Shown: one piece after another, positions 1 through 64,000 of the stretch
Layout: each line of letters opens with the position of its first letter
Position numbering within the stretch: the stretch's first letter is position 1
Source of the DNA: Thioploca ingrica
Lineage (GTDB): Bacteria; Pseudomonadota; Gammaproteobacteria; Beggiatoales; Beggiatoaceae
Length of the DNA stretch: 64,000 nt
Reading direction: 5' to 3'
Assembly: GCA_000828835.1 (NCBI GenBank)
Contig: AP014633.1
Span: 3,782,001-3,846,000, forward strand
Notes under the pieces: model-generated
The model's input: the letters and a program-made list of their open reading frames with translations, nothing else
Told to the model about the DNA's origin: nothing
Databases searched by the model: none
Made by a program: the position numbers and the translations under genes

Positions 1-963
1 TAGTTTCATCAACCCTAATGCACGTAAAGTAAACTTGATTACATTTTTTATGGGTTGGGGAAATGTCTGTTTGACCAATTTAAAAAGTAGACTGTGTTGT
101 TTTTGGACTGAATGACAATTCATGGGTTGATGTTCTGGAATTTGTAGATGAGATGTTTGATCTGTGACTGGTGAAGACAATAATTTCACGGCTTTACCTT
201 TAATCGCAACATAAGTCTTGCGATCAATTAAATTACTGGACCATGCCGGAACATGGCACTCATAAAATGAAGTAAAACCACTATTAATCATTAAATTACA
301 AAGAGAAGGTTGAGTCAACCAAAAACTGTTAAAGTTATCAATTGAACCCCAAAGATGTCGCTTTTTATCTTCTTCAGTGGCCTCTTTAGAGTATTCGGTA
401 CGTTTTAACCCCCAATAAGTTTTACCCTCAAACTCAGCGGCAACTCGGTCACTTAGACTAATAAAAGTATCGAACACAACAATATGATTGCAAACTTCGT
501 AGATATTTTTGACAAACTGAAAAACATCCGGTGTATCTAGGTGGTAGAGAATGCCAGAACATATTACTACATCGAAGGTTCCATATTTCTCTTTGCTAAG
601 ATTACGAACATCATCTTGGTACAAACTAAAATTATTTAGTTGAAGATGGTATTTAGCAAACTGGGCTTTTGCCAAACTGGCTTCACGAATTTCGATTCCC
701 ACCACTTCTGCACCATGATGAGCGAATTCCAAACCGTAATGCCCTTCTAAACAAGCTAAATCAAGTACCCGAATTTGATTTAGCGGTTTACTAATTAAAT
801 CAGCTACTATCTGAGTTAAACGTCGCAGCCGATAATCAACCTGAGGTGGCATTAAGGTGTATTGTCCATTTCCTAAGTAAATAGACATCGCCGACCACTT
901 TCCATAGTGCTGTATCACTTGTTCCAAAGAAAGTGGATCACGCCAATTATAGTTATTAGACAT
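1..963 (-). CDS. Class I SAM-dependent methyltransferase, 3' end cut by the window edge
   Basis: Reading leftward from an ATG at 963 the frame stays open for 321 codons to the window edge, so the C-terminus is missing. Residues 66-77 read VLDLACLEGHYG, a Rossmann SAM-binding motif I, followed by VVGIE at 87-91 whose acidic end normally contacts the SAM ribose; FDVVICSGILYHL near 130 fits the later motifs. An AGAGAA stretch precedes the start. The family transfers a methyl group from SAM; the substrate cannot be told. A SAM methyltransferase is fairly sure, the specificity unknown. It points away from the neighbouring upstream DNA and forms no visible operon with the zinc-ribbon gene. Confidence 0.82.
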   Translation of the reverse strand, partial: MSNNYNWRDPLSLEQVIQHYGKWSAMSIYLGNGQYTLMPPQVDYRLRRLTQIVADLISKPLNQIRVLDLACLEGHYGLEFAHHGAEVVGIEIREASLAKAQFAKYHLQLNNFSLYQDDVRNLSKEKYGTFDVVICSGILYHLDTPDVFQFVKNIYEVCNHIVVFDTFISLSDRVAAEFEGKTYWGLKRTEYSKEATEEDKKRHLWGSIDNFNSFWLTQPSLCNLMINSGFTSFYECHVPAWSSNLIDRKTYVAIKGKAVKLLSSPVTDQTSHLQIPEHQPMNCHSVQKQHSLLFKLVKQTFPQPIKNVIKFTLRALGLMKL

Positions 964-1167
964 AAGTTATTTCTCTAATCTTAAAGTTCGTCGGTTGGGC
1001 TTTACTGGTTTAGTCCAACCCCATTATTATTTTCCAAAGCTACCGAGGGTTTATTTTCTTTGGTTAGAGGAAATTTTTGCTTACTTTAACCGAGGTAAAA
1101 TCCATAAATTCAAGCATTCCTTCCCCTGGATTTCACTTCATCCGGGCTACTAGCTGGTTAGGGTCCT

Positions 1168-1515
1168 TTAATCAAAATCAAACAAGTCATCCAAAAAGCC
1201 ACGCTTTTTCTTTGGTTTGCCATGCTTATCATCGTCGTAATCCGAGTGCCTTGACGTTGGTCTCCCACGTTCACTCTCTTCATAATCCGAGTGCTTTGAA
1301 GTTCGTCTTTCGCGTTCATTATCTTCGTAATCCGAGTATGTTGACGTTCTCGGTTGCGTTCTTGCTGAGTTTTCAACATGAAGAGAACGTTCTATAATCT
1401 TGTCTAATTCACCTCGATCAAGCCAAACTCCTCTACATTGAGGACAGTAGTCAATTTCAACACCTTGGCGTTCTGCTAACCGCAAATTAATATCATTGCA
1501 AACCGGACATTTCAT
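1168..1515 (-). CDS. Small zinc-ribbon (zf-TFIIB type) protein with charged tandem-repeat tail
   Basis: This 115-residue protein starts with a zinc ribbon, CPVC at 3-6 and CPQC at 24-27 followed by RGVWLDRGELDKI, the usual signature of bacterial zf-TFIIB proteins. The middle (57-101) is three copies of a 15-residue unit of the form TSxxSDYEDxERxRR, rich in Asp, Glu and Arg. The end is a basic KPKKKRGF stretch and an acidic DDLFDFD tail. The zinc ribbon implies metal binding and perhaps nucleic acid or protein contact; no enzymatic role is known to me. The family is common; the repeat tail is specific to this copy. Confidence 0.8.
   Translation of the reverse strand: MKCPVCNDINLRLAERQGVEIDYCPQCRGVWLDRGELDKIIERSLHVENSARTQPRTSTYSDYEDNERERRTSKHSDYEESERGRPTSRHSDYDDDKHGKPKKKRGFLDDLFDFD
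1213..1347 (-). repeat. Three in-frame 45-bp tandem repeats
   Basis: Three adjacent 45-bp units encode residues 57-71, 72-86 and 87-101 of the zinc-ribbon protein. All keep TSxxSDY then diverge slightly. The length is a multiple of three, so copy number can change without shifting frame. Confidence 0.75.
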
Positions 1516-1772
1516 GTCTTAACTCCTTAATCCTCATGAAAATCTCAATAACTCCACCAAATTATTACTCATCTGAATCAATTTGTTACGGTATCATAAC
1601 CACACCACTTTCACAATCTTATCTCTCCTACTCAGCTTACCTATTATCAAAGTTAAAGGTAATTACCTACCTAACACAGCACTCAATTTCTCTTAATTGT
1701 TGGGCTTCATCCTTCAACCTAACCGGCGCGCTAGTTATTAAGATTGTCACTATTCTCTCCAGTAGTAGCCTC

Positions 1773-1862
1773 ATTGCCATTAAGTTAAGGATTCCCCCCT
1801 TTGAAAAAGGGGGGTGAGGGGGGATTTTAAAGGGGGGAGTGGTAGCTTAACTTAATGGCAGT
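1773..1862. repeat. MITE-like element with 17-bp terminal inverted repeats
   Basis: A 90-bp element is bounded by ATTGCCATTAAGTTAAG at 1773-1789 and its inverted partner at 1846-1862 (16 of 17 positions match; the inner 15 are perfect). The interior is made of C- and G-runs (around 1794-1837) that can pair. The same ends recur at 8372-8510 and 31744-31897, and the interior recurs inverted at 26696-26735. No ORF inside looks coding. Confidence 0.75.
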
Positions 1863-1943
1863 GAGTAGTAGCCTGGATGGAACAAAGTGAAATCTAGGGA
1901 GAGGACGGTTTCCTGGATTCCACGTAACGTAGTCCAGAGTTAC

Positions 1944-3431
1944 TTATCTAAAATGACGACTTTTTCTTTCAATTCGGCGAATAAATTCCCGTAGAATGAT
2001 GGCATACAATTCATTTTTTAAGACGGCATTTTCTACACCTTCGTCTAAATTGGGATTATCATTGACTTCAATAACGACAATACCTTGTTCAGTTTCTTTT
2101 AAATCAACTCCATACAAACCATCTCCAATATAAGAAGCCGATCGCAATGCGGTTTTAATAACTTTTTCTGGTACATCGGTTAGTTCAAAAGTGTGAAATC
2201 GACCTTCATCGTAATGACCGGTTTCGGTGTCATGTTTAACAATTTGCCAGTGGGCATCAGACATAAAATATTGGCACGCATATAATGGTTTGCGGTTGAG
2301 GATCCCAATTCGCCAATCATAAGGCGTATACAGATATTCTTGCGCCAGAATAATATCGGAAGTTTTGAATAATTCACCGACTTTATTAGTTAGTTCTTGA
2401 CGATTATAGGCTTTAAATACCCCTCGACTGAAAGCACCATCTGGAATCTTGAGGACCACTGGATAATCTAATTCGGCTTCTATCCGCCGAGTATAAGCAC
2501 TGCCTTTATAGAGAATAACGGTTTTGGGTACTGGAACTTTATGTGACTTCAATAATTCTGCTAAATAGACTTTGTTAGTACAGCGGAGAATGGAATCCGG
2601 ATCGTCGATGACGACTAAATTTTCATTCTCGGCTTTTTTGGCAAATCGGTAAGTATAATGTTCAATCGCTGTGGTTTCTCGGATAAATAGGGCATCGTAT
2701 TCAGCTAACCGTGAATAGTCTTTTTTGGTAATTAAATCCACATCAATATCTAACTTATGACCCACATCAACGAATTTTCGCAAAGCAGCGGTATTAGAAG
2801 GCGGTAAAGTTTCTTGAGGATTATGGAGAATAGCGAGATCATAGCGGTATACCCGTCTCCGCTTGCGTATAGAGGTTTTACGCAGAGTATAGGTATTGAG
2901 TGCTTTGATAAAGAATTCGTATTGCTTATCGATTAAGGCATTGAGTTGGAGAATACGAATAGCATAAATACTCCACTGTTTTTGGTGACGAAATTCTACT
3001 TTTAATAGGGGACAAGCAAAGGTAGCAAATAACTGTTGTGCTAATTTTTGTAAGGCTGGAAATTCACATTGTCCAAAAAAAATGACTAACTCTAAACGAT
3101 CCGTCGTTTGTGGATATTGTTGGTTATTAAAACTTTGTTGGAGTAATTCATCCAGTGACTCGATATTCAGACTATAAATCGCTTTGCTACTGAGATCACG
3201 CAACGTGCGTACGGTCGGGATAATTCGATGATGACGAGCTTCCGCCAGGAGCGAACAATAATAACCCTGGCTAAGATAACGATAACTACGGCAAAGATTA
3301 ATCAGTTTGGCATTTTGCAAAGTGAAATATTCAGGCTCAACAAGGTAATCCTTGACTGTAATCACTTGCATATCCAAAAAACTCGGTTGCCAATCCGCTT
3401 CTTTTTCGACGATAATTAAATGAGAACTCAT
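1944..3431 (-). CDS. RimK-family ATP-grasp amide ligase with N-terminal RLAN-like domain
   Basis: This 495-residue protein has a C-terminal RimK-like ATP-grasp fold (about 290-485). VVLKIPDGAFSRGVFKA supplies the ATP-binding lysine and glycine loop, and YGVDLKE and VIEVNDNPN near 455 are the metal and ATP ligands. The first 150 residues match the N-terminal domain often found ahead of such ligases. The family joins a carboxylate to an amine at the cost of ATP, typically adding amino acids to a protein or peptide. It is the second gene of an operon, 7 nt behind a GNAT-peptidase fusion, a pairing seen in other gammaproteobacteria. The substrate is unknown. Confidence 0.88.
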   Translation of the reverse strand: MSSHLIIVEKEADWQPSFLDMQVITVKDYLVEPEYFTLQNAKLINLCRSYRYLSQGYYCSLLAEARHHRIIPTVRTLRDLSSKAIYSLNIESLDELLQQSFNNQQYPQTTDRLELVIFFGQCEFPALQKLAQQLFATFACPLLKVEFRHQKQWSIYAIRILQLNALIDKQYEFFIKALNTYTLRKTSIRKRRRVYRYDLAILHNPQETLPPSNTAALRKFVDVGHKLDIDVDLITKKDYSRLAEYDALFIRETTAIEHYTYRFAKKAENENLVVIDDPDSILRCTNKVYLAELLKSHKVPVPKTVILYKGSAYTRRIEAELDYPVVLKIPDGAFSRGVFKAYNRQELTNKVGELFKTSDIILAQEYLYTPYDWRIGILNRKPLYACQYFMSDAHWQIVKHDTETGHYDEGRFHTFELTDVPEKVIKTALRSASYIGDGLYGVDLKETEQGIVVIEVNDNPNLDEGVENAVLKNELYAIILREFIRRIERKSRHFR

Positions 3432-3438
3432 AAATTAA

Positions 3439-4542
3439 TTAGTTAGGTTGCCGTAATTTAATAATTAAAGCCGCTTTTTGTGCGGTTTTACCATAACGTG
3501 CCATATGTTCAAAGTCGCGTTGCCGCAAAGGGATATTAACGCAATCGGCCACGGTTTCTTCGGTTTCATCGTCGACAAAAGGATCATGTACATAGATATA
3601 TTTTTGATCAAATCCGGTAACCACCACCCAGTGAGGAAATTTCTCACGATAAATTTGGTAAGAACTAATCAACACTAAGGGGATACCACCGGCTTCAAAG
3701 TGTTCTCGCAAAGCGGAAAAGGTGAGTGAGCTATATTTTAATTGGATCGGTAAAGTGGCAATTTTTTCTAAGAAATCTTCTTGAACTAAGCGAATGACTT
3801 CTTTCTTGGTTTGATTACGTACCGAATCAACTAAAAGGATTTCCTGGGTATTGACATAAATATCGACATCGAAGCCCCGTTGATAGGCGGAAAGTGCTAA
3901 ACCATAAGGACCACAGCCACCGTGACCAGAAGTCATATAAATTGTCGTTGCCTCACGCCATAAAGATAATTCTAGTTTACGATTTAATTCTAACGTTGGA
4001 TCCAAAGCAAGCATCGCCATCATCAAAGCGGCTGGACCACAGGTAAAATCCAAAGTTTGTTGGTAATAAGGCACGCGGACTAGTTCTCTCGCTAAATGAG
4101 GCGCTAACCATTTCTCAAAACGCAAAGCGCGTTCGTGATCTTCATAGTAATCCGCTACCACACCAAATTGCTTATAGCCATGCTTTTTAAAAAACTGTTG
4201 AGAAGCGATGTTATCGGCTCGCACTTCCAAGCGCATAGAAACGGTATCTCGTTCCAACGCATATTGCTCCACCGATTGCAGCAAAGATTTGGCCACACCT
4301 TGGTTACGCAAAGGCGCATCTACTGCAATAGAATATAACCGAGAGGCAGAAGTTGCTTGGCTAAACAACACCATAACATAACCCTGAATTAGGCCCTCTG
4401 TTTCTGCCACCAAGGTATGCGCATTGGCTTTGGTTAGTAAATAGGAAAAATTACGCCGCGACAATCGATCGGTTTGGAAGCAACGTTGCTCAATTCCGAG
4501 CAATTGATCAATGTCTTGCGTAGTAGCAATACGTACTATCAT
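3439..4542 (-). CDS. GNAT N-acetyltransferase fused to a C39-like cysteine peptidase
   Basis: I place the start at the ATG at 4542 (367 residues), because the 54 residues possible upstream do not resemble the family. Residues 1-150 form a GNAT acetyltransferase: LYSIAVDAPLRNQGVAKSLL is the acetyl-CoA loop and ASQQFFKKHGYKQFG the C-terminal motif. Residues about 165-360 form a papain-like C39 domain with the nucleophile in DFTCGPAALMMA, the His in PHWVVVTGF and an Asp in YVHDPF. It probably cleaves and acetylates a peptide that the ATP-grasp ligase 7 nt downstream modifies or builds. A 7-bp inverted repeat (ACTGATA/TATCAGT, 4550-4566) sits just before the start and might be an operator. Confidence 0.85.
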   Translation of the reverse strand: MIVRIATTQDIDQLLGIEQRCFQTDRLSRRNFSYLLTKANAHTLVAETEGLIQGYVMVLFSQATSASRLYSIAVDAPLRNQGVAKSLLQSVEQYALERDTVSMRLEVRADNIASQQFFKKHGYKQFGVVADYYEDHERALRFEKWLAPHLARELVRVPYYQQTLDFTCGPAALMMAMLALDPTLELNRKLELSLWREATTIYMTSGHGGCGPYGLALSAYQRGFDVDIYVNTQEILLVDSVRNQTKKEVIRLVQEDFLEKIATLPIQLKYSSLTFSALREHFEAGGIPLVLISSYQIYREKFPHWVVVTGFDQKYIYVHDPFVDDETEETVADCVNIPLRQRDFEHMARYGKTAQKAALIIKLRQPN

Positions 4543-5199
4543 AAAACCAACTGATAAAATATCAGTCCCTCCGTGAACAATTTTGTTGAATTGATAATGG
4601 ATGTTCCATCTTACTAACATGGCCAATAGGATCATGACACAATTGACACAATATTTTGTTAGGTTAAGTGTGGTAGGTGGTAGTGAATAACTTCTCTTAC
4701 ACACCCGGCTGCTTTGTTTGGGTTTCTCCCTTATTCAAAGGAGAAACAGCGGTCACCGAAGTTTAATTTCTCGAAATCTTCTCATCCTTTTTTGCCAAAA
4801 GGGAGTATAGCGGCTATGCGTAACATGAGTGTATAAATTTCTCAAGGAATGGTTATAATACAATATGACTTAATTAGCTAAGCTCAACTAATAGGGCGTA
4901 CTATTCCCCATTGTATTTAGTAAGGTATCGTTAGTAAATTTAAACCCTCATGAAAAACTAAAATTAAATTTCGGGGATGCCGCCGGATCGATGCCATCAA
5001 ATTAAGCTGAGGTGTGGGAGAACGAACAGCTAAGTCTGCCCCTATAGATGCGGTATTTCGGTGGGGAAAACTGGTCTGTTTGCCCTTAACTTAGAATTGA
5101 AGCGACAGATGGATTGGCTACCCATTTTAGCTCTTAATTCGCATTTAACACTAATACAAACACTAATCAATGAATTTGATAATAAGGAGGAAAAACCCA
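4543..5199. other. Intergenic region with two small hairpins
   Basis: About 650 bp separate the divergent GNAT-peptidase and aldo/keto reductase genes, so promoters for both must lie here. Visible structure is limited to the ACTGATA/TATCAGT palindrome at 4550-4566 and an 8-bp hairpin at 4722-4747 (GTTTCTCC with GGAGAAAC, 10-nt loop). Short open frames here are not coding-like. Confidence 0.5.
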
Positions 5200-6162
5200 A
5201 TGCAAACTCGAAAATTAGGTTACAGCAATCTTTATTTAACACCGATTGGATTGGGCACTTGGGCTATTGGTGGTGGTAACAATCCTTATGGGTGGGGTAT
5301 ACAGGATGATAATGATTCTATCGCGACCATTCGCCATGCGCTTGACCTGGGCATCAACTGGATTGATACGGCTGCTGGTTATGGTAAAGGTCACTCGGAA
5401 GAGATAGTGGGTCAAGCTATTGCTGGCCGTCGTCATGAAGTGATTATAGCGACCAAGTGTGGTATTTTGTGGAAAGAAGATGGTAGCAATATTTATGGTC
5501 ATCTTAAAGCGGAGAGTATCCGCCAGGAAGTAGAAAATAGCCTACGCCGCCTGAAGGTGGAGGTGATTGATCTTTACCAAATTCATTGGCCATTGCCGGA
5601 TGAAGATATCGAAGCGGGTTGGGAAACAGTGGCTGATTTGGTCAAAGCAGGTAAGGTTCGCTATGGTGGAGTCTCTAACTTTAGCGTAGCACAGCTCAAG
5701 CGCATTCAGCCTATTCATCCCGTTGCTTCGTTACAACCGCCTTACAGTATGCTAGTACGTGAGGTTGAAACTGAATTGCTACCTTACTGTGCAGCCAACG
5801 ATATTGGCGTGGTTGTCTACAGTCCCATGCAGGCAGGCTTGCTGACTGGCAAGATGACCCAGGAGCGTGTAGCTACCTTTCCAGATAATGATTGGCGCCA
5901 ACGTAGCCCGTTTTTCCAAGAACCTCAACTGAGTATTTACTTGGAACTGGTGGAAAAATTGCGCCCGATTGCTGAGCACAATAGCTGGTCTTTGCCCCAG
6001 TTAGCCATTGCCTGGGTGCTCCGCCGTCAGGAAGTCACCTCGGCTATTGTGGGGGCACGACGACCAGAGCAGATAGATGAGTTTATCGGTACTAGACAGT
6101 GGAGTCTGTCGAGCGAGGACATGGCCAAAATCGAGGCGCTTTTGGTCAATAGCCCGGTGTAG
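5200..6162 (+). CDS. Aldo/keto reductase
   Basis: The start is the ATG at 5200, chosen because AAGGAGG lies 10 nt upstream; an earlier in-frame ATG at 5170 has no such site. The 320-residue product carries the full catalytic tetrad: the Asp and Tyr in NWIDTAAGYGKG, the Lys in VIIATKCG and the His in LYQIHWP. GARRPEQIDE near 285 contacts the NADPH phosphate. The family reduces aldehydes or ketones with NAD(P)H in the cytoplasm. It stands alone, so the substrate is open. The length and motifs are normal for the YajO/L-glyceraldehyde-3-phosphate reductase-like branch. Confidence 0.92.
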   Translation: MQTRKLGYSNLYLTPIGLGTWAIGGGNNPYGWGIQDDNDSIATIRHALDLGINWIDTAAGYGKGHSEEIVGQAIAGRRHEVIIATKCGILWKEDGSNIYGHLKAESIRQEVENSLRRLKVEVIDLYQIHWPLPDEDIEAGWETVADLVKAGKVRYGGVSNFSVAQLKRIQPIHPVASLQPPYSMLVREVETELLPYCAANDIGVVVYSPMQAGLLTGKMTQERVATFPDNDWRQRSPFFQEPQLSIYLELVEKLRPIAEHNSWSLPQLAIAWVLRRQEVTSAIVGARRPEQIDEFIGTRQWSLSSEDMAKIEALLVNSPV

Positions 6163-6195
6163 AAGGAAAGTTGGCAAAGGATTGCCAACCTACAT

Positions 6196-6246
6196 TTTAA
6201 GGAATTTCTCGCCTTTGACAAAGGGGGAATTTAAAGGGAGGGATTT
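6196..6246. repeat. Degenerate copy of the dispersed C/G-run repeat
   Basis: The stretch TTTGACAAAGGGGGAATTT followed by AAAGGGAGGGATTTG resembles the interior of the elements at 1773 and 26696, but clear terminal repeats are missing. It lies just behind the aldo/keto reductase and may act as a weak hairpin or terminator. Confidence 0.35.
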
Positions 6247-6281
6247 GCTCCACGTTACGCATTCTAACCTAGCTTGAGGAT

Positions 6282-7337
6282 TTATTGCCATACCTTAATC
6301 GTTTTATCCTCACTCCCGGAGGCTAAATGTTGTCCATCGGGACTAAAAACCACTGTCAATACGGATTGTTGATGACCAACCAAGGTCTTCAGTAATTGAT
6401 GAGTCGATAGTTGCCATAAAAAAATCGCTGCATTTTCGTTACCGGTGGCTAGAAATCGATTATCCGGACTGAAAGCTACTGAGAAGATAGCTTGTTTGGC
6501 ACCTTTAAGGGTAAACAAGCTACCGTTTTGAGCCATTTGCCACAGTTTGAAAGTTTGATCATAGCTTGCTGAAGCTAAATAGTGACCATCGGGGCTGAAA
6601 GTAACCGCAAAGATAGCATCCTGATGTTTTTTTAAAGTATCTTTGAGTGTTCCAGACTTAACATCCCATAATTTAATCGTTTTATCATAGCTACCCGACG
6701 CCAGCGTTTTGCCATCGGGACTGAAGGCGACTGACCAGATTGCATCGGTGTGACCGAGTAAAGTTTGCCCCAGTTGTCTAGAACGAACTTGCCAGAGGGT
6801 AATGATTTTATCCCAGTGTCCCACTGCTAATAAGCGACCATTTGGACTAAAGGCAATCGTGTTGATGGCACTATTATTTTCTGGCTCAATTAAAGTAGTA
6901 ATCAGTTTACCACTACTGACTTGCCATAGCTTAACCGTACTATCCCAACTTCCAGAAGCGAGTAATCGTCCATTGGGGCTAAAAGCGATTGAAAAAACCG
7001 CAGCATCATGTCCTTGCAGGGTGTGTAATAGGGTACCGGTTTTGACTTCCCATAACTTAATGGTTTTATCCTGACTACCAGAAGCTAAAAGTTGTCCATC
7101 GGGACTGAAAGCCACCGACCAAACAGCACCATTATGTCCTTGTAATGTATATAATTCTCGGCTTGGTAACTGCGTAATAACCGAAGAAAACTTATTAAAG
7201 AAGGTTAAGAATGCAAGTAAACTAAAACTGAAAATGACAAGGTAAACCCAATAAAAGCGTTTTACCCTCAAGAACCGCTGAACATAATGGAGAAGAAATA
7301 GTTTTATTGCTACCATGAGAGGGCTAATATCAAGCAT
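6282..7337 (-). CDS. Membrane-anchored seven-bladed WD40 propeller
   Basis: The 351-residue product has one hydrophobic segment near 31-48 and then seven WD40 repeats of the form LxGHxxxVxSVAFSPDGxxLASGSxDKTIKLW, enough for a closed propeller. The third and sixth blades lack the GH pair. Basic residues precede the membrane segment, so the propeller is expected on the periplasmic side. It is the second gene of a pair: the upstream gene ends 23 nt away and encodes a similar lipoprotein. Such propellers are protein-binding scaffolds; the partner is not evident. Confidence 0.87.
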   Translation of the reverse strand: MLDISPLMVAIKLFLLHYVQRFLRVKRFYWVYLVIFSFSLLAFLTFFNKFSSVITQLPSRELYTLQGHNGAVWSVAFSPDGQLLASGSQDKTIKLWEVKTGTLLHTLQGHDAAVFSIAFSPNGRLLASGSWDSTVKLWQVSSGKLITTLIEPENNSAINTIAFSPNGRLLAVGHWDKIITLWQVRSRQLGQTLLGHTDAIWSVAFSPDGKTLASGSYDKTIKLWDVKSGTLKDTLKKHQDAIFAVTFSPDGHYLASASYDQTFKLWQMAQNGSLFTLKGAKQAIFSVAFSPDNRFLATGNENAAIFLWQLSTHQLLKTLVGHQQSVLTVVFSPDGQHLASGSEDKTIKVWQ

Positions 7338-7360
7338 TTTATCTGGGTTGTTAGTTTAAG

Positions 7361-8326
7361 TTATTGCCATAGCTTGATAAGGTTATCATCACTACCGGAA
7401 GCTAAAAGTCGTCCTTGGGGTGTAAAAGCAATGGAATTAACTGCGGCATTATGCCCAATCAGCGTCGTCAGTAGTTGACCGTTACTGGCTTCCCAAATTT
7501 TAATATTGTAATTGGTACCGGCACTCGCAGAGGCAAAAAACTGATTATTATTGCTCCAAGCGACTGCCGTCACAGAATCACTATGTCCTGGTAGAGTATA
7601 TAACTTTTTACCACTATTCATTTCCCATAAAATGAGGTTATGTTGAGTCCCACCGCTACCAGATACTAAATATCTACCATTATGACTAAAAGCTAAACAG
7701 ATCACTGCACCTTCATGTTCGGTAAAACTTTGTAATTCCTGACCGTTGTCGATATTCCACAATTTAATGGTTTTATCCCAACTACCAGAAGCCAACTCTC
7801 CCGTTATGGGATTAAAGGCTAGGGCGTACACATCTTGTTCATGACCGACTAAAGTACGAATCACCTGCCCCGTATCGAGATCCCATAATTTAATCATTTT
7901 ATCCAAGCCACTTGAGGCGAGCCATCGACCGTCTGGACTGAATGCAATAGCAATAATGCCATAAGGTTGCTTCGCTAAAGTACGATATAATTGTCCCGTT
8001 TTGACCTCCCATAAACGAATGGTTTTATCAACACCGCCACTGGCTGAGGCGAGCCATTGTCCATCTAGACTAAAAGCCACCGCATTGACCCAATCTGTAT
8101 GACCTTGTAGGGTATTTAATAGGTTTCCAGTTGATACTTGCCAAAGTTTGATCGTTTTATCCATACTTCCTGAGGCTAAGATTTCACCCTGGGGATTGAA
8201 AGCCACTGATAGAACTGAATCCGTATGTCCTCTCAAGGTATGTATCTCTTTGGAAGGTAATGATCGACAACCGAATATTTCCAGGGTAACTAAAGCGATA
8301 ATACTCATAATAAAATGGCGGTGCAT
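7361..8326 (-). CDS. Seven-bladed WD40 propeller lipoprotein
   Basis: The 321-residue product begins with a short signal peptide ending in LEIFGC, a plausible lipobox, followed directly by seven WD40 blades. Two blades (second and fifth) carry a GG insertion before the DKTI position. The start at 8326 has AGAGGAA just upstream. It is probably lipid-anchored in the envelope. Together with the gene 23 nt downstream it looks like a tandem duplication that diverged: both proteins reach the first blade through a similar SLPSKEIHTL or LPSRELYTL linker. Confidence 0.87.
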   Translation of the reverse strand: MHRHFIMSIIALVTLEIFGCRSLPSKEIHTLRGHTDSVLSVAFNPQGEILASGSMDKTIKLWQVSTGNLLNTLQGHTDWVNAVAFSLDGQWLASASGGVDKTIRLWEVKTGQLYRTLAKQPYGIIAIAFSPDGRWLASSGLDKMIKLWDLDTGQVIRTLVGHEQDVYALAFNPITGELASGSWDKTIKLWNIDNGQELQSFTEHEGAVICLAFSHNGRYLVSGSGGTQHNLILWEMNSGKKLYTLPGHSDSVTAVAWSNNNQFFASASAGTNYNIKIWEASNGQLLTTLIGHNAAVNSIAFTPQGRLLASGSDDNLIKLWQ

Positions 8327-8371
8327 CGGTTATTCCTCTTGCTAGACTGATAAAACTTTACCCACTTTATC

Positions 8372-8510
8372 ACTGCCATTAACTTAAGCCAATTCAGTTC
8401 CCTCTGCCGTCGGAGAAAAGTTAGAGCAGGGTAGGTATAACTCACTAAAAAGACAGTTTTTTATTTATATTTTTCCCAACAGGCGTGGAATTTCTTCAGT
8501 TAATGGCGGT
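8372..8510. repeat. MITE-like element overlapping the 3' end of the cyclase gene
   Basis: ACTGCCATTAACTTAAG at 8372-8388 pairs with CTTCAGTTAATGGCGGT at 8494-8510 (15 of 17 positions). These ends match those of the elements at 1773 and 31744. The right end lies within the cyclase gene and supplies its last codons and the TAA stop. Confidence 0.65.
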
Positions 8511-10257
8511 TATTTGGTAAATGATTAGAGTAAATTAATTCATTCGGTGGTGGTAGTAAGCAAGGGGGTGTTTTTTTACCGACTAGGAAATAGGTTTGCA
8601 TACTCCCTTTACCTTTGACTTCAATTAAGCCACGGTTTTCAAATTCAAAAGTCGACTGTAACAGCTGATAAATCGTTTCTGTACACTGAATCTTGCCAGC
8701 AACGCCGTGTGATTCCATGCGAGCGGCTGTATTGACAACATCACCCCACAGATCATACGCAAATTTACGTTTGCCAATAATCCCAGCGATGACTTCGCCA
8801 GTACTGATACCAATCCGAATAGAAATATCAAAATTAAATAATTTATTTAATTCAAATACTTTATCTCTCATTTCAAGTGCCATTAATGCCATTATCTCCA
8901 TATGCGCTTCACACGGTTTGGGCACACCAGCGACAACCATATAGGCATCACCAATGGTTTTAATTTTTTCCAAACCATACTGATCCGCAATAAAATCAAA
9001 TTCAGAAAATATCTGATTTAAAATTTCTACTAATCTTGCTGGTGTAGTATGAGCAGCCCATTGTGTAAATCCGACAATATCACTAAATAAGATCGTGGCG
9101 TGGTCAAAATGTTCAGCGATCATAGTTTCACCTTGTTTCATCCTTTGAGCAATAGAAATCGGTAAAATATTATTTAACAAAGATTCCGTTTTTTCTTTCT
9201 CCACAGCTAAAGCTTGGCTCTTGTCTTCCAACGAATCTAACATCGCATTGATTTCTTGACTTAAAACAGCCAACTCATCTTGTCCGACAACTTGTACTCG
9301 TTGACTCACATCACCACTACGAGTAATGATTTGAACATCCCTAACCAACTGAAATAATCGAGATAATACCAGTTGCCTAATCAAAAGTAAGCTAATTCCT
9401 AAAAATAGGAAACCGGATAAGGTCAGTGCGACTAGAAAGCGATTGAGGAGTTGTAATCCCTGTTGGTAAATCGGCCGGTTTTTACTGAGATGAATAAGCA
9501 AACTGGGTTGGTTGTTGAGATCATAAAACCAGGTAAAGCCTTCCACTAGTTGATTATTTTTCGGTAATACTACGAATGGTTTAGGAGCGGCTAGCGCGGT
9601 GAGAGCCGGTTGCAAATTCAGGTGTTGCTGTGCTTCTTGAAAAGAATAAAACCGAATATTTAACCGCAACCGCTGAGTAATCGCTTGGCTTAAAGCTTGA
9701 TCAAAAAATTTACCAAAAATTAACGTTCCCATAATGGGTCCGGTTTTATCATTACGTAAAATAGGACGTGAGGCGATAAGCAGTAGGGTATTGGAAAGTG
9801 TAACCAAGCCATAAACGGTACTTTCTTTAAAATGATGACTTAACAAATTCGGTGAATTTTGAATATACTGAATAAGTTCTGCAACGGGCCAACTAGAATT
9901 GTGAGGATATTTTCTCGTCGCCACAATCTTTTTATCTTTATTTACGAAAACCATGACATTAATCCCGAGCGTAACGAGTTCATCATTACTGAGATTATTT
10001 TTAATATAACTTGGGTTATGATCTTGAATAAATTGGTAGGTTTCATTCCAAATAGCCCAATCTCCTAATTTATTGTTATTAATTTTAATTTCGTAACGAA
10101 TGGCATCTAATATCCTTTCTAAATCTCCCTGTATTTCCATTTGCTCTAGTGAAGCATATTTTTCCAGTAAAATATGGTTCATAATTAAATAAAATATGGA
10201 TAGCACTATTAAGAGTGTCAAGCTAATAATCAAGCTAGCTTTGGGAAGTAGTTTCAA
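8500..10257 (-). CDS. CHASE4-HAMP class III adenylate cyclase
   Basis: I choose a TTG start at 10257 because GAGGAGA lies 6-7 nt upstream; the longer reading would place this site inside the gene. The product (585 residues) has a membrane segment at about 10-30, a periplasmic CHASE4-like sensor domain, a second segment near 270-290, a HAMP domain and a class III cyclase domain (about 380-560). FSDIVGFT gives the metal Asp. The Lys of EKIKTIGDAYMV and the Asp of YDLWGDVVNTAARM are the adenine-selecting pair, so cAMP is the likely product. The input ligand is unknown. Confidence 0.9.
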   Translation of the reverse strand: MKLLPKASLIISLTLLIVLSIFYLIMNHILLEKYASLEQMEIQGDLERILDAIRYEIKINNNKLGDWAIWNETYQFIQDHNPSYIKNNLSNDELVTLGINVMVFVNKDKKIVATRKYPHNSSWPVAELIQYIQNSPNLLSHHFKESTVYGLVTLSNTLLLIASRPILRNDKTGPIMGTLIFGKFFDQALSQAITQRLRLNIRFYSFQEAQQHLNLQPALTALAAPKPFVVLPKNNQLVEGFTWFYDLNNQPSLLIHLSKNRPIYQQGLQLLNRFLVALTLSGFLFLGISLLLIRQLVLSRLFQLVRDVQIITRSGDVSQRVQVVGQDELAVLSQEINAMLDSLEDKSQALAVEKEKTESLLNNILPISIAQRMKQGETMIAEHFDHATILFSDIVGFTQWAAHTTPARLVEILNQIFSEFDFIADQYGLEKIKTIGDAYMVVAGVPKPCEAHMEIMALMALEMRDKVFELNKLFNFDISIRIGISTGEVIAGIIGKRKFAYDLWGDVVNTAARMESHGVAGKIQCTETIYQLLQSTFEFENRGLIEVKGKGSMQTYFLVGKKTPPCLLPPPNELIYSNHLPNNRH

Positions 10258-10568
10258 GAAAATTCTCCTCAATTATAGAACAATAAGTTGAACAGTTTTC
10301 GGTAGAAAGAGGCCAAGGTGCGTTACGCTACACTAATAACCTTACTTAAAATAAATTTCTCATAAAAACTATCCGAACCATTGATAGAAACAACTTATAA
10401 AATAGGTTTGACCAAGCGCTTTGGTTTTCTCTATAGACTACTATTAGAACCCATTAAAAAGTGAGTTAAAGAAACAACCTAGAGTGCGAATTGAATTTCA
10501 TGACTTCTTGCAAAGAGAGAACCATCTCATTTAACTAAATGTTTTAGCATAAAAAATATCATAAAAAA
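10258..10568. other. Divergent intergenic region
   Basis: This AT-rich gap lies between the divergent cyclase and O-antigen-ligase genes. It contains one copy of the dispersed motif GGTGCGTTACGCTACAC near 10317-10333. I see no clear promoter or small gene. Confidence 0.4.
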
Positions 10569-12131
10569 ATGGGTCTTAAGATAAACAAGGCACAATTTTT
10601 TCAAGCCGGATTGAATTTGGTGAAAAGAACCACTTCTATCTCACTCATTGCAGAGTTAGTATTAACCATGAGATCACACTCTTCTTATTCTCAATCGAAT
10701 CCCGACACGGGAATTTTTATTAGTTTATTATTGCTCATTATTTGGTTACCTTTACCTTTGGGTAGTAATCGTCCTTGGGCGTGGGCAATCATGGAAGTCT
10801 GGATATTGAGTTTATTTTTATTCTGGTTATGGAAATATTTCTGCGGGCAAGTTGAGCTAACGCCAGTATTTCTTAAAGCCAAATGGATAGTAATCGCTTG
10901 GATGGTCTGGTTAAGTTACCTTGGTCTACAATGTTTACCACTCCCTTATGCGGTTGTTCAACAACTTTCTCCTAAAGCGGCTTATTTTCATACTTTAGGT
11001 GTCATAGCAAATACCGTCGGTTTAACAGAAAATAGTTTCCCTCAACGAGTAACCTTATCAGTGGATCCTCATCTTACGGCGGTTGCTTTACTAAAAAGCA
11101 TCAGTTATGTTTTGTTATTTATATTAATTCTTTTACTTATCACTCAGCGGCGGCGTCTACAATGGATTGCTTATGCTCTCGTATTCAGTGGTTTATTTCA
11201 AGCCATTTATGGTAGTCTCATGACTTTATCCGGTTTAGAATATGGTTTTTTTCAAGAAAAATTCACTTATCGAGGTTTTGCAACCGGGACTTTCATCAAC
11301 CGTAATCATTTAGCCGGTTACCTCGTGATGTGTTTATCAATCGGAATTGGCTTACTTATTGCTAAGTTAGGTCATGATTACCATGCAACCACCTGGCGGC
11401 AACGATTACGTTCCATACTCGCTTGGTTACTCAGTGAAACCATGCGGTTAAGATTGTACTTAGGGATAATGGTCATTGCAGTGGTACTCACTCGTTCGCG
11501 AATGGGTAATATCGCCTTGTTTACGAGTTTGTTAATGGCCGGTTTGCTTGGATTAATGTTGTTACGCCATGCAACCCGTGCTACAGTCATTTTACTAGTC
11601 AGTTTAATTGTAATTGATCTATTCATTGTCGGAACTTGGTTTGGTTTAGATAAAGTCGCTCAACGTCTCGAACAAACTCAGTTACTTACTGAAAGTCGTG
11701 ATGAAGTCAGCCACTATACCCTCATTTATTGGCAAGATTATTTTTGGACTGGTTCCGGATTAGGCAGTTTCTATGCGGTTTTCCCCCATTATCGTGGGAT
11801 GGATGTATCGGGTTTCTATGATCATGCTCATAATGACTACCTTGAATTCGCTAGCGAAACCGGTTTAGTTGGATTAATCTTACTCGGCAGTATCGTGTTA
11901 AGTTCTTTAGGCATTGCTTTAATCGCACAATATCGTCGTCGTAACCGGTTATGTCGTGGAATCGCTTTTAGCGTTGTTATGGCGATAATCGCCATCCTCA
12001 TTCACAGTAGTGTCGATTTTAATCTCCAAATTCCAGCTAATATTGCCACTTTTGTGATTATTTTAGCATTAGCTTGGGTTGCTGCTTTTTTACCCAGCTC
12101 TCATTTTTATTCTAAGCTGAATTCAAAGTAA
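10569..12131 (+). CDS. O-antigen ligase/polymerase (Wzy_C) family membrane protein
   Basis: The 520-residue product has about ten to twelve hydrophobic segments. Two signatures of the O-antigen ligase family are visible: FINRNHLAGYLVMCLSI, and the periplasmic loop YDHAHNDYLEFASETGLVGL. Members join sugar polymers to lipid A core or to proteins, or polymerise repeat units, in the periplasm. An internal ATG at 10669 (MRSHSSYSQ) could be the true start, since neither has a good ribosome site. The WecA-like transferase at 23625 and the GT-C enzyme at 37198 may serve the same glycan. Ligase versus polymerase cannot be separated here. Confidence 0.85.
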   Translation: MGLKINKAQFFQAGLNLVKRTTSISLIAELVLTMRSHSSYSQSNPDTGIFISLLLLIIWLPLPLGSNRPWAWAIMEVWILSLFLFWLWKYFCGQVELTPVFLKAKWIVIAWMVWLSYLGLQCLPLPYAVVQQLSPKAAYFHTLGVIANTVGLTENSFPQRVTLSVDPHLTAVALLKSISYVLLFILILLLITQRRRLQWIAYALVFSGLFQAIYGSLMTLSGLEYGFFQEKFTYRGFATGTFINRNHLAGYLVMCLSIGIGLLIAKLGHDYHATTWRQRLRSILAWLLSETMRLRLYLGIMVIAVVLTRSRMGNIALFTSLLMAGLLGLMLLRHATRATVILLVSLIVIDLFIVGTWFGLDKVAQRLEQTQLLTESRDEVSHYTLIYWQDYFWTGSGLGSFYAVFPHYRGMDVSGFYDHAHNDYLEFASETGLVGLILLGSIVLSSLGIALIAQYRRRNRLCRGIAFSVVMAIIAILIHSSVDFNLQIPANIATFVIILALAWVAAFLPSSHFYSKLNSK

Positions 12132-12443
12132 AAGTTTAATTAGTTAAACAAGCGGGTTAAACAAGCGGGTTGTTAGAGAGTTAACCAAAAATATTTTCTC
12201 CGTAACAAATTAAATTCCTTAAATTTTAACCATGACATTTTATTGTCACGTTTATTGCTTTCTATTGACGATAATAGTTTGGACAGTGGTTATAAGTAAT
12301 GGATTTTCTGATGTCGAGTATATTAGCGAAGCGTAACGCACTGGCTTTTTTTAAAATTTACCGAAAATGGTCCGAAGTATTAGACCAGCGAGTAAATAAT
12401 AAATATTAAATTGCAGTACATATATAATTAGGGTTAATAGCAG
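12132..12443. other. Intergenic region with a 13-bp tandem duplication
   Basis: TTAAACAAGCGGG occurs twice back to back at 12144-12156 and 12157-12169, just after the ligase stop. A copy of the GCGAAGCGTAACGCAC dispersed motif is near 12328-12343. Otherwise AT-rich with no gene. Confidence 0.5.
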
Positions 12444-13256
12444 ATGCAGTATTTCAATTGGACCTCATTGGACTTACTCAGCAAATTTATTTACGGTTTT
12501 TTGATATTATTCACCAGTTGGAATACCCAAGTTCAATCAGCGAATATGACTACCTACTACTCAGTTAAAGGGATATCAAGCTGGAATAAAGAAACCGAGA
12601 ATGGTGGTTTTTGTAAACAAGCTGCCTTTTCTAATGCGAACATTACCTACCAATCCAGAGTTAAAAGTGTACCGACTCGACATCCCGGAATAGGCAAACC
12701 GGGATTTTGTCAATCCTTACCTGCGGTTAAAGAAGATTTTATTTTACAAGTATTAACTCCCCCACAAACTGGACTGACTTTTTCTGTACAACCGACTTTG
12801 TATTGGTTTGTTTCTAAACCGATAACGGCTGATTTTATCTTCTATTTAGCTAAAGCTGAGTCAAAATCGATTGATGACCATAAACATAACCCATTGTTAA
12901 ATAAAACCCTATTTCTTTCAATTTCTAAACCCGGTATTCAGTCTTTTTCCCTTAGTCAATACCCAGTCAGTTTAGAAAAAAATATTGAATATAAATGGTC
13001 GATTACTCTGGTATGCGACTCGCAAAACGCTTCTACCAGCCGTATTTTTACTGAAGGTCGGATTAAATATGTCAAACCGGCTTTTGATACGGGTCAGCGG
13101 GATTTTGCTCTTTATGCACAACACGGTTTTTGGTATGACGCTTTAGACACCGTTTCTGAACTGATTCGCAGCCACTCTACTAACAAAGGCTTACGCCAAG
13201 CGAGAGCACTTTTGCTCCAACAAGGAGAATTGCTAGAAGTACTTGCTTATAATTGA
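12444..13256 (+). CDS. DUF928-family secreted protein
   Basis: The 270-residue protein has a signal peptide (hydrophobic 14-25, likely cut after VQSA). The body shows the DUF928 pattern: PTLYWFVSKPITADFIFYL in the middle, IEYKWSITLVCD later, and the C-terminal helical part WYDALDTVSELI with the closing LLEVLAYN. The family is found mostly in cyanobacteria and filamentous sulfur bacteria, often near CHASE2 proteins; one lies at 22135. Its function is not known. It probably acts in the periplasm. Confidence 0.75.
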   Translation: MQYFNWTSLDLLSKFIYGFLILFTSWNTQVQSANMTTYYSVKGISSWNKETENGGFCKQAAFSNANITYQSRVKSVPTRHPGIGKPGFCQSLPAVKEDFILQVLTPPQTGLTFSVQPTLYWFVSKPITADFIFYLAKAESKSIDDHKHNPLLNKTLFLSISKPGIQSFSLSQYPVSLEKNIEYKWSITLVCDSQNASTSRIFTEGRIKYVKPAFDTGQRDFALYAQHGFWYDALDTVSELIRSHSTNKGLRQARALLLQQGELLEVLAYN

Positions 13257-13531
13257 AGGTTGCCGCTGGATTCATTCACCATTTTCATGGTAGGGTGTGC
13301 ACCGCACACCCATCATCACCAAAATTCACACTTGAGATGTTCTTTCAGCCAACTTCAATTCAGAGAGGACGGGAAAGGTTTCCCGCATCGAAGTTTAATT
13401 CTATTTTCAAGGGTCGACAAAGACTTATTGACCGATGACTATTCCAATGGATATGGATAATCGGTGTCTTATTTATCAATCCTAATGCACCATAGGTTGG
13501 ATAGAGCGCAGCGAAACCCAACATTCTTTAA
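13257..13531. other. Intergenic region with a 30-bp dispersed palindromic repeat
   Basis: The region lies between two convergent genes. At 13493-13522 is a repeat with GTTGG and CCAAC arms around AGAGCGCAGCGAAA; close relatives are at 22107, 25666 and 63274. Two short open frames overlap here in different frames and neither looks coding. Confidence 0.5.
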
Positions 13532-14851
13532 CTAATTGCTCGCTCCGCTAGCTGGTTTAAGTTTAATGTTTTCGTAGGTTTTCCAACTGTGTCGCTGCAG
13601 TTGCTCTGGGCGAATTTCTTTAGGAAAACCAGGTAAAGTAGCTGAAGTCCAAAGTTCTTGCGTTTGTAATTCTTGAATAGCCAACTGTAAATACCGATCA
13701 TCTGCCCACTCATCAACATACTGATCCGGATCTTGAGTTCGGGGTTGCGTTAAAATTTGCTGTTTTCGCCACATTCGGGCACAACCTTTTAAGTGTTGTT
13801 TCACTTCGGTGGTAATCCGTCCATCCCAAACCATCATATCCAAGGTAGCCCGGATCACACTTTGTGGAATTTCCGCGATATCGGTCCAAACGTAATAAGC
13901 GGCTAAATCGGATTGCTGGATGAGCAACGCACGGGCTGCTTCTTCTGATTTAAGATAAGCCATAATGATATCGGGACGTTCTCGTAACCAATCATGAATG
14001 GCTAAGGTAGAACCCACCACGCGAAAATTATGCGCAATTGCTTGGGGATTATATTGGGCACAAGTACAAGGCATCTCCCGTCCCGTTACCCAGCGACTCG
14101 CAATACCACGTTGTTCTAGCCACTGAGGATAAGGTTCCCAGAGCACTCCTGCCCAAATCTTCTCCGCTTTTAAATAGGTCATTTGTTGTTCAATGGATTG
14201 ATTAATAAGCTCAGGTTTAACTTGGTTTTGCTCAGCCCAAGTCAAAATCTGGCGATGGGAATAAGAACCAAAAGGGACTCCAACACGTTGAGCTTCTAAA
14301 TTTTTGGCTGTTCTCAATTTTTCTTCGGCGAGTAATCCAGTAGGAACACAAATACTGCCAGTTTCGCCGAGATCGTAGCCGGTGACCGCAACCATATCGC
14401 ATTTTACCATCTCACCGGCACGTAAAGCCGGCGTTTCTGCCATATAGCCAAATTGATTTATCCCACTCATCATATTATTATTAATCAGTGGTCCAGATAA
14501 TGCGCGGAACCACAGGACTTTACTCCCTTTAGGCAAATATTTAGCCCAGAGTTGGGCTTGTTTATTCACTGAGGAAGTCCAATAGGGTGTGCAATAAGGT
14601 TGATAACCAATCGTTAAAGTCACTGGGTCGCCAATCTTGCCAAAACTCCCCGTCGGCTTGCCATATTTAGCGGCGATTTGCAACCATTCCGCCGGAATCT
14701 TTTTTTCTGCTTGGGCATAAGCTCGAGTACTCACTAAATTGGGTACCATCCCCAGTACAGTAGGTAGAAGCGTGCTCGCACTGGCATATTTTAAAAAAGC
14801 GCGCCGGGTCAATTGTAAGGTCGTTGCGACAGATTTATCTTTTATTGACAT
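13532..14851 (-). CDS. Tat-exported ABC-type substrate-binding protein (NitT/TauT family)
   Basis: The start at 14851 is supported by TTAGGA upstream. The 439-residue product begins with a twin-arginine signal, TRRAFLKYA then a hydrophobic run ending near AYAQA, so it should be exported folded. DPVTLTIGYQPYCTPYW and the later GVPFGSYSHRQIL fit the NrtA/SsuA-like binding-protein fold. It is the third gene of a minus-strand operon, 48 nt behind a hybrid histidine kinase, with another binding protein first. No permease or ATPase gene is nearby, so it may present a ligand to the kinase rather than to a transporter. The ligand is unknown. Confidence 0.82.
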   Translation of the reverse strand: MSIKDKSVATTLQLTRRAFLKYASASTLLPTVLGMVPNLVSTRAYAQAEKKIPAEWLQIAAKYGKPTGSFGKIGDPVTLTIGYQPYCTPYWTSSVNKQAQLWAKYLPKGSKVLWFRALSGPLINNNMMSGINQFGYMAETPALRAGEMVKCDMVAVTGYDLGETGSICVPTGLLAEEKLRTAKNLEAQRVGVPFGSYSHRQILTWAEQNQVKPELINQSIEQQMTYLKAEKIWAGVLWEPYPQWLEQRGIASRWVTGREMPCTCAQYNPQAIAHNFRVVGSTLAIHDWLRERPDIIMAYLKSEEAARALLIQQSDLAAYYVWTDIAEIPQSVIRATLDMMVWDGRITTEVKQHLKGCARMWRKQQILTQPRTQDPDQYVDEWADDRYLQLAIQELQTQELWTSATLPGFPKEIRPEQLQRHSWKTYENIKLKPASGASN

Positions 14852-14899
14852 GATTTTTCCTAATTTAAGATTTGAAAGCAAATTGCTTGCTGTTAACAG

Positions 14900-17800
14900 T
14901 TATTGATAAAGCCATACTCTCATTAAAGAAATAAGTTTATCAGTGTCAACCGGTTTAGAGAGATAATCATTCGCTCCAGCTTCAATACATTTGGCCCGAT
15001 CACCTTTCATGGCTTTGGCAGTCAACGCAATAATCGGTAATTTCCGAAAGCGCGGTTGTGCACGAATTTTTTGCATCGCTTCATAGCCATCCATTTCTGG
15101 CATCATAATATCCATTAAAACAATATCAATCTCGGGATGTTCTTCTAATACCGTTAAGGCTTCTTTGCCATTTTGGGCAACCTTGACTTCGACATCATGA
15201 TCTTCCAACACGGTGGCCAAAGCGAAAGTATTACGGATATCATCATCGACAATTAACACTTTTTTATGGATTAAAATCGCAGTTTTATCATGCACCATTT
15301 TTAGCATATTACGCTTTTCTTCGGGCAAATTAGCTTCGATCTGGTGAAGAAATAACGTGGCTTCATCTAACAATCGTTCTGGTGAACGGACTGCTTTCAC
15401 GATGAGATGGCCAGAGCAGCGTTGAAAGATCGTTTCTTCAAACTCAGTGAGATCGCGGTTAGCGTGAATAATAACGGGTATTTGACTCCATTCATCTTTG
15501 GATTGTAATTGTTCCAGTAAATGAATCCCGGTACCTTGATCAATATCTAAATCCAAAATAATCGTATCAACAAGCTTGTTGGTGAGTTGTTGTAATGCCT
15601 TGGTTTTGGTAGTGACTACGGTGGCCTGAACTTCGTTACTGCCCACTAAATTGAGGATTTGCTCTTGATGTGCTGGATTATCAACTAATACGAGTAAATT
15701 TTTCACCGTTTTAGCTAAAAATTGTTCTATTTTTTTGAAAGCATCACCGAGTTCTGCCATACTGATGGGCTTCAAGAGATAACCAATGGCACCCATCTTT
15801 TTAGCTTCGGAACCCTGTTCAGTCGCCGACATAAAATGCACCGGGATATGACGAGTATTAGGGTTATCCTTGAGCTGTTCCATGACCGTCCAACCGTCTA
15901 ACAAGGGTAGGCCAACGTCAAGAATAATCGCATGAGGATGATACTTTTCCGCCAGTTGTAAACCGGTTTTGCCATCCTCAGCAAAGAGACATTTAAACTC
16001 TTTTTCTCGCGCTAACTCCACTAAGATAGTGGCAAATTTACGATCATCTTCAATAATTAAAATAAATTTATCGCCCGGTTGGAGGTTAGCTCTATCATCA
16101 CTAATTTCTATCTTATTTTCTTTCAGCGAGGTCACTGCAGTGGATGGGGTGACTGTTGTGGTCATTTTACGAGCAGAATGAACGACTGCCGGTTCTGGTT
16201 TAGCCTTTTCTGTTCTGAAAATTGGACCATTGGGTTCAATACTTTCCGGCAAATATAAAGTAAAAATACTGCCTTTACCTTCTTGACTCGATAAATGCAG
16301 TTCGCCACCTAGTAAGCGAGCTAACTGGCGCGAAATCGATAATCCCAACCCGGTACCGCCATAGCGCCGACTCGTGGTTCCATCGGCTTGTTGAAACGCT
16401 TCAAATATCACTTTCTGTTTGTCAAGCGGAATACCAATGCCCGTATCTTCGACACTAAACGTTATTGGTTTCTTTATCGTTAATCCGGTTGGCGAAACCC
16501 ATTCTTTATCCGCGGGACGTTGTATGGTTAATTTCACCTGACCGGCAGCAGTAAATTTAAAAGCATTGGAAAGCAAATTGTTGATAACTTGAATTAATCT
16601 TTGGCCATCCGTATAAATTTTTGGCGGTAAATTTTCGGCAATCGTTAGCTGGAAAGCTAATTTTCTTTCTTCGGCAACATGGCGGAATTTTTGGTCAATG
16701 TTTTCAACTAAATCAGTCAGCAAAATATCTTCCGGATGAACTTCTACCTTCCCGGCTTCTACCTTAGATAAATCTAGAATGTCATTGATCAGCGTGAGTA
16801 AATCTGCACCGGCACTGTGAATCGTTTGCGCATATTCAATTTGCTTATCGGTCAGATTGTTAGCTTTATTTTCCGCTAATAATTGCGATAGAATTAACAA
16901 ACTATTTAAAGGTGTCCGCAATTCATGGGACATATTGGCTAAAAACTCGGATTTATATTGACTGGCTAATTCTAATTCTTCCGCTTTAATTTCTAAAATC
17001 CGCCTTGAATCTTCTAAATCATTGTTTTTTATACGAACAGCTTCGCGTTGGCGTTCTAGTTCTTGAGTTCGTTCTTCCAATTCTTCATTGGTTTGCCGTA
17101 GTTCTTCAGTTTGGCTTTGTAATTCTTCGGCTTGACTTTGCAATTCTTCAGTTTGATGTTGTAAAACTTCCTTTTGATGCTGTAATTCTTCTTTTTGCTG
17201 TTGTAATTCGGCTTTTTGATGTTGTAGCTCGTTCGCTTGAATTTGGGTTTGTTGTAATAATTCCTGCATCTTGGAACGTGATTCAATCGAATTAACCGCA
17301 ATGCCAATATTGGGCATCACTTGATGCAGAAAATCAATCTGGAGAGTAGTTAATGTCACTGCTGAACCTAAGACAATAACGCCTTTAATGAGGTTTTCAT
17401 AAGGAAACGGGATGACGATAATGTGACGGGGCACTTCTTCACTTAAGCCAGAATTAATTGTCAAAATAATACTTTGTTGCTCTTTGGCAGCGCGTTCAAC
17501 CAAGCCTTCACTGAATTGAAATTCATCCGCTAAGTTTTTACGCTTAGTATAAGCATAACTAGCTATCAGTTTAAGCTGTAGATTTTGGTTAAATCCTTGA
17601 GTGGCTTGTTCAACCAGGTAAAATACGCCAATTTGAGCTTCGACATAAATCGTGATGAAAGAAATAATATTGTGACCTAAATCGACTAAATTTTGCTCGC
17701 CACTCATTTGATCATTCAGTTGATTTTGCCCGGTTTTCAACCAATCTTGAGTAGTCGTTTTTTGGGTGACTTGCCGTAAAGTATTAGTCATATCAACTAG

Positions 17801-18697
17801 GGCGTGTCCCAGCTCATCTTGTTCAGAAAGGAGTTGCACTTCACTATTATAATTACCCGCTGCAATCGCATTGGCTTGAATGATCGTTGAGCGCATACTT
17901 TCTTTAAGCCGCTGTGAAGATAAAACAATTTCACCAATTTCATCATTGCCTTTATATTCAATTTCATCCTCAAGCAATTGACCTTGAGCTAATAACTTTA
18001 ATTGCGTGTTGATTTTTAACAGCGGCGTGAGTAAGCGACGACTAAAATTATTGATTAGAAATAATACCGTTAATCCAATCAACACCGTTAAAGCAATGAT
18101 GGTAACTGCGGACTGTTGACGGGCATTGAGAGCAATATCACGTAACGTTTCCATATGAAGACGGTGTTGTTTTATCAAGGTACGTAAATTAGCAATGGCT
18201 CCATCATAAGCAACTCGACCATCATGAACAATAAGCTTCACCGCATCTTCTTTAGTAAATTCTTGACTGAGTTTTAATACGTTATGCGCAATTTCACTAA
18301 AATTTTGCCAATTTTGTTGAAACTGCTTTAGAGTTTGCAGGTGTTCCTGTTCACCATCTAATTTTAGCCGACTATTGGTTGTATCAAAAGTTTGATACAG
18401 TTGAGCAACCGCTATTATTTGTTGCTTGAGCTTCTCTTCTAATTGTGTAATTTCAGTTTCTAAACCTTGCATGGTTTCTACATCGGAAACACTGGTATGC
18501 ACCACTAAGCGTAGCCACATTTCCCAAGCAGATTCTTCTAAACTGTTAATTTCTAAAATAGGTACTGCTTCAATCTCGACCAACGACATAGACATACGAG
18601 CAACATGGTGAGTATAAAAAAAGCCAATTCCGCCAACGACTCCTAGACAAACAATAATAATAGAGGTATTGAAAAATAGCTTGTGACGAATCCCCAT
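14900..18697 (-). CDS. Hybrid histidine kinase with HAMP, GAF, coiled coil and three receiver domains
   Basis: The 1265-residue protein has membrane segments near 9-29 and 197-217 enclosing a helical periplasmic domain. HAMP and a GAF-like region (about 330-470) follow. A long coiled coil (about 475-580) is built from HQKEELQ-like heptads. HisKA has the phospho-histidine in MSHELRTPLN, and the ATPase domain shows DTGIGIP and GTGLGLSI. Three receivers follow: the first and third are complete (ILDVGLP and LMDIMMPEMDG hold the Asp), while the second has VDN where the acidic pair belongs. CAGGAG precedes the start. Binding-protein genes flank it on both sides, suggesting periplasmic ligand input. 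Confidence 0.92.
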   Translation of the reverse strand: MGIRHKLFFNTSIIIVCLGVVGGIGFFYTHHVARMSMSLVEIEAVPILEINSLEESAWEMWLRLVVHTSVSDVETMQGLETEITQLEEKLKQQIIAVAQLYQTFDTTNSRLKLDGEQEHLQTLKQFQQNWQNFSEIAHNVLKLSQEFTKEDAVKLIVHDGRVAYDGAIANLRTLIKQHRLHMETLRDIALNARQQSAVTIIALTVLIGLTVLFLINNFSRRLLTPLLKINTQLKLLAQGQLLEDEIEYKGNDEIGEIVLSSQRLKESMRSTIIQANAIAAGNYNSEVQLLSEQDELGHALVDMTNTLRQVTQKTTTQDWLKTGQNQLNDQMSGEQNLVDLGHNIISFITIYVEAQIGVFYLVEQATQGFNQNLQLKLIASYAYTKRKNLADEFQFSEGLVERAAKEQQSIILTINSGLSEEVPRHIIVIPFPYENLIKGVIVLGSAVTLTTLQIDFLHQVMPNIGIAVNSIESRSKMQELLQQTQIQANELQHQKAELQQQKEELQHQKEVLQHQTEELQSQAEELQSQTEELRQTNEELEERTQELERQREAVRIKNNDLEDSRRILEIKAEELELASQYKSEFLANMSHELRTPLNSLLILSQLLAENKANNLTDKQIEYAQTIHSAGADLLTLINDILDLSKVEAGKVEVHPEDILLTDLVENIDQKFRHVAEERKLAFQLTIAENLPPKIYTDGQRLIQVINNLLSNAFKFTAAGQVKLTIQRPADKEWVSPTGLTIKKPITFSVEDTGIGIPLDKQKVIFEAFQQADGTTSRRYGGTGLGLSISRQLARLLGGELHLSSQEGKGSIFTLYLPESIEPNGPIFRTEKAKPEPAVVHSARKMTTTVTPSTAVTSLKENKIEISDDRANLQPGDKFILIIEDDRKFATILVELAREKEFKCLFAEDGKTGLQLAEKYHPHAIILDVGLPLLDGWTVMEQLKDNPNTRHIPVHFMSATEQGSEAKKMGAIGYLLKPISMAELGDAFKKIEQFLAKTVKNLLVLVDNPAHQEQILNLVGSNEVQATVVTTKTKALQQLTNKLVDTIILDLDIDQGTGIHLLEQLQSKDEWSQIPVIIHANRDLTEFEETIFQRCSGHLIVKAVRSPERLLDEATLFLHQIEANLPEEKRNMLKMVHDKTAILIHKKVLIVDDDIRNTFALATVLEDHDVEVKVAQNGKEALTVLEEHPEIDIVLMDIMMPEMDGYEAMQKIRAQPRFRKLPIIALTAKAMKGDRAKCIEAGANDYLSKPVDTDKLISLMRVWLYQ

Positions 18698-18780
18698 GAT
18701 GAACTCCTGAATGAAAAAATAACTGATTCTAGCAATAAACTTGCTAAAATCAGCAGTAAAATAAGGATAATTTAATGAAG

Positions 18781-19779
18781 TTACGGTTTTTGCTGGACTG
18801 ATTTTTCATTCGCGGGGGAATCGTGATAAAACCGATTATCAATAAAAGCTTTCAGATCAACTGGATCGAGAATATCTGCTTCTTTAGAAATGTCGACAAT
18901 CTTTTGGAAATCTTCTAACTTCGGATTAAGATCAGAATATAAAATGCGCTCTGGCGGGTTTTGTAACCCTAAAGTAATGGTCTCTTGAGAATAGGGTAAA
19001 TATTTTTTTTGGGCAGTCAGTTGTGCCACTTGTTGAGCATGATTGTTTAGCTTGTCTTGGTCAATCCATTTACCGGCTCGAATGAGACTATCAACCCATT
19101 CTTGAACTGCTGCCGGGTTATCGTTTAAAAAATGTTTCTTAATCACCACAATACATTCAACGTGATTATTAATAATGTCTTTAGTGAGAACTAAAATTCG
19201 GCCAATTCCCTCATGTTGTGCTTCGGCGCCAAAAGGTTCAGCAACAATGAAAGCATCTATTTTGCCTAATTTCATCGCATTAAGCATATTCGGTGGGGCA
19301 ATGACTTTAGCAATGACTTCTTTTAAAGACAGACCAGCGGTCATCAGATAGTGATTGAGAAGAGCGGTATGAGTCGCCTTCATATCTGGAATCGCAATCA
19401 ATTTACCCTTTAAATCGGCGGCTGAGTGAATTGGGGAATCTTTTTTAACGGTAATAGCAGAACCATCCCGATGTGCTAATAAAATTGTTTGAATATCAAG
19501 GCCATGATTAAATAAATCCATTGCCAAAGGCGACATAATGAAAGCCGCATCAATCGCCCCGACTTTGAGTGCCCCGACCATTTCCGCCCAAGATTTAAAC
19601 AGCTTCGGTTGAATGTCAACTTGTTTGAAAGCATCATTATCTTGAGCATGTGAAACTAATAAAGCTAAGTGATCGAGAATGGGTAAATAACCCACCTTAA
19701 GAGTGGTTTTAGCCCAAGTCGTCGTAGAGCCAATAGCCAAGATCACTATCACCATATAACAGATCAGTCGTTTTTTCAT
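18781..19779 (-). CDS. ABC-type substrate-binding protein (NMT1/SsuA-like)
   Basis: The 332-residue product starts with a Sec signal peptide (MKKRLICYMVIVILAIG, cut after TTWA). TLKVGYLPILDHLALLV opens the mature domain, and KDSPIHSAADLKGKLIAIP is the typical NitT/TauT-family hinge stretch. TAGGAG lies before the start at 19779. It is the first gene of the operon with the hybrid kinase (83 nt apart) and a Tat-exported relative. No transporter membrane or ATPase component is encoded nearby. The ligand could be an oxyanion, a sulfonate or a vitamin precursor; the sequence alone does not decide. Confidence 0.85.
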   Translation of the reverse strand: MKKRLICYMVIVILAIGSTTTWAKTTLKVGYLPILDHLALLVSHAQDNDAFKQVDIQPKLFKSWAEMVGALKVGAIDAAFIMSPLAMDLFNHGLDIQTILLAHRDGSAITVKKDSPIHSAADLKGKLIAIPDMKATHTALLNHYLMTAGLSLKEVIAKVIAPPNMLNAMKLGKIDAFIVAEPFGAEAQHEGIGRILVLTKDIINNHVECIVVIKKHFLNDNPAAVQEWVDSLIRAGKWIDQDKLNNHAQQVAQLTAQKKYLPYSQETITLGLQNPPERILYSDLNPKLEDFQKIVDISKEADILDPVDLKAFIDNRFYHDSPANEKSVQQKP

Positions 19780-20141
19780 GGTATTACTCCTATTTTAGAT
19801 TAGCCGTTATGAGAAGATGAAATAACTAACGTCTACTGCTTGCAGATTCAGTATCATTTGTTAAACTTAATTTAAATTATTTTGATACGGGAAATAAATT
19901 CATTTATCAATTTAATTGTAGATTAATTAGCACTGCTTCTCTACCTATCTCTCCACAAATGGTAACGAGCTTTGCGCAAATATTTTTTCTATATTCAAAT
20001 AGTTATTAAACTATTCTCATCTCACAATACTTGCGCCTGGTCAAGCAATAAAAACTTGAGAATCGAGTTTTATACACTCTACGAGGATTGGTGTTGAACT
20101 TCCTTAATCCAACTAACGTACTTTGGGTAAGTTAAGTTGGG
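19780..20141. other. AT-rich divergent intergenic region
   Basis: The region separates the binding-protein operon from higBA. It is AT-rich with no open frame of note. The promoter of the binding-protein/kinase operon must lie in its left half but I could not identify one with confidence. Confidence 0.4.
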
Positions 20142-20170
20142 TTGACAAATTGATACTAACGAAATATGAT
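20142..20170 (+). promoter_or_regulatory. Sigma-70 promoter of higBA
   Basis: TTGACA at 20142-20147 and TATGAT at 20165-20170 are separated by exactly 17 bp. Transcription would start near 20177, leaving a leader of about 20 nt without an obvious ribosome site before the higB ATG at 20198. Confidence 0.75.
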
Positions 20171-20191
20171 ACTAACGAATATTGTTAGTAT
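20152..20191 (+). promoter_or_regulatory. Probable HigA operator overlapping the promoter
   Basis: GATACTAACGAA is repeated directly at 20152-20163 and 20168-20179. The second copy also forms a perfect 8-bp inverted repeat, ATACTAAC at 20169-20176 with GTTAGTAT at 20184-20191 (7-bp spacer). The sites cover the spacer, the -10 box and the start point, as expected for autorepression by an antitoxin. Confidence 0.65.
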
Positions 20192-20197
20192 TTATCC

Positions 20198-20476
20198 ATG
20201 ATTAAAACTTTCAAAGACACTAAGACTAAAAACCTGTTTCAAGGCAGGCGAGTCAAACGCTTTGTCAATATCGAAACAGTTGCCATGCGCAAGCTAGCGA
20301 TGTTGAATCGTGCGGAACAAATTGATGATTTACGCATTCCGCCAGGTAATCAGCTAGAGGCTCTCAAAGGCAACCGTGCGGGTCATTACAGCATCCGCAT
20401 TAACGACCAGTTTCGCGTGTGTTTTCGTTTTGAAAATGGAGATGCCTTTGAAGTTGAAATTGTAGACTATCATTAA
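20198..20476 (+). CDS. higB: HigB-type mRNA interferase toxin (RelE/ParE superfamily)
   Basis: The 92-residue protein matches HigB in length and landmarks: IKTFKDTKTKNLFQG at the start, RAEQIDDLRIPPGNQLEALKG in the middle, and HYSIRINDQFRVCFRFENG leading to the closing VEIVDYH. HigB toxins cut mRNA on the ribosome. The gene precedes its antitoxin by 10 nt, the toxin-first order usual for higBA. Transcription probably comes from the promoter at 20142 under HigA repression. Confidence 0.93.
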   Translation: MIKTFKDTKTKNLFQGRRVKRFVNIETVAMRKLAMLNRAEQIDDLRIPPGNQLEALKGNRAGHYSIRINDQFRVCFRFENGDAFEVEIVDYH

Positions 20477-20486
20477 GGAGCATGTT

Positions 20487-20789
20487 GTGCGTACCGTACC
20501 TTACCCCAAACCTGGTGAGATTCTGCTGGAAGAATTCTTGAAACCGATGAATATTACTCAATATCGTCTTGCTAAAGACATTGGTGTTCCGCAACGCCGG
20601 ATTGGTGAAATTATCGCCGGCAAACGGGGCATTACTGCGGATACCGGTTTACGTCTCTCTCGCTATTTTGGCACCTCAGAAGGCTTTTGGACCGGACTGC
20701 AAGATGATTATGATCGCGCGATCACTAAAGACCGCTTGCAGGAAGTGTTATCACATATTCAGCCATGTCTCAAATTTAATTTTTTTTAG
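20487..20789 (+). CDS. higA: HigA-family antitoxin
   Basis: The start is a GTG at 20487, preceded by AAGGAG. The 100-residue protein has an N-terminal PYPKPGEILLEEFLKP, then an HTH of the Xre type (ITQYRLAKDIGVPQRRIGEII with AGKRGIT) and the family's SEGFWTGLQDDYD. It should bind HigB and repress the shared promoter through the repeats at 20152-20191. The C-terminus reads HIQPCLKFNFF, which differs from the usual ending and may be slightly altered. Confidence 0.92.
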   Translation: MRTVPYPKPGEILLEEFLKPMNITQYRLAKDIGVPQRRIGEIIAGKRGITADTGLRLSRYFGTSEGFWTGLQDDYDRAITKDRLQEVLSHIQPCLKFNFF

Positions 20790-20907
20790 ATTTTAACTGG
20801 CTATCTCTCAATCAATGCTGATTTGTTATCTCTATTTAGCTAAGCAAAAAATTTGAACATCCAATAAAATTATCATGACTGACGATAATTAACCTTTGGA
20901 AATCGAA

Positions 20908-22020
20908 ATGAAATTGAGAACTGACCTATTGTTATTGTTGATAAGTTTATTTGTTACTACATCTGTTTATGCGCTTCCCCCCTATATGGGAATCAGCATA
21001 GGAGAAAACTTATCTTTTCAGGAGACTTCTTGTCCACAAATTGCCACCACGGTTCTGCAAGAAGACGGGTTTCAAAAAATTATTTTAGCTGAAAACAGTG
21101 CTACTTTATTCGCTGCCTATAGAAATAAACCACCCTATCAATATAAGGCGTTGGTTAAATGTTTACCTGATAAAGGTATCGTGATTGTGGTCGTGGTAGC
21201 AAACTCAACTCAATATGTTAGAACCAAAGCAGATCAATTACGCTTGCAGATTCAACGTTATACTCGTACTCTTATCAATCCAGAGACTAAAATTCGCCCC
21301 ATCAAATCGACGATTCCGCCTTATTTTGGCATCAGTGTCGGAGAAAATTTATCTTTTACAGACAGTTCTTGCCAACAATCGGCTCAACAAGTTTTAAAAC
21401 AAGCCGGCTTTCAAAAAATAATCTTCTCTAAATCGGGTATGACCATTTTTGCTGCTTATAGAAAGCAATCACCTTATCAATATAAAGCCTTAGTTAAATG
21501 TCTGTCTGAACCAGGGTTAGTTATTGTTGTTGTTGTAGCAGATTCTTTGAAACAGATCAAACTCAAAGCTTATCGTTTACGGCAGCAGATTCAACATCAA
21601 CTGGATAGTAAGCCAAGCCCAAACGAAAGTAAAGGTGATTGTAACAACTGTGAAGCCGGAAAGGATAATAACGTAGATTCTCCTGAAAAGCCAAACCCAG
21701 ATAAAGCCAAACTTAACCCTAAAAAAATCCAGGAAGAGGAAGCAATCAATGGAAATAACAGTCAGCTTACTTCAGAAGCTTGGGAATCTACTCTACTGAG
21801 TCAACCCATTTGTTTAAAAAAAGCTAAAGTCGCTGTTAAAGCAGCCGGTTTCAATCAGGATTTTGATCTGAGTGAAAGTTCAGCACAAGGGAAAAATCAA
21901 AATAATTATATTGGGTTAATTCGATGTGTTACGACGGAAGAATTTGTGTTCTTCTGGGTAAAAGGAGCCAATGCCACCACTCGAAAACAATTAGTGGATC
22001 AATTGCAACGCCAGTTTTGA
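20908..22020 (+). CDS. Secreted protein of unknown function with three copies of a roughly 90-residue domain
   Basis: I take the ATG at 20908 (370 residues); a TTG four codons earlier is also open. After a signal peptide ending in VYA there are two close copies of one domain, each opening with PPYxGISxGENLSF, then a Cys, then AAYRxxxPYQYKALVKCL and a hydrophobic VIVVVVA strand. A charged linker follows and then a worn third copy (QPICLKKAKVAVKAAGF to IGLIRCV). Each copy keeps two cysteines that could form a disulfide. I do not recognise the domain. The protein probably resides in the periplasm or outside. Confidence 0.75.
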   Translation: MKLRTDLLLLLISLFVTTSVYALPPYMGISIGENLSFQETSCPQIATTVLQEDGFQKIILAENSATLFAAYRNKPPYQYKALVKCLPDKGIVIVVVVANSTQYVRTKADQLRLQIQRYTRTLINPETKIRPIKSTIPPYFGISVGENLSFTDSSCQQSAQQVLKQAGFQKIIFSKSGMTIFAAYRKQSPYQYKALVKCLSEPGLVIVVVVADSLKQIKLKAYRLRQQIQHQLDSKPSPNESKGDCNNCEAGKDNNVDSPEKPNPDKAKLNPKKIQEEEAINGNNSQLTSEAWESTLLSQPICLKKAKVAVKAAGFNQDFDLSESSAQGKNQNNYIGLIRCVTTEEFVFFWVKGANATTRKQLVDQLQRQF

Positions 22021-22106
22021 GTAATCGGTAGAGAAAAAGGTGCGTTACGCTTCGCTCAGGCACCCTACACATGAAAAATAAAATATTTTCTGAATAAAGT
22101 AGTACG

Positions 22107-22136
22107 TAGGATGGGTAGAGCGGAGCGAAACCCATC
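22107..22136. repeat. 30-bp dispersed palindromic repeat
   Basis: GATGGGT at 22110-22116 and ACCCATC at 22130-22136 flank AGAGCGGAGCGAA. The sequence matches the repeats at 13493 and 25666 at most positions. It lies between convergent genes; a GGTGCGTTACGCTTCGCT motif lies about 70 nt upstream. Confidence 0.6.
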
Positions 22137-23598
22137 AATCCGATGCTTTCTCAACGGCTGCTTTAAAGATTGGTGCGAATTGAACAATCAATATTAACCA
22201 ACAAACGATATCAACATCTATATCGTCATGTACTAATTGGCCTTCTATCCAGAAAAGAATCCCAACGCAGAAAATACTCAATATCAAGGCAATAGGAAAT
22301 CTATAATAGCTCAATGTTAAGGTCAGTAAGAGCACCATTCCACTCAATAGACTGATTTTATAGAGCAGCGATGGCGGTTGAAATTGTCCAAAACGAAGTA
22401 AAGTATCGATGGCATTAGCAATAACATAACTGCTAGCTACCGGTTGATAACGAAACGGAATAGCATAATTAGCTTGACTCTCTTCATGCGTATTACCGAT
22501 TAACACGATTTGCTGGTCAACGGTAATGCCTTTTTCTAATACAGTCAGGGCACGATAGCTGTCAATTAAGCGAGGTTGAGTCTTAGCGGGAACAAAACGG
22601 TAAATGATGCGCTCTTTAGCGCTACCTGTCGCTAAATCAATGAGATGCACTTTATCACTGACACCGGCTTTGGTGGGTAGTGTTACGGTTAAATTGGGGC
22701 AAGTGATGGTTTGACATAATTGTGGAATTGTTAAACCCCGTTGTGGATCACAAGGCAAAGCGTGTGCCCATTCGTTTAAGCGTCGCTTCAAATCCCGAAT
22801 CAGATAAGCCGCTTGACGAGTGCTGTCTTTACAAGAATATAACTGCGCCATGGCTGCTAATAGTGGTAGTGAGGGAACGGCAGTTAAATGATGCTCTTCG
22901 CAAGCTAAAGCGACTAATGGCCAACGGCGTTGTACTTGATCATTATCGGGTTCTAAAAAACTGGCACTCCAAAACACATTTTGTTCTTCTTTCAGGTAAC
23001 CTTCTAAAAACGAATAGGGTTTTTCCCAGAAAGCCTCGGTTTTAAGGTATCCATCTGAATCTAAAGGCTTACGATAGGTACGATTTAATAAGATGATGGG
23101 GGTATCATATTGATTAAGTTCATAAAACTCTTCATTAAGTTGTTGTAAATATAAGCCTAATGCAATATCGGCATTCAACTGCTGCGGTGAACAAAGGGGG
23201 GAATGTTCTGGTTCATGAAAACAACCGTCACTTAACCGAGTTAAATCAATATCAATCACTATGACATTAGCACCGCCTCGCTTAGCTTGTTCGATTAAGG
23301 AGCGAAGTTGCTCTCGCGGAGTGATAAGGGGTGAACCCCATTGCCGATAGGTACGATCATCAATCTCAATGAATGCGAGTGGTTGCATTTTTCGTCCATC
23401 CGCCAAACGGGGTTCAATGCTAATTTGCCACGATATCCTCCGATCGAGGACAGAATCTTTGAATCGTTGAAACCAGAAAATATTTTCCGCATGAGGTAGT
23501 GCCAAAAGAACAACTGTAGCAATAATAAAATTAAGCAATAATTGGATAACCAGCGATTTTTTGGAGGGAAGTGGTTGTGTTAATAAATAGGTAATCAT
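22135..23598 (-). CDS. CHASE2-domain transmembrane protein without an output domain
   Basis: The 487-residue protein has one N-terminal membrane segment (about 17-37), a large extracytoplasmic CHASE2 domain and three closing segments (about 410-475). CHASE2 hallmarks are LAFIEIDDRTYRQWG, GANVIVIDIDL and, late in the domain, QIVLIGNTHEES. In most CHASE2 proteins a kinase or cyclase follows the last membrane helix; here the protein ends soon after it. It is the third gene of an operon with a WecA-like transferase (26 nt upstream) and an epimerase. A DUF928 gene, a usual CHASE2 neighbour, is 9 kb away. Confidence 0.87.
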   Translation of the reverse strand: MITYLLTQPLPSKKSLVIQLLLNFIIATVVLLALPHAENIFWFQRFKDSVLDRRISWQISIEPRLADGRKMQPLAFIEIDDRTYRQWGSPLITPREQLRSLIEQAKRGGANVIVIDIDLTRLSDGCFHEPEHSPLCSPQQLNADIALGLYLQQLNEEFYELNQYDTPIILLNRTYRKPLDSDGYLKTEAFWEKPYSFLEGYLKEEQNVFWSASFLEPDNDQVQRRWPLVALACEEHHLTAVPSLPLLAAMAQLYSCKDSTRQAAYLIRDLKRRLNEWAHALPCDPQRGLTIPQLCQTITCPNLTVTLPTKAGVSDKVHLIDLATGSAKERIIYRFVPAKTQPRLIDSYRALTVLEKGITVDQQIVLIGNTHEESQANYAIPFRYQPVASSYVIANAIDTLLRFGQFQPPSLLYKISLLSGMVLLLTLTLSYYRFPIALILSIFCVGILFWIEGQLVHDDIDVDIVCWLILIVQFAPIFKAAVEKASD

Positions 23599-23624
23599 TT
23601 GAAGTTGATTGTAATTTTAATCAA

Positions 23625-24650
23625 CTAACGAACTATCCGGGTTTTTTCTAGCCAGCTAACTGAATACATTATAAAAATATAAATTAACCCCCATGCCACT
23701 AATAAGCTCCATTGTACATAAATTGGAGAATGTAATGCCAGCAGCGCCGAAATACTACAAGCAACCATCAGCAAATATTCTAATAAAACCGTCCGTTTAT
23801 GTCCCCAACCTAATTCTACTAATCTTTGATAATAATGAGATTTGTGCGCTAACCAAATCTTTTCACCCCTTAACATTCGTCGCAGTAAAGTAACGCTAGC
23901 ATCCACAATAAACGGTGAAAAGAGCAACACGGCTATCCACAAGGGGAAAATACCTTCACGATTTCCCCATAAACTCAAGGCGGCGGCTAAAAATCCTAAC
24001 GTGGAAGCGCCGGTATCGCCCATAAAAATCCGTGCTGGTGGAAAATTAAATAATAAAAAACCACCGCTCGCACTGGCTATTATCAAATTCAACGCCATAA
24101 ACGCGGGTTGAGCAGCTAATTGACCGAATATCGCCAAAGTACCAAAACCAATCACCGCCATACCCCCAGCAAAGCCGTCCATGCCATCCATGAAATTGTA
24201 CAAATTAATCATCCAAACAATAAATAAGACAGATATTCCCATTTGGAAAATTAGGGGCCATTGCCATTCGATTCCAGGTAAACCGAAGACGATTAATTCA
24301 AATTCACCTGGCCATAACAACAGGTAAGCCGCCAAAAAATGAACGACTAACCGCGACAATGCTGACAGGTGATGACAATCATCAATAAATGAAATAGCCG
24401 CGATTAATAAACTACTAATGCCTAATTCCCAACAATAATACGGTAGTGCCCGATAAAACTGGGTCATCAGCGCGGTTGATAAAATAATCGCTATCAAAAT
24501 GGCAATACCACCGGTAATTGGAATTGGATAACGATGGAGAGAACGGGCATTGGGCGTATCCAGAATCGGCAAGATGGTGGTTGAATGGATGAAATAGCGC
24601 GTCAGTAGCGCCGAGACTGAAAAAGCCACTACCATTAAAGTAAAAACCAT
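23625..24650 (-). CDS. WecA/MraY-like polyprenyl-phosphate sugar-phosphate transferase
   Basis: The 341-residue protein has about ten membrane segments. NLYNFMDGMDGFAGG is the catalytic Asp-rich loop of the family and IFMGDTGASTLGF the second conserved loop. An SIDDCHHLSALSR loop is also typical. Such enzymes transfer an N-acetylhexosamine phosphate to undecaprenyl phosphate and so start O-antigen or other glycan units on the inner membrane. The gene lies between an epimerase and a CHASE2 gene with gaps of 25-26 nt, so they are probably co-transcribed. Confidence 0.9.
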   Translation of the reverse strand: MVFTLMVVAFSVSALLTRYFIHSTTILPILDTPNARSLHRYPIPITGGIAILIAIILSTALMTQFYRALPYYCWELGISSLLIAAISFIDDCHHLSALSRLVVHFLAAYLLLWPGEFELIVFGLPGIEWQWPLIFQMGISVLFIVWMINLYNFMDGMDGFAGGMAVIGFGTLAIFGQLAAQPAFMALNLIIASASGGFLLFNFPPARIFMGDTGASTLGFLAAALSLWGNREGIFPLWIAVLLFSPFIVDASVTLLRRMLRGEKIWLAHKSHYYQRLVELGWGHKRTVLLEYLLMVACSISALLALHSPIYVQWSLLVAWGLIYIFIMYSVSWLEKTRIVR

Positions 24651-24675
24651 GTTATTCCTGATATTCCAGGGCGTA

Positions 24676-25569
24676 TTATTTTAAAATGCCCATGTCGTTG
24701 TCGCTAAATTTCCGGGGACAATAACCAAAATCATGGTGAGCAGTACGGTGGTCGAAACAGAGATCTTGATTCATTCGCGTTATCATGGCAGTTGATAAGT
24801 GAGCAAAAGTGGGTAACCAAGCCATACTATAAACTAGTAATTTAAAAGCCGGCAATGGAATTGAAAAAATACGTGGTTTTTTACCCAGTTGCTGAAAAAT
24901 GGCTTCAACCATGGCGCGATAACTCAGGATCTGTCCACCACTTAAATTATAAGCGTGATTTGCTGCTGCGGGAGAAACAACCGCTTGAATGCAAGCTGCA
25001 GCTAAGTCATCCGCGTGAACTGGTTGCCGCAAGCCTTCCCCTTGCCCTAATAAAGGAAAAAAACCAAAGCGGCGAATAAATTGGGCAATAAAACTCACAT
25101 TTTTATCTTGACCACACCCATAAATTAAAGTGGGACGAAATAATGTCCATTCCATCTGATTGAATTGACACCAATTTATAACAGACTGTTCTGCCTCAGT
25201 TAATTTAGCGACGATAGCTTTTTCCCGCGGATCGGTAGAAGTCCGTTTACTAAAGCAACTAGTTGAACTAAAGGCAATAATTCTTTTTATAGTGGCTGAT
25301 TGAGCTAAACGTGCTAATCCGAGTGGTAGCAACGGTAACGGTGCCAAGTGGAAGAGAAAATGAGGTTGAGCGGGAAAAATAGGTAGGGTAGCAACCTGCA
25401 AATCAAGTTGTTGCCAGGTTATACCCGTTTGATGGGGTTGTGGTTGCCGACTGATAGCTGTGATAGTAAAACCTGCAATTTTTAGGCGTGGTATTAAAAA
25501 TCGACCAATTTGACTGCTGGCACCAGTCACTAAAGCATGAGGTTGAATAAAATCTGCTAACATAGTCAT
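24676..25569 (-). CDS. NAD(P)-dependent sugar epimerase/dehydratase (extended SDR)
   Basis: The 297-residue product begins with a Rossmann fold, ALVTGASSQIGRFLIPRL, whose glycines bind NAD(P). The SDR active-site region is altered: after AFSSTSCF the Tyr-x-x-x-Lys pair is not clear, so activity needs care. FRPTLIYGCGQD and the QPVHADDLAAA stretch are typical of sugar epimerases. It heads the operon with the WecA-like transferase 25 nt downstream, so it may make or modify the first sugar of the glycan. An ATG at 25563 is a possible alternative start. Confidence 0.82.
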   Translation of the reverse strand: MTMLADFIQPHALVTGASSQIGRFLIPRLKIAGFTITAISRQPQPHQTGITWQQLDLQVATLPIFPAQPHFLFHLAPLPLLPLGLARLAQSATIKRIIAFSSTSCFSKRTSTDPREKAIVAKLTEAEQSVINWCQFNQMEWTLFRPTLIYGCGQDKNVSFIAQFIRRFGFFPLLGQGEGLRQPVHADDLAAACIQAVVSPAAANHAYNLSGGQILSYRAMVEAIFQQLGKKPRIFSIPLPAFKLLVYSMAWLPTFAHLSTAMITRMNQDLCFDHRTAHHDFGYCPRKFSDNDMGILK

Positions 25570-25869
25570 TTATTGTTATCACGGTTAAAAAATAATCTTT
25601 ACATAAAAATATTTTACCTGATAGCTTAGGGTAAAGTAACCTGAATTTGATAAACACTGCTAAGGTAGCCTGGATAAAGCGCAGCGGAATCCAAGAAAAC
25701 GAAAGCGTATTTAAGTTAAAGTCGCTATAAGCCATAATCGTACTATCGATTTATTCTTTTCTAACGTTCAAAACCATGATATATTTTCTATCGTAAAATA
25801 ATAATATTATAAAAACAATAAACTTCCTACCTCAAAAAACGAGAAACAACAACAAATTGGAGAATTTAG
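25570..25869. other. Divergent intergenic region with a dispersed repeat
   Basis: The gap lies between the epimerase and M48 genes. At 25666-25695 is a third copy of the 30-bp repeat (TAGCCTGGATAAAGCGCAGC and the rest). The right half is AT-rich and should carry the M48 promoter. No gene seen. Confidence 0.45.
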
Positions 25870-26634
25870 ATGTTAACAAGGATTCAAATTTTAACAAGGA
25901 CTCAAATTTTCTCTTTTTCCCTTGGAATACTGTTGATAAGCGGTTGCGACTTTATTAAGAATGCCGACCCCAGCCTTTTAGTTAGCTCCGGCGCAGATCT
26001 ATTCAAAGCAGCGACACTTTCTGACGCAGAAGTACAAAGTATGGCAAAGCAAGCGGCTGAACATTCGGATACCCAAAGTCAAATTGCTTCGTCTAACAGT
26101 CAATATGCGAAACGGTTACAGCTTCTAACTAATAACCTAAGCGATGAAGATGGGATGAAACTGAATTTCAAAGTCTACTTAACTGAGGATGTTAATGCTT
26201 TTGCTATGGCAGATGGAACCGTTCGCGTTTATAAGGGACTGATGGACATGATGGATGATGATGAATTGCGTTTTGTGATTGGTCATGAAATAGGGCATGT
26301 TAAACAGGGGCATAGTAAAAAAGCATTTCAAGCCGCTTATACCGCATCAGCGGTAAAGAAAGGGATTGCTTCCCAAAGCAATGTTGCCGGTCAACTGGCT
26401 GATAGTCAATTAGGTGATTTAGTGGAAAAAGTTGTAAATGCACAGTTTTCTCAATCTGAAGAGCAAGAAGCAGATGATTACGGGTTACAATTTATGAAAA
26501 CTCACCATTATGATGCTAAAAGTGCAGTATCAGCACTGAAAAAATTGGCGAGTTTAGGGGGTTCTCATGGCGGCTTTCTTTCCAGTCACCCCGATCCAGG
26601 TAAACGTGCAGAGAGAATCCAAGCCCAACTTTAG
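25870..26634 (+). CDS. M48-family zinc metalloprotease lipoprotein
   Basis: The 254-residue protein has a lipoprotein signal ending in LLISGC. HEIGHVKQGH at about 140 is the HExxH zinc site, and EEQEADDYGLQFM near 200 provides the third zinc ligand. The length and layout fit the short LoiP/YcaL-type envelope proteases that check outer-membrane proteins. TTGGAG precedes the start. The first codons contain an 18-bp tandem duplication (25873-25890 and 25891-25908) giving LTRIQI then LTRTQI in the basic part of the signal peptide. Confidence 0.9.
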   Translation: MLTRIQILTRTQIFSFSLGILLISGCDFIKNADPSLLVSSGADLFKAATLSDAEVQSMAKQAAEHSDTQSQIASSNSQYAKRLQLLTNNLSDEDGMKLNFKVYLTEDVNAFAMADGTVRVYKGLMDMMDDDELRFVIGHEIGHVKQGHSKKAFQAAYTASAVKKGIASQSNVAGQLADSQLGDLVEKVVNAQFSQSEEQEADDYGLQFMKTHHYDAKSAVSALKKLASLGGSHGGFLSSHPDPGKRAERIQAQL

Positions 26635-26695
26635 GTTAACAATTCAACTGCTTACTTCCGAGGTAATAAGGAAGATTAGCTTGGTTATCAACTGA

Positions 26696-26754
26696 TTAAA
26701 TCCCCCCTCACCCCCCTTTTTCAAAGGGGGGAAATTCCTTAAGTTGATGGCAGT
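26696..26754. repeat. Partial copy of the MITE-like element
   Basis: The C- and G-runs at 26700-26735 are the reverse complement of the core of the element at 1773. The right end CTTAAGTTGATGGCAGT (26738-26754) fits the 17-bp terminal repeat with one or two changes. The left end is degenerate. It lies between the M48 and Uma2 genes. Confidence 0.6.
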
Positions 26755-26814
26755 GAACCGTAGGAGGGGTAGAGCTTTGCTAACCTATCAACCACTTTTA
26801 AGTGAGATTTGCTT

Positions 26815-27378
26815 ATGAAAACACTTAAGGTTTTATCCATTTCTTCCGAAGATTACCTCGTAGGAGAAGCAGTCAGTCCTCTTAAGCATGAATACCGGCG
26901 AGGACAAGTTTATGCCATGTCAGGGGCTAAGAAGGCACATGTTCTAATTGCTAGCAATTTAATTATCTTACTGGGTAATCATTTGCATGATTCACCTTGC
27001 ATGGTATTTGGTTCCGATATGAAAGTGAGATTGGAACCGGCCAATTGTTTTTATTATCCAGATGTATCAGTTAGTTGTGATGAAGCGGATATTAAAACTA
27101 AGGACGTTTTTATTTTAGCACCGCTTTTGGTGATAGAAATTCTTTTTCCGGCTACTGAGGCTTTTGACCGGGGTGAGAAGTTTGCGGATTACCGTACTTT
27201 ACCCAGTCTACAAGAGTATGTGTTGGTCAGCCAAACTGATAGGGTCATAGACTGTTTCCGCCGTACCGAGACGGGTGAATGGCGAGAACAATGCTATGAA
27301 CGACATGGAACATTAGTATTGATAAGTGTGGGATTATCTTGTGCAGTGGAAGAAGTTTATCGAAAAATAGCTTGGTAG
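26815..27378 (+). CDS. Uma2-family (DUF820) putative endonuclease
   Basis: The start is the ATG at 26815 (187 residues); a TTG two codons earlier is open too. The PD-(D/E)xK-like core is visible: YPDVSVSC supplies the Asp, LLVIEILFPATEAFDRGEKF the Glu and Lys, then YRTLPSLQEYVLVSQ. IEILFP departs from the common VEVLSP but keeps the acidic residue. Uma2 proteins are numerous in cyanobacteria and filamentous sulfur bacteria and are predicted nucleases; their role is not established. A relative is at 57244. Confidence 0.85.
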   Translation: MKTLKVLSISSEDYLVGEAVSPLKHEYRRGQVYAMSGAKKAHVLIASNLIILLGNHLHDSPCMVFGSDMKVRLEPANCFYYPDVSVSCDEADIKTKDVFILAPLLVIEILFPATEAFDRGEKFADYRTLPSLQEYVLVSQTDRVIDCFRRTETGEWREQCYERHGTLVLISVGLSCAVEEVYRKIAW

Positions 27379-27662
27379 CTTAGAGTATTCTTGATAGTAA
27401 AGTCATCGCCGCTATTATAACAATCACCTCCAAAGCTACTGTTAGCAATGATGGTGTTAGTGAGGGTGAAGATACCAGAAAGATTGAAGATGCCACCGCC
27501 GCTCTCCAAAGCTGAATTTCCCGACAGGGTGCTGTTGGTGATGGTTACGTCGTCCGCTATGTTGTTGATGCCGCCACCTGAATTTCCCGATAAGGTGCTA
27601 TTCGTGACGTTTAAGTCACCCTCATTATAGATGCCACCACCAACGCTATCAACAATAGTCAC
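27357..27662 (-). pseudogene. Remnant of a parallel beta-helix surface protein
   Basis: The 101-codon frame encodes repeats of the type NSTLSGNSxxGGGIxN, with TITNSTLSGNSA and TNTIIANSSFGGDC, which belong to the interior and end of large right-handed beta-helix adhesins. No signal peptide or N-terminal domain precedes it. The last codons overlap the end of the Uma2 gene. I read it as a left-over fragment of a much longer gene. Confidence 0.6.
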
Positions 27663-27831
27663 CTCTTATTGAGACCAGTTCTGTTATCATCTATCATCAT
27701 TTTTTCAAATGATGACAATTTAACTATACTACCAAATTGATGATATTAGGCGCAGGTTGGCAATTAAAAACAGTTAGGGTAATCTACTGGAATGGATATT
27801 AAATGAAGCGGTGATTGTTGAAGTGGCTAAT

Positions 27832-27904
27832 TGCCGGCGATACGATTTGAACGTACGACCTGCCGATTACGAATCGGCTGCTCTACCAACTAAGCTACGC
27901 CGGC
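27832..27904 (-). tRNA. tRNA-Thr, anticodon CGT
   Basis: The 73-nt sequence folds as a cloverleaf: acceptor GCCGGCG with CGCCGGC, D arm GCTT...GAGC, anticodon stem GCCGA/TCGGC around TTCGTAA, a 5-nt variable loop and a T arm with TTCAAAT loop. The anticodon CGT reads ACG threonine codons. The discriminator is A and no CCA is encoded, so the end must be added after transcription. Confidence 0.93.
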
Positions 27905-27953
27905 ATTTAGACTAAACATTTTACAATTAATCATGGTGACAAGCAAATGTTAG

Positions 27954-28985
27954 TTAACCAGTTTTTCGCGGTAATGCTCTCGTGAGTAAATAAAATAATG
28001 CTCGTAAACTGATATCACTGCGAGTGAACAGGTTACTGACTAGAATAGTTGCTTTAACGCTCCGCCGCGAAATTTTAACTTGCCGTCCCTGACGAAAATC
28101 ACGCCGCTGATTGATCCGCCGTAAAGTCAGTATGGCCATCCCTAAAGCCCATAAACAAAAACGTCGAATCCCAATCTCATGAGACGGAATAAGCAAGATG
28201 TAACGTAGCGCAGTGTGTAAATGGGTATAAGTAATACTAATCAGTTCTGCTAAACCTTCACCAAAGGCGGGATCATAATGGGTTGGGGAAAGATTTTGTA
28301 AATTAAATCCCACTTGAGTAAATATTTCTCGAGGTAACCAACAAGCACCGCGTTGTCGATCTTCCCAAATGTCTTTGAGAATATTAGTCATTTGTAAAGC
28401 CTGCCCAAATGAAATCGCTAGTGCTTGTAAAGCCGTTTGGTTTTGGGCAATATAGGGCGAATAATCACAAAATAAATCCGTTAGCATTTCACCCACAACA
28501 CCGGCGACGTAATAACAGTAACGATTCATTTCGGCGAGATCTTTTAAGCCAGCTAAAGTGTTATTTTGTTGAAAATCAGCCATTCCTTCTGCCATGATCC
28601 GGACACAACGGTATAAAGCCGCCCGCTGAGAAACATTAAAACCATGAGTTAACCGAATCACTCGTGGGGTGTTAACAATCAGATCTCTTTCTGCAGCCAG
28701 TGTCTTCTCGGAAAGCCGGGGAAATAAAGTTTGACTAAAGGTTTCTGCGGCGAGTTTCCCAGCAACAACTTGAGTAAATTGTTGAGAAAATAATCTTTTT
28801 TGCGCTGGAGTTAATTGCGGCTCGTCTTCGATAGTATCGGCAATTCGGCATAATAAATAACCGTTACTAACTACTTTACATAAATCTGGCGGTAATTGTG
28901 GAATAGTGAGCGCAAAGGTACGAGAAACCCCTTGTAAAATATAGCTTTGGTAAGCCTCGTCAGTCAGGTGTGAAGTCATTAACAT
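27954..28985 (-). CDS. Squalene/phytoene synthase family enzyme
   Basis: The 343-residue protein has both Asp-rich motifs of the trans head-to-head prenyl synthases: DTIED at about 53-57 and NILKDIWEDRQRG near 205. YCYYVAGVVGEMLTDLF is the conserved helix between them. It joins two farnesyl (or geranylgeranyl) diphosphates. The N-terminus, with SRTFALTIPQLP and the LCRIADTIEDEP stretch, favours squalene synthase over phytoene synthase. Squalene would feed hopanoids or sterols, but no cyclase gene lies in the window. It is divergent from the ATP-grasp gene. Confidence 0.88.
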   Translation of the reverse strand: MLMTSHLTDEAYQSYILQGVSRTFALTIPQLPPDLCKVVSNGYLLCRIADTIEDEPQLTPAQKRLFSQQFTQVVAGKLAAETFSQTLFPRLSEKTLAAERDLIVNTPRVIRLTHGFNVSQRAALYRCVRIMAEGMADFQQNNTLAGLKDLAEMNRYCYYVAGVVGEMLTDLFCDYSPYIAQNQTALQALAISFGQALQMTNILKDIWEDRQRGACWLPREIFTQVGFNLQNLSPTHYDPAFGEGLAELISITYTHLHTALRYILLIPSHEIGIRRFCLWALGMAILTLRRINQRRDFRQGRQVKISRRSVKATILVSNLFTRSDISLRALFYLLTRALPRKTG

Positions 28986-29113
28986 AGTTTATTAAAATCA
29001 GTGCTAAGCCAAAATGGCAAGGGTTTTTATGACAATAATAATGCCTTCATTAAAATAATACTGATGGTATGATGAATTTTATTATCGATATTAAGTAGGA
29101 CAAACAAATAGTT

Positions 29114-31675
29114 ATGCAAGAAACTCATGATCTCTCCGGCAGTTTAAATACGCTGGATGAATTGGGTAGCCATTATAAATGTATTGGTGGTCTATTTGAT
29201 GAAATGTGTGTTAACGATAATCAAATCCGCCCACATTGGGAATATTTAATTCAATCTTTAAAGACATTGGGAACAAGAGAATTAGAATTACGTTTGCAAG
29301 AGGCGCATCGGTTATTACGTAATAATGGGGTTACTTACAATGTATTCGGTGATCCGCAAGGACGAGATCGAACTTGGCAATTAGACCCAATTCCCTTACT
29401 CATTTCAAGTGAAGAATGGGCTACAGTAGAACGAGGGCTGGTTCAAAGAGCCGAGTTAATGAATTTACTCATTGCTGATTTGTATGGACCACGTCAGACT
29501 CTGCAAAAGGGGTTGTTACCGATTGAACTCATTGCCAATTACCCGGGTTTTCTGCGTCCCTGTCATGGGATTAATTTTTCTAAACATCATCATTTACTGC
29601 TGTATGCGGTGGATTTAATTCGTTCGCCAGAGGGGCGCTTTTGGGCTATTGCTGATCGGACTCAAGCGCCCGCCGGTGCCGGTTATGCTTTAGAAAATCG
29701 GTTAGTCATGTCACGAATTTTACCGGGTTTATTTCGGGATTCCCATGTCCATCGCTTGGCATTATTTTTCCGCACCTTACGCACAACTCTAGCACAATTG
29801 TCTGGACATCAAGATCATCGGATTGTCTTGCTCTCCAGTGGTCCTGAACATGAAACTTATTTTGAACACGCTTATCTCGCCAAGTATCTCGGTTATACTT
29901 TGGTGCAAGGTGCTGATTTAACTGTCAGGGAAGGCAAAGTTCGGTTAAGAACGTTAGATGGATTACAACCGATTGATGTCATTTTGAGACGGGTTGATGA
30001 TCTGCTTTGTGATCCACTGGAACTCGATCCGAATTCTCATTTAGGGGTAGCTGGTTTGACGCAGGCTGTGCGGATGGGGAATGTGGTGATGGCGAATCCA
30101 CTCGGCATTGGCGTGTTAGAAAATCCAGGGTTATTAGCTTTTATTAACCCCTTAGCGCAGTATTTTTTAGGCGAAGATTTACTGATTCCTTCACCGACCA
30201 CTTGGTGGTGTGGACAACGCCAAGCTTGTGATTATGTATTAACTCACCTAGATAAATTGGTTATCAAATCCATTCAACTCGGGAAATCGGCTGTTCATGG
30301 TCAATTCCTTAGCGAACCTCAACGCGAACAATTACGTGAACAAATTCGAGCACGACCGCAGTGGTTTGTGGGTATCGAAGAACCCCCCCGTTCAACCGCA
30401 CCGATTTTTATAGAAGGTCGTTTGCAACCACGGCCGGTGATTTTACGTAGCTTCTTGGTGAGTTGTGATCATCATTATCAAGTGATGCCCGGTGGTTTAA
30501 CACGCATTGCTGCTGATGGTGATAGTTTTTACACAGTTGGTCAGAGTGAGAATTTAAGTAAAGATACGTGGGTACTCGCTTCTGAACCCGTGGTGCAATT
30601 AACGTTATTGCCCAGTGTTCAACCCATCATCCGTTTTGAAGGCCAAAGAGAATTACCGAGTCGAGTTGCGGAAAATTTATTTTGGTTAGGGCGATATGCG
30701 GAACGAGCAGAAGGCACGATTCGATTATTACGGACGGTTTCATTTTATTTATCAGAACCTTATGATTTTCCAACCCCGCAGCAACAGGCTTGTTTACAGA
30801 CGTTATTAAGAGCCGTTACTTATTTGACACAAACTTATCCCGGATTCGTGGGTGAGGGTGCTGAAGCAACATTAGCTCTGCCGGAAAAAGAATTATTGTC
30901 AGTGTTCTTAGATAAAAATCGTTTTGGGAGTTTATCTTCCACTTTACAATCTTTGCTCAATGCCGCTCGTTCAGTACGGGATAGGATTTCTCTCGATTTA
31001 TGGCATGTCATCAGTGATATTGATGAACAATTACAAAGTTTACAACAAAGCACCTCGCTCAGAATTGATGATCTTTTAGATGAGCTCGATAATTTAATTC
31101 ACGCCTTAGCCGCTTTTGCTGGTTTTAGTATCGAAAATATCACCCATGAGATGGGTTGGCATTTTCTGCTGATAGGGCGACGCTTAGAACGGGCAACCCA
31201 GAGCACTTACTTATTGCAAGCACTGTTAACTCATGTGATTGTCGATGATGCGGTGTTACTCGAGTATTTATTAGTTATTACGGATAGTTTATTAACTTAT
31301 CGGCGCCGCTATCGTTCCCAAGTCCAAGTCAATGCCGTGTTAGAACTGATTTTACAAAGTGAAAGTAATCCTCGCTCAGTCGGTTATCAGCTAGAAAGCT
31401 TACAGCGGCATATTCGGGAGTTACCACGTCATGATGTCCCTTATCATTCAGCCGAAGAACGCTTAATTCTGGAAGCATTAACTCAATTACGGTTAGCCGA
31501 TGTGGATCAATTAGCACAGGTTACCGATAATTATCTTCGCCCCTCATTAAACCAATTATTGCTCAAACTGGGGCAAAATCTGGCCGATTTATCCAATGCT
31601 TTGAGCAATAGCTATTTTAGTCACGCTGAACAACCGCACCAATTAGTTCGGTTTGGTACGGAGGTGGAAATATAA
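29114..31675 (+). CDS. Circularly permuted ATP-grasp ligase fused to an alpha-E domain
   Basis: The 853-residue protein joins two families usually encoded side by side. Residues about 75-480 are a circularly permuted type 2 ATP-grasp (YNVFGDPQGRDRTWQLDPIP at the start, RVDDLLCDPLELDPNSHLG in the core). Residues about 514-835 are an alpha-E domain opening with RVAENLFWLGRYAERAEG. The pair is thought to form an amide or peptide ligase, commonly near transglutaminase-like proteases. None is seen here. The substrate is unknown. This full-length fusion is known in other proteobacteria. Confidence 0.88.
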   Translation: MQETHDLSGSLNTLDELGSHYKCIGGLFDEMCVNDNQIRPHWEYLIQSLKTLGTRELELRLQEAHRLLRNNGVTYNVFGDPQGRDRTWQLDPIPLLISSEEWATVERGLVQRAELMNLLIADLYGPRQTLQKGLLPIELIANYPGFLRPCHGINFSKHHHLLLYAVDLIRSPEGRFWAIADRTQAPAGAGYALENRLVMSRILPGLFRDSHVHRLALFFRTLRTTLAQLSGHQDHRIVLLSSGPEHETYFEHAYLAKYLGYTLVQGADLTVREGKVRLRTLDGLQPIDVILRRVDDLLCDPLELDPNSHLGVAGLTQAVRMGNVVMANPLGIGVLENPGLLAFINPLAQYFLGEDLLIPSPTTWWCGQRQACDYVLTHLDKLVIKSIQLGKSAVHGQFLSEPQREQLREQIRARPQWFVGIEEPPRSTAPIFIEGRLQPRPVILRSFLVSCDHHYQVMPGGLTRIAADGDSFYTVGQSENLSKDTWVLASEPVVQLTLLPSVQPIIRFEGQRELPSRVAENLFWLGRYAERAEGTIRLLRTVSFYLSEPYDFPTPQQQACLQTLLRAVTYLTQTYPGFVGEGAEATLALPEKELLSVFLDKNRFGSLSSTLQSLLNAARSVRDRISLDLWHVISDIDEQLQSLQQSTSLRIDDLLDELDNLIHALAAFAGFSIENITHEMGWHFLLIGRRLERATQSTYLLQALLTHVIVDDAVLLEYLLVITDSLLTYRRRYRSQVQVNAVLELILQSESNPRSVGYQLESLQRHIRELPRHDVPYHSAEERLILEALTQLRLADVDQLAQVTDNYLRPSLNQLLLKLGQNLADLSNALSNSYFSHAEQPHQLVRFGTEVEI

Positions 31676-31743
31676 CCTTGGCAGTGGTCGTGATAGCTAA
31701 TAACCGGTGTATCTGCAGCGTCGTGTAACCCGCCCTACGCTGT

Positions 31744-31897
31744 ATTGCCGTTAACTTAAACCGATTTCTCCCCCCGCCTTACCAAGGAGGGGGTTGGGGG
31801 GTGGTTATTAATCGATTGAATGAGAAAAACTTTTTTAACCACCCCCTTGCCCCCTCCTTGGTAAGGCGGGGGAAGTTTTCTTTAACTTAATGGTAGT
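31744..31897. repeat. Long hairpin element with MITE-like ends
   Basis: The inner arms 31771-31793 and 31850-31872 are perfect 23-bp inverted repeats (CCCCCGCCTTACCAAGGAGG onward), extended with mismatches to about 36 bp around a 30-nt loop. The outer ends ATTGCCGTTAACTTAAA and TTTAACTTAATGGTAGT match the family terminal repeat. A further lone end (TTACTGTTAACTTAAG) follows near 31914. Confidence 0.75.
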
Positions 31898-31961
31898 GGC
31901 CCTAACGCCGCATTACTGTTAACTTAAGGAGTTCCCACTGGAGTAAATTGACGACAGCTAT

Positions 31962-32252
31962 TTAGCTAGGGGGAGTAATCATTTCAAGAATTGAATGCCA
32001 GATTTTAGAAATGATCTCTACCAGATACCAACCCGTTTCTGAAGAATTAGAAATTTGACAACTGGCCTCATTACCACTGAGAACACAAACAATGCCAAAC
32101 AGGACAGATAATAGAATGGGCAAAAGAACGCCTAACGTACCAGCCAATAAGATCAGCAATAAGTGGCGTTTGAGCGTTTCAAATAAAGTTGGCTTTTCAT
32201 CAAGCCTGATTTTTCTCTTTTCCACGGCTAATAAATAAGGGGCATCTTTCAT
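31962..32252 (-). CDS. Small membrane protein, unknown function
   Basis: From the ATG at 32252 the product has 96 residues, with a basic N-terminus (EKRKIRLDEKP) and one long hydrophobic stretch, LLLILLAGTLGVLLPILLSV and beyond, long enough for one or two helices. Two cysteines follow (VCVLSG and ASCQIS). A GTG at 32309 would extend it to 115 residues and overlap the upstream frame by 32 nt. No family recognised. Possibly paired with the small membrane protein upstream. Confidence 0.45.
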   Translation of the reverse strand: MKDAPYLLAVEKRKIRLDEKPTLFETLKRHLLLILLAGTLGVLLPILLSVLFGIVCVLSGNEASCQISNSSETGWYLVEIISKIWHSILEMITPPS

Positions 32253-32277
32253 TATCAATGATAAATGAATTATAGCA

Positions 32278-32526
32278 CTATTTAGTAAAGTGGCGCTGTA
32301 GGTGTGCACCGTAAAACTCTAAAAGTAGAATAATAAAGTAGATAATGGGAATAAGCAATAACTTTGCCATCAATTGCGTAGAGGCTATTTTTCTTGAACT
32401 TAATGGCATTAACGAGAGAAATTTTTTCGGCAGATGTGCTTCGTATACCCATTCATCGCTATAATTAATATTAATTTTGGTAGGTATTGCCCACTTTACC
32501 CTGCTGACTTTTGGCAGGTAGGTCAT
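32278..32526 (-). CDS. Small membrane protein, unknown function
   Basis: The 82-residue product has a hydrophilic first half and one C-terminal membrane helix, LLLIPIIYFIILLLEF. I recognise no family. It ends 25 nt before the next small membrane gene on the same strand. DNA at 32392-32410 inside it resembles an end of the dispersed MITE-like element, so part of the frame may derive from a repeat. Low confidence that it is a real gene. Confidence 0.35.
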   Translation of the reverse strand: MTYLPKVSRVKWAIPTKININYSDEWVYEAHLPKKFLSLMPLSSRKIASTQLMAKLLLIPIIYFIILLLEFYGAHLQRHFTK

Positions 32527-32567
32527 ATCGTTAGAGATATCTGAGCAGTATAGAGGAGATTATCAGT

Positions 32568-35500
32568 ATGAAATGTAGAGTTAAAGAAACCCTGTTATTT
32601 GTCGTTCGATTCAATCAAAATAGATTAAGAACAGATAGTTCTACCGATTACCAGTCAAAATGTATACTCAACTGGTGTAAAATATGGCTTAATGCGTTGG
32701 GGCTACTGGTAATTTCGGTAGGCGTGTCCGCTACACCGACATTCCGTCCTGACAATGGGCATTACTACGAAGCGTTCAACTCATCTCAAACTTTTGATCA
32801 AGCGGTTAGCATAGCAAGCACCTTAACTTATTGTAGTATGACCGGTCACTTGGTCACCATCAATGATAGCGCCGAGCAAACCTTTATTAAGAACCTAATT
32901 CAAAATATCCAACCGCCAAACCCGTGGTATATTTTATGGATTGGCGGCAAACAGGTTTTAGGCATAACACAGTGGATTACCAGCGAAACTTGGTCATATA
33001 CCAATTTTAAAAGTGGCCATCCTGCGTCAAGTCATTACGGAATAAGCATTGGAGGCTCCGGTTACTCCTACCAATGGATGGGGCAGTTGTCCAACCAATC
33101 ATTGGGAAATTACATCGTAGAATACGAAGGCACACCAACCCCAGAAATTCAACTCAAGGGTGGGATACCGGCCACGGAGATTGTCGACGGAAGTACTAGC
33201 CCAGTAACTACGAATGATACCGATTTTGGCGATGTGATAGTAGGTAGTTCTATCAATAAAACCTTTACGATTGAAAACAGTGGGGTAGATAGTTTAGCTT
33301 TAACTGATTCGCCCTCTGTTGTTGCTCTGACAGGTACTTGTACGGGCTTTAGCGTTACCGCACAACCGACCTCATCTTGTGTCGCACCCAATGGTCTCAC
33401 TACCTTTACCATTCAATACCAGCCGATTGTTGCGGGCACACACTCCTGCACGGTCAGCATTGACAATAACGATAGCAATGAAAATCCCTATGATTTCAGT
33501 ATTCAAGGGGTGGGAGTAACACCACCAGAAATCGATATCCAAGGCAACAGCATCAGCATTGCGGATGGTGATACCACGCCGGGTTTGTCTGACAACACCG
33601 ATTTTGGTAGCACCCCGATAGATACACCCATCAGCAAAATTTTTACGATTGCCAACACCGGCGAAGCGGACTTAAACTTATCTGACAAGCCGCTAATCGC
33701 TTTGACGGGAGATGGTTGTGCGGCTTTCAATGTAACTACCGAACCAACTACACCCGTTACCGCCACCAGCGGTACTACCAACTTTATCATTGAATACAAG
33801 CCGATTGCTGCGGGCACGCACACCTGCACGGTCAGCATTGCCAATGACGACCCCGACGAGAATCTCTATAATTTTAGTATTCAAGGGAGTACACCAGCAA
33901 AAATTGATATCCAAGGTAACGGTACCAACATTGCAGATGGAGACACCACGCCAAACACGGCTGACCATACTGATTTTGGCAACACCTCGATAGGTTCGTC
34001 TGTCAGCCACACCTTTATGATTGCCAACACCGGCGAAGCCATTTTAAACTTATCTGGCACGCCGCTAGTTGCTTTGACAGGCGCCGGTTGTGCGGCTTTC
34101 AGTGTGACGACTCCACCGACCACGCCGGTTGCCGCCACCAGCGGTACCACTTTCTTTACGATTCAATACAACCCGCTGACGGTGGGCACGCACACTTGCA
34201 CGGTGAGCATTGCCAATGACGATAGCAATAAAAATCCCTATAATTTCAACATTCAAGGGATTGGTTTGATGCCGGAGACTAATGTAACGCTACCGGAAAT
34301 GAATATCCAAGGTAACGGCGTCAGCATTGCGGCGGGGGATACCAAGCCCACCACTGCTGACAATACCCATTTTGGTAGCACTCTGCTCGGCACGCCTATC
34401 AGCAAGACCTTTACGATTACTAACACCGGCAGAGCGATTTTAAACTTATCCGGTACGCCGCTAGTCGCTTTGACCGGTGCCGATTGCACCGCTTTCAGTG
34501 TGACGATTCCACCAACTACACCCATTGCGGTCACTAGCGGTACGACCACTTTTACGATTCAATACAACCCGCTGACGGTGGGCACGCACACTTGCACGGT
34601 GAGCATTGCTAACGACGACAGCAATGAAAATCCATATGATTTCAATATATTGGGTAAAACTGCTTTGGTAGCCAATGACGATAGTGCCAGTACCACGCAG
34701 AATATCCCCGTGACGGTTGCTGTGTTGAGTAATGATCGGGTTCCTGAGGGAGATTTAAATTTACTGAGTTTAAAGGTAACTACACCACCCCTGAATGCCA
34801 CTGTGACGGTCAATCCCGATAGCACGATCACTTATCTTCCTAAACCAGGCGTTACGGCAAATACGGATAGCTTTATTTATCAGCTATGTGATGGCGATAA
34901 TCCACCGCAATGTGCTACGGCTACCGTCACTATAACGATAGCTAGGCAGTTACCACCCGTCGCAGCAAACCTGAACGCTCCGATAACGTTTAATAATGCG
35001 ATAGTACAATTACCGCCATTAGCGGCTCAAGATTCAGATGGTACCGTCACTATTTATACGATTGCTGCTTTACCTTTGTCGATCCAAGGCATTTTATATC
35101 TCGGCGATCCGGCTAAAGATGGCCAATTAGTCGCCGCTGGTCAAGAAATCAAACCGGATCAGATAGGAAAACTCTTTTTTCAACCAGCTAATCATTTTAT
35201 TGGCACAGCAAGTTTTACTTATACGGCCACAGACAATTTAGGCGCCATCAGTAATTTCGCTTCGGTGACGATACCGGTTGAGGCACCAGTCAATCATCCC
35301 CCACTGGCTCATAACGACACCGGAAATACTCATTCAGAGATGCCGGTGACGATACCCGCTAACTTACCGCCGGTGGCTGATAATAAGACCGCTTCAACAC
35401 TCAATGATACTTCAGTGTTATTACCGCCTTTATCGGCGACAGATACAGATGGTTCAATCGTTTCTTATACCATCACGACTTTACCATTGACAACTCAAGG

Positions 35501-37103
35501 AATTTTATATTTAGGCGATCCCCAAACCACTGGACAATTCATTGGGTTAGAACAAGAACTCACGCCCAATGAAGCCGAGAATCTGTTTTTTCAACCCCAT
35601 CCTGATACCGTTGGTGAAGTGACTTTTAATTATCTGGCTACTGATGATCAAGGCGAACCCAGTACCACAGCAACCGTAACTATCTCAGTGACTGCTCCTC
35701 CCGTTATTATTCCTGAGGTACCAACGATTACCTATCAACCACCGTCCACTGCCATAGATGATGCGCGATTTTTCGGGAAAATTTGGAGTACTAGCGGTAA
35801 AGTCGGAAAACGACTCAGCATAGATGCGCCTGAACCCATTCAGATCACCGGCGCTATCCAACCCAGTTCCAAGCATATCGGAGAACTCGCTGATATTCGA
35901 GTGATTTATGACTGGAGATCTAACCCGGACGACCAATCCTTAACGGTCCCAGTCACGATCGCCTCTCAGCAACGGTTAACGACACAAATGGAATTCAGCT
36001 TATTTGAAGGTTATTTAATCGGGTTAGCCGGTCAATTTGAAATCCGATTAGGTTACCAACTGAACAATGGAACCTTTCTTTCCGCTCCCATCCTGAGTTT
36101 GAAAGTCGAGCCCGATCGACCACCAGCTGATATTGACTTGTCTCATCAAACCGTGCTGGAATACAGCCTAACCGATACCCTGATTGGTTCATTCACCACA
36201 ACGGATCCCGATAACCAGGAGCAATTTCGTTATGGCTTAGTTGATAATCCGGGTGATTACTTTAAAGTGGTTGGTGGAGAACTTCGAGTTAACTATTCGT
36301 TGCCCAGTCAGAAAGTTCAGTCTGCCTACCCTATCACGGTGCGTAGTGTAGACCTGAGTGGTAGCGCTATAGAAAAATCTTTTTTGATTCAAGTCCTCAA
36401 TGCGAAAACTCAGCCGCAAGAAATTTACTTGACTCAAAACACTGTCGTAGAAAATAGCCCTGGCGGGACGATGATTGGTCGGTTGTGGACCCTGGATTCG
36501 CAATCGAGTCACTATTCCTATGAACTGCTTGACGACGCTCAAGGTCAATTCACTCTAGAAGGTGATTTACTGCGGGTTGCCCCAGAAGCGACTTTGGATT
36601 TTGAGACTCAACCTACTTATGCGATTACCGTCCGCAGTTGGAAAACCGAGGAACCACAATTCCATTTAGAAAAGACCTTTACCATTGATTTAATCAACCA
36701 AATTGATGTGACTGTGTTAACGGAATTCCCAGACAGCCAGCGTGCTCAACGACTTTCCGCTGCTGACGGGCAAAACCAGGATGAGATTGAACTCACCCTC
36801 CAACTTTTACCCGATCCAACCCATCAAGGAAAATCGGCTGAACTCATGAGAGTTATGTTTTGGCGACCCTTGGCGAGTAGTGAAATCTTTATGTATCGAC
36901 CTGAAGGAACGCAGTGGATACCTTGGCATGGTGATTTAGCGGAGTTGTTGACGGGTCAAGTTCTCACGCTCCAGCGCCAACATGAAATGAAGTTGGTGCT
37001 CAAGCCGCCATTTGACTGGAACCAGGGTGAAATTAATCTCGTGGTCGGTTATCAGTTATCCGCTGGAGAAATCTTCTATGCAGCAGTTCCTTGGCACTCG
37101 TAG
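32568..37103 (+). CDS. Giant secreted surface protein: C-type lectin, four anchor-D-like repeats, Ig/cadherin-like domains
   Basis: AGAGGAG lies before the start. After a long N-region and a hydrophobic segment (about 40-55) come a C-type lectin domain (58-190; HLVTINDSAEQTF, WIGG, NYIVEYEG), four repeats of about 125 residues (191-695) of the HYDIN/choice-of-anchor-D type (IQGNG, TDFG, FTIxNTG, GTHTCTVSI), an Ig-like ANDDSAST domain (700-795), two more Ig/cadherin-like domains (796-1060), an unnamed domain (1065-1184), two cadherin-like domains and a second copy of the unnamed domain (1372-1511). It is probably an adhesin or sheath component. No membrane anchor or type I secretion signal is obvious at the C-terminus. 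Confidence 0.87.
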   Translation: MKCRVKETLLFVVRFNQNRLRTDSSTDYQSKCILNWCKIWLNALGLLVISVGVSATPTFRPDNGHYYEAFNSSQTFDQAVSIASTLTYCSMTGHLVTINDSAEQTFIKNLIQNIQPPNPWYILWIGGKQVLGITQWITSETWSYTNFKSGHPASSHYGISIGGSGYSYQWMGQLSNQSLGNYIVEYEGTPTPEIQLKGGIPATEIVDGSTSPVTTNDTDFGDVIVGSSINKTFTIENSGVDSLALTDSPSVVALTGTCTGFSVTAQPTSSCVAPNGLTTFTIQYQPIVAGTHSCTVSIDNNDSNENPYDFSIQGVGVTPPEIDIQGNSISIADGDTTPGLSDNTDFGSTPIDTPISKIFTIANTGEADLNLSDKPLIALTGDGCAAFNVTTEPTTPVTATSGTTNFIIEYKPIAAGTHTCTVSIANDDPDENLYNFSIQGSTPAKIDIQGNGTNIADGDTTPNTADHTDFGNTSIGSSVSHTFMIANTGEAILNLSGTPLVALTGAGCAAFSVTTPPTTPVAATSGTTFFTIQYNPLTVGTHTCTVSIANDDSNKNPYNFNIQGIGLMPETNVTLPEMNIQGNGVSIAAGDTKPTTADNTHFGSTLLGTPISKTFTITNTGRAILNLSGTPLVALTGADCTAFSVTIPPTTPIAVTSGTTTFTIQYNPLTVGTHTCTVSIANDDSNENPYDFNILGKTALVANDDSASTTQNIPVTVAVLSNDRVPEGDLNLLSLKVTTPPLNATVTVNPDSTITYLPKPGVTANTDSFIYQLCDGDNPPQCATATVTITIARQLPPVAANLNAPITFNNAIVQLPPLAAQDSDGTVTIYTIAALPLSIQGILYLGDPAKDGQLVAAGQEIKPDQIGKLFFQPANHFIGTASFTYTATDNLGAISNFASVTIPVEAPVNHPPLAHNDTGNTHSEMPVTIPANLPPVADNKTASTLNDTSVLLPPLSATDTDGSIVSYTITTLPLTTQGILYLGDPQTTGQFIGLEQELTPNEAENLFFQPHPDTVGEVTFNYLATDDQGEPSTTATVTISVTAPPVIIPEVPTITYQPPSTAIDDARFFGKIWSTSGKVGKRLSIDAPEPIQITGAIQPSSKHIGELADIRVIYDWRSNPDDQSLTVPVTIASQQRLTTQMEFSLFEGYLIGLAGQFEIRLGYQLNNGTFLSAPILSLKVEPDRPPADIDLSHQTVLEYSLTDTLIGSFTTTDPDNQEQFRYGLVDNPGDYFKVVGGELRVNYSLPSQKVQSAYPITVRSVDLSGSAIEKSFLIQVLNAKTQPQEIYLTQNTVVENSPGGTMIGRLWTLDSQSSHYSYELLDDAQGQFTLEGDLLRVAPEATLDFETQPTYAITVRSWKTEEPQFHLEKTFTIDLINQIDVTVLTEFPDSQRAQRLSAADGQNQDEIELTLQLLPDPTHQGKSAELMRVMFWRPLASSEIFMYRPEGTQWIPWHGDLAELLTGQVLTLQRQHEMKLVLKPPFDWNQGEINLVVGYQLSAGEIFYAAVPWHS
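34158..34609 (+). repeat. Recent internal duplication in the surface-protein gene
   Basis: A 56-bp stretch beginning ACGATTCAATACAACCCGCT at 34158 recurs without change at 34554. The offset of 396 bp is 132 codons, one protein repeat. The match at DNA level shows that repeats three and four duplicated or exchanged recently. Confidence 0.7.
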
Positions 37104-37197
37104 CCGGTGTAGAAGGGGTAAAACAAAGTGCGTCGGTTGGAGCGCACGATGAGAAAATAGGTAAAGTTTTGTTTTTACCCACCGAAGCCAATAGATT

Positions 37198-38742
37198 TTA
37201 TTGACGTTTTAATACCGCTAAATTTTGTTGAGGATCATTGACTATCCAGTGAAAATTCTGGTTAACCAGCGGATATTTATCTGTTTTCCTAATATGAATT
37301 ACCCAATCAATAATGTATTCAATTCGTTGAGAATCAATTTTTTTACTAACAATATACTGAGCTAATTCATCCTCTCCTTGTTGACGTGCGGTGAGTGCTT
37401 CGGGATTGACTTTGCCATCTAAATTAATGGTGCGATCGTGAAAGTAGCCCAAGTAACCGGTTTGAGAAGAAGCTATCCATTCTGCTTCGCTAACATGCTG
37501 CTTATCCCAATTAACTAATTGAAAATGTTTATGATAAGTTTTTACATGGAGGTATATGGTTACCCCAATCATAGTCAATAGAAGTAAAATGCTTGCTCCA
37601 TAGCGTAGGGATTGCCAAGGTATTTTTAACCAAGCCCAAACTACCAGAGTAGCCCATAATAAGGCTAAAAAAGGTGAAATTGGAAAAAGATAACGTGGAA
37701 GAAAAAAATACACCCCAAAATATAAACCATAAAAGCCACTGAGTCCTAACAAATATAAGCCAACTAATACGAATAATCGACGTTCGGTAGGCGATTGTAG
37801 CCGAAGCCATAGTTGCCATAACCCGACGACTACACCCATTAACAAAACAGTACCGGTAAAAATAACGGGTAACTTCATTTGTAAAGAATTAGGAATAGGA
37901 AATATAAAAAAGTACTCAATTAATACGGAAGGTAATACCGGTAAATTTTCGCCAAATTGACTATTTAAAGATTCTGCTTGACCACTGATAGGCATAATTC
38001 CGCCAAAATTGACTTTATTGTAAATAATCCAAGGTAGCGCAATTAATACCGTCGTCATTCCCATCACATTGACTTGAATAAAACGTTGCCACAATTCATG
38101 GCGTTGCCAAGTTCCTAAAAATAACTGCATTAAACAAACGGCTAAAATAAGAAAAACTGCATCATTGCGGATCCAGAAAATGATTCCCAACAAGAACCCT
38201 ATCAGCACCGCATCACGAAATAACCACTTCCTTGTTAACGTAATTACTAATAAAACAATGCCTAGCACAGCTAATACATATAATCCCGTTTCCAAGCCAT
38301 TGTTAGTATGTCTTAAAGTGACTGGGCTGGCATACCACATTGCGACTGCTAAAGCGACGATGTAATGCTTAGCCGGGTTAGAAGATAAAACGCGTATGCC
38401 GATTTGCCAGAGGAGAACAGCGGCTAAAGTCGCAATTATAAATTGTATAAGAATAATTCCCAATACACCTTGCACTTTATCACCTTCCACTAACCAATAT
38501 ACCCCGGACCATAAGAAGGTGGGTAAGGGTTGAATCCCATTGGTGGGAATAGTCCCGTTGGAAGTAGTCATTCCTAAGCCCAGTGCCATATTTCGAGCAA
38601 TGGTCATCATCAGATAACCATCTTCCGAAATCGATTGCAGCATACTCTCCTCAGTTCGCAACGGACTGAGACGTACGACTACACCGTAGCTAATAATTAA
38701 GATAATCAATATGATAAAGTAGCGATTTTGAATAGATGACAT
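37198..38742 (-). CDS. Polytopic GT-C glycosyltransferase (ArnT/PMT-like)
   Basis: The 514-residue protein has about eleven membrane helices and a C-terminal soluble part. The first loop after helix one contains SISEDGYLMMTIARNMALG, the acidic catalytic loop position of GT-C enzymes, followed by TNGIQPLPTFLW. Such enzymes move sugars from polyprenyl-phosphate carriers to lipids, glycans or proteins on the periplasmic side. Its neighbour LptD, on the same strand 70 nt upstream, inserts LPS, which is consistent with LPS or surface glycan modification. The acceptor is not known. Confidence 0.78.
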   Translation of the reverse strand: MSSIQNRYFIILIILIISYGVVVRLSPLRTEESMLQSISEDGYLMMTIARNMALGLGMTTSNGTIPTNGIQPLPTFLWSGVYWLVEGDKVQGVLGIILIQFIIATLAAVLLWQIGIRVLSSNPAKHYIVALAVAMWYASPVTLRHTNNGLETGLYVLAVLGIVLLVITLTRKWLFRDAVLIGFLLGIIFWIRNDAVFLILAVCLMQLFLGTWQRHELWQRFIQVNVMGMTTVLIALPWIIYNKVNFGGIMPISGQAESLNSQFGENLPVLPSVLIEYFFIFPIPNSLQMKLPVIFTGTVLLMGVVVGLWQLWLRLQSPTERRLFVLVGLYLLGLSGFYGLYFGVYFFLPRYLFPISPFLALLWATLVVWAWLKIPWQSLRYGASILLLLTMIGVTIYLHVKTYHKHFQLVNWDKQHVSEAEWIASSQTGYLGYFHDRTINLDGKVNPEALTARQQGEDELAQYIVSKKIDSQRIEYIIDWVIHIRKTDKYPLVNQNFHWIVNDPQQNLAVLKRQ

Positions 38743-38811
38743 AATGTGTTGTCCTACCGCTATAAAAAAAAGAAAAATTAGTTATCTCGCTAATGAAATC
38801 CTATGGTTCGA

Positions 38812-41022
38812 TTACCATTGATCGTGGTAACCAGGAATCCGTTGTTCTAAGAATGAATCGGCTTTTTTACCAACCCCGCCAAGCCCAGTTAGTTGCAATT
38901 GTAGAAAAAATCCGTTGAGATAACTGCTGCCATCCACGTTATTGAGATAACGTCGAGTAATTCCACGAATCGCCCAACAACAACTATGATACTCTACTCC
39001 CATAAAGGTTTCTAAGGTTTTTTCCTGAGGTAAAGAATAATTCCAACGTCCGAGTAAATTCCAACGCGGTCCGAATGACCAGTGAAAGGACATATCAGTT
39101 TGCTCTAATAAATTGTCACGGAGTCGATAGGATAAATTAACAATATTTTCTAACTCCGGATGATAGCGGATCCGAAATAGGGTCTGTTCAGTATTATTTT
39201 GGTGCGGATCCCAACGGAGAGTCGATGAAGCACTAAAACCTTTGGCAAATTGCGTAGCTAATTCCATAATGATACTGGAAGTGCTGTCCGTTTCAATCGG
39301 TTGATCGGGTAAAGTAACCCGCCGGTCGCGAAAATAATAAATTTGCCCTATACTGGCACGGACTGTTTCTATACCAGTATCGCTATTTAACAATCTTGAA
39401 GTGAGACCTAAAGTCACTTGATGTCCATCATCGACTCGATCCGGACCACTGAACTGATCTTCACGGAAAAGTTGTCCAAAAGAGAGATCGTAACGATCTG
39501 TATCAAAAACGGGAATGTCACTTTGATCCTGATAAGGTGTATAGCGGTAAAAAAGCCGCGGTTCTAGAGTCTGTAAAAATGGATTATTTAACCAATCGAC
39601 CTCCCGCTCAAAAAATAATCCCATATCGTTACTAAAAGTCGCCAACCAGCGCTGATGAGTATTGTCTTCTGCTACAGCCGTATTATCTAAATCATAAAAA
39701 GTGTAGCGTAAGGAAATTTGGGGGATAACAAAACTACTGGAGGTATGCCGGGGCCAATTCAAAATCGATTTGATATCTAACCGATTGCCAATCGGACTGG
39801 CGATCACCCTGGTATCTCGGTCAAACCGAACGATTTCTCCTTGGAAGTTCAAATTCAGTTGGCGATTTTTTTCTGGCAAGGTGGTTTTGAAAATCAGTTG
39901 CGGTAACCGTTCATAAGGACGGGTGGCTGGATTAGATTCTAAGGTTTGAAAAGTTTGTAGTCGTGCCCTGCCAAGCCAACCCTGACCGATATAAGCTAAG
40001 TCTCCACGTCGTTCTAAATGAGTAATGCTCGCGACACTAATATTATTACCTAATTCTTCAAAATAACGTGGGTCAGAAACATAATTAAAATTAATATCGG
40101 TTAACCAATTCTGAGTTAAGGGACCACTCTGTTGAAAGGCGAATGAACTTCGTTGCGCACCGAAAGCACTATCATGAGGGAGATATTCTAATTCGAGCTG
40201 ACCGCCAGTTAATGGCGTTAAATAACGTAACTCGGTTTTTAATAACAGTCCGCGTCGTGACATGAAACGTGGTGTCAGCGTGGCGTCGTAGTGAGGCGCT
40301 AAATTAAAGTAATAAGGGAGACTGATTTCAGTACCAGTTTCATCCGAACTGCCTAAATTTGGCGGTAGAAATCCAGATTTGCGGTCATTATTAAGTGGAA
40401 ACCAAAGATAAGGAAAATAAAATACTGGGACGTTTAACAAGCGGATAACGACATCATGGGCAGTTCCCTCAGCAGTGCTATTATCTAAATTAAGCTGACT
40501 AGCGTCTAATCGCCATATTTCTTTATCGGGATCACAAGTCGTATAGCTCGCCTGTTCTAACGAAATTTTGGCTTGAGATTCTCTGGTTAGTTTATGCGCT
40601 TGCCCTCGAGCCCGCTGATTAAATAGCCAATAGGAAACGTTTTCCATTTCGCCTTGGTGATTGGAATGTAATTTTATCTGGGAACCACTGATAACAAAGT
40701 GCGGATCCCAAAAAGTAAAAGTATTATCAGCATTAAGCGTATCTTGATGACGATCATAAATAACGGCTGGTGCTTTGAGAATCTGATCGGCTCGTTGCAC
40801 TAACACCTCACCACTTAAAATAGACAGACCTAATTTTTCTTTCACTACCGCCTGGTTAGCAAATAAACGTATTGATTCGCCCGCAAGCGGTGGCAACTGT
40901 GGCGGCTGGGGAGCTATTTCGCTTAAAGGTTGGCATAAATCCCAAGCCGCTGGGGCATAAGTCAGCCAGCCATAACTTAAAATGACTAATAAACCTGTAA
41001 TTATTTTTTTATGATATTGCAC
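38812..41022 (-). CDS. lptD: LPS-assembly outer-membrane protein LptD
   Basis: The 736-residue product has a signal peptide, an N-terminal OstA beta-taco (about 50-190; LSGEVLVQRADQILKAPAVI and so on) and a long C-terminal barrel. Cysteines match the disulfide pattern of enteric LptD: one near 29, one near 158 (YTTCDPDK) and the adjacent pair in YHSCCWAIRG near the end. With LptE it places LPS in the outer leaflet. The start is GTG at 41022. The common partners surA and pdxA are not adjacent; the gene is divergent from purC. Confidence 0.95.
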   Translation of the reverse strand: MQYHKKIITGLLVILSYGWLTYAPAAWDLCQPLSEIAPQPPQLPPLAGESIRLFANQAVVKEKLGLSILSGEVLVQRADQILKAPAVIYDRHQDTLNADNTFTFWDPHFVISGSQIKLHSNHQGEMENVSYWLFNQRARGQAHKLTRESQAKISLEQASYTTCDPDKEIWRLDASQLNLDNSTAEGTAHDVVIRLLNVPVFYFPYLWFPLNNDRKSGFLPPNLGSSDETGTEISLPYYFNLAPHYDATLTPRFMSRRGLLLKTELRYLTPLTGGQLELEYLPHDSAFGAQRSSFAFQQSGPLTQNWLTDINFNYVSDPRYFEELGNNISVASITHLERRGDLAYIGQGWLGRARLQTFQTLESNPATRPYERLPQLIFKTTLPEKNRQLNLNFQGEIVRFDRDTRVIASPIGNRLDIKSILNWPRHTSSSFVIPQISLRYTFYDLDNTAVAEDNTHQRWLATFSNDMGLFFEREVDWLNNPFLQTLEPRLFYRYTPYQDQSDIPVFDTDRYDLSFGQLFREDQFSGPDRVDDGHQVTLGLTSRLLNSDTGIETVRASIGQIYYFRDRRVTLPDQPIETDSTSSIIMELATQFAKGFSASSTLRWDPHQNNTEQTLFRIRYHPELENIVNLSYRLRDNLLEQTDMSFHWSFGPRWNLLGRWNYSLPQEKTLETFMGVEYHSCCWAIRGITRRYLNNVDGSSYLNGFFLQLQLTGLGGVGKKADSFLEQRIPGYHDQW

Positions 41023-41116
41023 CGGTAATCTACTTTATTTAGCTGGTTAAAGCACGGTAAAATAATTTAAGACTAAGTGATCCGTTAAAATCAGCAAAGG
41101 AAATATAATCAATTTC

Positions 41117-41998
41117 ATGTCAACCCCTTTATTTGAATCTCAATTAGATAGCCTACCGCTGGTTCAGCGTGGGAAAGTACGTGATATTTATGCGATAGAT
41201 GATGAACATTTATTGATTGTGGCCACCGATAGGCTGTCGGCATTTGATGTTGTGCTACCAACACCGATTCCCGATAAAGGTGTCATCTTGACCACATTGT
41301 CCAATTTTTGGTTTAATTTTACCCGTTCTTTGATACTTAATCATCTGACTAATTTCTCTTTAGCAGAAATATTAACTCATAAAGAATATCAACAAGTGGT
41401 TGGGCGAGCGATTATAGTTAAAAAACGCCGCCCTCTACCAATAGAGGCCATTGTGCGAGGTTATTTAGTGGGTTCGGCTTGGAAAGATTATCAACAAACG
41501 GGTCGGGTTTGTGGCATAACTTTACCCGCTGGGTTACAATTCGCTGAACAATTACCCACACCCATTTATACCCCTTCTACTAAAGCGGGGTTAGGTCAGC
41601 ATGACGAAAATATTGATTTTGCGAAAACGGGTACCTTAATTGGTGAAAACTTAGCGCAACAAGTCCGTGATATTAGTCTAGAAATCTATGTTCGTACCCG
41701 GGATTATGCGGCAACTTGCGGTATTATTATTGCTGATACCAAATTTGAATTTGGTTTAGATGCCCAACAACAATTGGTGTTAATTGATGAATTATTGACC
41801 CCTGATTCCTCACGTTTTTGGCCAGTTGCTCAGTATCAAATTGGCAAAAATCCGCCTAGTTTTGATAAACAATGGGTGCGAGATTATTTAGAGTCGTTAA
41901 ACTGGAATAAAAAACCGCCTGCACCGACTTTACCTACTGATATTATTAACCAAACTGTGGTTAAGTACCGAGAAGCACAACAATTGTTGGTAAAATAA
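41117..41998 (+). CDS. purC: Phosphoribosylaminoimidazole-succinocarboxamide synthase (SAICAR synthase)
   Basis: The 293-residue protein catalyses the ATP-driven joining of aspartate to CAIR in purine synthesis. QRGKVRDIYAIDDEHLLIVATD is the ATP-binding start and RLSAFDV, EAIVRGYLVGSAWKDY and DELLTPDSSRFW are family signatures. The length is that of the long PurC form (about 290-300), not the 237-residue enteric one. The gene stands alone, divergent from lptD, and ends just ahead of a palindrome. Confidence 0.96.
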   Translation: MSTPLFESQLDSLPLVQRGKVRDIYAIDDEHLLIVATDRLSAFDVVLPTPIPDKGVILTTLSNFWFNFTRSLILNHLTNFSLAEILTHKEYQQVVGRAIIVKKRRPLPIEAIVRGYLVGSAWKDYQQTGRVCGITLPAGLQFAEQLPTPIYTPSTKAGLGQHDENIDFAKTGTLIGENLAQQVRDISLEIYVRTRDYAATCGIIIADTKFEFGLDAQQQLVLIDELLTPDSSRFWPVAQYQIGKNPPSFDKQWVRDYLESLNWNKKPPAPTLPTDIINQTVVKYREAQQLLVK

Positions 41999-42001
41999 GC
42001 T

Positions 42002-42019
42002 AAAATGGGTACCCATTTT
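42002..42019 (+). terminator. Palindrome after purC, possible terminator
   Basis: AAAATGGGT and ACCCATTTT form a perfect 18-bp palindrome four bases after the purC stop codon. A second small hairpin ending in seven Ts (TGGCAGCCA then T-run) follows at about 42025-42040 and makes termination here plausible. Confidence 0.5.
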
Positions 42020-42196
42020 AATTGTGGCAGCCATTTTTTTGTTCTTTCAACTGATAACGGATTTTGATAGAGAAATGGCTTTATTGTCTTGACGGATATT
42101 AACAATAACAAAGATTATGAATTTGGTATTCTAACCCAACCCACAAGATAATAGGAGCGAATCGTAACTAAAATAAACTTTAGGAATCAAGTTATT

Positions 42197-42721
42197 ATGA
42201 AAATAAAGCCTTATCTGATTGCTTTGGTACTTACTCTGTTGCTAGTATTGGTTGGTTGTGCCACTCAGCCCGCTTCTATTCCGGAACCCGTTGCTGTTCC
42301 GCTGAGTCGTACGATACCCATTAATCCCTCTACTAACTTACTAAGCTTAGCGAGTCAGGCGGCTTTTAAATATGGTATTGATCATCGATTATTTCATGCT
42401 TTGGTCAAACAGGAATCGGCTTGGAACCCTTATGCGATATCTCGCAAGGGCGCTCGCGGCTTAACCCAAATTATGCCCGTTACCGGGTGGGTACATTGTG
42501 GTTTACAAAGTCATGTTTTATTTGACCCTAAACTTAACTTGGAATGTGGAGCTTCTTATTTCAGTCGATTATTGCGGCGCTTTAAAAGTGTTCAATTGGC
42601 ATTGGCTGCCTACAATAGTGGAGAAACCAGGGTGGCGAGATTAGGTCGTGTTCCACATATTCGTGAAACTCAACGTTATGTTGATCGTATTATGTCAAGT
42701 TGGAGAAGAAGTTTTTATTGA
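42197..42721 (+). CDS. Lytic transglycosylase lipoprotein (SLT fold)
   Basis: The 174-residue protein has a lipoprotein signal ending in LVLVGC. The SLT domain follows: the catalytic Glu is in ALVKQESAWNPYAIS, then GARGLTQIMPVTG, NLECGASYFSRLL and ALAAYNSGE. It cuts the glycan of peptidoglycan with formation of anhydromuramic ends. AGGAA precedes the start. The short length fits the MltE/EmtA-like outer-membrane enzymes. No secretion operon is nearby, so a housekeeping wall role is likely. Confidence 0.92.
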   Translation: MKIKPYLIALVLTLLLVLVGCATQPASIPEPVAVPLSRTIPINPSTNLLSLASQAAFKYGIDHRLFHALVKQESAWNPYAISRKGARGLTQIMPVTGWVHCGLQSHVLFDPKLNLECGASYFSRLLRRFKSVQLALAAYNSGETRVARLGRVPHIRETQRYVDRIMSSWRRSFY

Positions 42722-43076
42722 CAACCGGTTATTAAAATCGCTTATTTTTCCGAGTAAAAGGCAAGGCTGACTCTTGTTTTTGCGAAGAGCAAAGCAAATT
42801 TGTAAATTGCAATGCAAAATGCAAAGAGAGGGATCTTGCTCAGTTTACCCCGAAGTAGATATCCGTGCTCAGAAACAGAAATGCAATGCAATGCAACTAC
42901 TTTATTTTATATCGATTATAAAGTGGTATATATATCGCATATTAATTTTTAAATAAATCTTTAATCAAGCTTGATAAGCTGAAAGTAAATTATCATTCCT
43001 GGTTAGAATTTAACAAGCCAAAACTAACCCTACTTAACCTATTAAGTTTGATATTTGTCATGAGGATATCATTGTT
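42722..43076. other. Intergenic region rich in ATGCA-type short repeats
   Basis: Between 42810 and 42900 short words such as GCAATGCAAAATGCAAAG and ATGCAATGCAATGCAAC recur. One open frame crosses the region but its composition follows the repeats. The right half is AT-rich. No RNA gene recognised. Confidence 0.45.
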
Positions 43077-43322
43077 ATGTCTTACTTTATCTTAAAACAT
43101 TTAACTAATCGTGAATTACCGACAGAATGGGCTAAACACCTTTCTGCAGAACAAACTTTTACGGTCATGATTGTTCCTGAACAGCCCGTGTTGCAACCGG
43201 TCATGGCGGAATCGGTGTCAGAATCACCAGCGGCTGTTAATCATGGTCAAAATAATGAATCTTCTCAAGGCGGATATACTTATTTACACCATTTAAAGGA
43301 GAACTTCTTTGATCCCAGTTAA
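43077..43322 (+). CDS. Small hypothetical protein, antitoxin-like at best
   Basis: The 81-residue product opens with SYFILKHLTNRELPTEWAKHL and EQTFTVMIVPEQ, a pattern reminiscent of short antitoxin-like proteins of cyanobacteria and sulfur bacteria (an ELPxxW then FTVxIxPE). The middle is low complexity, and the end is YLHHLKENFFDPS. GAGGATA lies upstream. No toxin gene follows: the next gene is ccmF on the other strand. The assignment is weak; the frame, codon pattern and ribosome site favour a real gene. Confidence 0.5.
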   Translation: MSYFILKHLTNRELPTEWAKHLSAEQTFTVMIVPEQPVLQPVMAESVSESPAAVNHGQNNESSQGGYTYLHHLKENFFDPS

Positions 43323-43422
43323 TAGCCGGATAATTCCCCCACAAGGTAGTGAATATCAAAGATTTAAAGGAATAAATGACTCCATGTGGGGAATGAAAGA
43401 GTAGTATCTTAGTGAATACTCA

Positions 43423-45408
43423 TTATCTCGCTATAACAACCGCTCCCAGTAACTTATCTTGCTCCGCTGCTTTTCTAGTGACGACATGTCGATAACGTTT
43501 ATCAGTTGCCGCTAATAATCCGCCAATAACCATGAGTAATCCGCCCAACCAAATCCAACGAATAAACGGTTTGTAATAAATCCGCATACTCCAGGCACTT
43601 TCATCTAAAGGTTCCCCGAGTGCCACATAAATATCGCGAGTTAATCCCCAATCAATAGCTGCTTCTGTCATTGGCATTTCTTGAACCAAATAATTCCGTT
43701 TTTGCGGATATAATACGGTGATTTCTTTACCATTTTTTAACACTTTAACTTGTCCTTGAGCGGCTTTATAGTTAGGACCATTAAGGGGTTTTGTGCCAAC
43801 AAAAATAAACTGATAACCAGCTAAATCTAATGCTTTATTAGGTTCCATTCGCACATCTTTTTCTACGCTAAAGATATTAGAAACAATAACACCGATAACA
43901 AATAGACCTACCCCAAAATGAGCGACAGTCATACCATAAAAACTGCGAGATAAGTTACGCAATCCTTGCCAAATAGAGGGTTTATGCAATAGTTTATCGC
44001 GGATATTTTGGAGATGAGTTAAGATAATCCAAGCCGCCGCTGCAACCCCAGCGAACAAGCTAAAATGAATACTTTTATGAAAAACTATCGTGATAATAAC
44101 ACCCAGTAATAAACTGATAACTAAAAGATAGCGTAGTTTGAACAGTAAAGTAAGCATTTGATCATTTTTCCAACGTGTTAGGGGACCGATGCCCAGTAAC
44201 AACATCAATGGTGCCATAATCCAGAAAAATACCACTGAAAAATAAGGCGGTCCAACCGAAATTTTGCCTAAACCGAGTGCATCTAGAAATAAGGGATACA
44301 AAGTACCTAATAAGACACTACCAGCAGCAACAACTAATAATAAATTATTGCTTAGTAAAAATGTTTCTCTTGATATTAATTCAAAATGTCCGCCTTGACC
44401 TATCGTTGGAGCACGCCAAGCGTAGAGTAACAGAGACAAGCCAATGACAATTCCTAAGAAAGCCAAAATAAAAACGCCTCGTGCCGGATCAGTAGCGAAA
44501 GCATGTACCGAGGTGAGTACGCCAGAACGAACCAAGAAAGTTCCTAATAGACTCAGTGAAAAAGCAATGATAGCCAGTAGTACCGTCCAGTTTTTAAAAG
44601 CACTGCGTTTTTCAGTAACGGCGAGGGAATGAATTAAAGCGGTACCGACCAACCAAGGCATAAATGAAGCGTTTTCGACTGGATCCCAAAACCACCACCC
44701 GCCCCAGCCCAGTTCATAATAAGCCCACCAACTGCCTAAAGTAATGCCCAAGGTTAAAAATACCCAAGCAACTAATGTCCACGGACGTGACCAACGTGCC
44801 CAAGCACTATCTAAATTACCTCCCAGTAACGCAGCAATTGCAAAACTAAAAGCGACTGAAAAGCCAACATAACCCATATACAACATCGGCGGATGAATAA
44901 CTAAACCTGGATCTTGTAACAACGGATTCAGATCTTGTCCATCAATGGGGGTAGGTGAAAGCCGGGCGAAAGGGTTAGAAGTGGTTAGCATAAACAGGAG
45001 AAAACCTACACTGACAAACCCCATCACGGCAATAACACGAGCGACCATACTGTGCGGTAGACTACGGCTAAAAATAACCACGGCGACGGTCCAAAAACTT
45101 AACAGTAAATTCCACAACAACAATGAGCCTTCATGTCCACCCCACACACTGACAGCCCGATAAATCATTGGCAAACTACTGTTGGAATTACTCGCCACAT
45201 AGGCAACCGAAAAGTCATTATTGATAAAAGCATAGGTCAAACAACCATAAGCTAAACTGATAAACACCAATTGTCCCACTGCCACTGGTCGTGCCACTGC
45301 CATCCAATGGGGAATACCCCAAGTTGTACCCATCAGTGGGAATATCGTTTGTACTAAAGCCAAACCAAAAGCCAGAATCAAAGCAAAATGTCCAAGCTCA
45401 GGAATCAT
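43423..45408 (-). CDS. ccmF: Cytochrome c maturation protein CcmF (heme lyase)
   Basis: The 661-residue polytopic membrane protein carries the heme-handling WWD motif, GWGGWWFWDPVENASFMPWL, and the late YYKPFIRWIWLGGLLMVIGG. With CcmH it attaches heme to CxxCH motifs of apocytochromes in the periplasm. It starts one base after ccmE, in the order ccmDEF. The usual ccmG and ccmH do not follow downstream: a small convergent gene does. The multiheme cytochrome at 55784 is a possible client. Confidence 0.96.
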   Translation of the reverse strand: MIPELGHFALILAFGLALVQTIFPLMGTTWGIPHWMAVARPVAVGQLVFISLAYGCLTYAFINNDFSVAYVASNSNSSLPMIYRAVSVWGGHEGSLLLWNLLLSFWTVAVVIFSRSLPHSMVARVIAVMGFVSVGFLLFMLTTSNPFARLSPTPIDGQDLNPLLQDPGLVIHPPMLYMGYVGFSVAFSFAIAALLGGNLDSAWARWSRPWTLVAWVFLTLGITLGSWWAYYELGWGGWWFWDPVENASFMPWLVGTALIHSLAVTEKRSAFKNWTVLLAIIAFSLSLLGTFLVRSGVLTSVHAFATDPARGVFILAFLGIVIGLSLLLYAWRAPTIGQGGHFELISRETFLLSNNLLLVVAAGSVLLGTLYPLFLDALGLGKISVGPPYFSVVFFWIMAPLMLLLGIGPLTRWKNDQMLTLLFKLRYLLVISLLLGVIITIVFHKSIHFSLFAGVAAAAWIILTHLQNIRDKLLHKPSIWQGLRNLSRSFYGMTVAHFGVGLFVIGVIVSNIFSVEKDVRMEPNKALDLAGYQFIFVGTKPLNGPNYKAAQGQVKVLKNGKEITVLYPQKRNYLVQEMPMTEAAIDWGLTRDIYVALGEPLDESAWSMRIYYKPFIRWIWLGGLLMVIGGLLAATDKRYRHVVTRKAAEQDKLLGAVVIAR

Positions 45409-45409
45409 C

Positions 45410-45892
45410 TTAATTGATACCTTTGTTAGTGAGTGATGAATTGTCCTGAACCGGTTTTGCCTCGGCTGCTTTTAAAGCATCTGCTACTTCTGGTGGCATG
45501 TATTTCTCGTCATGTTTGGCTAACACCTCATCCGCTAAAAAAGTTCCATCACGTTGCATTCGTCCTATCGCCACAATCCCTTGCCCTTCTCGGAATAAGT
45601 CCGGTAAAATTCCCGTATATTGCACCGGAATAGTGTACTTGAAATCAGTGACGTTGAAATTCACTTGCAGGCTATCACGAGCGCGTTGCACACTGCCTTT
45701 GTTTACCATCCCACCGACTCGAATCACGCGATCATGAGGTGCTTCACCCGCTATGATTTGTGAGGGACTAAAAAAATACAACATATTTTGCCGAAAGGCA
45801 GTGATTGCTAGCGCCACGGTGCTACCAATCCCTATCACTATCAGCAAAACAATACCTAGACGTTTCTTATGCTTTGGATTCAAAGTTATCAC
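45410..45892 (-). CDS. ccmE: Cytochrome c maturation heme chaperone CcmE
   Basis: The 160-residue protein has an N-terminal membrane anchor (about 11-31), an OB-fold core with [19 protein letters not shown], and the heme-linking histidine in [12 protein letters not shown]. It carries heme covalently from CcmC to CcmF. The start is GTG at 45892, inside the 3' end of ccmD, which implies translational coupling. Confidence 0.96.
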
Positions 45893-46046
45893 GTTGTTTT
45901 CTCCGTAATTTACGTGCTAATGTTCGCAATAAAGTGCGTTCATAGTTAAGGGGAATCAGGAAGTTAGCCAACAGAACTAGCAAAGCCAAGCCGTAACTAG
46001 TCCAAACATAAAAGGCATAACCACCCATATGGAAAAATTCGCTCAT
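45867..46046 (-). CDS. ccmD: Cytochrome c maturation protein CcmD
   Basis: This 59-residue gene reads [20 protein letters not shown], one membrane helix ([13 protein letters not shown]) and a basic tail. [11 protein letters not shown] is the CcmD signature. CcmD helps release heme-loaded CcmE from the CcmABC complex. Its last 26 nt overlap the start of ccmE. ccmABC would be expected upstream but are not there. Confidence 0.9.
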
Positions 46047-46345
46047 GGTTATTTTAGAGGTTCCAATTGATTTTCAAAGGTAAGAGGTCAAAAAGTTTAT
46101 CATATCTTCAGGATCGATATGATTCTTAATTATTACGGTTAGTTGAACCAACAATGATAGTGCTGAAGAGGTAATAATTGGTGAGTTGAACGGACGATCA
46201 GAAGCTTAACCTACGCGGACTTCGTGTTCAAGTAAAAAGTGACCCGCTTACTCAAGCTGAAGTAAAATTACTTTTGATATTAACCGCTTAAAATCCCCCC
46301 TTATCTCCATCTTGTCAAAGGGGGAACTTCTTAACAGGTGAATTA
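46047..46345. other. Intergenic region between ccmD and modA with a repeat trace
   Basis: Near 46292-46331 there is a worn copy of the C/G-run dispersed repeat (AATCCCCCCTTAT through GTCAAAGGGGGAAC). A 33-codon open stretch at about 46190-46290 reads like protein (LNLRGLRVQVKSDPLTQAE) but has no start and may be a gene remnant. No ccmC seen. Confidence 0.4.
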
Positions 46346-47113
46346 TTACGGTAATCCATAACCATACGACTCAATCGTATTACGTGCTCGCGGTGTTTTG
46401 AGAAAATCTAAAAAGGCTAAGGCGGCTTTATTATCTTTACCCCGTTGCAGCAAGATCACTTGTTGTTCTATTGGCGTATATAAATTAGTCGGTACCACCC
46501 AAAATGAACCGGCTATTTTCTGATTAGGATTGAGCATAGACAAAGCCACAAATCCTAACTGAGCCTTACCAGTTTTTATCGTTTGGTAGGTTTCGGTCAT
46601 GTTTTCATGTAACAACAATTTGGGCTGAAGTTTTTCCCAAACATTTAAATTTTTCATCGTTTCTTGGGCAATAACGCCATAAGGTCCAACTTGAGGATCC
46701 GGAATAGAAAGATGTTGAAAGTCACCCTTTTGTAATATCTCACCTTTAGCATCCACCAATCCCTCTTGTGGACTCCATAACACTAATTTGCCAATGGCGT
46801 AGCTAAAACGCGTATTAGTTATACCAAGTCCTTCTTTTTCAATCAGTTGTGGTGTTTCTACATCGGCTGATAAAAAAACATCAAAGGCAGCACTTTTTTC
46901 TTTCAATTGGTTATGGAGTTTACCGGTAGAATCGGCGGTAATAGTGGCTTTATACCCAGTCCGTTGTTCAAATAAATTAACCAGTTTCTTAGTAGTATCG
47001 TAAAAGTTAGTCGCAACCGCTAGATTGAATTCAGTCGCAGATACCCATGAGGTACTGCTGATAATAAGAAAGATTGTACTGGCTTGCCAAAATTGAGTAA
47101 AAAATCTCGACAT
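46346..47113 (-). CDS. modA: Molybdate ABC transporter substrate-binding protein
   Basis: The 255-residue protein has a signal peptide (cut after SWVSA) and the ModA pattern: NLAVATNFYDTTKKLV, the DSTGKLHNQL ligand loop, FDVFLSADVETPQLIEKEGL, and the late GYGLP end. It binds molybdate or tungstate in the periplasm. AAGGAG precedes the start. No modB or modC is adjacent, so it either serves a transporter encoded elsewhere or has another use. Molybdenum would be needed for nitrate reductase, in line with the nitrate-type receptor next door. Confidence 0.9.
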   Translation of the reverse strand: MSRFFTQFWQASTIFLIISSTSWVSATEFNLAVATNFYDTTKKLVNLFEQRTGYKATITADSTGKLHNQLKEKSAAFDVFLSADVETPQLIEKEGLGITNTRFSYAIGKLVLWSPQEGLVDAKGEILQKGDFQHLSIPDPQVGPYGVIAQETMKNLNVWEKLQPKLLLHENMTETYQTIKTGKAQLGFVALSMLNPNQKIAGSFWVVPTNLYTPIEQQVILLQRGKDNKAALAFLDFLKTPRARNTIESYGYGLP

Positions 47114-47322
47114 AAAATATCTCCTTCATTGATATAACGTTGACAGTTATCTTAGTTCGTATTTCAGAACTATTCTGATACATTTTATATGACCTTTTTA
47201 ACTTTTTATATTATAATAAATTATGTATAGGTTTTTAACGAATGGCCCCAATAAATTTTGACAGTCTGGGCTATTTTTATAATAGGGTCAATGATTTTTA
47301 ATGATAAAGCAAAGATATTTCA

Positions 47323-49980
47323 ATGTATTTATTCGCCAATTTGAAAATCAAATATAAACTGCTATTGATGTTATCTTTACCTCTCTTGGGATTACTTTAT
47401 TTCTCCGGTGTGTTAGTCACGGACAAATTACGAATTGCTAAAAAAATGTATGAGTTACAAGAATTAACTGAGTTGACCATTAAAGCCAGTTATTTGATAC
47501 ACCAACTCCAAAGAGAACGCGCCATCAATGGGATGTTTCTACGCAGTGATGGCGAACGGTTTACCAAAGAATTACAACAGCAACTCACGATAACCAACGC
47601 CGCTGTGCAAGAATATCGTGACATTAGCCAACACATCAAACAACACGATTTTTATACGCTGTTGCAAGTATCGTTAGCGGCAGTGGACCAACAACTGGCA
47701 CAATTAACTGCTATTCGCACAGAAGTCAAGGAGTTAAATATTATACAAGACGATATGATTACACCTTATATTGAAATTAACGACAAACTTCTTGCCCTGA
47801 TCAGCAAAATGATTATCTTAGGCAATCATAAAGATTTACTGAGCAGGGGATTAGCTTATTTCAATTTACTCCAAATTAAAGAATATGCTGGTCTAGAAGG
47901 ATTTAAACTAGGCAAAGTTTTTGTGCGTCATACTTTTCAGGGTAATGAGTTTAAAGAATTTATTGAATTAGTTACTCGACAACAAACTAATTTAGAAAGA
48001 AATTTGGTGATATATTTTACACCGGAACAGCAAAATTTTTTGAAAAACAAATTTAATGGGAATAAAGCTATTGAAGAAACCGATAAAATGCGGAAGATTG
48101 CCTACGAAAATATTTATGGCATCCAGGTGAACATTGACCCAGAGTATTGGTTTGAAATGCAAAATAGTAAGATAGAGCTGTTAAAAACGATTGAAGATAA
48201 ATTAGCCCATGATTTTATTTCTAAATCCCAAGAAATCCAACAACAAGCTCATACTGATTTTTATACGATTCTGGTGCTCACCAGTTTGCTTATTTTAGCC
48301 GCATTGGGATTAGTCTACCTGGTTTTAATTGGGATTACTCGACCGTTATGTAAAGTGGTTAATCTTTCTAAAGCCATTGCCGCTGGTCAGTTGAATAATC
48401 ACATTGATGGTTTTAGTCAAGATGAAATGGGAGAACTGTTAATCGCGTTCGATAGTATGCAAACCCAGTTGAGTCAACGTATCCAGGCATTTAATGAAGT
48501 TCAACAACAATTACGCGACAGTATTGCGGAAGAAAAACGGATTGCGGCAGAAGCACTGCGGATTCAGTTTGCGTTGAATAACACTTCAGCCAATTTATTA
48601 ATTGTCGATAATTTTTATAAAATAATTTACCTCAATGAAGCCGTTCAAACCTTATTTAGTAAAATAGAAGCGCAAATTCGCCGCTATCTACCCCAATTTT
48701 CTGCCCAAACGCTGTTGGGTTCTTCTCTGGATATCTTTCATCAAAATCCGGAGCAACAACAATTACTAATCAATAAGTTAAGTGATACTTACCGAAGTGC
48801 GATTAAATTAACGGGGCTGCATTTAGATTTAACCATGAATCCGGTTATCAATGCTCAAGGGGAGCGATTAGGTACCGTTATAGAATTAACCGATCGGACG
48901 GCTGAAGTGGACACCGAACAAAAAATTGACCTCGTGGTGCAAGCGGCTACTCAAGGTGATTTTAGCCAACGAATTAATATAGAAAATAAAACCGGCTTTT
49001 TCAAAGCGTTTAGTGAACGACTTAATCAAATCTTGAATTGCAACCAAAAGATAATCACTGAACTGATGCAGGTTTCGTCGGCACTATCACACGGTGATTT
49101 GACCCAAACTATCACTCATTCTTATCAAGGTGCCTTGGCACAACTCAAAGAAGATCTCAATACCACGATTGCCAAATTGACGACGGTGATGAGTGCGATT
49201 AAAACCTCAGCCGCAGCGGTTAATAACGCCGCCGAACAGATTTCCCAAGGTAATTTAAATTTAAGTCACCGTACTGAAGAACAAGCCGCTTCGCTACAAC
49301 AAGCGGCTGCTACCATGGAACAAATGACCAGCGCCGTCCAGCAAAATGCCGATAACACTAAACAAGTCACTCAACTCGCTATTAATGCCAAAACCCATGC
49401 CCAAACCGGGGGAGAAATCGTGAATCAAGCGATTATCGCGATGCGAGCCATTAATCAAAGTAGTCGCAAAGTAGCTGATATTATTGGTGTCATTGATGAA
49501 ATTGCTTTTCAAACCAATTTATTAGCCTTAAATGCAGCGGTGGAAGCAGCACGGGCGGGTGAACAAGGCCGAGGCTTTGCGGTGGTAGCGGCTGAAGTCC
49601 GCAATTTGGCACAACGGAGTGCCGCCGCCGCTAAAGAAATTAAGTTATTAATAAAAGATAGTGTGATTACAGTGGAAGAAGGCAGTCGGTTAGTCAATGG
49701 CTCCGGTCAGGCTCTTCAAGAAATTGTCATGGCTTCAAAAGAAGTCAGTGATACCATTACCCAAATTGCTTTGGCTAATCAAGAACAATCAGCCAGTATC
49801 TATCAAGTGAATAAAACAATTGCGCAAATGGAACAAGTCACGCAACAAAATGCCGCTTTGGTAGAAGAGGCTGCGGTTGCCAGCCAATTTTTAAAAGAAC
49901 AAGCTAACCTAATGAACGAACAGGTAGAATTTTTCAGTTTGACTGATAGGTTAATCACCTCGTCAATTCAATACGCTTAA
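47323..49980 (+). CDS. Methyl-accepting chemotaxis protein with nitrate/nitrite-sensing (NIT) domain
   Basis: The 885-residue receptor has membrane segments near 12-30 and 305-325 around a periplasmic helical NIT domain, recognised by [21 protein letters not shown] (about 327-380), a PAS-like region (405-525), a second HAMP-like region and the signalling domain (640-870) follow. The latter has the conserved hairpin tip [20 protein letters not shown]. It should relay nitrate or nitrite to CheA, giving taxis. Weak promoter boxes (TTGACA at 47258, TAATAG 16 bp on) precede it. It is divergent from modA. Confidence 0.9.
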
Positions 49981-50121
49981 GTAACGCGATCACTTTCTCA
50001 CCCCCCCTTTTTGCCCCAATTTTAATAACTAAAACCCATTCTGACGCTATTGCCATCGAGAAATTTTCGGTAGAATGACTTAAGATGTATTAAGACATTC
50101 AAATTTAATCGGAGGCTTATT

Positions 50122-51312
50122 ATGTGGAACTTAAACGATAGCAACAGTTGGTTGCTCATTTTCATTTCGTGGGGATTATTATTTTTAGTAGCACCCGTTA
50201 ATGCGGCTATCACGGTAACGGCCGGCAGTGGACAGCAAGTTCCCGCCGGTTCACCCTCAGCTGATATTTTTTTTAAAGTGACTGATGCCACTGGCAATCC
50301 CAATACCAGTACCACGGTTAATTTTAGTTTAATTGATCCAGCGGGAAATCCGGTTAGCAATGGTCTTTCAACCTCGAGTGCTTCAACGAGTAATAATGGC
50401 TTAGTCTCTACTCGTCTTAATCCCACCAGTAAGTTAGGTAATTACACTATTACCGCTACTTTGGTATCCGATACCACTCAGTTTACCGGTATTAATGTGG
50501 TGGTGGTTGCCGGTCTACCCGCTAAATTAACGGTTACCGAAGGAGGTGAGCAAACGCTACCAGCGGGTCAAAGCTCAGCTAACATCCGCTTTAAATTAAC
50601 CGATGCTTTTAATAATGCGGTTGCTGGGCAAGTTATTCATTTTACCTTGCGTAATCCTAGCGGCGAAATGGGTAATGATAAACTGTTTCTCACCGAAGCC
50701 ACGACTGATATCAATGGACAAGTCACCACGCGGGTGGAAGCACTGAAAACGGAAGGAAGTTACCTCGTTATGGCTACCTTGGCAACCGATGAAACCATTA
50801 GCATTCAGGTACCTGTGCAAATCGTTGAACCGATTCCACAATTACCGAATTTAGGATTTGGTATGGCATTTGACGCCAATGGTGCGGTAGCTGAAACCAC
50901 GGCGAGCTTTAATGGCGGCACCAAAGTCAATGACGGCGAATTTAATCAAGAAGTGGTGTTTAATCTGAATGATTCCATTTCCGTTCAAGGTGTTATCAAT
51001 GTAGACAGCCGTCATATTGGGCAAGCGGCTGATATTATTATTGTCGCTAGTCATAACCCGATTGTGCCTTTCAATACTCAACAAATATTTTATATGTTCA
51101 GTAGTAGCAACCTTCCAGAAGTATGGGATGGGAACTTAGCTCATTTAGTGGCATTTAGCCGGGTTAATAATTTACCGAAAAAACTACCGCTCAACCTCTA
51201 TGGTGGCAAAGTCGGGTCACCAGGATTATATCAAGGCTATTTCGGCTATCGATTAGACAATGGCTTAATCGTGTTTAACGGTAACCAGACGATAAATCTT
51301 CGAGTTAAATAG
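50122..51312 (+). CDS. Secreted protein with two Big-1-like Ig domains and an unnamed C-terminal domain
   Basis: The 396-residue protein has a signal peptide ending in APVNA. Two Big-1/invasin-like Ig domains follow (about 33-130 and 131-235; GSGQQVPAGSPSADIFFKVTD and GGEQTLPAGQSSANIRFKLTD). The C-terminal part (240-396) matches the two C-terminal regions of the giant protein at 32568, with HIGQAADI, VWDGNLAHL and FGYRLDNGLI as landmarks. GGAGG precedes the start. Surface or periplasmic location is likely. Binding partner unknown. Confidence 0.8.
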   Translation: MWNLNDSNSWLLIFISWGLLFLVAPVNAAITVTAGSGQQVPAGSPSADIFFKVTDATGNPNTSTTVNFSLIDPAGNPVSNGLSTSSASTSNNGLVSTRLNPTSKLGNYTITATLVSDTTQFTGINVVVVAGLPAKLTVTEGGEQTLPAGQSSANIRFKLTDAFNNAVAGQVIHFTLRNPSGEMGNDKLFLTEATTDINGQVTTRVEALKTEGSYLVMATLATDETISIQVPVQIVEPIPQLPNLGFGMAFDANGAVAETTASFNGGTKVNDGEFNQEVVFNLNDSISVQGVINVDSRHIGQAADIIIVASHNPIVPFNTQQIFYMFSSSNLPEVWDGNLAHLVAFSRVNNLPKKLPLNLYGGKVGSPGLYQGYFGYRLDNGLIVFNGNQTINLRVK

Positions 51313-51653
51313 CCAGTTTCGCTCGTTCCAACGGGACATTGGGAATGCCTGCCAGTGGAGCGAGCTACTACTTCATAATTTTGACTTAACGCAGAGCGTC
51401 AAAGCACGCATTCTCAAACTCAGTTTGGAGACAATTTAGACCAGGCTTGGTTTTTTCTCGTTAAAGTTGAACCCTGTTTTAACACGACACTGGCGCGTCG
51501 AGACGGAGATCCCACTTTGGTAAGTGGGAACAAGAAAAATGTTTTCGGTGCGTTATTAACGCACCCTATGCCTCACTGCCATAAGGTTTAATTCATCATT
51601 AATTGCATTATTGGATATCAAGTAATTTCAAATGGTTATAAATTTTTATAAAA
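51313..51653. other. Intergenic region with several hairpins
   Basis: Visible structures are TCCCACTT/AAGTGGGA with a 4-nt loop at 51513-51532 and GGTGCGTTA/TAACGCACC at about 51548-51566. An interrupted TTGAC/GTCAA pair lies around ACGCAGAGC near 51390-51411. A worn MITE-like end (ACTGCCATAAGG) is at about 51584. Probably a graveyard of small dispersed repeats; no gene seen. Confidence 0.5.
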
Positions 51654-52085
51654 ATGTTACCTTTTACCTATCGTGAAATAGAAAGAGCGTGGCGGCAAAA
51701 TCTGAAAGTTTCCATTGTCAAAACACGCGAAAACCCTCATCGGTTGTTACTATTTTATGCAGTGGAGTGTGGTTTGAAAGCGGTTATCATGAAAAGAGAA
51801 GGATTAAGCAGGACGGATAGAAACTCTAATATTTCTCAACTTGGGCACGATATTAATGGACTGTTAGAGTATTTGAAGGTGAGAAGATTACGCCTTACCG
51901 GTGGTGTAAAGATGAAAACCATTCTAACTGGTAAAAAGCATAATGAAAACCGGCCAGTAGAACCCAAAGAACTTAACCAAATGTGGCGTTATGGTGGCGA
52001 AGCAGAGGGGATACCATCCAATGCCAACATTGAGAACCAATTGTTAAACCTTGTCAAATGGATCGAAAAAGAACTCCAACGTTAG
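51654..52085 (+). CDS. HEPN-like small protein, first gene of a putative conflict cassette
   Basis: The 143-residue protein resembles HEPN-fold proteins: LLLFYAVECGLKAVIMKREG gives the first long helix pair with the typical LKA, and QLGHDINGLLEYLKV the HD(L/I)xxLL helix. ELNQMWRYGGEAEG near 115 is where many HEPN domains have an RY pair. The RNase motif Rx4-6H is not clear, so activity is uncertain. The gene lies 9 nt before a 917-residue double NTPase and is surely co-transcribed with it. The fold call is from pattern only. Confidence 0.55.
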   Translation: MLPFTYREIERAWRQNLKVSIVKTRENPHRLLLFYAVECGLKAVIMKREGLSRTDRNSNISQLGHDINGLLEYLKVRRLRLTGGVKMKTILTGKKHNENRPVEPKELNQMWRYGGEAEGIPSNANIENQLLNLVKWIEKELQR

Positions 52086-52094
52086 GAACGTAAC

Positions 52095-54848
52095 ATGTTA
52101 CTAAAAAATTTTATAGACGTTAAACGAGTTTTCAAAGAGAAAACAGCTAATTTTACCAAGATACCGAGTAGTATTTTGCGAATAAGTTGTTTTTATGAAG
52201 GGGTAGAAATCGCTCTTTCACACCCGATTCAAAGAGACCATGTTATTTCTTTACTAAAAAATTGGTTTGGTACTTGGTTAGATGAGAAACGTCCGGTTAT
52301 TTTGCTAGATATAAACGATTCTGTGTTACCCATTGAATTTATTGAAGATGAAACCAGGAAGTATGAGAACCAACTGAATCGTCCTTTTTGGCATGAAAAT
52401 GCTTACCTGTCGAATAGTGAAGAAGCCAATCAACCAGTACCACTTCCTACCGAATTTTCCAACTCGCTTAAAATGGCGGTTTTTCACTCTTTCAAGGGTG
52501 GCATGGGGCGCACTACTCATTTGGTGGCTTATTTATTGGCTTTACTAGAACGCGCGAAAGAACTTAAACAGGAAGTGAATATATTGGTGATAGATGCTGA
52601 CTTGGAAGCCCCTGGCTTGAGCTACTGGCAACGCCAGGAAAATTTGGAACCAAGCGTCTCACTCATTGATTTTTTAGAGACTTACCACTATCCACCTACT
52701 ACTAGAGAAGCGGTCATTGCTTTTTACGCGAAGGAATTGAAACGGACACAGCATCCTTTGGGATTTTACCTATTACCCGCCTTTTTAACTGAGCGCCAAT
52801 TATTGGATCTTGAGGTGTTACCAGAGCATTTAGTACGCGATTCTGATGATATATGGGAATACAGTCAAGCGGTTGAAGAATTGGCTAAGGCTTTAGAGGC
52901 AAGTTTCGTCTTGATTGATTCGAGAGCGGGATTGAGTGAATTGGCCAGTCCGTTACTCTTTGATCCTCGATTAGAACGTTATCTCGTCACGACGTTATCT
53001 GAACAATCAGTGCGCGGAACTTGCTTGGTGCTTGACTTACTAGCCCGCATGATGCCTGATTGGCAAGCAGTTAAAGAAGGCAAGTATTTAGACCCGACAG
53101 TGGTCATCAGTATGATTCCGCCAGAATTGGTAAAATCTCCCATTTACACTGAAAACACTCAACGCCTATTGGAGTCTTACCTTGACAAGGTTACTACGGA
53201 TGATGTTTTGCCAAGACTGCAGGTGGAAGAAACCAATTTTGCTCAAGAATTGCTTCTCCTTTCTGGCTGGAACGATGCTCGCCAAAAATTGGCCGGCACT
53301 TCAATGATGAAACAGGCTAAACAATGGGCTGAAGAAACCTTGCCCATAGAAGTTCCCTCATCGTCACCTATCGGTACCCATCACCCTGGAATTGAGTCTC
53401 TTGCAGGGGTAAAAAGATTACAAGAGATTTGCAAAAAGTATGAGTATGCTGAAAGAGGTGAAAGTGACGATTTACTCATCACCGAGCCATTGAAAAATTT
53501 AGCTAAGAATCACACCGATAAACTCCCCAAGATCGTGTCTATTGGTGCAAAAGGTGCAGGGAAAACCTTTAATTACTTACAATTAGTGAATAGGGGAAAG
53601 TGGAACAGTTTTTTGCAAAAAACGGGTATTCCTACGGAAGAGCACCATAATGCCTTTATTTTTCCTCTTTTGCAATCACAGAATTTGGCGGTAGAGACAC
53701 AAAAACCGCTTACACAAGCAAGGGAGGCATTTTTACAAGCCGTTAGTAATGGTAACCCCTTTTCGCTGAATCAACTAGCCGATGAAATTACTGAGAAACT
53801 GTCTCAAAATTTAACCGAGCTTGAATGGAGAACTTTTTGGATTGACACTTTAGGTAAACTTATCAACAATCCCCACACATCTACCCCTCAACCCAATTCT
53901 CCGACGCCGACAAGTAAATTGACAGAAATGGATGTTTATTTAAAACAAAAGAACTTGCAGGTCATTTTCTTATTTGATGGGTTAGAAGAACGCTTTCCCG
54001 AAGTTGCTAAAGAACCGGCTCAACAATGTGCGCTAAGAGCACTACTTGAATTACCTAATTATTTAGGTGAAATTCGCCAATCAAGTATCGGCGTGATTAT
54101 ATTTTTACGCCGCGATTTCGTCAGATATGTGGTTCAACAAAATGTCGGACAGTTTGAAAACCGTTATGAAGCTTACGACTTATCATGGAACTTCAAATCG
54201 TTTCTTCAATTGGTTTACTGGATTTGTGCTCAAATCGACGTGATTGGAGCAACTCGTGAAAAGGTGTATGAACTTTCTACGGAAGATCTCAGGCAGCAAC
54301 TCGAATTATTTTGGGGGAAAAGACTAGGTACTGATGCTTCAAAGTATGTTTATACAGTTCGCTGGATTTATGCGGCGTTGACAGATTTCAAGGGCAAACT
54401 GCAAGCGCGAGACATTGTGAGACTTTTGTCTTTTGCAGCAGAATACACCATAAATAACAAGGATGTCTTTGAAAAATGGAAACTCACCCGCCTACTCCCT
54501 CCTCTTGCCATCCGTAAATCCATAGAGGGATGCAGTGAAAAAAAAGTCGAGGAAGCAAAAAACGAATATCCAGAGGCATTCAAAAATTGGGTAGGCGAAT
54601 TGCTCAGATTAGACCGAGAACAGCGCAAGATACCCTTTAACCCGCAAGACTTTGCTATGGAACAATCCACTATAGAAATACTTCAAGACCTCGGTGTCAT
54701 CTACGAGGATACAGAAACTGAGGGTAAGGCTCGCTTTTACATTCCGGAGATATTTCGTGCCGGACTGGGTTTTGAACATGCTGGTAAAGCGAGACCTCGC
54801 ATCATCGCTTTGAAGCGCAGAATGCTAAAGGATGCCGGAGGAGAATGA
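52095..54848 (+). CDS. KGGVGR-type ParA/MinD-like ATPase fused to a second P-loop NTPase
   Basis: The 917-residue protein has an unassigned N-terminus (1-125), then a ParA/MinD-like ATPase (about 127-420). Its deviant Walker A reads FKGGMGRTT at 133-141, with Arg where ParA has Lys, followed by VIDADLEAPGL and VLIDSRAGLSE. From about 480 a second NTPase starts: GAKGAGKT is its P-loop and VIFLFDGLEE near 620 its Walker B. The last 300 residues are helical with a winged-helix look. AGGAA precedes the start. KGGVGR-variant ATPases are known, and this layout suggests a conflict or defence role; that is inference. Confidence 0.78.
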   Translation: MLLKNFIDVKRVFKEKTANFTKIPSSILRISCFYEGVEIALSHPIQRDHVISLLKNWFGTWLDEKRPVILLDINDSVLPIEFIEDETRKYENQLNRPFWHENAYLSNSEEANQPVPLPTEFSNSLKMAVFHSFKGGMGRTTHLVAYLLALLERAKELKQEVNILVIDADLEAPGLSYWQRQENLEPSVSLIDFLETYHYPPTTREAVIAFYAKELKRTQHPLGFYLLPAFLTERQLLDLEVLPEHLVRDSDDIWEYSQAVEELAKALEASFVLIDSRAGLSELASPLLFDPRLERYLVTTLSEQSVRGTCLVLDLLARMMPDWQAVKEGKYLDPTVVISMIPPELVKSPIYTENTQRLLESYLDKVTTDDVLPRLQVEETNFAQELLLLSGWNDARQKLAGTSMMKQAKQWAEETLPIEVPSSSPIGTHHPGIESLAGVKRLQEICKKYEYAERGESDDLLITEPLKNLAKNHTDKLPKIVSIGAKGAGKTFNYLQLVNRGKWNSFLQKTGIPTEEHHNAFIFPLLQSQNLAVETQKPLTQAREAFLQAVSNGNPFSLNQLADEITEKLSQNLTELEWRTFWIDTLGKLINNPHTSTPQPNSPTPTSKLTEMDVYLKQKNLQVIFLFDGLEERFPEVAKEPAQQCALRALLELPNYLGEIRQSSIGVIIFLRRDFVRYVVQQNVGQFENRYEAYDLSWNFKSFLQLVYWICAQIDVIGATREKVYELSTEDLRQQLELFWGKRLGTDASKYVYTVRWIYAALTDFKGKLQARDIVRLLSFAAEYTINNKDVFEKWKLTRLLPPLAIRKSIEGCSEKKVEEAKNEYPEAFKNWVGELLRLDREQRKIPFNPQDFAMEQSTIEILQDLGVIYEDTETEGKARFYIPEIFRAGLGFEHAGKARPRIIALKRRMLKDAGGE

Positions 54849-54900
54849 GATAGCAGAGAACTGACAAAAGTACTCTGCTAACAACAATTTATCAACTCAT

Positions 54901-55674
54901 TTAGACAAGAGACGCTGTTGGTACGGCTCGTCCACGTGGGCCCTGAAAATACGCTTGTAACCACGGGTGGTTTAATTGGAGCAATTCTGGAATCGGTGCC
55001 ACGGCGAAAACACGGTTATCAGCTAATACCGCTACGCGATCGGTTACTTTCCATAAAGAATCTAAGTCATGAGTCACGATAACCACCGTTAAACCCAATG
55101 ATTCTTTCAACTGAATAATCAAATCATCTAAGGCGTCGGCACCGATGGGATCGAGACCCGCCGTCGGTTCGTCTAAAAATAAAATCTCGGGATCGAGTGC
55201 CAACGCGCGCGCGACCGCTGCCCGTTTAATCATGCCACCACTGAGTTGCGCCGGGTATTTATCTCCCGCATGAGCAGGTAATCCAACCAGAGCAATTTTA
55301 AAAGCCGCTAGTTCTTGAATAAACGCTTTACTTAACCGAGTATGTTCACGTAAAGGCAACGCGACATTTTCAGCAACGGTCAGTGAACTAAATAAAGCGC
55401 CATTCTGAAACATGACACCACAGCGGCGACGTAGCCATAAGGATTGTTCATCGTTGAGATGGAGGACTTCTTGTCCTAGAACTTGAATTGAGCCAGCAAT
55501 CGGTTGTTCTAGTAAGATAATTTCTCGCAGTAAGGTAGATTTACCGGTACCACTCCCGCCAATTAGGGCGACAATTTCGCCACGGTAAATGGTAAGATTT
55601 AAATCATCATGAATAATGACCGAACCAAATTGGGTACGTAGTTGACTAATTTCTATAACGATTTCCGAGGACAT
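54901..55674 (-). CDS. MlaF-like ABC transporter ATPase
   Basis: The 257-residue ATPase has Walker A GGSGTGKST, signature LSGGMIKRAAVARAL and Walker B EILFLDEPTAGLDP, with the switch His in IVTHDL. LSGGM and the GLDPIGAD stretch are typical of the Mla/Ttg2 lipid-transport ATPases, which move phospholipids between the membranes. The permease (mlaE) and MCE protein (mlaD) normally follow but are not present. It may pair with components elsewhere. The next minus-strand gene is more than 3 kb away. Confidence 0.85.
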   Translation of the reverse strand: MSSEIVIEISQLRTQFGSVIIHDDLNLTIYRGEIVALIGGSGTGKSTLLREIILLEQPIAGSIQVLGQEVLHLNDEQSLWLRRRCGVMFQNGALFSSLTVAENVALPLREHTRLSKAFIQELAAFKIALVGLPAHAGDKYPAQLSGGMIKRAAVARALALDPEILFLDEPTAGLDPIGADALDDLIIQLKESLGLTVVIVTHDLDSLWKVTDRVAVLADNRVFAVAPIPELLQLNHPWLQAYFQGPRGRAVPTASLV

Positions 55675-55783
55675 GTGGTTTCCAATGATGAATCTTTTGA
55701 ATCCATTGACCTAAGCCGGTATGATAACGTTGGTTGTTACCCGGTTGAGATGGAGTAGTTTACTTAAATATAGGAGCAAAACA

Positions 55784-57055
55784 ATGTTTCAACAACCGTA
55801 TTATTTAATATTGTATCTGATAGTGCTTATGCTCACCCTGAATTGTTCCCAGGCGGAGATCAATCCACCGCCAGGCAGACAACTCCCTGCGACTATCAAG
55901 GAAAATTATAATTGGGATGATAAACCTCACCATATCAGTGCGGAGGTGTGTAAAGAATGCCATCAGGAAATCTATCAACAATGGCAACAGTCAATGCATG
56001 CTCAAAGTACCGCCCTCTCTGACCCCATTCATGAAGCACTTTATCGCAATGAAGTCGGTGATCCCCGCAAAGAGGGTGCGACACTCAAAAATGGTCAGTA
56101 TCCTGCTTGTTTAAAATGTCATGCGCCTAACGCGGCTTTAGATAAAAAAACGCAATTGGATGCTTTACCCGTTTATAATGAAGGGGTTAGTTGTATTAAT
56201 TGCCACTTGTTAAAAGAATTCAAAGGGGTGAAACGTGAAGATGGCAAACTCAATTTGGGCTTAGATGCTTATGAGGTGGGAACAGCACTTCAAGGTCCTT
56301 CGGGTAAAACGTTTACCACTCAATTACCGAATTCAACGCCAACAGCGGCAGAGAATGCTAAGCCAGCTTATCACCCTTATCCGATGACCAGTAATACGAC
56401 TTTGTTGCGAACGACCGAAATTTGTCTTGGCTGTCATGGACAACGGAATAATCTTCAAGGTGTTCCAGTATGCGTTACCGGTGATGAATTTGCGAAGACC
56501 AATAACTTCAATTGTCAACAATGTCATATGCCAATGAGTAATGGTTATGCTAATCATGCTTTTGCGGGCGGTCATGTCCAAGCGATGTTAGAGCGGTCGG
56601 TTATCTTAACTTTAGCAACGACCAAACAAGACAACCGCATCCAAACTGAAGTAACGTTGATTAATACCTTACCTCATAAAATGCCCACTGGTGCTCCCTT
56701 TAGGGATATGTATGTGCAAATTACGGCTTACAATAAACAAGATCAACCGATTTGGCAAAACTTTAAAATACATCCGTTGCAAGAAGATCCTAATTCCGTG
56801 TTTATGATAACTTTTCTAGATGAACAGGGTAAACCAACCATGCCGATCAATGCCACCCAATCGGGAAAAGATACCCGGTTACAACCTAATGAGACCCGAG
56901 TATTGAAATATACCATTCCGGCTGAACAGGTTGTTAGGGTACGTGCACAATTGTTTTACGAGTTATTATGGCCCAATTTAAAGCAAAAATTTGCTGCTCT
57001 TCCAGCAGAATTAAAGCAATCAAAAGCCATTGCTCGGGCAGAACAACGGTTATAA
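55784..57055 (+). CDS. Secreted multiheme (five CxxCH) cytochrome c
   Basis: The start at 55784 is chosen for its TAGGAG ribosome site; the longer frame is not signal-like. The 423-residue protein has a signal peptide and five CxxCH heme sites at 56-60, 109-113, 137-141, 214-218 and 244-248. The spacing recalls the cytochrome c554 family. The second half (about 290-423) is a beta-rich domain with PHKMPTGAPFRDM, a motif known in several multiheme cytochromes. It probably moves electrons in the periplasm. CcmDEF at 43-46 kb could mature it. The redox partner is unknown. Confidence 0.85.
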   Translation: MFQQPYYLILYLIVLMLTLNCSQAEINPPPGRQLPATIKENYNWDDKPHHISAEVCKECHQEIYQQWQQSMHAQSTALSDPIHEALYRNEVGDPRKEGATLKNGQYPACLKCHAPNAALDKKTQLDALPVYNEGVSCINCHLLKEFKGVKREDGKLNLGLDAYEVGTALQGPSGKTFTTQLPNSTPTAAENAKPAYHPYPMTSNTTLLRTTEICLGCHGQRNNLQGVPVCVTGDEFAKTNNFNCQQCHMPMSNGYANHAFAGGHVQAMLERSVILTLATTKQDNRIQTEVTLINTLPHKMPTGAPFRDMYVQITAYNKQDQPIWQNFKIHPLQEDPNSVFMITFLDEQGKPTMPINATQSGKDTRLQPNETRVLKYTIPAEQVVRVRAQLFYELLWPNLKQKFAALPAELKQSKAIARAEQRL

Positions 57056-57071
57056 ATTTCTCTATCTGTAG

Positions 57072-57091
57072 GGCGGGAATCCTTTCCCGCC
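57072..57091 (+). terminator. Hairpin after the cytochrome gene
   Basis: GGCGGGAA and TTCCCGCC form a perfect 8-bp stem with a 4-nt loop, starting 16 nt after the cytochrome stop. No T-run follows, so it may be an mRNA-end hairpin or a small dispersed repeat. Confidence 0.45.
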
Positions 57092-57243
57092 ATTGACCGG
57101 GTTGAATGAGCAATGTCGACAATTAATTACCGACCAGCACTAGCCTGTTTTCAATTTTGATGGGTTTCACGCAACGTGACTCATTCTACGAACTGAATTC
57201 AAATTTGGTAATTTAGGCTACGTTTGCTCAAAGGAATAAAATT

Positions 57244-57906
57244 ATGTTTCGATTACCACCGTTGGAAAGTGGGGACAAGTTAACCCGCCCTCAATTTGAA
57301 CAGCGTTATCATGCCATGCCGCATAACAACCAAAAAGCTGAACTTATTGAAGGAATTGTATATATGTCATCACCGTTACGATATGATGTTCATGGTCAAC
57401 CCCATGCTTTGATAATGGCTTGGTTGTCGGTTTATTGGGTTGCTACTCCTGGCGTTGAGTTAGCAGACAATACTACCGTGCATTTAGATTTAGATAACGA
57501 ACTTCAACCGGATGCCTTGTTACGAATAGAAAACGGGCAATCACGGATTAGTGACGATGGTTATGTCGAAGGTGCACCCGAATTGATAGTTGAAATTGCG
57601 GCTTCAAGTGCCTCAATTGATTTACATGATAAGCTAAAAATTTATCGTCGTCATGGTGTACAAGAATATATCGTGTGGCCAGTTTACGATAAGCAACTCA
57701 AATGGTTTCGCTTAAAAGAAGGAAAGTATGAACCAGTATGGCCAGATGAAACCGGTACTATCCACAGCCAAGTTTTTCCTGGGTTACATTTAGCGGTGAA
57801 CGCCCTGCTTTCTAAAGAAAAAATGTCAGTGATAACCACTTTACAAAAGGGTTTAGCAACCCCTGAACATAAGGCATTTGTTGAACATTTATCTCAAACT
57901 GGTTGA
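57244..57906 (+). CDS. Uma2-family (DUF820) putative endonuclease
   Basis: The 220-residue protein is more complete than the relative at 26815. MTRPQFEQRYHAMP-like start, KAELIEGIVYMSSPLR, LQPDALLRIE (Asp), PELIVEIAASSAS (Glu), HDKLKIYRRHGVQEYIVW (Lys) form the PD-(D/E)xK-like core. AAAGGAA precedes the start. The two Uma2 genes differ widely, so they are not a recent duplication. Function in the cell unknown. Confidence 0.88.
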   Translation: MFRLPPLESGDKLTRPQFEQRYHAMPHNNQKAELIEGIVYMSSPLRYDVHGQPHALIMAWLSVYWVATPGVELADNTTVHLDLDNELQPDALLRIENGQSRISDDGYVEGAPELIVEIAASSASIDLHDKLKIYRRHGVQEYIVWPVYDKQLKWFRLKEGKYEPVWPDETGTIHSQVFPGLHLAVNALLSKEKMSVITTLQKGLATPEHKAFVEHLSQTG

Positions 57907-58010
57907 TAGGTCATGGGATACCACGAGTATTCCTAAGTGCTGTTCTTGCGCGGTCATGCGTAATTCCAGTAATCCGGATAAAATTTTTACAAAAAATAGA
58001 TTAAATTATT

Positions 58011-58496
58011 ATGGCAGTTACAAACGACGTACAACTAGGCAATCATGTCAAGATATTTCACCCCGACTTGGTCAATCTTTATGGTTGTGTGATAGGTGAT
58101 GAAACTAAAATTGGAACTTTCGTTGAAATTCAAAAAAATGTGGTCATCGGTTCTCGTTGTAAAGTTTCGTCACATACTTTTATTTGTGAAGGGGTCACTA
58201 TTGAAGACGAAGTTTTCATCGGTCATGGGGTTATGTTCACCAATGATCTTTATCCACGAGCCACTAATGCAGAAGGTCATTTGCAAACTGAAACCGACTG
58301 GCAAGTGGTGCCAACTCAGGTGAAACGTCGTGCCGCTATTGGTAGTAATGCGACTATTTTAGCGGGGATTACCATTGGTGAGAATGCGATAATCGGTGCG
58401 GGAGCGGTTGTCACTCAGAATGTACCTGATTATGCCATAGTCGTTGGTGTTCCGGCTCGTCAGATAGGTGATGTGCGCCATAAAAAAATGGATTAA
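58011..58496 (+). CDS. Left-handed beta-helix acyl/acetyltransferase
   Basis: The 161-residue protein consists of hexapeptide repeats (VIGDETKIGTFVEIQKNVVIG and later IGSNATILAGITIGENAIIG), ending in GAGAVVTQNVPDYAIVVGVPARQIG. GHGVMFTNDLYPRATN resembles WlbB/WbpD enzymes that acetylate 3-amino sugars in LPS and O-antigen. The usual sugar dehydrogenase and aminotransferase genes are not adjacent. Acetyl-CoA-dependent sugar modification is the likely role. Confidence 0.85.
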   Translation: MAVTNDVQLGNHVKIFHPDLVNLYGCVIGDETKIGTFVEIQKNVVIGSRCKVSSHTFICEGVTIEDEVFIGHGVMFTNDLYPRATNAEGHLQTETDWQVVPTQVKRRAAIGSNATILAGITIGENAIIGAGAVVTQNVPDYAIVVGVPARQIGDVRHKKMD

Positions 58497-58528
58497 TAAT
58501 CCTTTAGTTGGTTTTCAAGCTGAATCCT

Positions 58529-59872
58529 TCAACCGAGTTGCTTCAAAAACACTTTAGAATTACGTTGATAATTGTACAAACTTTGCCGTGAAACGGGAAG
58601 TAAGGTTAAATCTGCTGGAACAAATCCCCGTTCCCGAAACCAATGTGCGGTATGGGTGGTAAAAACAAACAGGTGAGTAATTCCGAGTTGCTGAGCTTCG
58701 CGTTCTAAAAAAGCCAGTAAGCTATCCCCCCGGTTAGCACCGCGATAATTAGTATGGACTGCAAGGCAAGCTAACTCGGCCATTCCTTCGGCTAAAAATG
58801 GATAGAGGGCCGCACAGGCAATAATCATCCCATCTCTTTCTTGTACCATGAAGTAGTTAATTTCCACTTCTAATTTTTCCCGGGAGCGGCGGACTAAAAT
58901 ACCGGCGGCTTCTAAAGGTTGAATTAATTCGAGGATGCCACCAACGTCATTTATCGTCGCTTTACGAATATGTTCAAACGGATCAGTGCTGATCAGAGTT
59001 CCTACACCATCGCGACTAAAGAGTTCTAGTAATAAAGAACCTTCTATTTGCCGTGAAACTAAATGTACTCGTTGCACGCCTTGTTGACAAGCTTTTATGG
59101 CATTAATTAATTGTTTTTTATATTCAAAGTTAGGATTATGTTGCAACCAATCCTGTGCTTCTAACAAGGTTAATTGTCTGACTAATTGTCCATTGGGATT
59201 AAAAATACCGCCATGTTCGGTCAAGCAAATCCATTTAGCCGCACGTAAAGCTATCGCTACTTCAGTGGCGACTTCCTCGGTCAATAAATTAAAAGCTTCT
59301 CCGGTTGGAGAATAACCAATGGGGGCTATTAAGACAATACAGCCTTCGTCCAATCGGCGAGTAATCGCTGCCGTATCAATTCGGCGAACTTCCCCACTGT
59401 AGCAATAATCTACGCCATGACGTATTCCAATCGGGCGAGCAATAATAAAATTACCTGACGCGGTGCGAATATCAACTTCGGAACTCGGATGATTGGTTAA
59501 TCCCATTGATAATAAACTTTCAATTTCAATGCGGACTTCGCCACAAGCTGATTTGACACAACGTAAAGCCACTTCATCCGTCACTCGAATATTCTCTACA
59601 TAGCGTGAAGATACCCCTTGAACTTGTAAGCCAGCTTCGATTTGAGGGCGAATACCATGTACTAAAACTAAGCGAATTCCAAGACTGCTTAATAAGGCAA
59701 TATCATGGATAAGATAAGCAAAATGAGGACTTTGGACCGCTTCGCCCCCAAAAGAAACCACAAAAGTACGTCCACGGTGGGTATGAATATAAGGTGAGAC
59801 CTGACGAAACCATTCAACAAAATATTGTTGAGAATTTTTTGCTAAACTATTTTTATAAACTATGCTAGTCAT
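58529..59872 (-). CDS. argA: N-acetylglutamate synthase (amino-acid N-acetyltransferase)
   Basis: The 447-residue protein has an amino-acid kinase-like domain (about 20-290; FVVSFGGEAVQSPHFAYLIHDIALL, VLVHGIRPQIEAGL) fused to a GNAT domain (290-447; LACLAVHTNYRGANRGDSLL). It makes N-acetylglutamate from glutamate and acetyl-CoA, the first step of arginine synthesis; arginine inhibits the family through the kinase-like domain. argE lies at 60548 on the same strand, separated by a small opposite-strand gene. Confidence 0.95.
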   Translation of the reverse strand: MTSIVYKNSLAKNSQQYFVEWFRQVSPYIHTHRGRTFVVSFGGEAVQSPHFAYLIHDIALLSSLGIRLVLVHGIRPQIEAGLQVQGVSSRYVENIRVTDEVALRCVKSACGEVRIEIESLLSMGLTNHPSSEVDIRTASGNFIIARPIGIRHGVDYCYSGEVRRIDTAAITRRLDEGCIVLIAPIGYSPTGEAFNLLTEEVATEVAIALRAAKWICLTEHGGIFNPNGQLVRQLTLLEAQDWLQHNPNFEYKKQLINAIKACQQGVQRVHLVSRQIEGSLLLELFSRDGVGTLISTDPFEHIRKATINDVGGILELIQPLEAAGILVRRSREKLEVEINYFMVQERDGMIIACAALYPFLAEGMAELACLAVHTNYRGANRGDSLLAFLEREAQQLGITHLFVFTTHTAHWFRERGFVPADLTLLPVSRQSLYNYQRNSKVFLKQLG

Positions 59873-60071
59873 ATAGTTTGGAAAAAACTGGATTTCTCTT
59901 CATGGGCTGCGGAATTAAATATTTTTATGTCTAGAGTTGATTATCGATAAAAAACGGTTTAGTCTTTTTATTAATGGTATTCAATTATAAAGTTAAACAT
60001 AACAAAATAATTTTATTATACCATTATCCCAGCACAGATGTACCCACTTTTGATGGGAAAGGATGGAAAAT

Positions 60072-60431
60072 ATGGCAATCAAAACTTCAATATCGGCAAA
60101 ACCTCGTATTTGTTATCAACCGAATGATTCAGTTCATTCTCCTTTCAGAGAAGAAAATCTGCGTCTAAAAACGGATATTTCCCGCTTAAAAATTGAAAAG
60201 AGCCAACTGAAAAAAGATAATTCCCGGCTAAAGGCGGAGAATACCCAGTTGACAGAAATCATTTCCCAACTCACCCGGGAAAATGCACAGTGGCGAGATG
60301 AATTAAACTCTATTCGTGAAGAATTAGAGGAAGAAAGGGCCATCTCTGAACAAAAAGACATTGAAATGGCTAGAGATAATGCTCTTTATCATCTGTTAGA
60401 AGAGGAACATTTGCGGTTGCAATTTGAATAA
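60072..60431 (+). CDS. Small coiled-coil protein, unknown function
   Basis: I take the ATG at 60072 because AGGATGG lies about 9 nt upstream; an ATG at 60063 is also open. The 119-residue product is mostly one coiled coil (about 27-110) with heptads such as ENLRLKTDISRLKIEKSQLK and later EELEEERAISEQKD. The head is short and basic. No family recognised. It sits alone between argE and argA on the opposite strand. It could be a scaffold or a nucleoid-like protein; nothing more can be said. Confidence 0.55.
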   Translation: MAIKTSISAKPRICYQPNDSVHSPFREENLRLKTDISRLKIEKSQLKKDNSRLKAENTQLTEIISQLTRENAQWRDELNSIREELEEERAISEQKDIEMARDNALYHLLEEEHLRLQFE

Positions 60432-60547
60432 ATAAACCACCGGATTTTCTACTTCAAACCACTTATGGAATGAAGGGGAAAAAAGTCGATTGAGTAGAGT
60501 AGATAGGAAGGAACCCTATCTTCTTCTCTCCCCTACAAAAATGTTAA

Positions 60548-61705
60548 TTAAGTAGCTAGACAAAAGTGTTTAATTAATTGAGTTAAAATATTAATCATCG
60601 GTTGTAATTGATTAAGCGCAATAAATTCATTAGGTTGATGTGCCTGAGCAATATTTCCTGGACCGAGGATGATGGTATCCATACCGAGTGCCTTTAAATA
60701 GGGTGCCTCAGTTCCAAAGGCAACCGCTTGGGCAGAACATTGCGTGAGGTGTTCAGCGACTTGCACCATTTCGGTGTGAGGGGGTGTTTCCATCGCTTCA
60801 ATACCTTCAAATAGAGGCACAAATTCTACCTGGAGCTGACTTCCCGTTAAAACTTGTTGAACCCGCTGGTGAAGCAAGGCACGTAATTCCTTGAGTGACA
60901 TCCCGGGTAGCAACCGTAAATCCAGGTGCAATTCGCAGTCAGCGCAAATGCGGTTAGGACTATCACCCCCCTGAATATGTCCTAAATTTAAAGTCGGGAC
61001 CGGTACGTCGAAGAGTGAATCGTGATAATTGGCCTGTAATTCTTGACGCCATTGCAATAACTCACCGATAACTTGATACATGCCTTCTAACGCACTCTGA
61101 CCCGCTTGGGGATTACTCGAATGAGCTGATTGGCCATGTACGCGAATCGCTTCATTGAAAATCCCCTTGTGCATTCGCACTGGACGTAATTGAGTTGGTT
61201 CACCGATAACCGCACACCGAGCCTGGGGACGCCCCAATTGCAATAAGGCACGAGCACCAGCCATATCACTTTCTTCGTTAGCCGTTGCTAACAGAATTAA
61301 AGGGTGTTGCAACTCTTTACCGGTAAATTGAGCCGCTGCCGTTAGTGCCAGCGCAAAAAAGGATTTCATATCGGCTGTTCCTAATCCATATAACCGATTA
61401 TCCATTTCAGTGACCTGGAAAGGATCAGTTTGCCAGCGATTGATATCGTAAGGAACGGTATCCGTATGCCCGGAGAGGACTAAACCACCCGTACCACTAC
61501 CTAAAGTCGCTAATAGATTAAATTTGCCAGGGTAATTGGGCACCGGCAAAATTTCTACATTAAACCCTAAGTCTTGACACCAATTAGCTAATAGCTCAAT
61601 GATGACTTGATTACTTTGATCGTAGGCTGGAGTGAGACAACTCATTGAAGGTATAGCAATTAATTCATTAATTAACGTGAGAATGGAGGGAATTTTAGCA
61701 GTCAT
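60548..61705 (-). CDS. argE: Acetylornithine deacetylase
   Basis: The ATG at 61705 gives 385 residues, the usual ArgE length, and has AGAGAA upstream; the 44 residues possible before it are unrelated to the family. This M20 metalloenzyme removes the acetyl group from N-acetylornithine. Zinc ligands and catalytic residues are seen in LSGHTDTVPYD and ATANEESDMAGA; GTEAPYLKALGMDTIILGPG is the C-terminal signature. It belongs with argA in arginine synthesis, although the two are not contiguous. Confidence 0.94.
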   Translation of the reverse strand: MTAKIPSILTLINELIAIPSMSCLTPAYDQSNQVIIELLANWCQDLGFNVEILPVPNYPGKFNLLATLGSGTGGLVLSGHTDTVPYDINRWQTDPFQVTEMDNRLYGLGTADMKSFFALALTAAAQFTGKELQHPLILLATANEESDMAGARALLQLGRPQARCAVIGEPTQLRPVRMHKGIFNEAIRVHGQSAHSSNPQAGQSALEGMYQVIGELLQWRQELQANYHDSLFDVPVPTLNLGHIQGGDSPNRICADCELHLDLRLLPGMSLKELRALLHQRVQQVLTGSQLQVEFVPLFEGIEAMETPPHTEMVQVAEHLTQCSAQAVAFGTEAPYLKALGMDTIILGPGNIAQAHQPNEFIALNQLQPMINILTQLIKHFCLAT

Positions 61706-61916
61706 AAATTCTCTAGGGTTGAAAATGGGAAACAATAGACCAACATTGGGAAAAGTCACCAGCAAGTTGTTTTTGCCATTGACTATCAAAAAATACTGTT
61801 TTAGCAAATAAACGCTGTGGATGACATTTGATTCCACCCTTTACCTTCGGGTGAGCAAAGGGAGTAAGCAGTAAACCAAGTATTTTCATTCAAATTGATA
61901 CAAAGGAATTTGTTTC

Positions 61917-62495
61917 ATGGAACATACATTACCAGTCCTACCCTACGAACTCAATGCTTTAGAACCGCATATCTCCAAAGAAACCCTAGAATATCATTAT
62001 GGGAAGCATCACCAAACCTATGTGACTAATCTCAATAATCTAATTAAAGACAGTGCCTTTGCGGATATGTCACTGGAAGAAATTATTAAACAATCTTCCG
62101 AAGGGGTTTTTAATAATGCCGCTCAAGTTTGGAACCACAGCTTTTACTGGAACTGTTTAAGCCCCAAGGGAGGTGGACAACCCACGGGTAAATTGGCTAA
62201 TACCATCAATAGCACCTTTGGCTCCTTTGACAAATTTAAAGAAGAATTCACTAAAAAGGCCATAACCACTTTTGGTTCGGGCTGGGCTTGGCTAGTCAAG
62301 AACTCAGATGGTACTCTAGCTTTGGTTAGCACTAGCAACGCGGGTACGCCAATGACTTCTAATCAAACCGCTTTGTTGACCTGTGATGTATGGGAACATG
62401 CTTACTACATTGACTACCGCAATGCTCGTCCGAAATATGTTGAAGCCTTTTGGAATCTGGTTAACTGGGATTTTGTTGCCCAAAAGCTGGGTTAA
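61917..62495 (+). CDS. sodB: Iron superoxide dismutase
   Basis: The 192-residue enzyme has all four metal ligands: His in [12 protein letters not shown], His in [11 protein letters not shown], and Asp and His in [13 protein letters not shown]. The Gln in [12 protein letters not shown] is typical of iron enzymes. It converts superoxide to oxygen and peroxide in the cytoplasm. AAGGAA lies 8 nt before the start. A lone gene, as usual. Confidence 0.96.
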
Positions 62496-62751
62496 AGCAA
62501 TTTAGCCAACAACAGATAGATTGAAGTTAGTGTTTAACACGTAGTGATTCTAACGAGGTTGTAACAAGGAGTTGTCACCCTTTGGTTAGCATCACTACGG
62601 GTTTAACGCTACCGATCCTGCCAAAAACGAATTATTCTTGACGATAGCCAAACGGTATGATTAAAATAAAACTCGTTTGCCAGAAATGATTTTAAGTTTA
62701 AATCAAGGTGTTTTTTTACCATTTATTCTAAACACACATAAGGAATATACC

Positions 62752-63255
62752 ATGAAATTAACAAAGATTCTTGGTTTAGCAACGATAGCTTGGGTAGGTT
62801 ATAATTCTAATGTTATAGCGGCAGAAAGTGCTACTGTAGCCGAGGTACAGGATAAAGTTAAAGCAGCCGCTGAAGCGATAGCCAAAGCGGAAGATAAAAA
62901 AGCCGTATTGGCAGAATTTGACGGTAAAAATTCCAAATGGGCATGGAAAGACTCTTATGTCTTCGTCGTTGACTGTAAAGCAGACAAGGCTATTGCTCAT
63001 CCGACCCTCGCCGGCAAGCCCATTATGGATTTAAAAGACAAAGCCGGTACTTTGGTGATGGGAGGTGATAAAGGTTTATGCAAAGCGGCTGAACAAGCCG
63101 ATGGTGGTTGGACTGCTTATATGTGGGCTAAACCGGGTAGTTCCGAAGCCGCTAATAAAGTATCTTTTGCGATGAAGGTAAAAGGGACAGATTATGAGGT
63201 CGCTGCCGGCGTCTATGCAGATAAGAAAGTGAAAGACTTCAAACTGGTAGAATAG
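62752..63255 (+). CDS. Small secreted Cache-like domain protein
   Basis: The start at 62752 has AGGAATA upstream, while the longer frame at 62677 does not. The 167-residue product has a signal peptide (cut after VIAA), then an alpha-helix and a single small-Cache-like fold: SKWAWKDSYVFVVDCKADKAIAHP, then KPIMDLKDKAG and GGWTAYMWAKPGSSE. Such free-standing periplasmic Cache proteins are thought to bind small ligands. It may deliver a signal to receptors such as kinases, but no partner is adjacent. Confidence 0.75.
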   Translation: MKLTKILGLATIAWVGYNSNVIAAESATVAEVQDKVKAAAEAIAKAEDKKAVLAEFDGKNSKWAWKDSYVFVVDCKADKAIAHPTLAGKPIMDLKDKAGTLVMGGDKGLCKAAEQADGGWTAYMWAKPGSSEAANKVSFAMKVKGTDYEVAAGVYADKKVKDFKLVE

Positions 63256-63273
63256 CCCTTAATCAGCAAAACG

Positions 63274-63304
63274 CAGGTCGGGTCGCGCTGTGCAAAACCC
63301 AACC
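63274..63304. repeat. Worn copy of the 30-bp dispersed repeat
   Basis: The stretch CAGGTCGGGTCGCGCTGTGC then AAAACCCAACC keeps the GGTxGGGT...AAACCCAACC layout of the repeats at 13493 and 22107, with more changes. Confidence 0.4.
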
Positions 63305-63333
63305 TCAAACTCAGTTGGTGAATGTTTCAGAAC

Positions 63334-63373
63334 TAAGCTCGGCTTGATGTGTCTACTTCGTAAGCCGAGCTTA
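63334..63373. terminator. Perfect 12-bp hairpin between convergent genes
   Basis: TAAGCTCGGCTT at 63334-63345 pairs fully with AAGCCGAGCTTA at 63362-63373 around a 16-nt loop. An outer GTTGGT/ACCAAC pair (63314-63319, 63378-63383) can extend it. It lies between two convergent genes and could end transcription in both directions, though no long T-run follows. Confidence 0.55.
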
Positions 63374-63440
63374 ATTAACCAACATTCCTAATTAAAAATA
63401 GAACTCAATCAAGCATACCCACCAAATTTAGATTTATATT

Positions 63441-64000
63441 TCAATTATCCTCTTCTTCCCAATCGTCATATTCAGGATACTGTTGTGGGGGTTCACCCTG
63501 TTTTTCTAATAATTGGATGCACTCCTGCTCAGAAGGTACGATCTCTTCTAATAAGATCTGGAATTCCCAATGATCCCCAAAATCGTAGATAAAAACTAAT
63601 TCATCACCCGTATCCAAGCCGAGTTCACCAATTTTGGTTTCATCGGTAAAGGGCATTTCTTCCAGATAAGCATGATTTAAACGAATTTCCCTACCAAAGT
63701 GGTTTCTATATTCAAAGCAATACAGGTGATCGTCATCAAATTCAAAAGCCTCTAGAATAAGCTGAGCGAAGTTATCCCAAGTTAAAGTTCCAGGGATATT
63801 AAAACGTCGCCAAGCCTTATGTAGAAATACTTTAAACAAATATTGACCCGGTTGAAATTTAGGTTTCGGTAGTTGCAGCGTATTTTGCCAAGCTGGAAAA
63901 TCAATTTTGAACAGTTCCTGCAACACTCCGAATTGAGGTAATGCTTCTATCTGCTCGGTATCGTCTAGAAAAAATCCTAAAGTGTGCTCAAGCAACTTCT
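63441..64000 (-). CDS. Plasmid pRiA4b ORF-3-like protein, N-terminus beyond the window
   Basis: The frame is open from 63441 to the right edge, with only a TTG as possible start at 63995; the true start is probably outside. YLFKVFLHKAWRRFNIPGTLTW, then DEHLY-type DDDHLYCFEYR and the signature FIYDFGDHWEFQI identify the pRiA4b ORF-3 (IS1096 TnpR-like) family. Members are found next to mobile elements or in defence-like settings, with unknown function. The acidic tail PEYDDWEEEDN is typical. Confidence 0.85.
   Translation of the reverse strand, partial: KLLEHTLGFFLDDTEQIEALPQFGVLQELFKIDFPAWQNTLQLPKPKFQPGQYLFKVFLHKAWRRFNIPGTLTWDNFAQLILEAFEFDDDHLYCFEYRNHFGREIRLNHAYLEEMPFTDETKIGELGLDTGDELVFIYDFGDHWEFQILLEEIVPSEQECIQLLEKQGEPPQQYPEYDDWEEEDN

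Follow-up and report, generated by a model that had tools for sequence, protein, structure and literature searches.

The C-terminal sorting domains of the type IX secretion system (T9SS) of Bacteroidota are small beta-sandwiches at the C-termini of many unrelated exported proteins. Choice-of-anchor proteins are named for their interchangeable C-terminal anchors, and the tails of the choice-of-anchor D proteins are typically sorting domains. The domain of Thioploca ingrica described here has features of both systems: like the T9SS domains, it is a small, predicted beta-sandwich found at the ends of numerous exported proteins that belong to one lineage but are otherwise unrelated, and it occupies the C-terminal slot of choice-of-anchor D proteins (NF012200); 20 of the 42 carriers scanned have choice_anch_D (10 of 23 plus 10 of 19). 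Unlike the T9SS domains, however, it has no match in the domain libraries, belongs to a gammaproteobacterial family and is also found at internal and N-terminal positions (in 6 of 43 proteins even the last copy is far from the end). Unlike the tails of choice-of-anchor D proteins, it is a folded end domain and not a transmembrane, LPXTG or PEP tail, and it matches no described anchor. The domain is thus a new family, with a known fold class and in a known kind of architectural slot, that of the 'choice-of-anchor' proteins.

The window analysed, a stretch of 64,000 nucleotides (contig AP014633.1, positions 3,782,001 to 3,846,000), has three copies of the domain in two proteins. An exported protein of 1511 amino acids with a signal-peptide-like N-terminus (32568..37103, plus strand) contains the internal copy c1 (35706..36110, plus strand; profile match C1:3817706-3818110), 340 residues away from the C-terminus, and the C-terminal copy c2 (36645..37100, plus strand; profile match C1:3818645-3819100). 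The two are separated by a cadherin domain (residues 1292-1356; 36441..36635, plus strand; best stretch of PF00028, E 8.4e-10). According to Pfam and NCBIfam, this protein has four choice_anch_D / HYDIN-type Ig stretches, Big_9 and cadherin domains; the label 'giant lectin' of the initial annotation is backed by no more than a Lectin_C match below the Pfam cut-off (17.2 versus 22.6 bits). The second protein, also with a signal-peptide-like N-terminus, has 396 amino acids (50122..51312, plus strand) and consists of two Big_1 domains followed by copy c3 (50833..51309, plus strand; genome profile and AlphaFold2 model), which reaches the last codon. The description as a C-terminal module therefore holds for c2 and c3, but not for c1. 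No Pfam or NCBIfam family covers c1, c2 or c3 in scans of both window proteins. The Big_1 protein is adjoined by an ORF of 917 amino acids (52095-54848, plus strand) with an N-terminal P-loop-like motif (KGGMGRTT), a large ATPase.

The three copies had been proposed to match one another. The local score of the c1-c3 pair is 88 and is reached by none of 1000 shuffles (best shuffle 51); the c2-c3 pair is borderline (score 45, reached by 1 of 1000 shuffles) and the c1-c2 pair alone is unconvincing (score 43, reached by 14 of 1000). As c1-c2 fails the shuffle test, a family profile was required: built from 23 copies, c1 and c2 excluded, it found c1 at 6.1e-9 and c2 at 6.2e-12 in a search of 663 ORFs. 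Recovery of both copies by a profile that contains neither settles the homology, and c1, c2 and c3 are one homologous domain of about 150 residues. One of the proposed landmarks has to be corrected: c1 has no W-D-G-x-L segment, and its FEGYLIGL, taken for the second landmark, is not homologous to that landmark in the other copies but corresponds to the Y-x-G-x-[LF] strand further on.

A search of the 4.81 Mb genome with c3 as single query gives 44 matches up to E 1, of which 34 are under 1e-3; the profile A1 gives 56 with an E-value of at most 0.01. Counted in the loci fetched plus the window, the own-genome matches fall in 43 proteins and 58 segments. In 36 of the 43 proteins, the last copy stops 0-6 residues short of the stop codon, in line with the expected enrichment at C-termini; the distance is 18 residues in one protein and 128-388 residues in six. 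The consensus starts with (F/A)xGGxxxN...DxVxVxGxIxVDPxHxGQxA(D/E)(I/L)...(Y/W)...MLD...PWDxxxxxLVAF and continues with ...L...(Y/F)xG(L/F)...G...FGYRLxDGTxVxN..I.V.I-end. Across 54 distinct copies (numbering of the 396 amino acid protein), the GYR motif has its tyrosine (Y376) in 54, its glycine in 53 and its arginine (R377) in 46, and W335 and D/N336 are conserved in 49 copies each; polar loop motifs and core positions alike are conserved. A full-length copy is present in 39 proteins. In 11 of these, the closest paralog of the domain belongs to an otherwise unrelated protein, which fits a shuffled module and agrees with the earlier claim that the copies lie in unrelated architectures; in the remaining 28 the domain was duplicated jointly with neighbouring domains.

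Of 31 copies scanned singly, none matches a Pfam-A family above the gathering score (lowest E 0.059) or an NCBIfam family over the curated cut-off (lowest E 0.03); in both libraries the weak matches involve one copy for each family. Models for T9SS C-terminal domains or other known sorting domains are absent among the Pfam and NCBIfam matches of these 31 copies. The Pfam models for Big_1, Big_9, cadherin and HYDIN-type modules, which share the Ig-like fold class and are present in the same proteins, do not match them either. A profile search of the PDB sequences gave nothing usable (best E 0.18), and no open PMC paper was found, by title and abstract, that describes the domain. The initial annotation, which knew no name for the domain, was right in this respect: no library family fits any of the 31 copies convincingly. 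The two outcomes that it had named as refuting its observation, assignment to a described family and absence of similarity between the copies, were looked for and neither was found.

A structure prediction had also been suggested, and AlphaFold2 returned a confident all-beta model for c3 with 13 strands and one short helical turn (pLDDT 94.7, pTM 0.88; 24 homologues in the alignment). At the level of fold class, this model identifies the domain as an Ig-like beta-sandwich. When c3 was compared with the PDB using Foldseek, nothing was found at E <= 1e-3; rank 1 went to the carbohydrate-binding domain of Wzt (5hnp, E 1.4e-3), and a beta-glucosidase, RhoGDI and adhesin repeats came next. Wzt was again first with a second model, made from a divergent copy (E 3.2e-4). 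The Wzt domain (5hnp, 6o14) is an Ig-like sandwich of similar size; however, the rank-1 alignments have TM scores of 0.22-0.41 and identities of 7-12%, and the comparison is one of predicted fold only. The best VIA-align rows of the two models have Z 8.2 (rmsd 3.1, 109 aligned) and Z 8.6 (rmsd 2.6, 102 aligned), not clearly over the stated background of the tool, and the Wzt rows (Z 7.6 and 8.1) are tied with unrelated rows and not above antibody domains. The rows of c3 are mostly of Ig type (Z about 7-8.2). Adhesin repeat domains, including repeats with intramolecular ester bonds, show a distant likeness at the fold level (Z 7.8-7.9, rmsd 3.2-3.6, 114 aligned). Neither Foldseek nor VIA-align found a close solved relative in the PDB, and among predicted viral proteins Foldseek gave no hit that reached E 0.001.

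Upstream of the domain, 16 intact carriers have an unnamed glycine-rich spacer (GGxLxGxIxNxG...), which immediately precedes the domain in 14 of them. It is also present in L084, which looks like a gene split by a frameshift, with spacer and domain in adjoining ORFs of different frames (7869-9941 and 9941-10339). One example, with homologues in alignment A10, is L061:9283-9804 (plus strand), a stretch with no match in Pfam or NCBIfam, and spacer arrays are found in L088 and L091. Alignment A10 has 44 matches in the genome; two Calx-beta regions were excluded from the spacer profile and matches in L069, L071 and L073 were left out. Minor spacer matches include a pair at C1:3602078-3602288. The AlphaFold2 model of a homologue (pLDDT 82, pTM 0.52) has regular short strands followed by the strand order of c3. 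Such strands are typical of a beta-solenoid, and the spacer is thus predicted to be a beta-solenoid stalk; given the pTM of 0.52, the relative placement of stalk and domain is uncertain. Spacers are also found in proteins that lack the domain: among those read, five stop 2-4 residues past the spacer (L147, L148, L149, L151 and L066:5177-9352) and five run on into a region of about 280 residues (L150, L152, L153, L154 and L155). The C-terminal regions of the latter are homologous to each other (pairwise E down to 2e-96) and unrelated to the Ig-like domain; this unnamed region carries a D-x-NGD-like segment. The same spacer can therefore be followed by the domain, by a stop or by the 280-residue region, so that one stalk has three types of end.

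The cargo of the 43 carriers is varied and includes CAP proteins (L067, L078), a sulfatase, a legume-type lectin, a beta-helix protein and a metzincin-like protease, in which the domain is placed N-terminal to the protease. Whole-carrier scans with Pfam and NCBIfam covered 42 proteins, leaving out the 133 amino acid fragment L084, and the families named from them are those among the matches listed, the first 25 by members in both Pfam scans and one NCBIfam scan. Among the matches listed are LRR, beta-propeller/lactonase, Calx-beta and cadherin proteins, four carriers with choice_anch_Q and two with choice_anch_T. Also among the matches listed, one carrier, from a set of 23, fits the model for PorU, the type IX sortase, in NCBIfam (E 2e-24) and four fit Peptidase_C13 (best E 1.7e-7); these carriers probably have caspase-fold proteases as cargo. 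In one subgroup, a cadherin-like region is flanked by the domain on either side: this is the arrangement of the 1511 amino acid protein, and two separated copies are also found in L087, L089, L090 and, partly, L095. L078 is a short CAP protein (349 amino acids) that has no stalk and ends in the domain. In L077 and L092 the domain directly follows the signal peptide and precedes an enzyme-like region, and the same position immediately behind the signal peptide is seen in L118, from the genome of another family. In L092 (8956-10413, minus strand) the region behind the domain is CxxCH-rich and resembles a multihaem cytochrome; judged from its sequence, the protein may serve in electron transfer at the surface.

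In a set of 40 related genomes that includes its own, all 25 genomes of the same family have the domain, with 1 to 56 copies each, and none of the 15 genomes of other families has it. In a sample of the class, at least 5 of 369 genomes match: four belong to the family, and one, G240, lies outside it and has two copies; in the order of G240, 3 of 24 genomes match, one of them weakly. In a sample of the phylum, at least 1 of 398 genomes matches, and among the matches listed it is only the own genome; in some genomes of the class and phylum samples, first-look candidates were scored in part. A pattern search of genome contigs returned 32 stretches, of which 25 are confirmed loci, including loci of Thioploca, Thiomargarita, Halobeggiatoa, Parabeggiatoa and Thiotrichaceae and three that are assigned to Gammaproteobacteria only. 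These 25 loci contain 27 copies: 19 end within 8 residues of the frame end (two of them pieces of the split gene L143 and two partial matches, L136 and L139) and 8 do not. The domain is narrowly distributed and largely confined to the Beggiatoa family.

Signal peptides had been expected to be enriched among the carriers, and this is the case: a signal-peptide-like N-terminus with no later transmembrane segment is present in 32 of 43 carriers, compared with 112 of the 459 ORFs in their neighbourhood (Fisher p 9e-11). This strict, home-made rule asks for an N-terminal hydrophobic core and a cleavage-like site; the comparison set consists of ORFs rather than curated genes, and some carriers that fail may have mis-assigned starts. 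With a looser rule, the numbers are 34 of 43 versus 204 of 459. The ortholog of the 396 amino acid protein in a congener is 89% identical, and c3 is under purifying selection between the two (dN 0.05, dS 0.65). L067 and L158, considered as another ortholog pair, are 28% identical and not orthologous and were excluded. When the 459 neighbour ORFs were clustered, no family recurred in more than 7 of 39 loci (window included); the clusters are broad families only, by eye histidine kinases, ABC ATPases and others. Exosortase_EpsH is absent from the own genome (one control genome matched) and present in some relatives; exosortase as a partner, with a PEP-CTERM anchor, was rejected, as it is not co-distributed with the domain. 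SprA_N has no match in 12 genomes, the control genomes being likewise without a match.

Our best explanation, to which we give a probability of about 0.4, is that this family-specific Ig-like beta-sandwich serves as a non-covalent tether to the cell surface or matrix. The carriers would be exported via Sec, and the exported domain, usually last and often carried by a beta-solenoid stalk or by Ig or cadherin domains in a row, would bind a component common to these cells, such as LPS or a polysaccharide of sheath or slime; once bound, it would hold the diverse cargo at the cell surface or in the matrix. Binding of a ligand, its glycan or envelope nature and the tethering effect are what we infer; the ligand is probably a glycan, which the weak likeness to Wzt makes the first candidate. 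A tether explains the diversity of the cargo, the company of choice-of-anchor domains and the free placement of the domain, as a position at the end, at the front or within a protein is compatible with a binding module. The enrichment of export signals, the conserved polar and aromatic positions and the purifying selection on c3 also speak for it, and it comes close to the envelope anchor that the initial annotation had put forward as one option. The five same-stalk paralogs that stop without the domain show that retention does not depend on it in every case. The initial annotation had also considered a secretion or sorting signal. In this case, the folded domain would be recognised by a machine in the outer membrane dedicated to it, which would export or attach the protein, as for T9SS cargo. 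The end position in 36 of 43 own-genome proteins and of 19 of 27 copies in relatives, the many unrelated cargos and the share of choice-of-anchor D proteins among the carriers fit such a signal. However, the copies directly behind a signal peptide (L077, L092, L118), the internal copies and the same-stalk paralogs with another end or none weaken it, no known sorting domain in Pfam or NCBIfam matches the domain and exosortase is not co-distributed; we therefore consider it unlikely.

The mostly terminal position could also reflect a structural role, in which the domain would be the first part to fold, or would close off stalks and arrays of Ig domains, and would stabilise long exported proteins with no binding involved. 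Its Ig-like fold and its place after the beta-solenoid in 16 intact proteins are what such an end cap would predict, but the domain also ends short proteins that have no stalk and begins others, five stalks finish uncapped, and conservation of polar loop motifs alongside core positions speaks against a cap, so that we regard this role as unlikely. The large surface proteins with Ig, cadherin and LRR domains, the large number of paralogs and the distant fold likeness to adhesin repeats would suit an adhesin head that points outward and attaches to foreign surfaces, to prey or to neighbours and not to the own envelope; yet the domain is also present in enzymes, CAP proteins and a multihaem protein, and one set of motifs is common to the paralogs, a pattern closer to a shared ligand than to heads that diversify, which makes an adhesin head highly doubtful. 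A Beggiatoaceae surface-display system of its own is quite improbable too: here, a dedicated receptor or machine would recognise the domain at any position and display about 1% of the proteome, as an independently evolved, gammaproteobacterial counterpart of type IX sorting in gliding filaments.

Whether it acts as a tether or otherwise, the domain offers a clean marker of surface and matrix proteins in the large sulfur-oxidising filamentous bacteria (Beggiatoa, Thioploca, Thiomargarita); how these glide, build sheaths and form mats is poorly understood in terms of the proteins involved. In the richest species, the profile turns several dozen 'hypothetical' proteins per genome into a single testable class, and it leads to a stalk that is used with three alternative C-terminal ends within a single genome.

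Follow-up and report, generated by a model that had tools for sequence, protein, structure and literature searches.

Thioploca ingrica carries a two-gene unit, here called A-BC, that is probably an abortive-infection-type anti-phage system in which BC serves as the sensor or switch and A as a HEPN effector. The unit lies within a 64,000-nt stretch of the genome (contig AP014633.1, positions 3,782,001 to 3,846,000; hereafter the window), and its features are collected in Table 1. Our reading draws on predicted HEPN and MinD folds, STAND-type family matches, invariant motifs, strict pairing of the two genes and the location of mobile relatives in anti-phage hotspots; A-BC is, moreover, a fused, deep relative of a candidate already held in PADLOC-DB, namely PDC-M28. 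The original prediction, made from the letters of the window alone, had described the basic layout correctly: the two open reading frames lie on the same strand, separated by 9 nt, and the motifs KGGMGRTT, GAKGAGKT and LFDGLEE are all present.

Table 1. Features of the A-BC unit, in window coordinates
Feature	Positions	Strand	Basis
Gene A, 143-aa HEPN-fold protein	51654..52085	+	ORF, AlphaFold, VIA-align, homologue profile
E38 of A, invariant acidic residue of helix 2, in motif FYxxECGxK (K42 also invariant)	51765..51767	+	71 sequences
H65 of A	51846..51848	+	Invariant in 71 sequences; position predicted for AbiV/AF0298-type HEPN (PMC3710099)
W111-R112-Y113-G114 of A, end of helix 3	51984..51995	+	WRY invariant; helix 104-112 in model
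Gene BC, 917-aa fused double NTPase	52095..54848	+	ORF, AlphaFold, full-length alignment with 57 homologues
N-terminal alpha/beta domain of BC, aa 1-121, no fold match named	52095..52457	+	Secondary structure of model
MinD/ParA-like domain of BC, about aa 122-420	52458..53354	+	VIA-align, NCBIfam AAA_KGGVGR
Deviant Walker A, K134-GGMG-R139-T140, Arg replacing the P-loop Lys	52494..52514	+	Invariant in 58 sequences
STAND/NACHT/ORC-Cdc6-like NTPase of BC, about aa 442-849	53418..54641	+	Pfam in relatives, Foldseek, hhalign
Second Walker A, GAKGAGKT, aa 484-491	53544..53567	+	Near-invariant
Walker B, LFDGLEE, aa 626-632	53970..53990	+	D628 in 57/58, E631 in 56/58
R672-x-D674, sensor-like motif after the next strand	54108..54116	+	Both invariant in 58 sequences
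C-terminal tail of BC, winged-helix-like pattern, aa 850-917, RFYxPEIxRxGLGF	54642..54845	+	Secondary structure of model; motif also in PDC-M28C

The AlphaFold model of A, built on a 71-sequence alignment, reached a pLDDT of 95.0 and a pTM of 0.89. When this model was compared with known structures by VIA-align, the top 17 rows were all HEPN-type (Z 9.1-5.6), whereas unrelated rows scored 5.0 or less; the best match was the sacsin HEPN domain (3o10; Z 9.1 over 109 residues, 3.5 Å), and the other HEPN-type chains among the top rows included 4nqf, 1wol, 1ufb, 2hsb, Csm6 and HEPN-MNT toxins. Both sacsin and AF0298 types are represented among the best HEPN matches. Because helical bundles reach high scores easily, the uniform HEPN identity of these rows is the stronger argument, and on the strength of the predicted structure we confidently assign A to the HEPN superfamily fold, as had been supposed from the sequence. 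Foldseek returned no match for the model at E <0.1, Pfam and PDB sequence searches with A gave none that was convincing, and among the 71 A-family sequences Pfam produced a single weak PF05168 match, window A itself matching none of the Pfam HEPN families.

Seven residues of A (Y35, E38, K42, H65, W111, R112 and Y113) are invariant among the 71 aligned sequences, which come from nine phyla. In the model E38 belongs to helix 2 and R112 closes helix 3; H65 lies in the insert that separates helices 2 and 3, within which a beta hairpin is also predicted. R112 corresponds to the basic residue of the HEPN site, with no His after it: the canonical R-x4-6-H motif is absent from window A and has no conserved column pair among 73 sequences, which rules out A as a canonical HEPN RNase. 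An E/H/R layout of this kind has been described in AbiV and AF0298, for which an alternative active site was suggested, and RNA-binding roles have been proposed for HEPN proteins without RX4-6H (Anantharaman et al., 2013; PMC3710099). Judged by sequence and model placement, A would belong with this AbiV/AF0298 type (HEPN-T), sharing with it the HEPN fold, the acidic residue of helix 2, the alternative His between helices 2 and 3 and a basic residue kept where helix 3 ends, with no His following it; A differs in having no Pfam HEPN match, in its pairing with a double NTPase and in the beta hairpin of the insert. A is therefore a putative RNase.

BC was modelled with a mean pLDDT of 87.9 and a pTM of 0.59, and the packing of its domains is uncertain. 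Its first NTPase superimposes on MinD (VIA-align Z 20.3, 231 residues, 3.0 Å) and matches NCBIfam AAA_KGGVGR (NF047398; residues 126-315) at 152.5 bits, above the curated cut-off of 90. Across 58 full-length BC sequences K134, R139 and T140 are invariant, as are D167, D169 and D275. The canonical ParA/MinD signature KGGxGK[ST] is thus replaced in all 58 by a form with Arg139, while the signature lysine K134 is kept and the fold still matches. The invariance of K134 and R139 marks the P-loop arginine as a family trait rather than a sign of decay, and BC as a decayed ParA was ruled out on this ground; the prediction of a ParA/MinD-like ATPase with Arg in place of the Walker A Lys is therefore borne out.

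The second half of BC carries GAKGxGKT, DGLE and RxD in the 58-sequence alignment, and NCBIfam ATPase_Sll1717 (NF047389) matches residues 479-855 at 64.9 bits, below its curated cut-off of 75. Pfam profiles for nSTAND1 and NACHT matched 18 and 10 of 30 BC relatives, respectively (judged by E up to 0.01 rather than by gathering scores), and left the window protein itself unmatched. Foldseek with the whole BC model gave weak matches only, to Orc2 (1w5s) and to a BrxC complex (9zll). Taken with the predicted folds, these family matches support the view of BC as a MinD-like domain joined to a STAND/NACHT-type NTPase, and the predicted secondary structure makes a winged helix in the tail plausible. 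The STAND-like character expected of the second NTPase is accordingly supported at the level of the family. The profile searches suggested with the original prediction gave a mixed outcome, with AAA_KGGVGR recovered in BC, STAND profiles matching relatives only, and no HEPN profile matching A.

A scan of genomes with a single protein query gave no matches; with an alignment of four BC proteins of the window's family as the query, 80 loci were recovered in genome contigs. Of these, 78 extend far enough on the 5' side to show the gene before BC, and 76 of them have A there, immediately upstream; in 25 loci the two reading frames share 4 nt. Approached from the other side, a search with A over 398 genomes of the phylum found 12 that carry it, one copy each, and in all 12 a KGGxGR ORF directly adjoins; A is likewise present in 45 of the 46 genomes with the system, nearly always as a single copy. 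These counts make the pairing strict in both directions, and the tight association read from the window alone extends to the family. Relatives of A-BC span nine phyla and include bacteria and methanogenic archaea, and since 71 A and 58 BC members keep the same invariant residues over this range, the two proteins seen in the window are not a product of chance.

The spread of A-BC has been broad and partly horizontal. A tree of BC, some branches of which are long, requires 13 changes of phylum against a minimum of 8, and a Bacillota member and a Thermodesulfobacteriota member adjoin the window's clade; the tree mostly clusters by phylum, which indicates that long vertical stretches exist as well, a pattern that a resident function would also explain. 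A and BC are under purifying selection between near relatives (dN/dS 0.04-0.06 for a Pantoea pair, 0.06 for BC of Pantoea versus E. coli, and 0.18-0.40 for closer pairs). Of 143 relatives of the window genome, 5 gave a match. The match in genome G011 (L023:8566-8829), from a member of the same family, is a decayed remnant: an internal deletion has joined the start of A in frame to the middle of the MinD-like domain. In the draft assembly of Thiomargarita nelsonii (L055:300-935), an internal deletion and a frame change remove the conserved core of A; BC stays open despite the broken A, directly upstream of hsdM. So patchy a history is more readily explained by an accessory gene for conflict than by one with a core function. 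The GC contents of A and BC (0.40 and 0.42) are close to that of the window (0.41) and give no compositional sign of recent import. In an empty-site comparison with a genome of the same genus (G001), the MlaF neighbours differed on both sides.

The location of the mobile copies is the strongest functional hint for A-BC. The pair occurs in 11 of 5426 complete E. coli genomes, at 99.9-100% identity, and was found in none of the other 5415 at the sensitivity used; in strain EC17CM2 the P4-borne pair has accessions WP_096943773.1 and WP_016245209.1; the E. coli proteins are 45% (A) and 35% (BC) identical to those of the window. In all four E. coli loci inspected, the pair lies in a P4 satellite between a tRNA-Leu-adjacent integrase and psu, and in one of them BC is split into two ORFs. 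A viral contig from IMG/VR (IMGVR_UViG_2579778630_000001; L194) is a P2-like prophage, with PHROGs matches for portal, terminase, capsid, gpA-type replication protein and integrase, and carries A-BC between gpA and the portal gene gpQ; in a filamentous prophage (L065), the pair follows Zot. The P2 gpA-gpQ and P4 int-psu slots are known to hold diverse anti-phage systems, several of them verified (Rousset et al., 2022; PMC9122126). As a separate observation, Microcystis phage Mic1 encodes an ORF annotated as ParA (L193:6031-6651) that matches only residues 459-698 of BC, at 35% identity, and adjoins terminase, portal and flap endonuclease genes; it resembles a C domain carried on its own by a phage and is perhaps a decoy or inhibitor.

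The nearest named relative of the unit is PDC-M28, in which counterparts of all three parts follow one another in the order seen here (HEPN-like A, KGGVGR protein B and NTPase C) but as three separate genes, whereas B and C are fused in the window. With PADLOC, window A matched PDC-M28A weakly (E 0.028), and BC matched PDC-M28B (4.8e-15) and PDC-M28C (2.2e-8); by hhalign, the values were 2e-6 for A against PDC-M28A and 3.9e-16 for the C part of BC against PDC-M28C. Residues E37, K41, H66, R109 and Y110 of PDC-M28A (A8) correspond to the E/K/H/R-Y set of window A. In other classes of the window's phylum PDC-M28 is found as the three genes A-B-C. In a FastTree phylogeny of the B domain, the fused BC proteins form one group together with one further A-bearing member, with modest support, and PDC-M28B falls far from them in another group with other KGGVGR proteins. 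A B-C fusion of 915 aa also occurs inside the PDC-M28 clade, in another class of the phylum and with A just upstream (L028:91-3266), and it is independent of the window-type fusion. The separate B-domain groups and this separate fusion make the window unit a deep relative of PDC-M28 and not simply a fused version of it; with B and C joined, we file it as a fused relative rather than as PDC-M28 itself. The pair is consequently less novel than first supposed, a homologous three-gene candidate being already in PADLOC-DB. No experiment on A-BC or on PDC-M28 was found, and a literature search on KGGVGR, PDC-M28, Sll1717 and the E. coli accessions, with preprints and most supplements outside its scope, returned no paper.

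KGGxGR ATPases other than BC also occur. The window genome encodes a second one, of 966 aa (L009:6749-9951, contig positions about 3421748-3424950), whose upstream partner of 101 aa is not an A homologue and which is followed about 1 kb downstream by a HEPN/nucleotidyltransferase-like gene pair (L009:10796-11583). Several genomes from another class of the phylum hold up to five different KGGxGR ATPases, with sizes up to about 1,800 aa, which is a lineage-specific expansion.

The surroundings of the other copies give a different picture. Genes for an ABC transporter, a cytochrome and a chemoreceptor surround the window pair, and most relatives likewise lie among housekeeping genes. PADLOC matched 138 families in the 133 nearest neighbour genes of 38 loci and 181 in 131 random genes of the same genomes, a comparison that is blunt given its naive ORF calling and generic PADLOC models; with no excess over random genes, general enrichment in defence islands is unsupported, and the suggestion that homologues might lie in such islands failed this check. 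Defence genes do adjoin individual loci according to our own reading of the PADLOC matches: hsdM of a type I restriction-modification system lies 55 nt downstream of BC in Thiomargarita (L019 and L055), hsdR/hsdS adjoin the pair at L067, a methyltransferase gene at L056, and cas3/cas5 of a type I-C CRISPR locus at L099. In several filamentous cyanobacteria (L077, L080, L082 and L104) the neighbour of the pair is an ORF with the look of uvrB, and so stable a position suggests long residence. The defence role proposed at the outset therefore stands in part: the P4 int-psu and P2 gpA-gpQ hotspots, the filamentous-prophage copy and the homology to PDC-M28 speak for it, while the missing RX4-6H, the lack of neighbour enrichment and the position of the window unit and most relatives outside defence islands limit it. 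An exclusively housekeeping context, which would have told against the idea, describes the window pair but not the relatives in phage and satellite cargo slots.

Several known systems resemble A-BC in part. In the dyad of an MAE_18760-family HEPN protein and a ParA/Soj-like ATPase (PMC3710099), a HEPN gene likewise adjoins a gene for a ParA-like ATPase in a predicted conflict module; that HEPN family has RX4-6H, which A lacks, and in A-BC the ATPase carries KGGxGR and a second, STAND-type NTPase. PARIS (AriAB) and STAND NTPase defence proteins also bring an ATPase together with an effector in the int-psu cargo slot of P4 satellites (PMC9122126), although their effector is a TOPRIM or TIR domain, whereas that of A-BC is HEPN and its ATPase has an extra MinD-like domain. 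BrxC/DUF499 ATPases of the ORC-Cdc6 clade have a HEPN partner in some cases, some being fused to HEPN (PMC12839542); they resemble BC in an ORC/STAND-type ATPase with winged-helix parts, and a BrxC complex was among the weak Foldseek matches, but the A-BC unit has no methyltransferase or helicase, keeps HEPN as a separate gene and includes a MinD domain. Beside the window pair there is no minimal nucleotidyltransferase ORF of the kind that defines HEPN-MNT toxin-antitoxin modules.

Against this background, other functions for the pair have to be weighed. A could be a non-catalytic HEPN adaptor or RNA-binding subunit, with the double NTPase doing the work, and the absence of RX4-6H, the sacsin and AF0298 types among the best HEPN matches and the RNA-binding roles proposed for motif-less HEPN proteins (PMC3710099) would all suit such a part. 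We regard this as rather unlikely, since the invariance of E38, K42, H65, R112 and Y113 over nine phyla, common to PDC-M28A, exceeds what a scaffold needs, and no part of BC was recognisable as a nuclease domain. Nor do we favour a toxin-antitoxin or addiction pair, in which A would be a growth-inhibiting HEPN toxin and BC an ATP-dependent antitoxin that together stabilise mobile elements without sensing phage. Rarely would an antitoxin need a 900-aa double NTPase with STAND features, and PARIS, a comparable ATPase-effector pair of the P4 int-psu hotspot, lost its defence when either gene was deleted, with no toxic effect (PMC9122126). Such a pair is improbable in our judgement, even though the MAE_18760 dyad, of another HEPN family, was predicted to be a toxin-antitoxin module (PMC3710099), the genes overlap by 4 nt in many loci, prophage and satellites carry the unit, and Thiomargarita has lost the core of A with BC intact.

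Least of all do we expect a resident housekeeping or regulatory pair, acting for example in DNA segregation, division or repair. Its absence from most relatives of the window genome and, at the sensitivity used, from 5415 of 5426 E. coli genomes, as well as its presence in the cargo slots of satellites and prophages, outweigh the features that such a role would explain, namely the MinD/ParA fold, the housekeeping neighbours of the window pair with no neighbour defence enrichment, and the stable place beside a uvrB-like ORF in several cyanobacteria.

For the anti-phage system that we prefer, we infer ATP-driven sensing, a trigger, an A-BC complex, RNase activity and a defence phenotype. The MinD/ParA-like domain of BC would bind ATP and probably dimerise, and the STAND/NACHT-like NTPase, together with the C-terminal tail, would detect an infection signal and change its oligomeric state. 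A may be held inactive by BC, or may need BC for assembly; once released, it would act on RNA through the putative AbiV/AF0298-type site (E38, H65 and R112), by RNA damage or RNA binding, and growth of phage and host would stop.

In its broadest form, the proposal is that A-BC represents a widespread form of immunity, present in bacteria, in archaea and on P2, P4 and filamentous carriers, whose HEPN effector has a non-canonical active site and is controlled by one protein that unites a KGGxGR MinD-like switch with a STAND sensor; we put this forward tentatively, as a real possibility. If it is true, a PADLOC candidate would become a testable system with a copy in E. coli, a natural KGGxGR MinD-like domain would be seen to work within an immune switch, and the finding would bear on the 2013 proposal of an alternative active site in HEPN proteins that lack RX4-6H.
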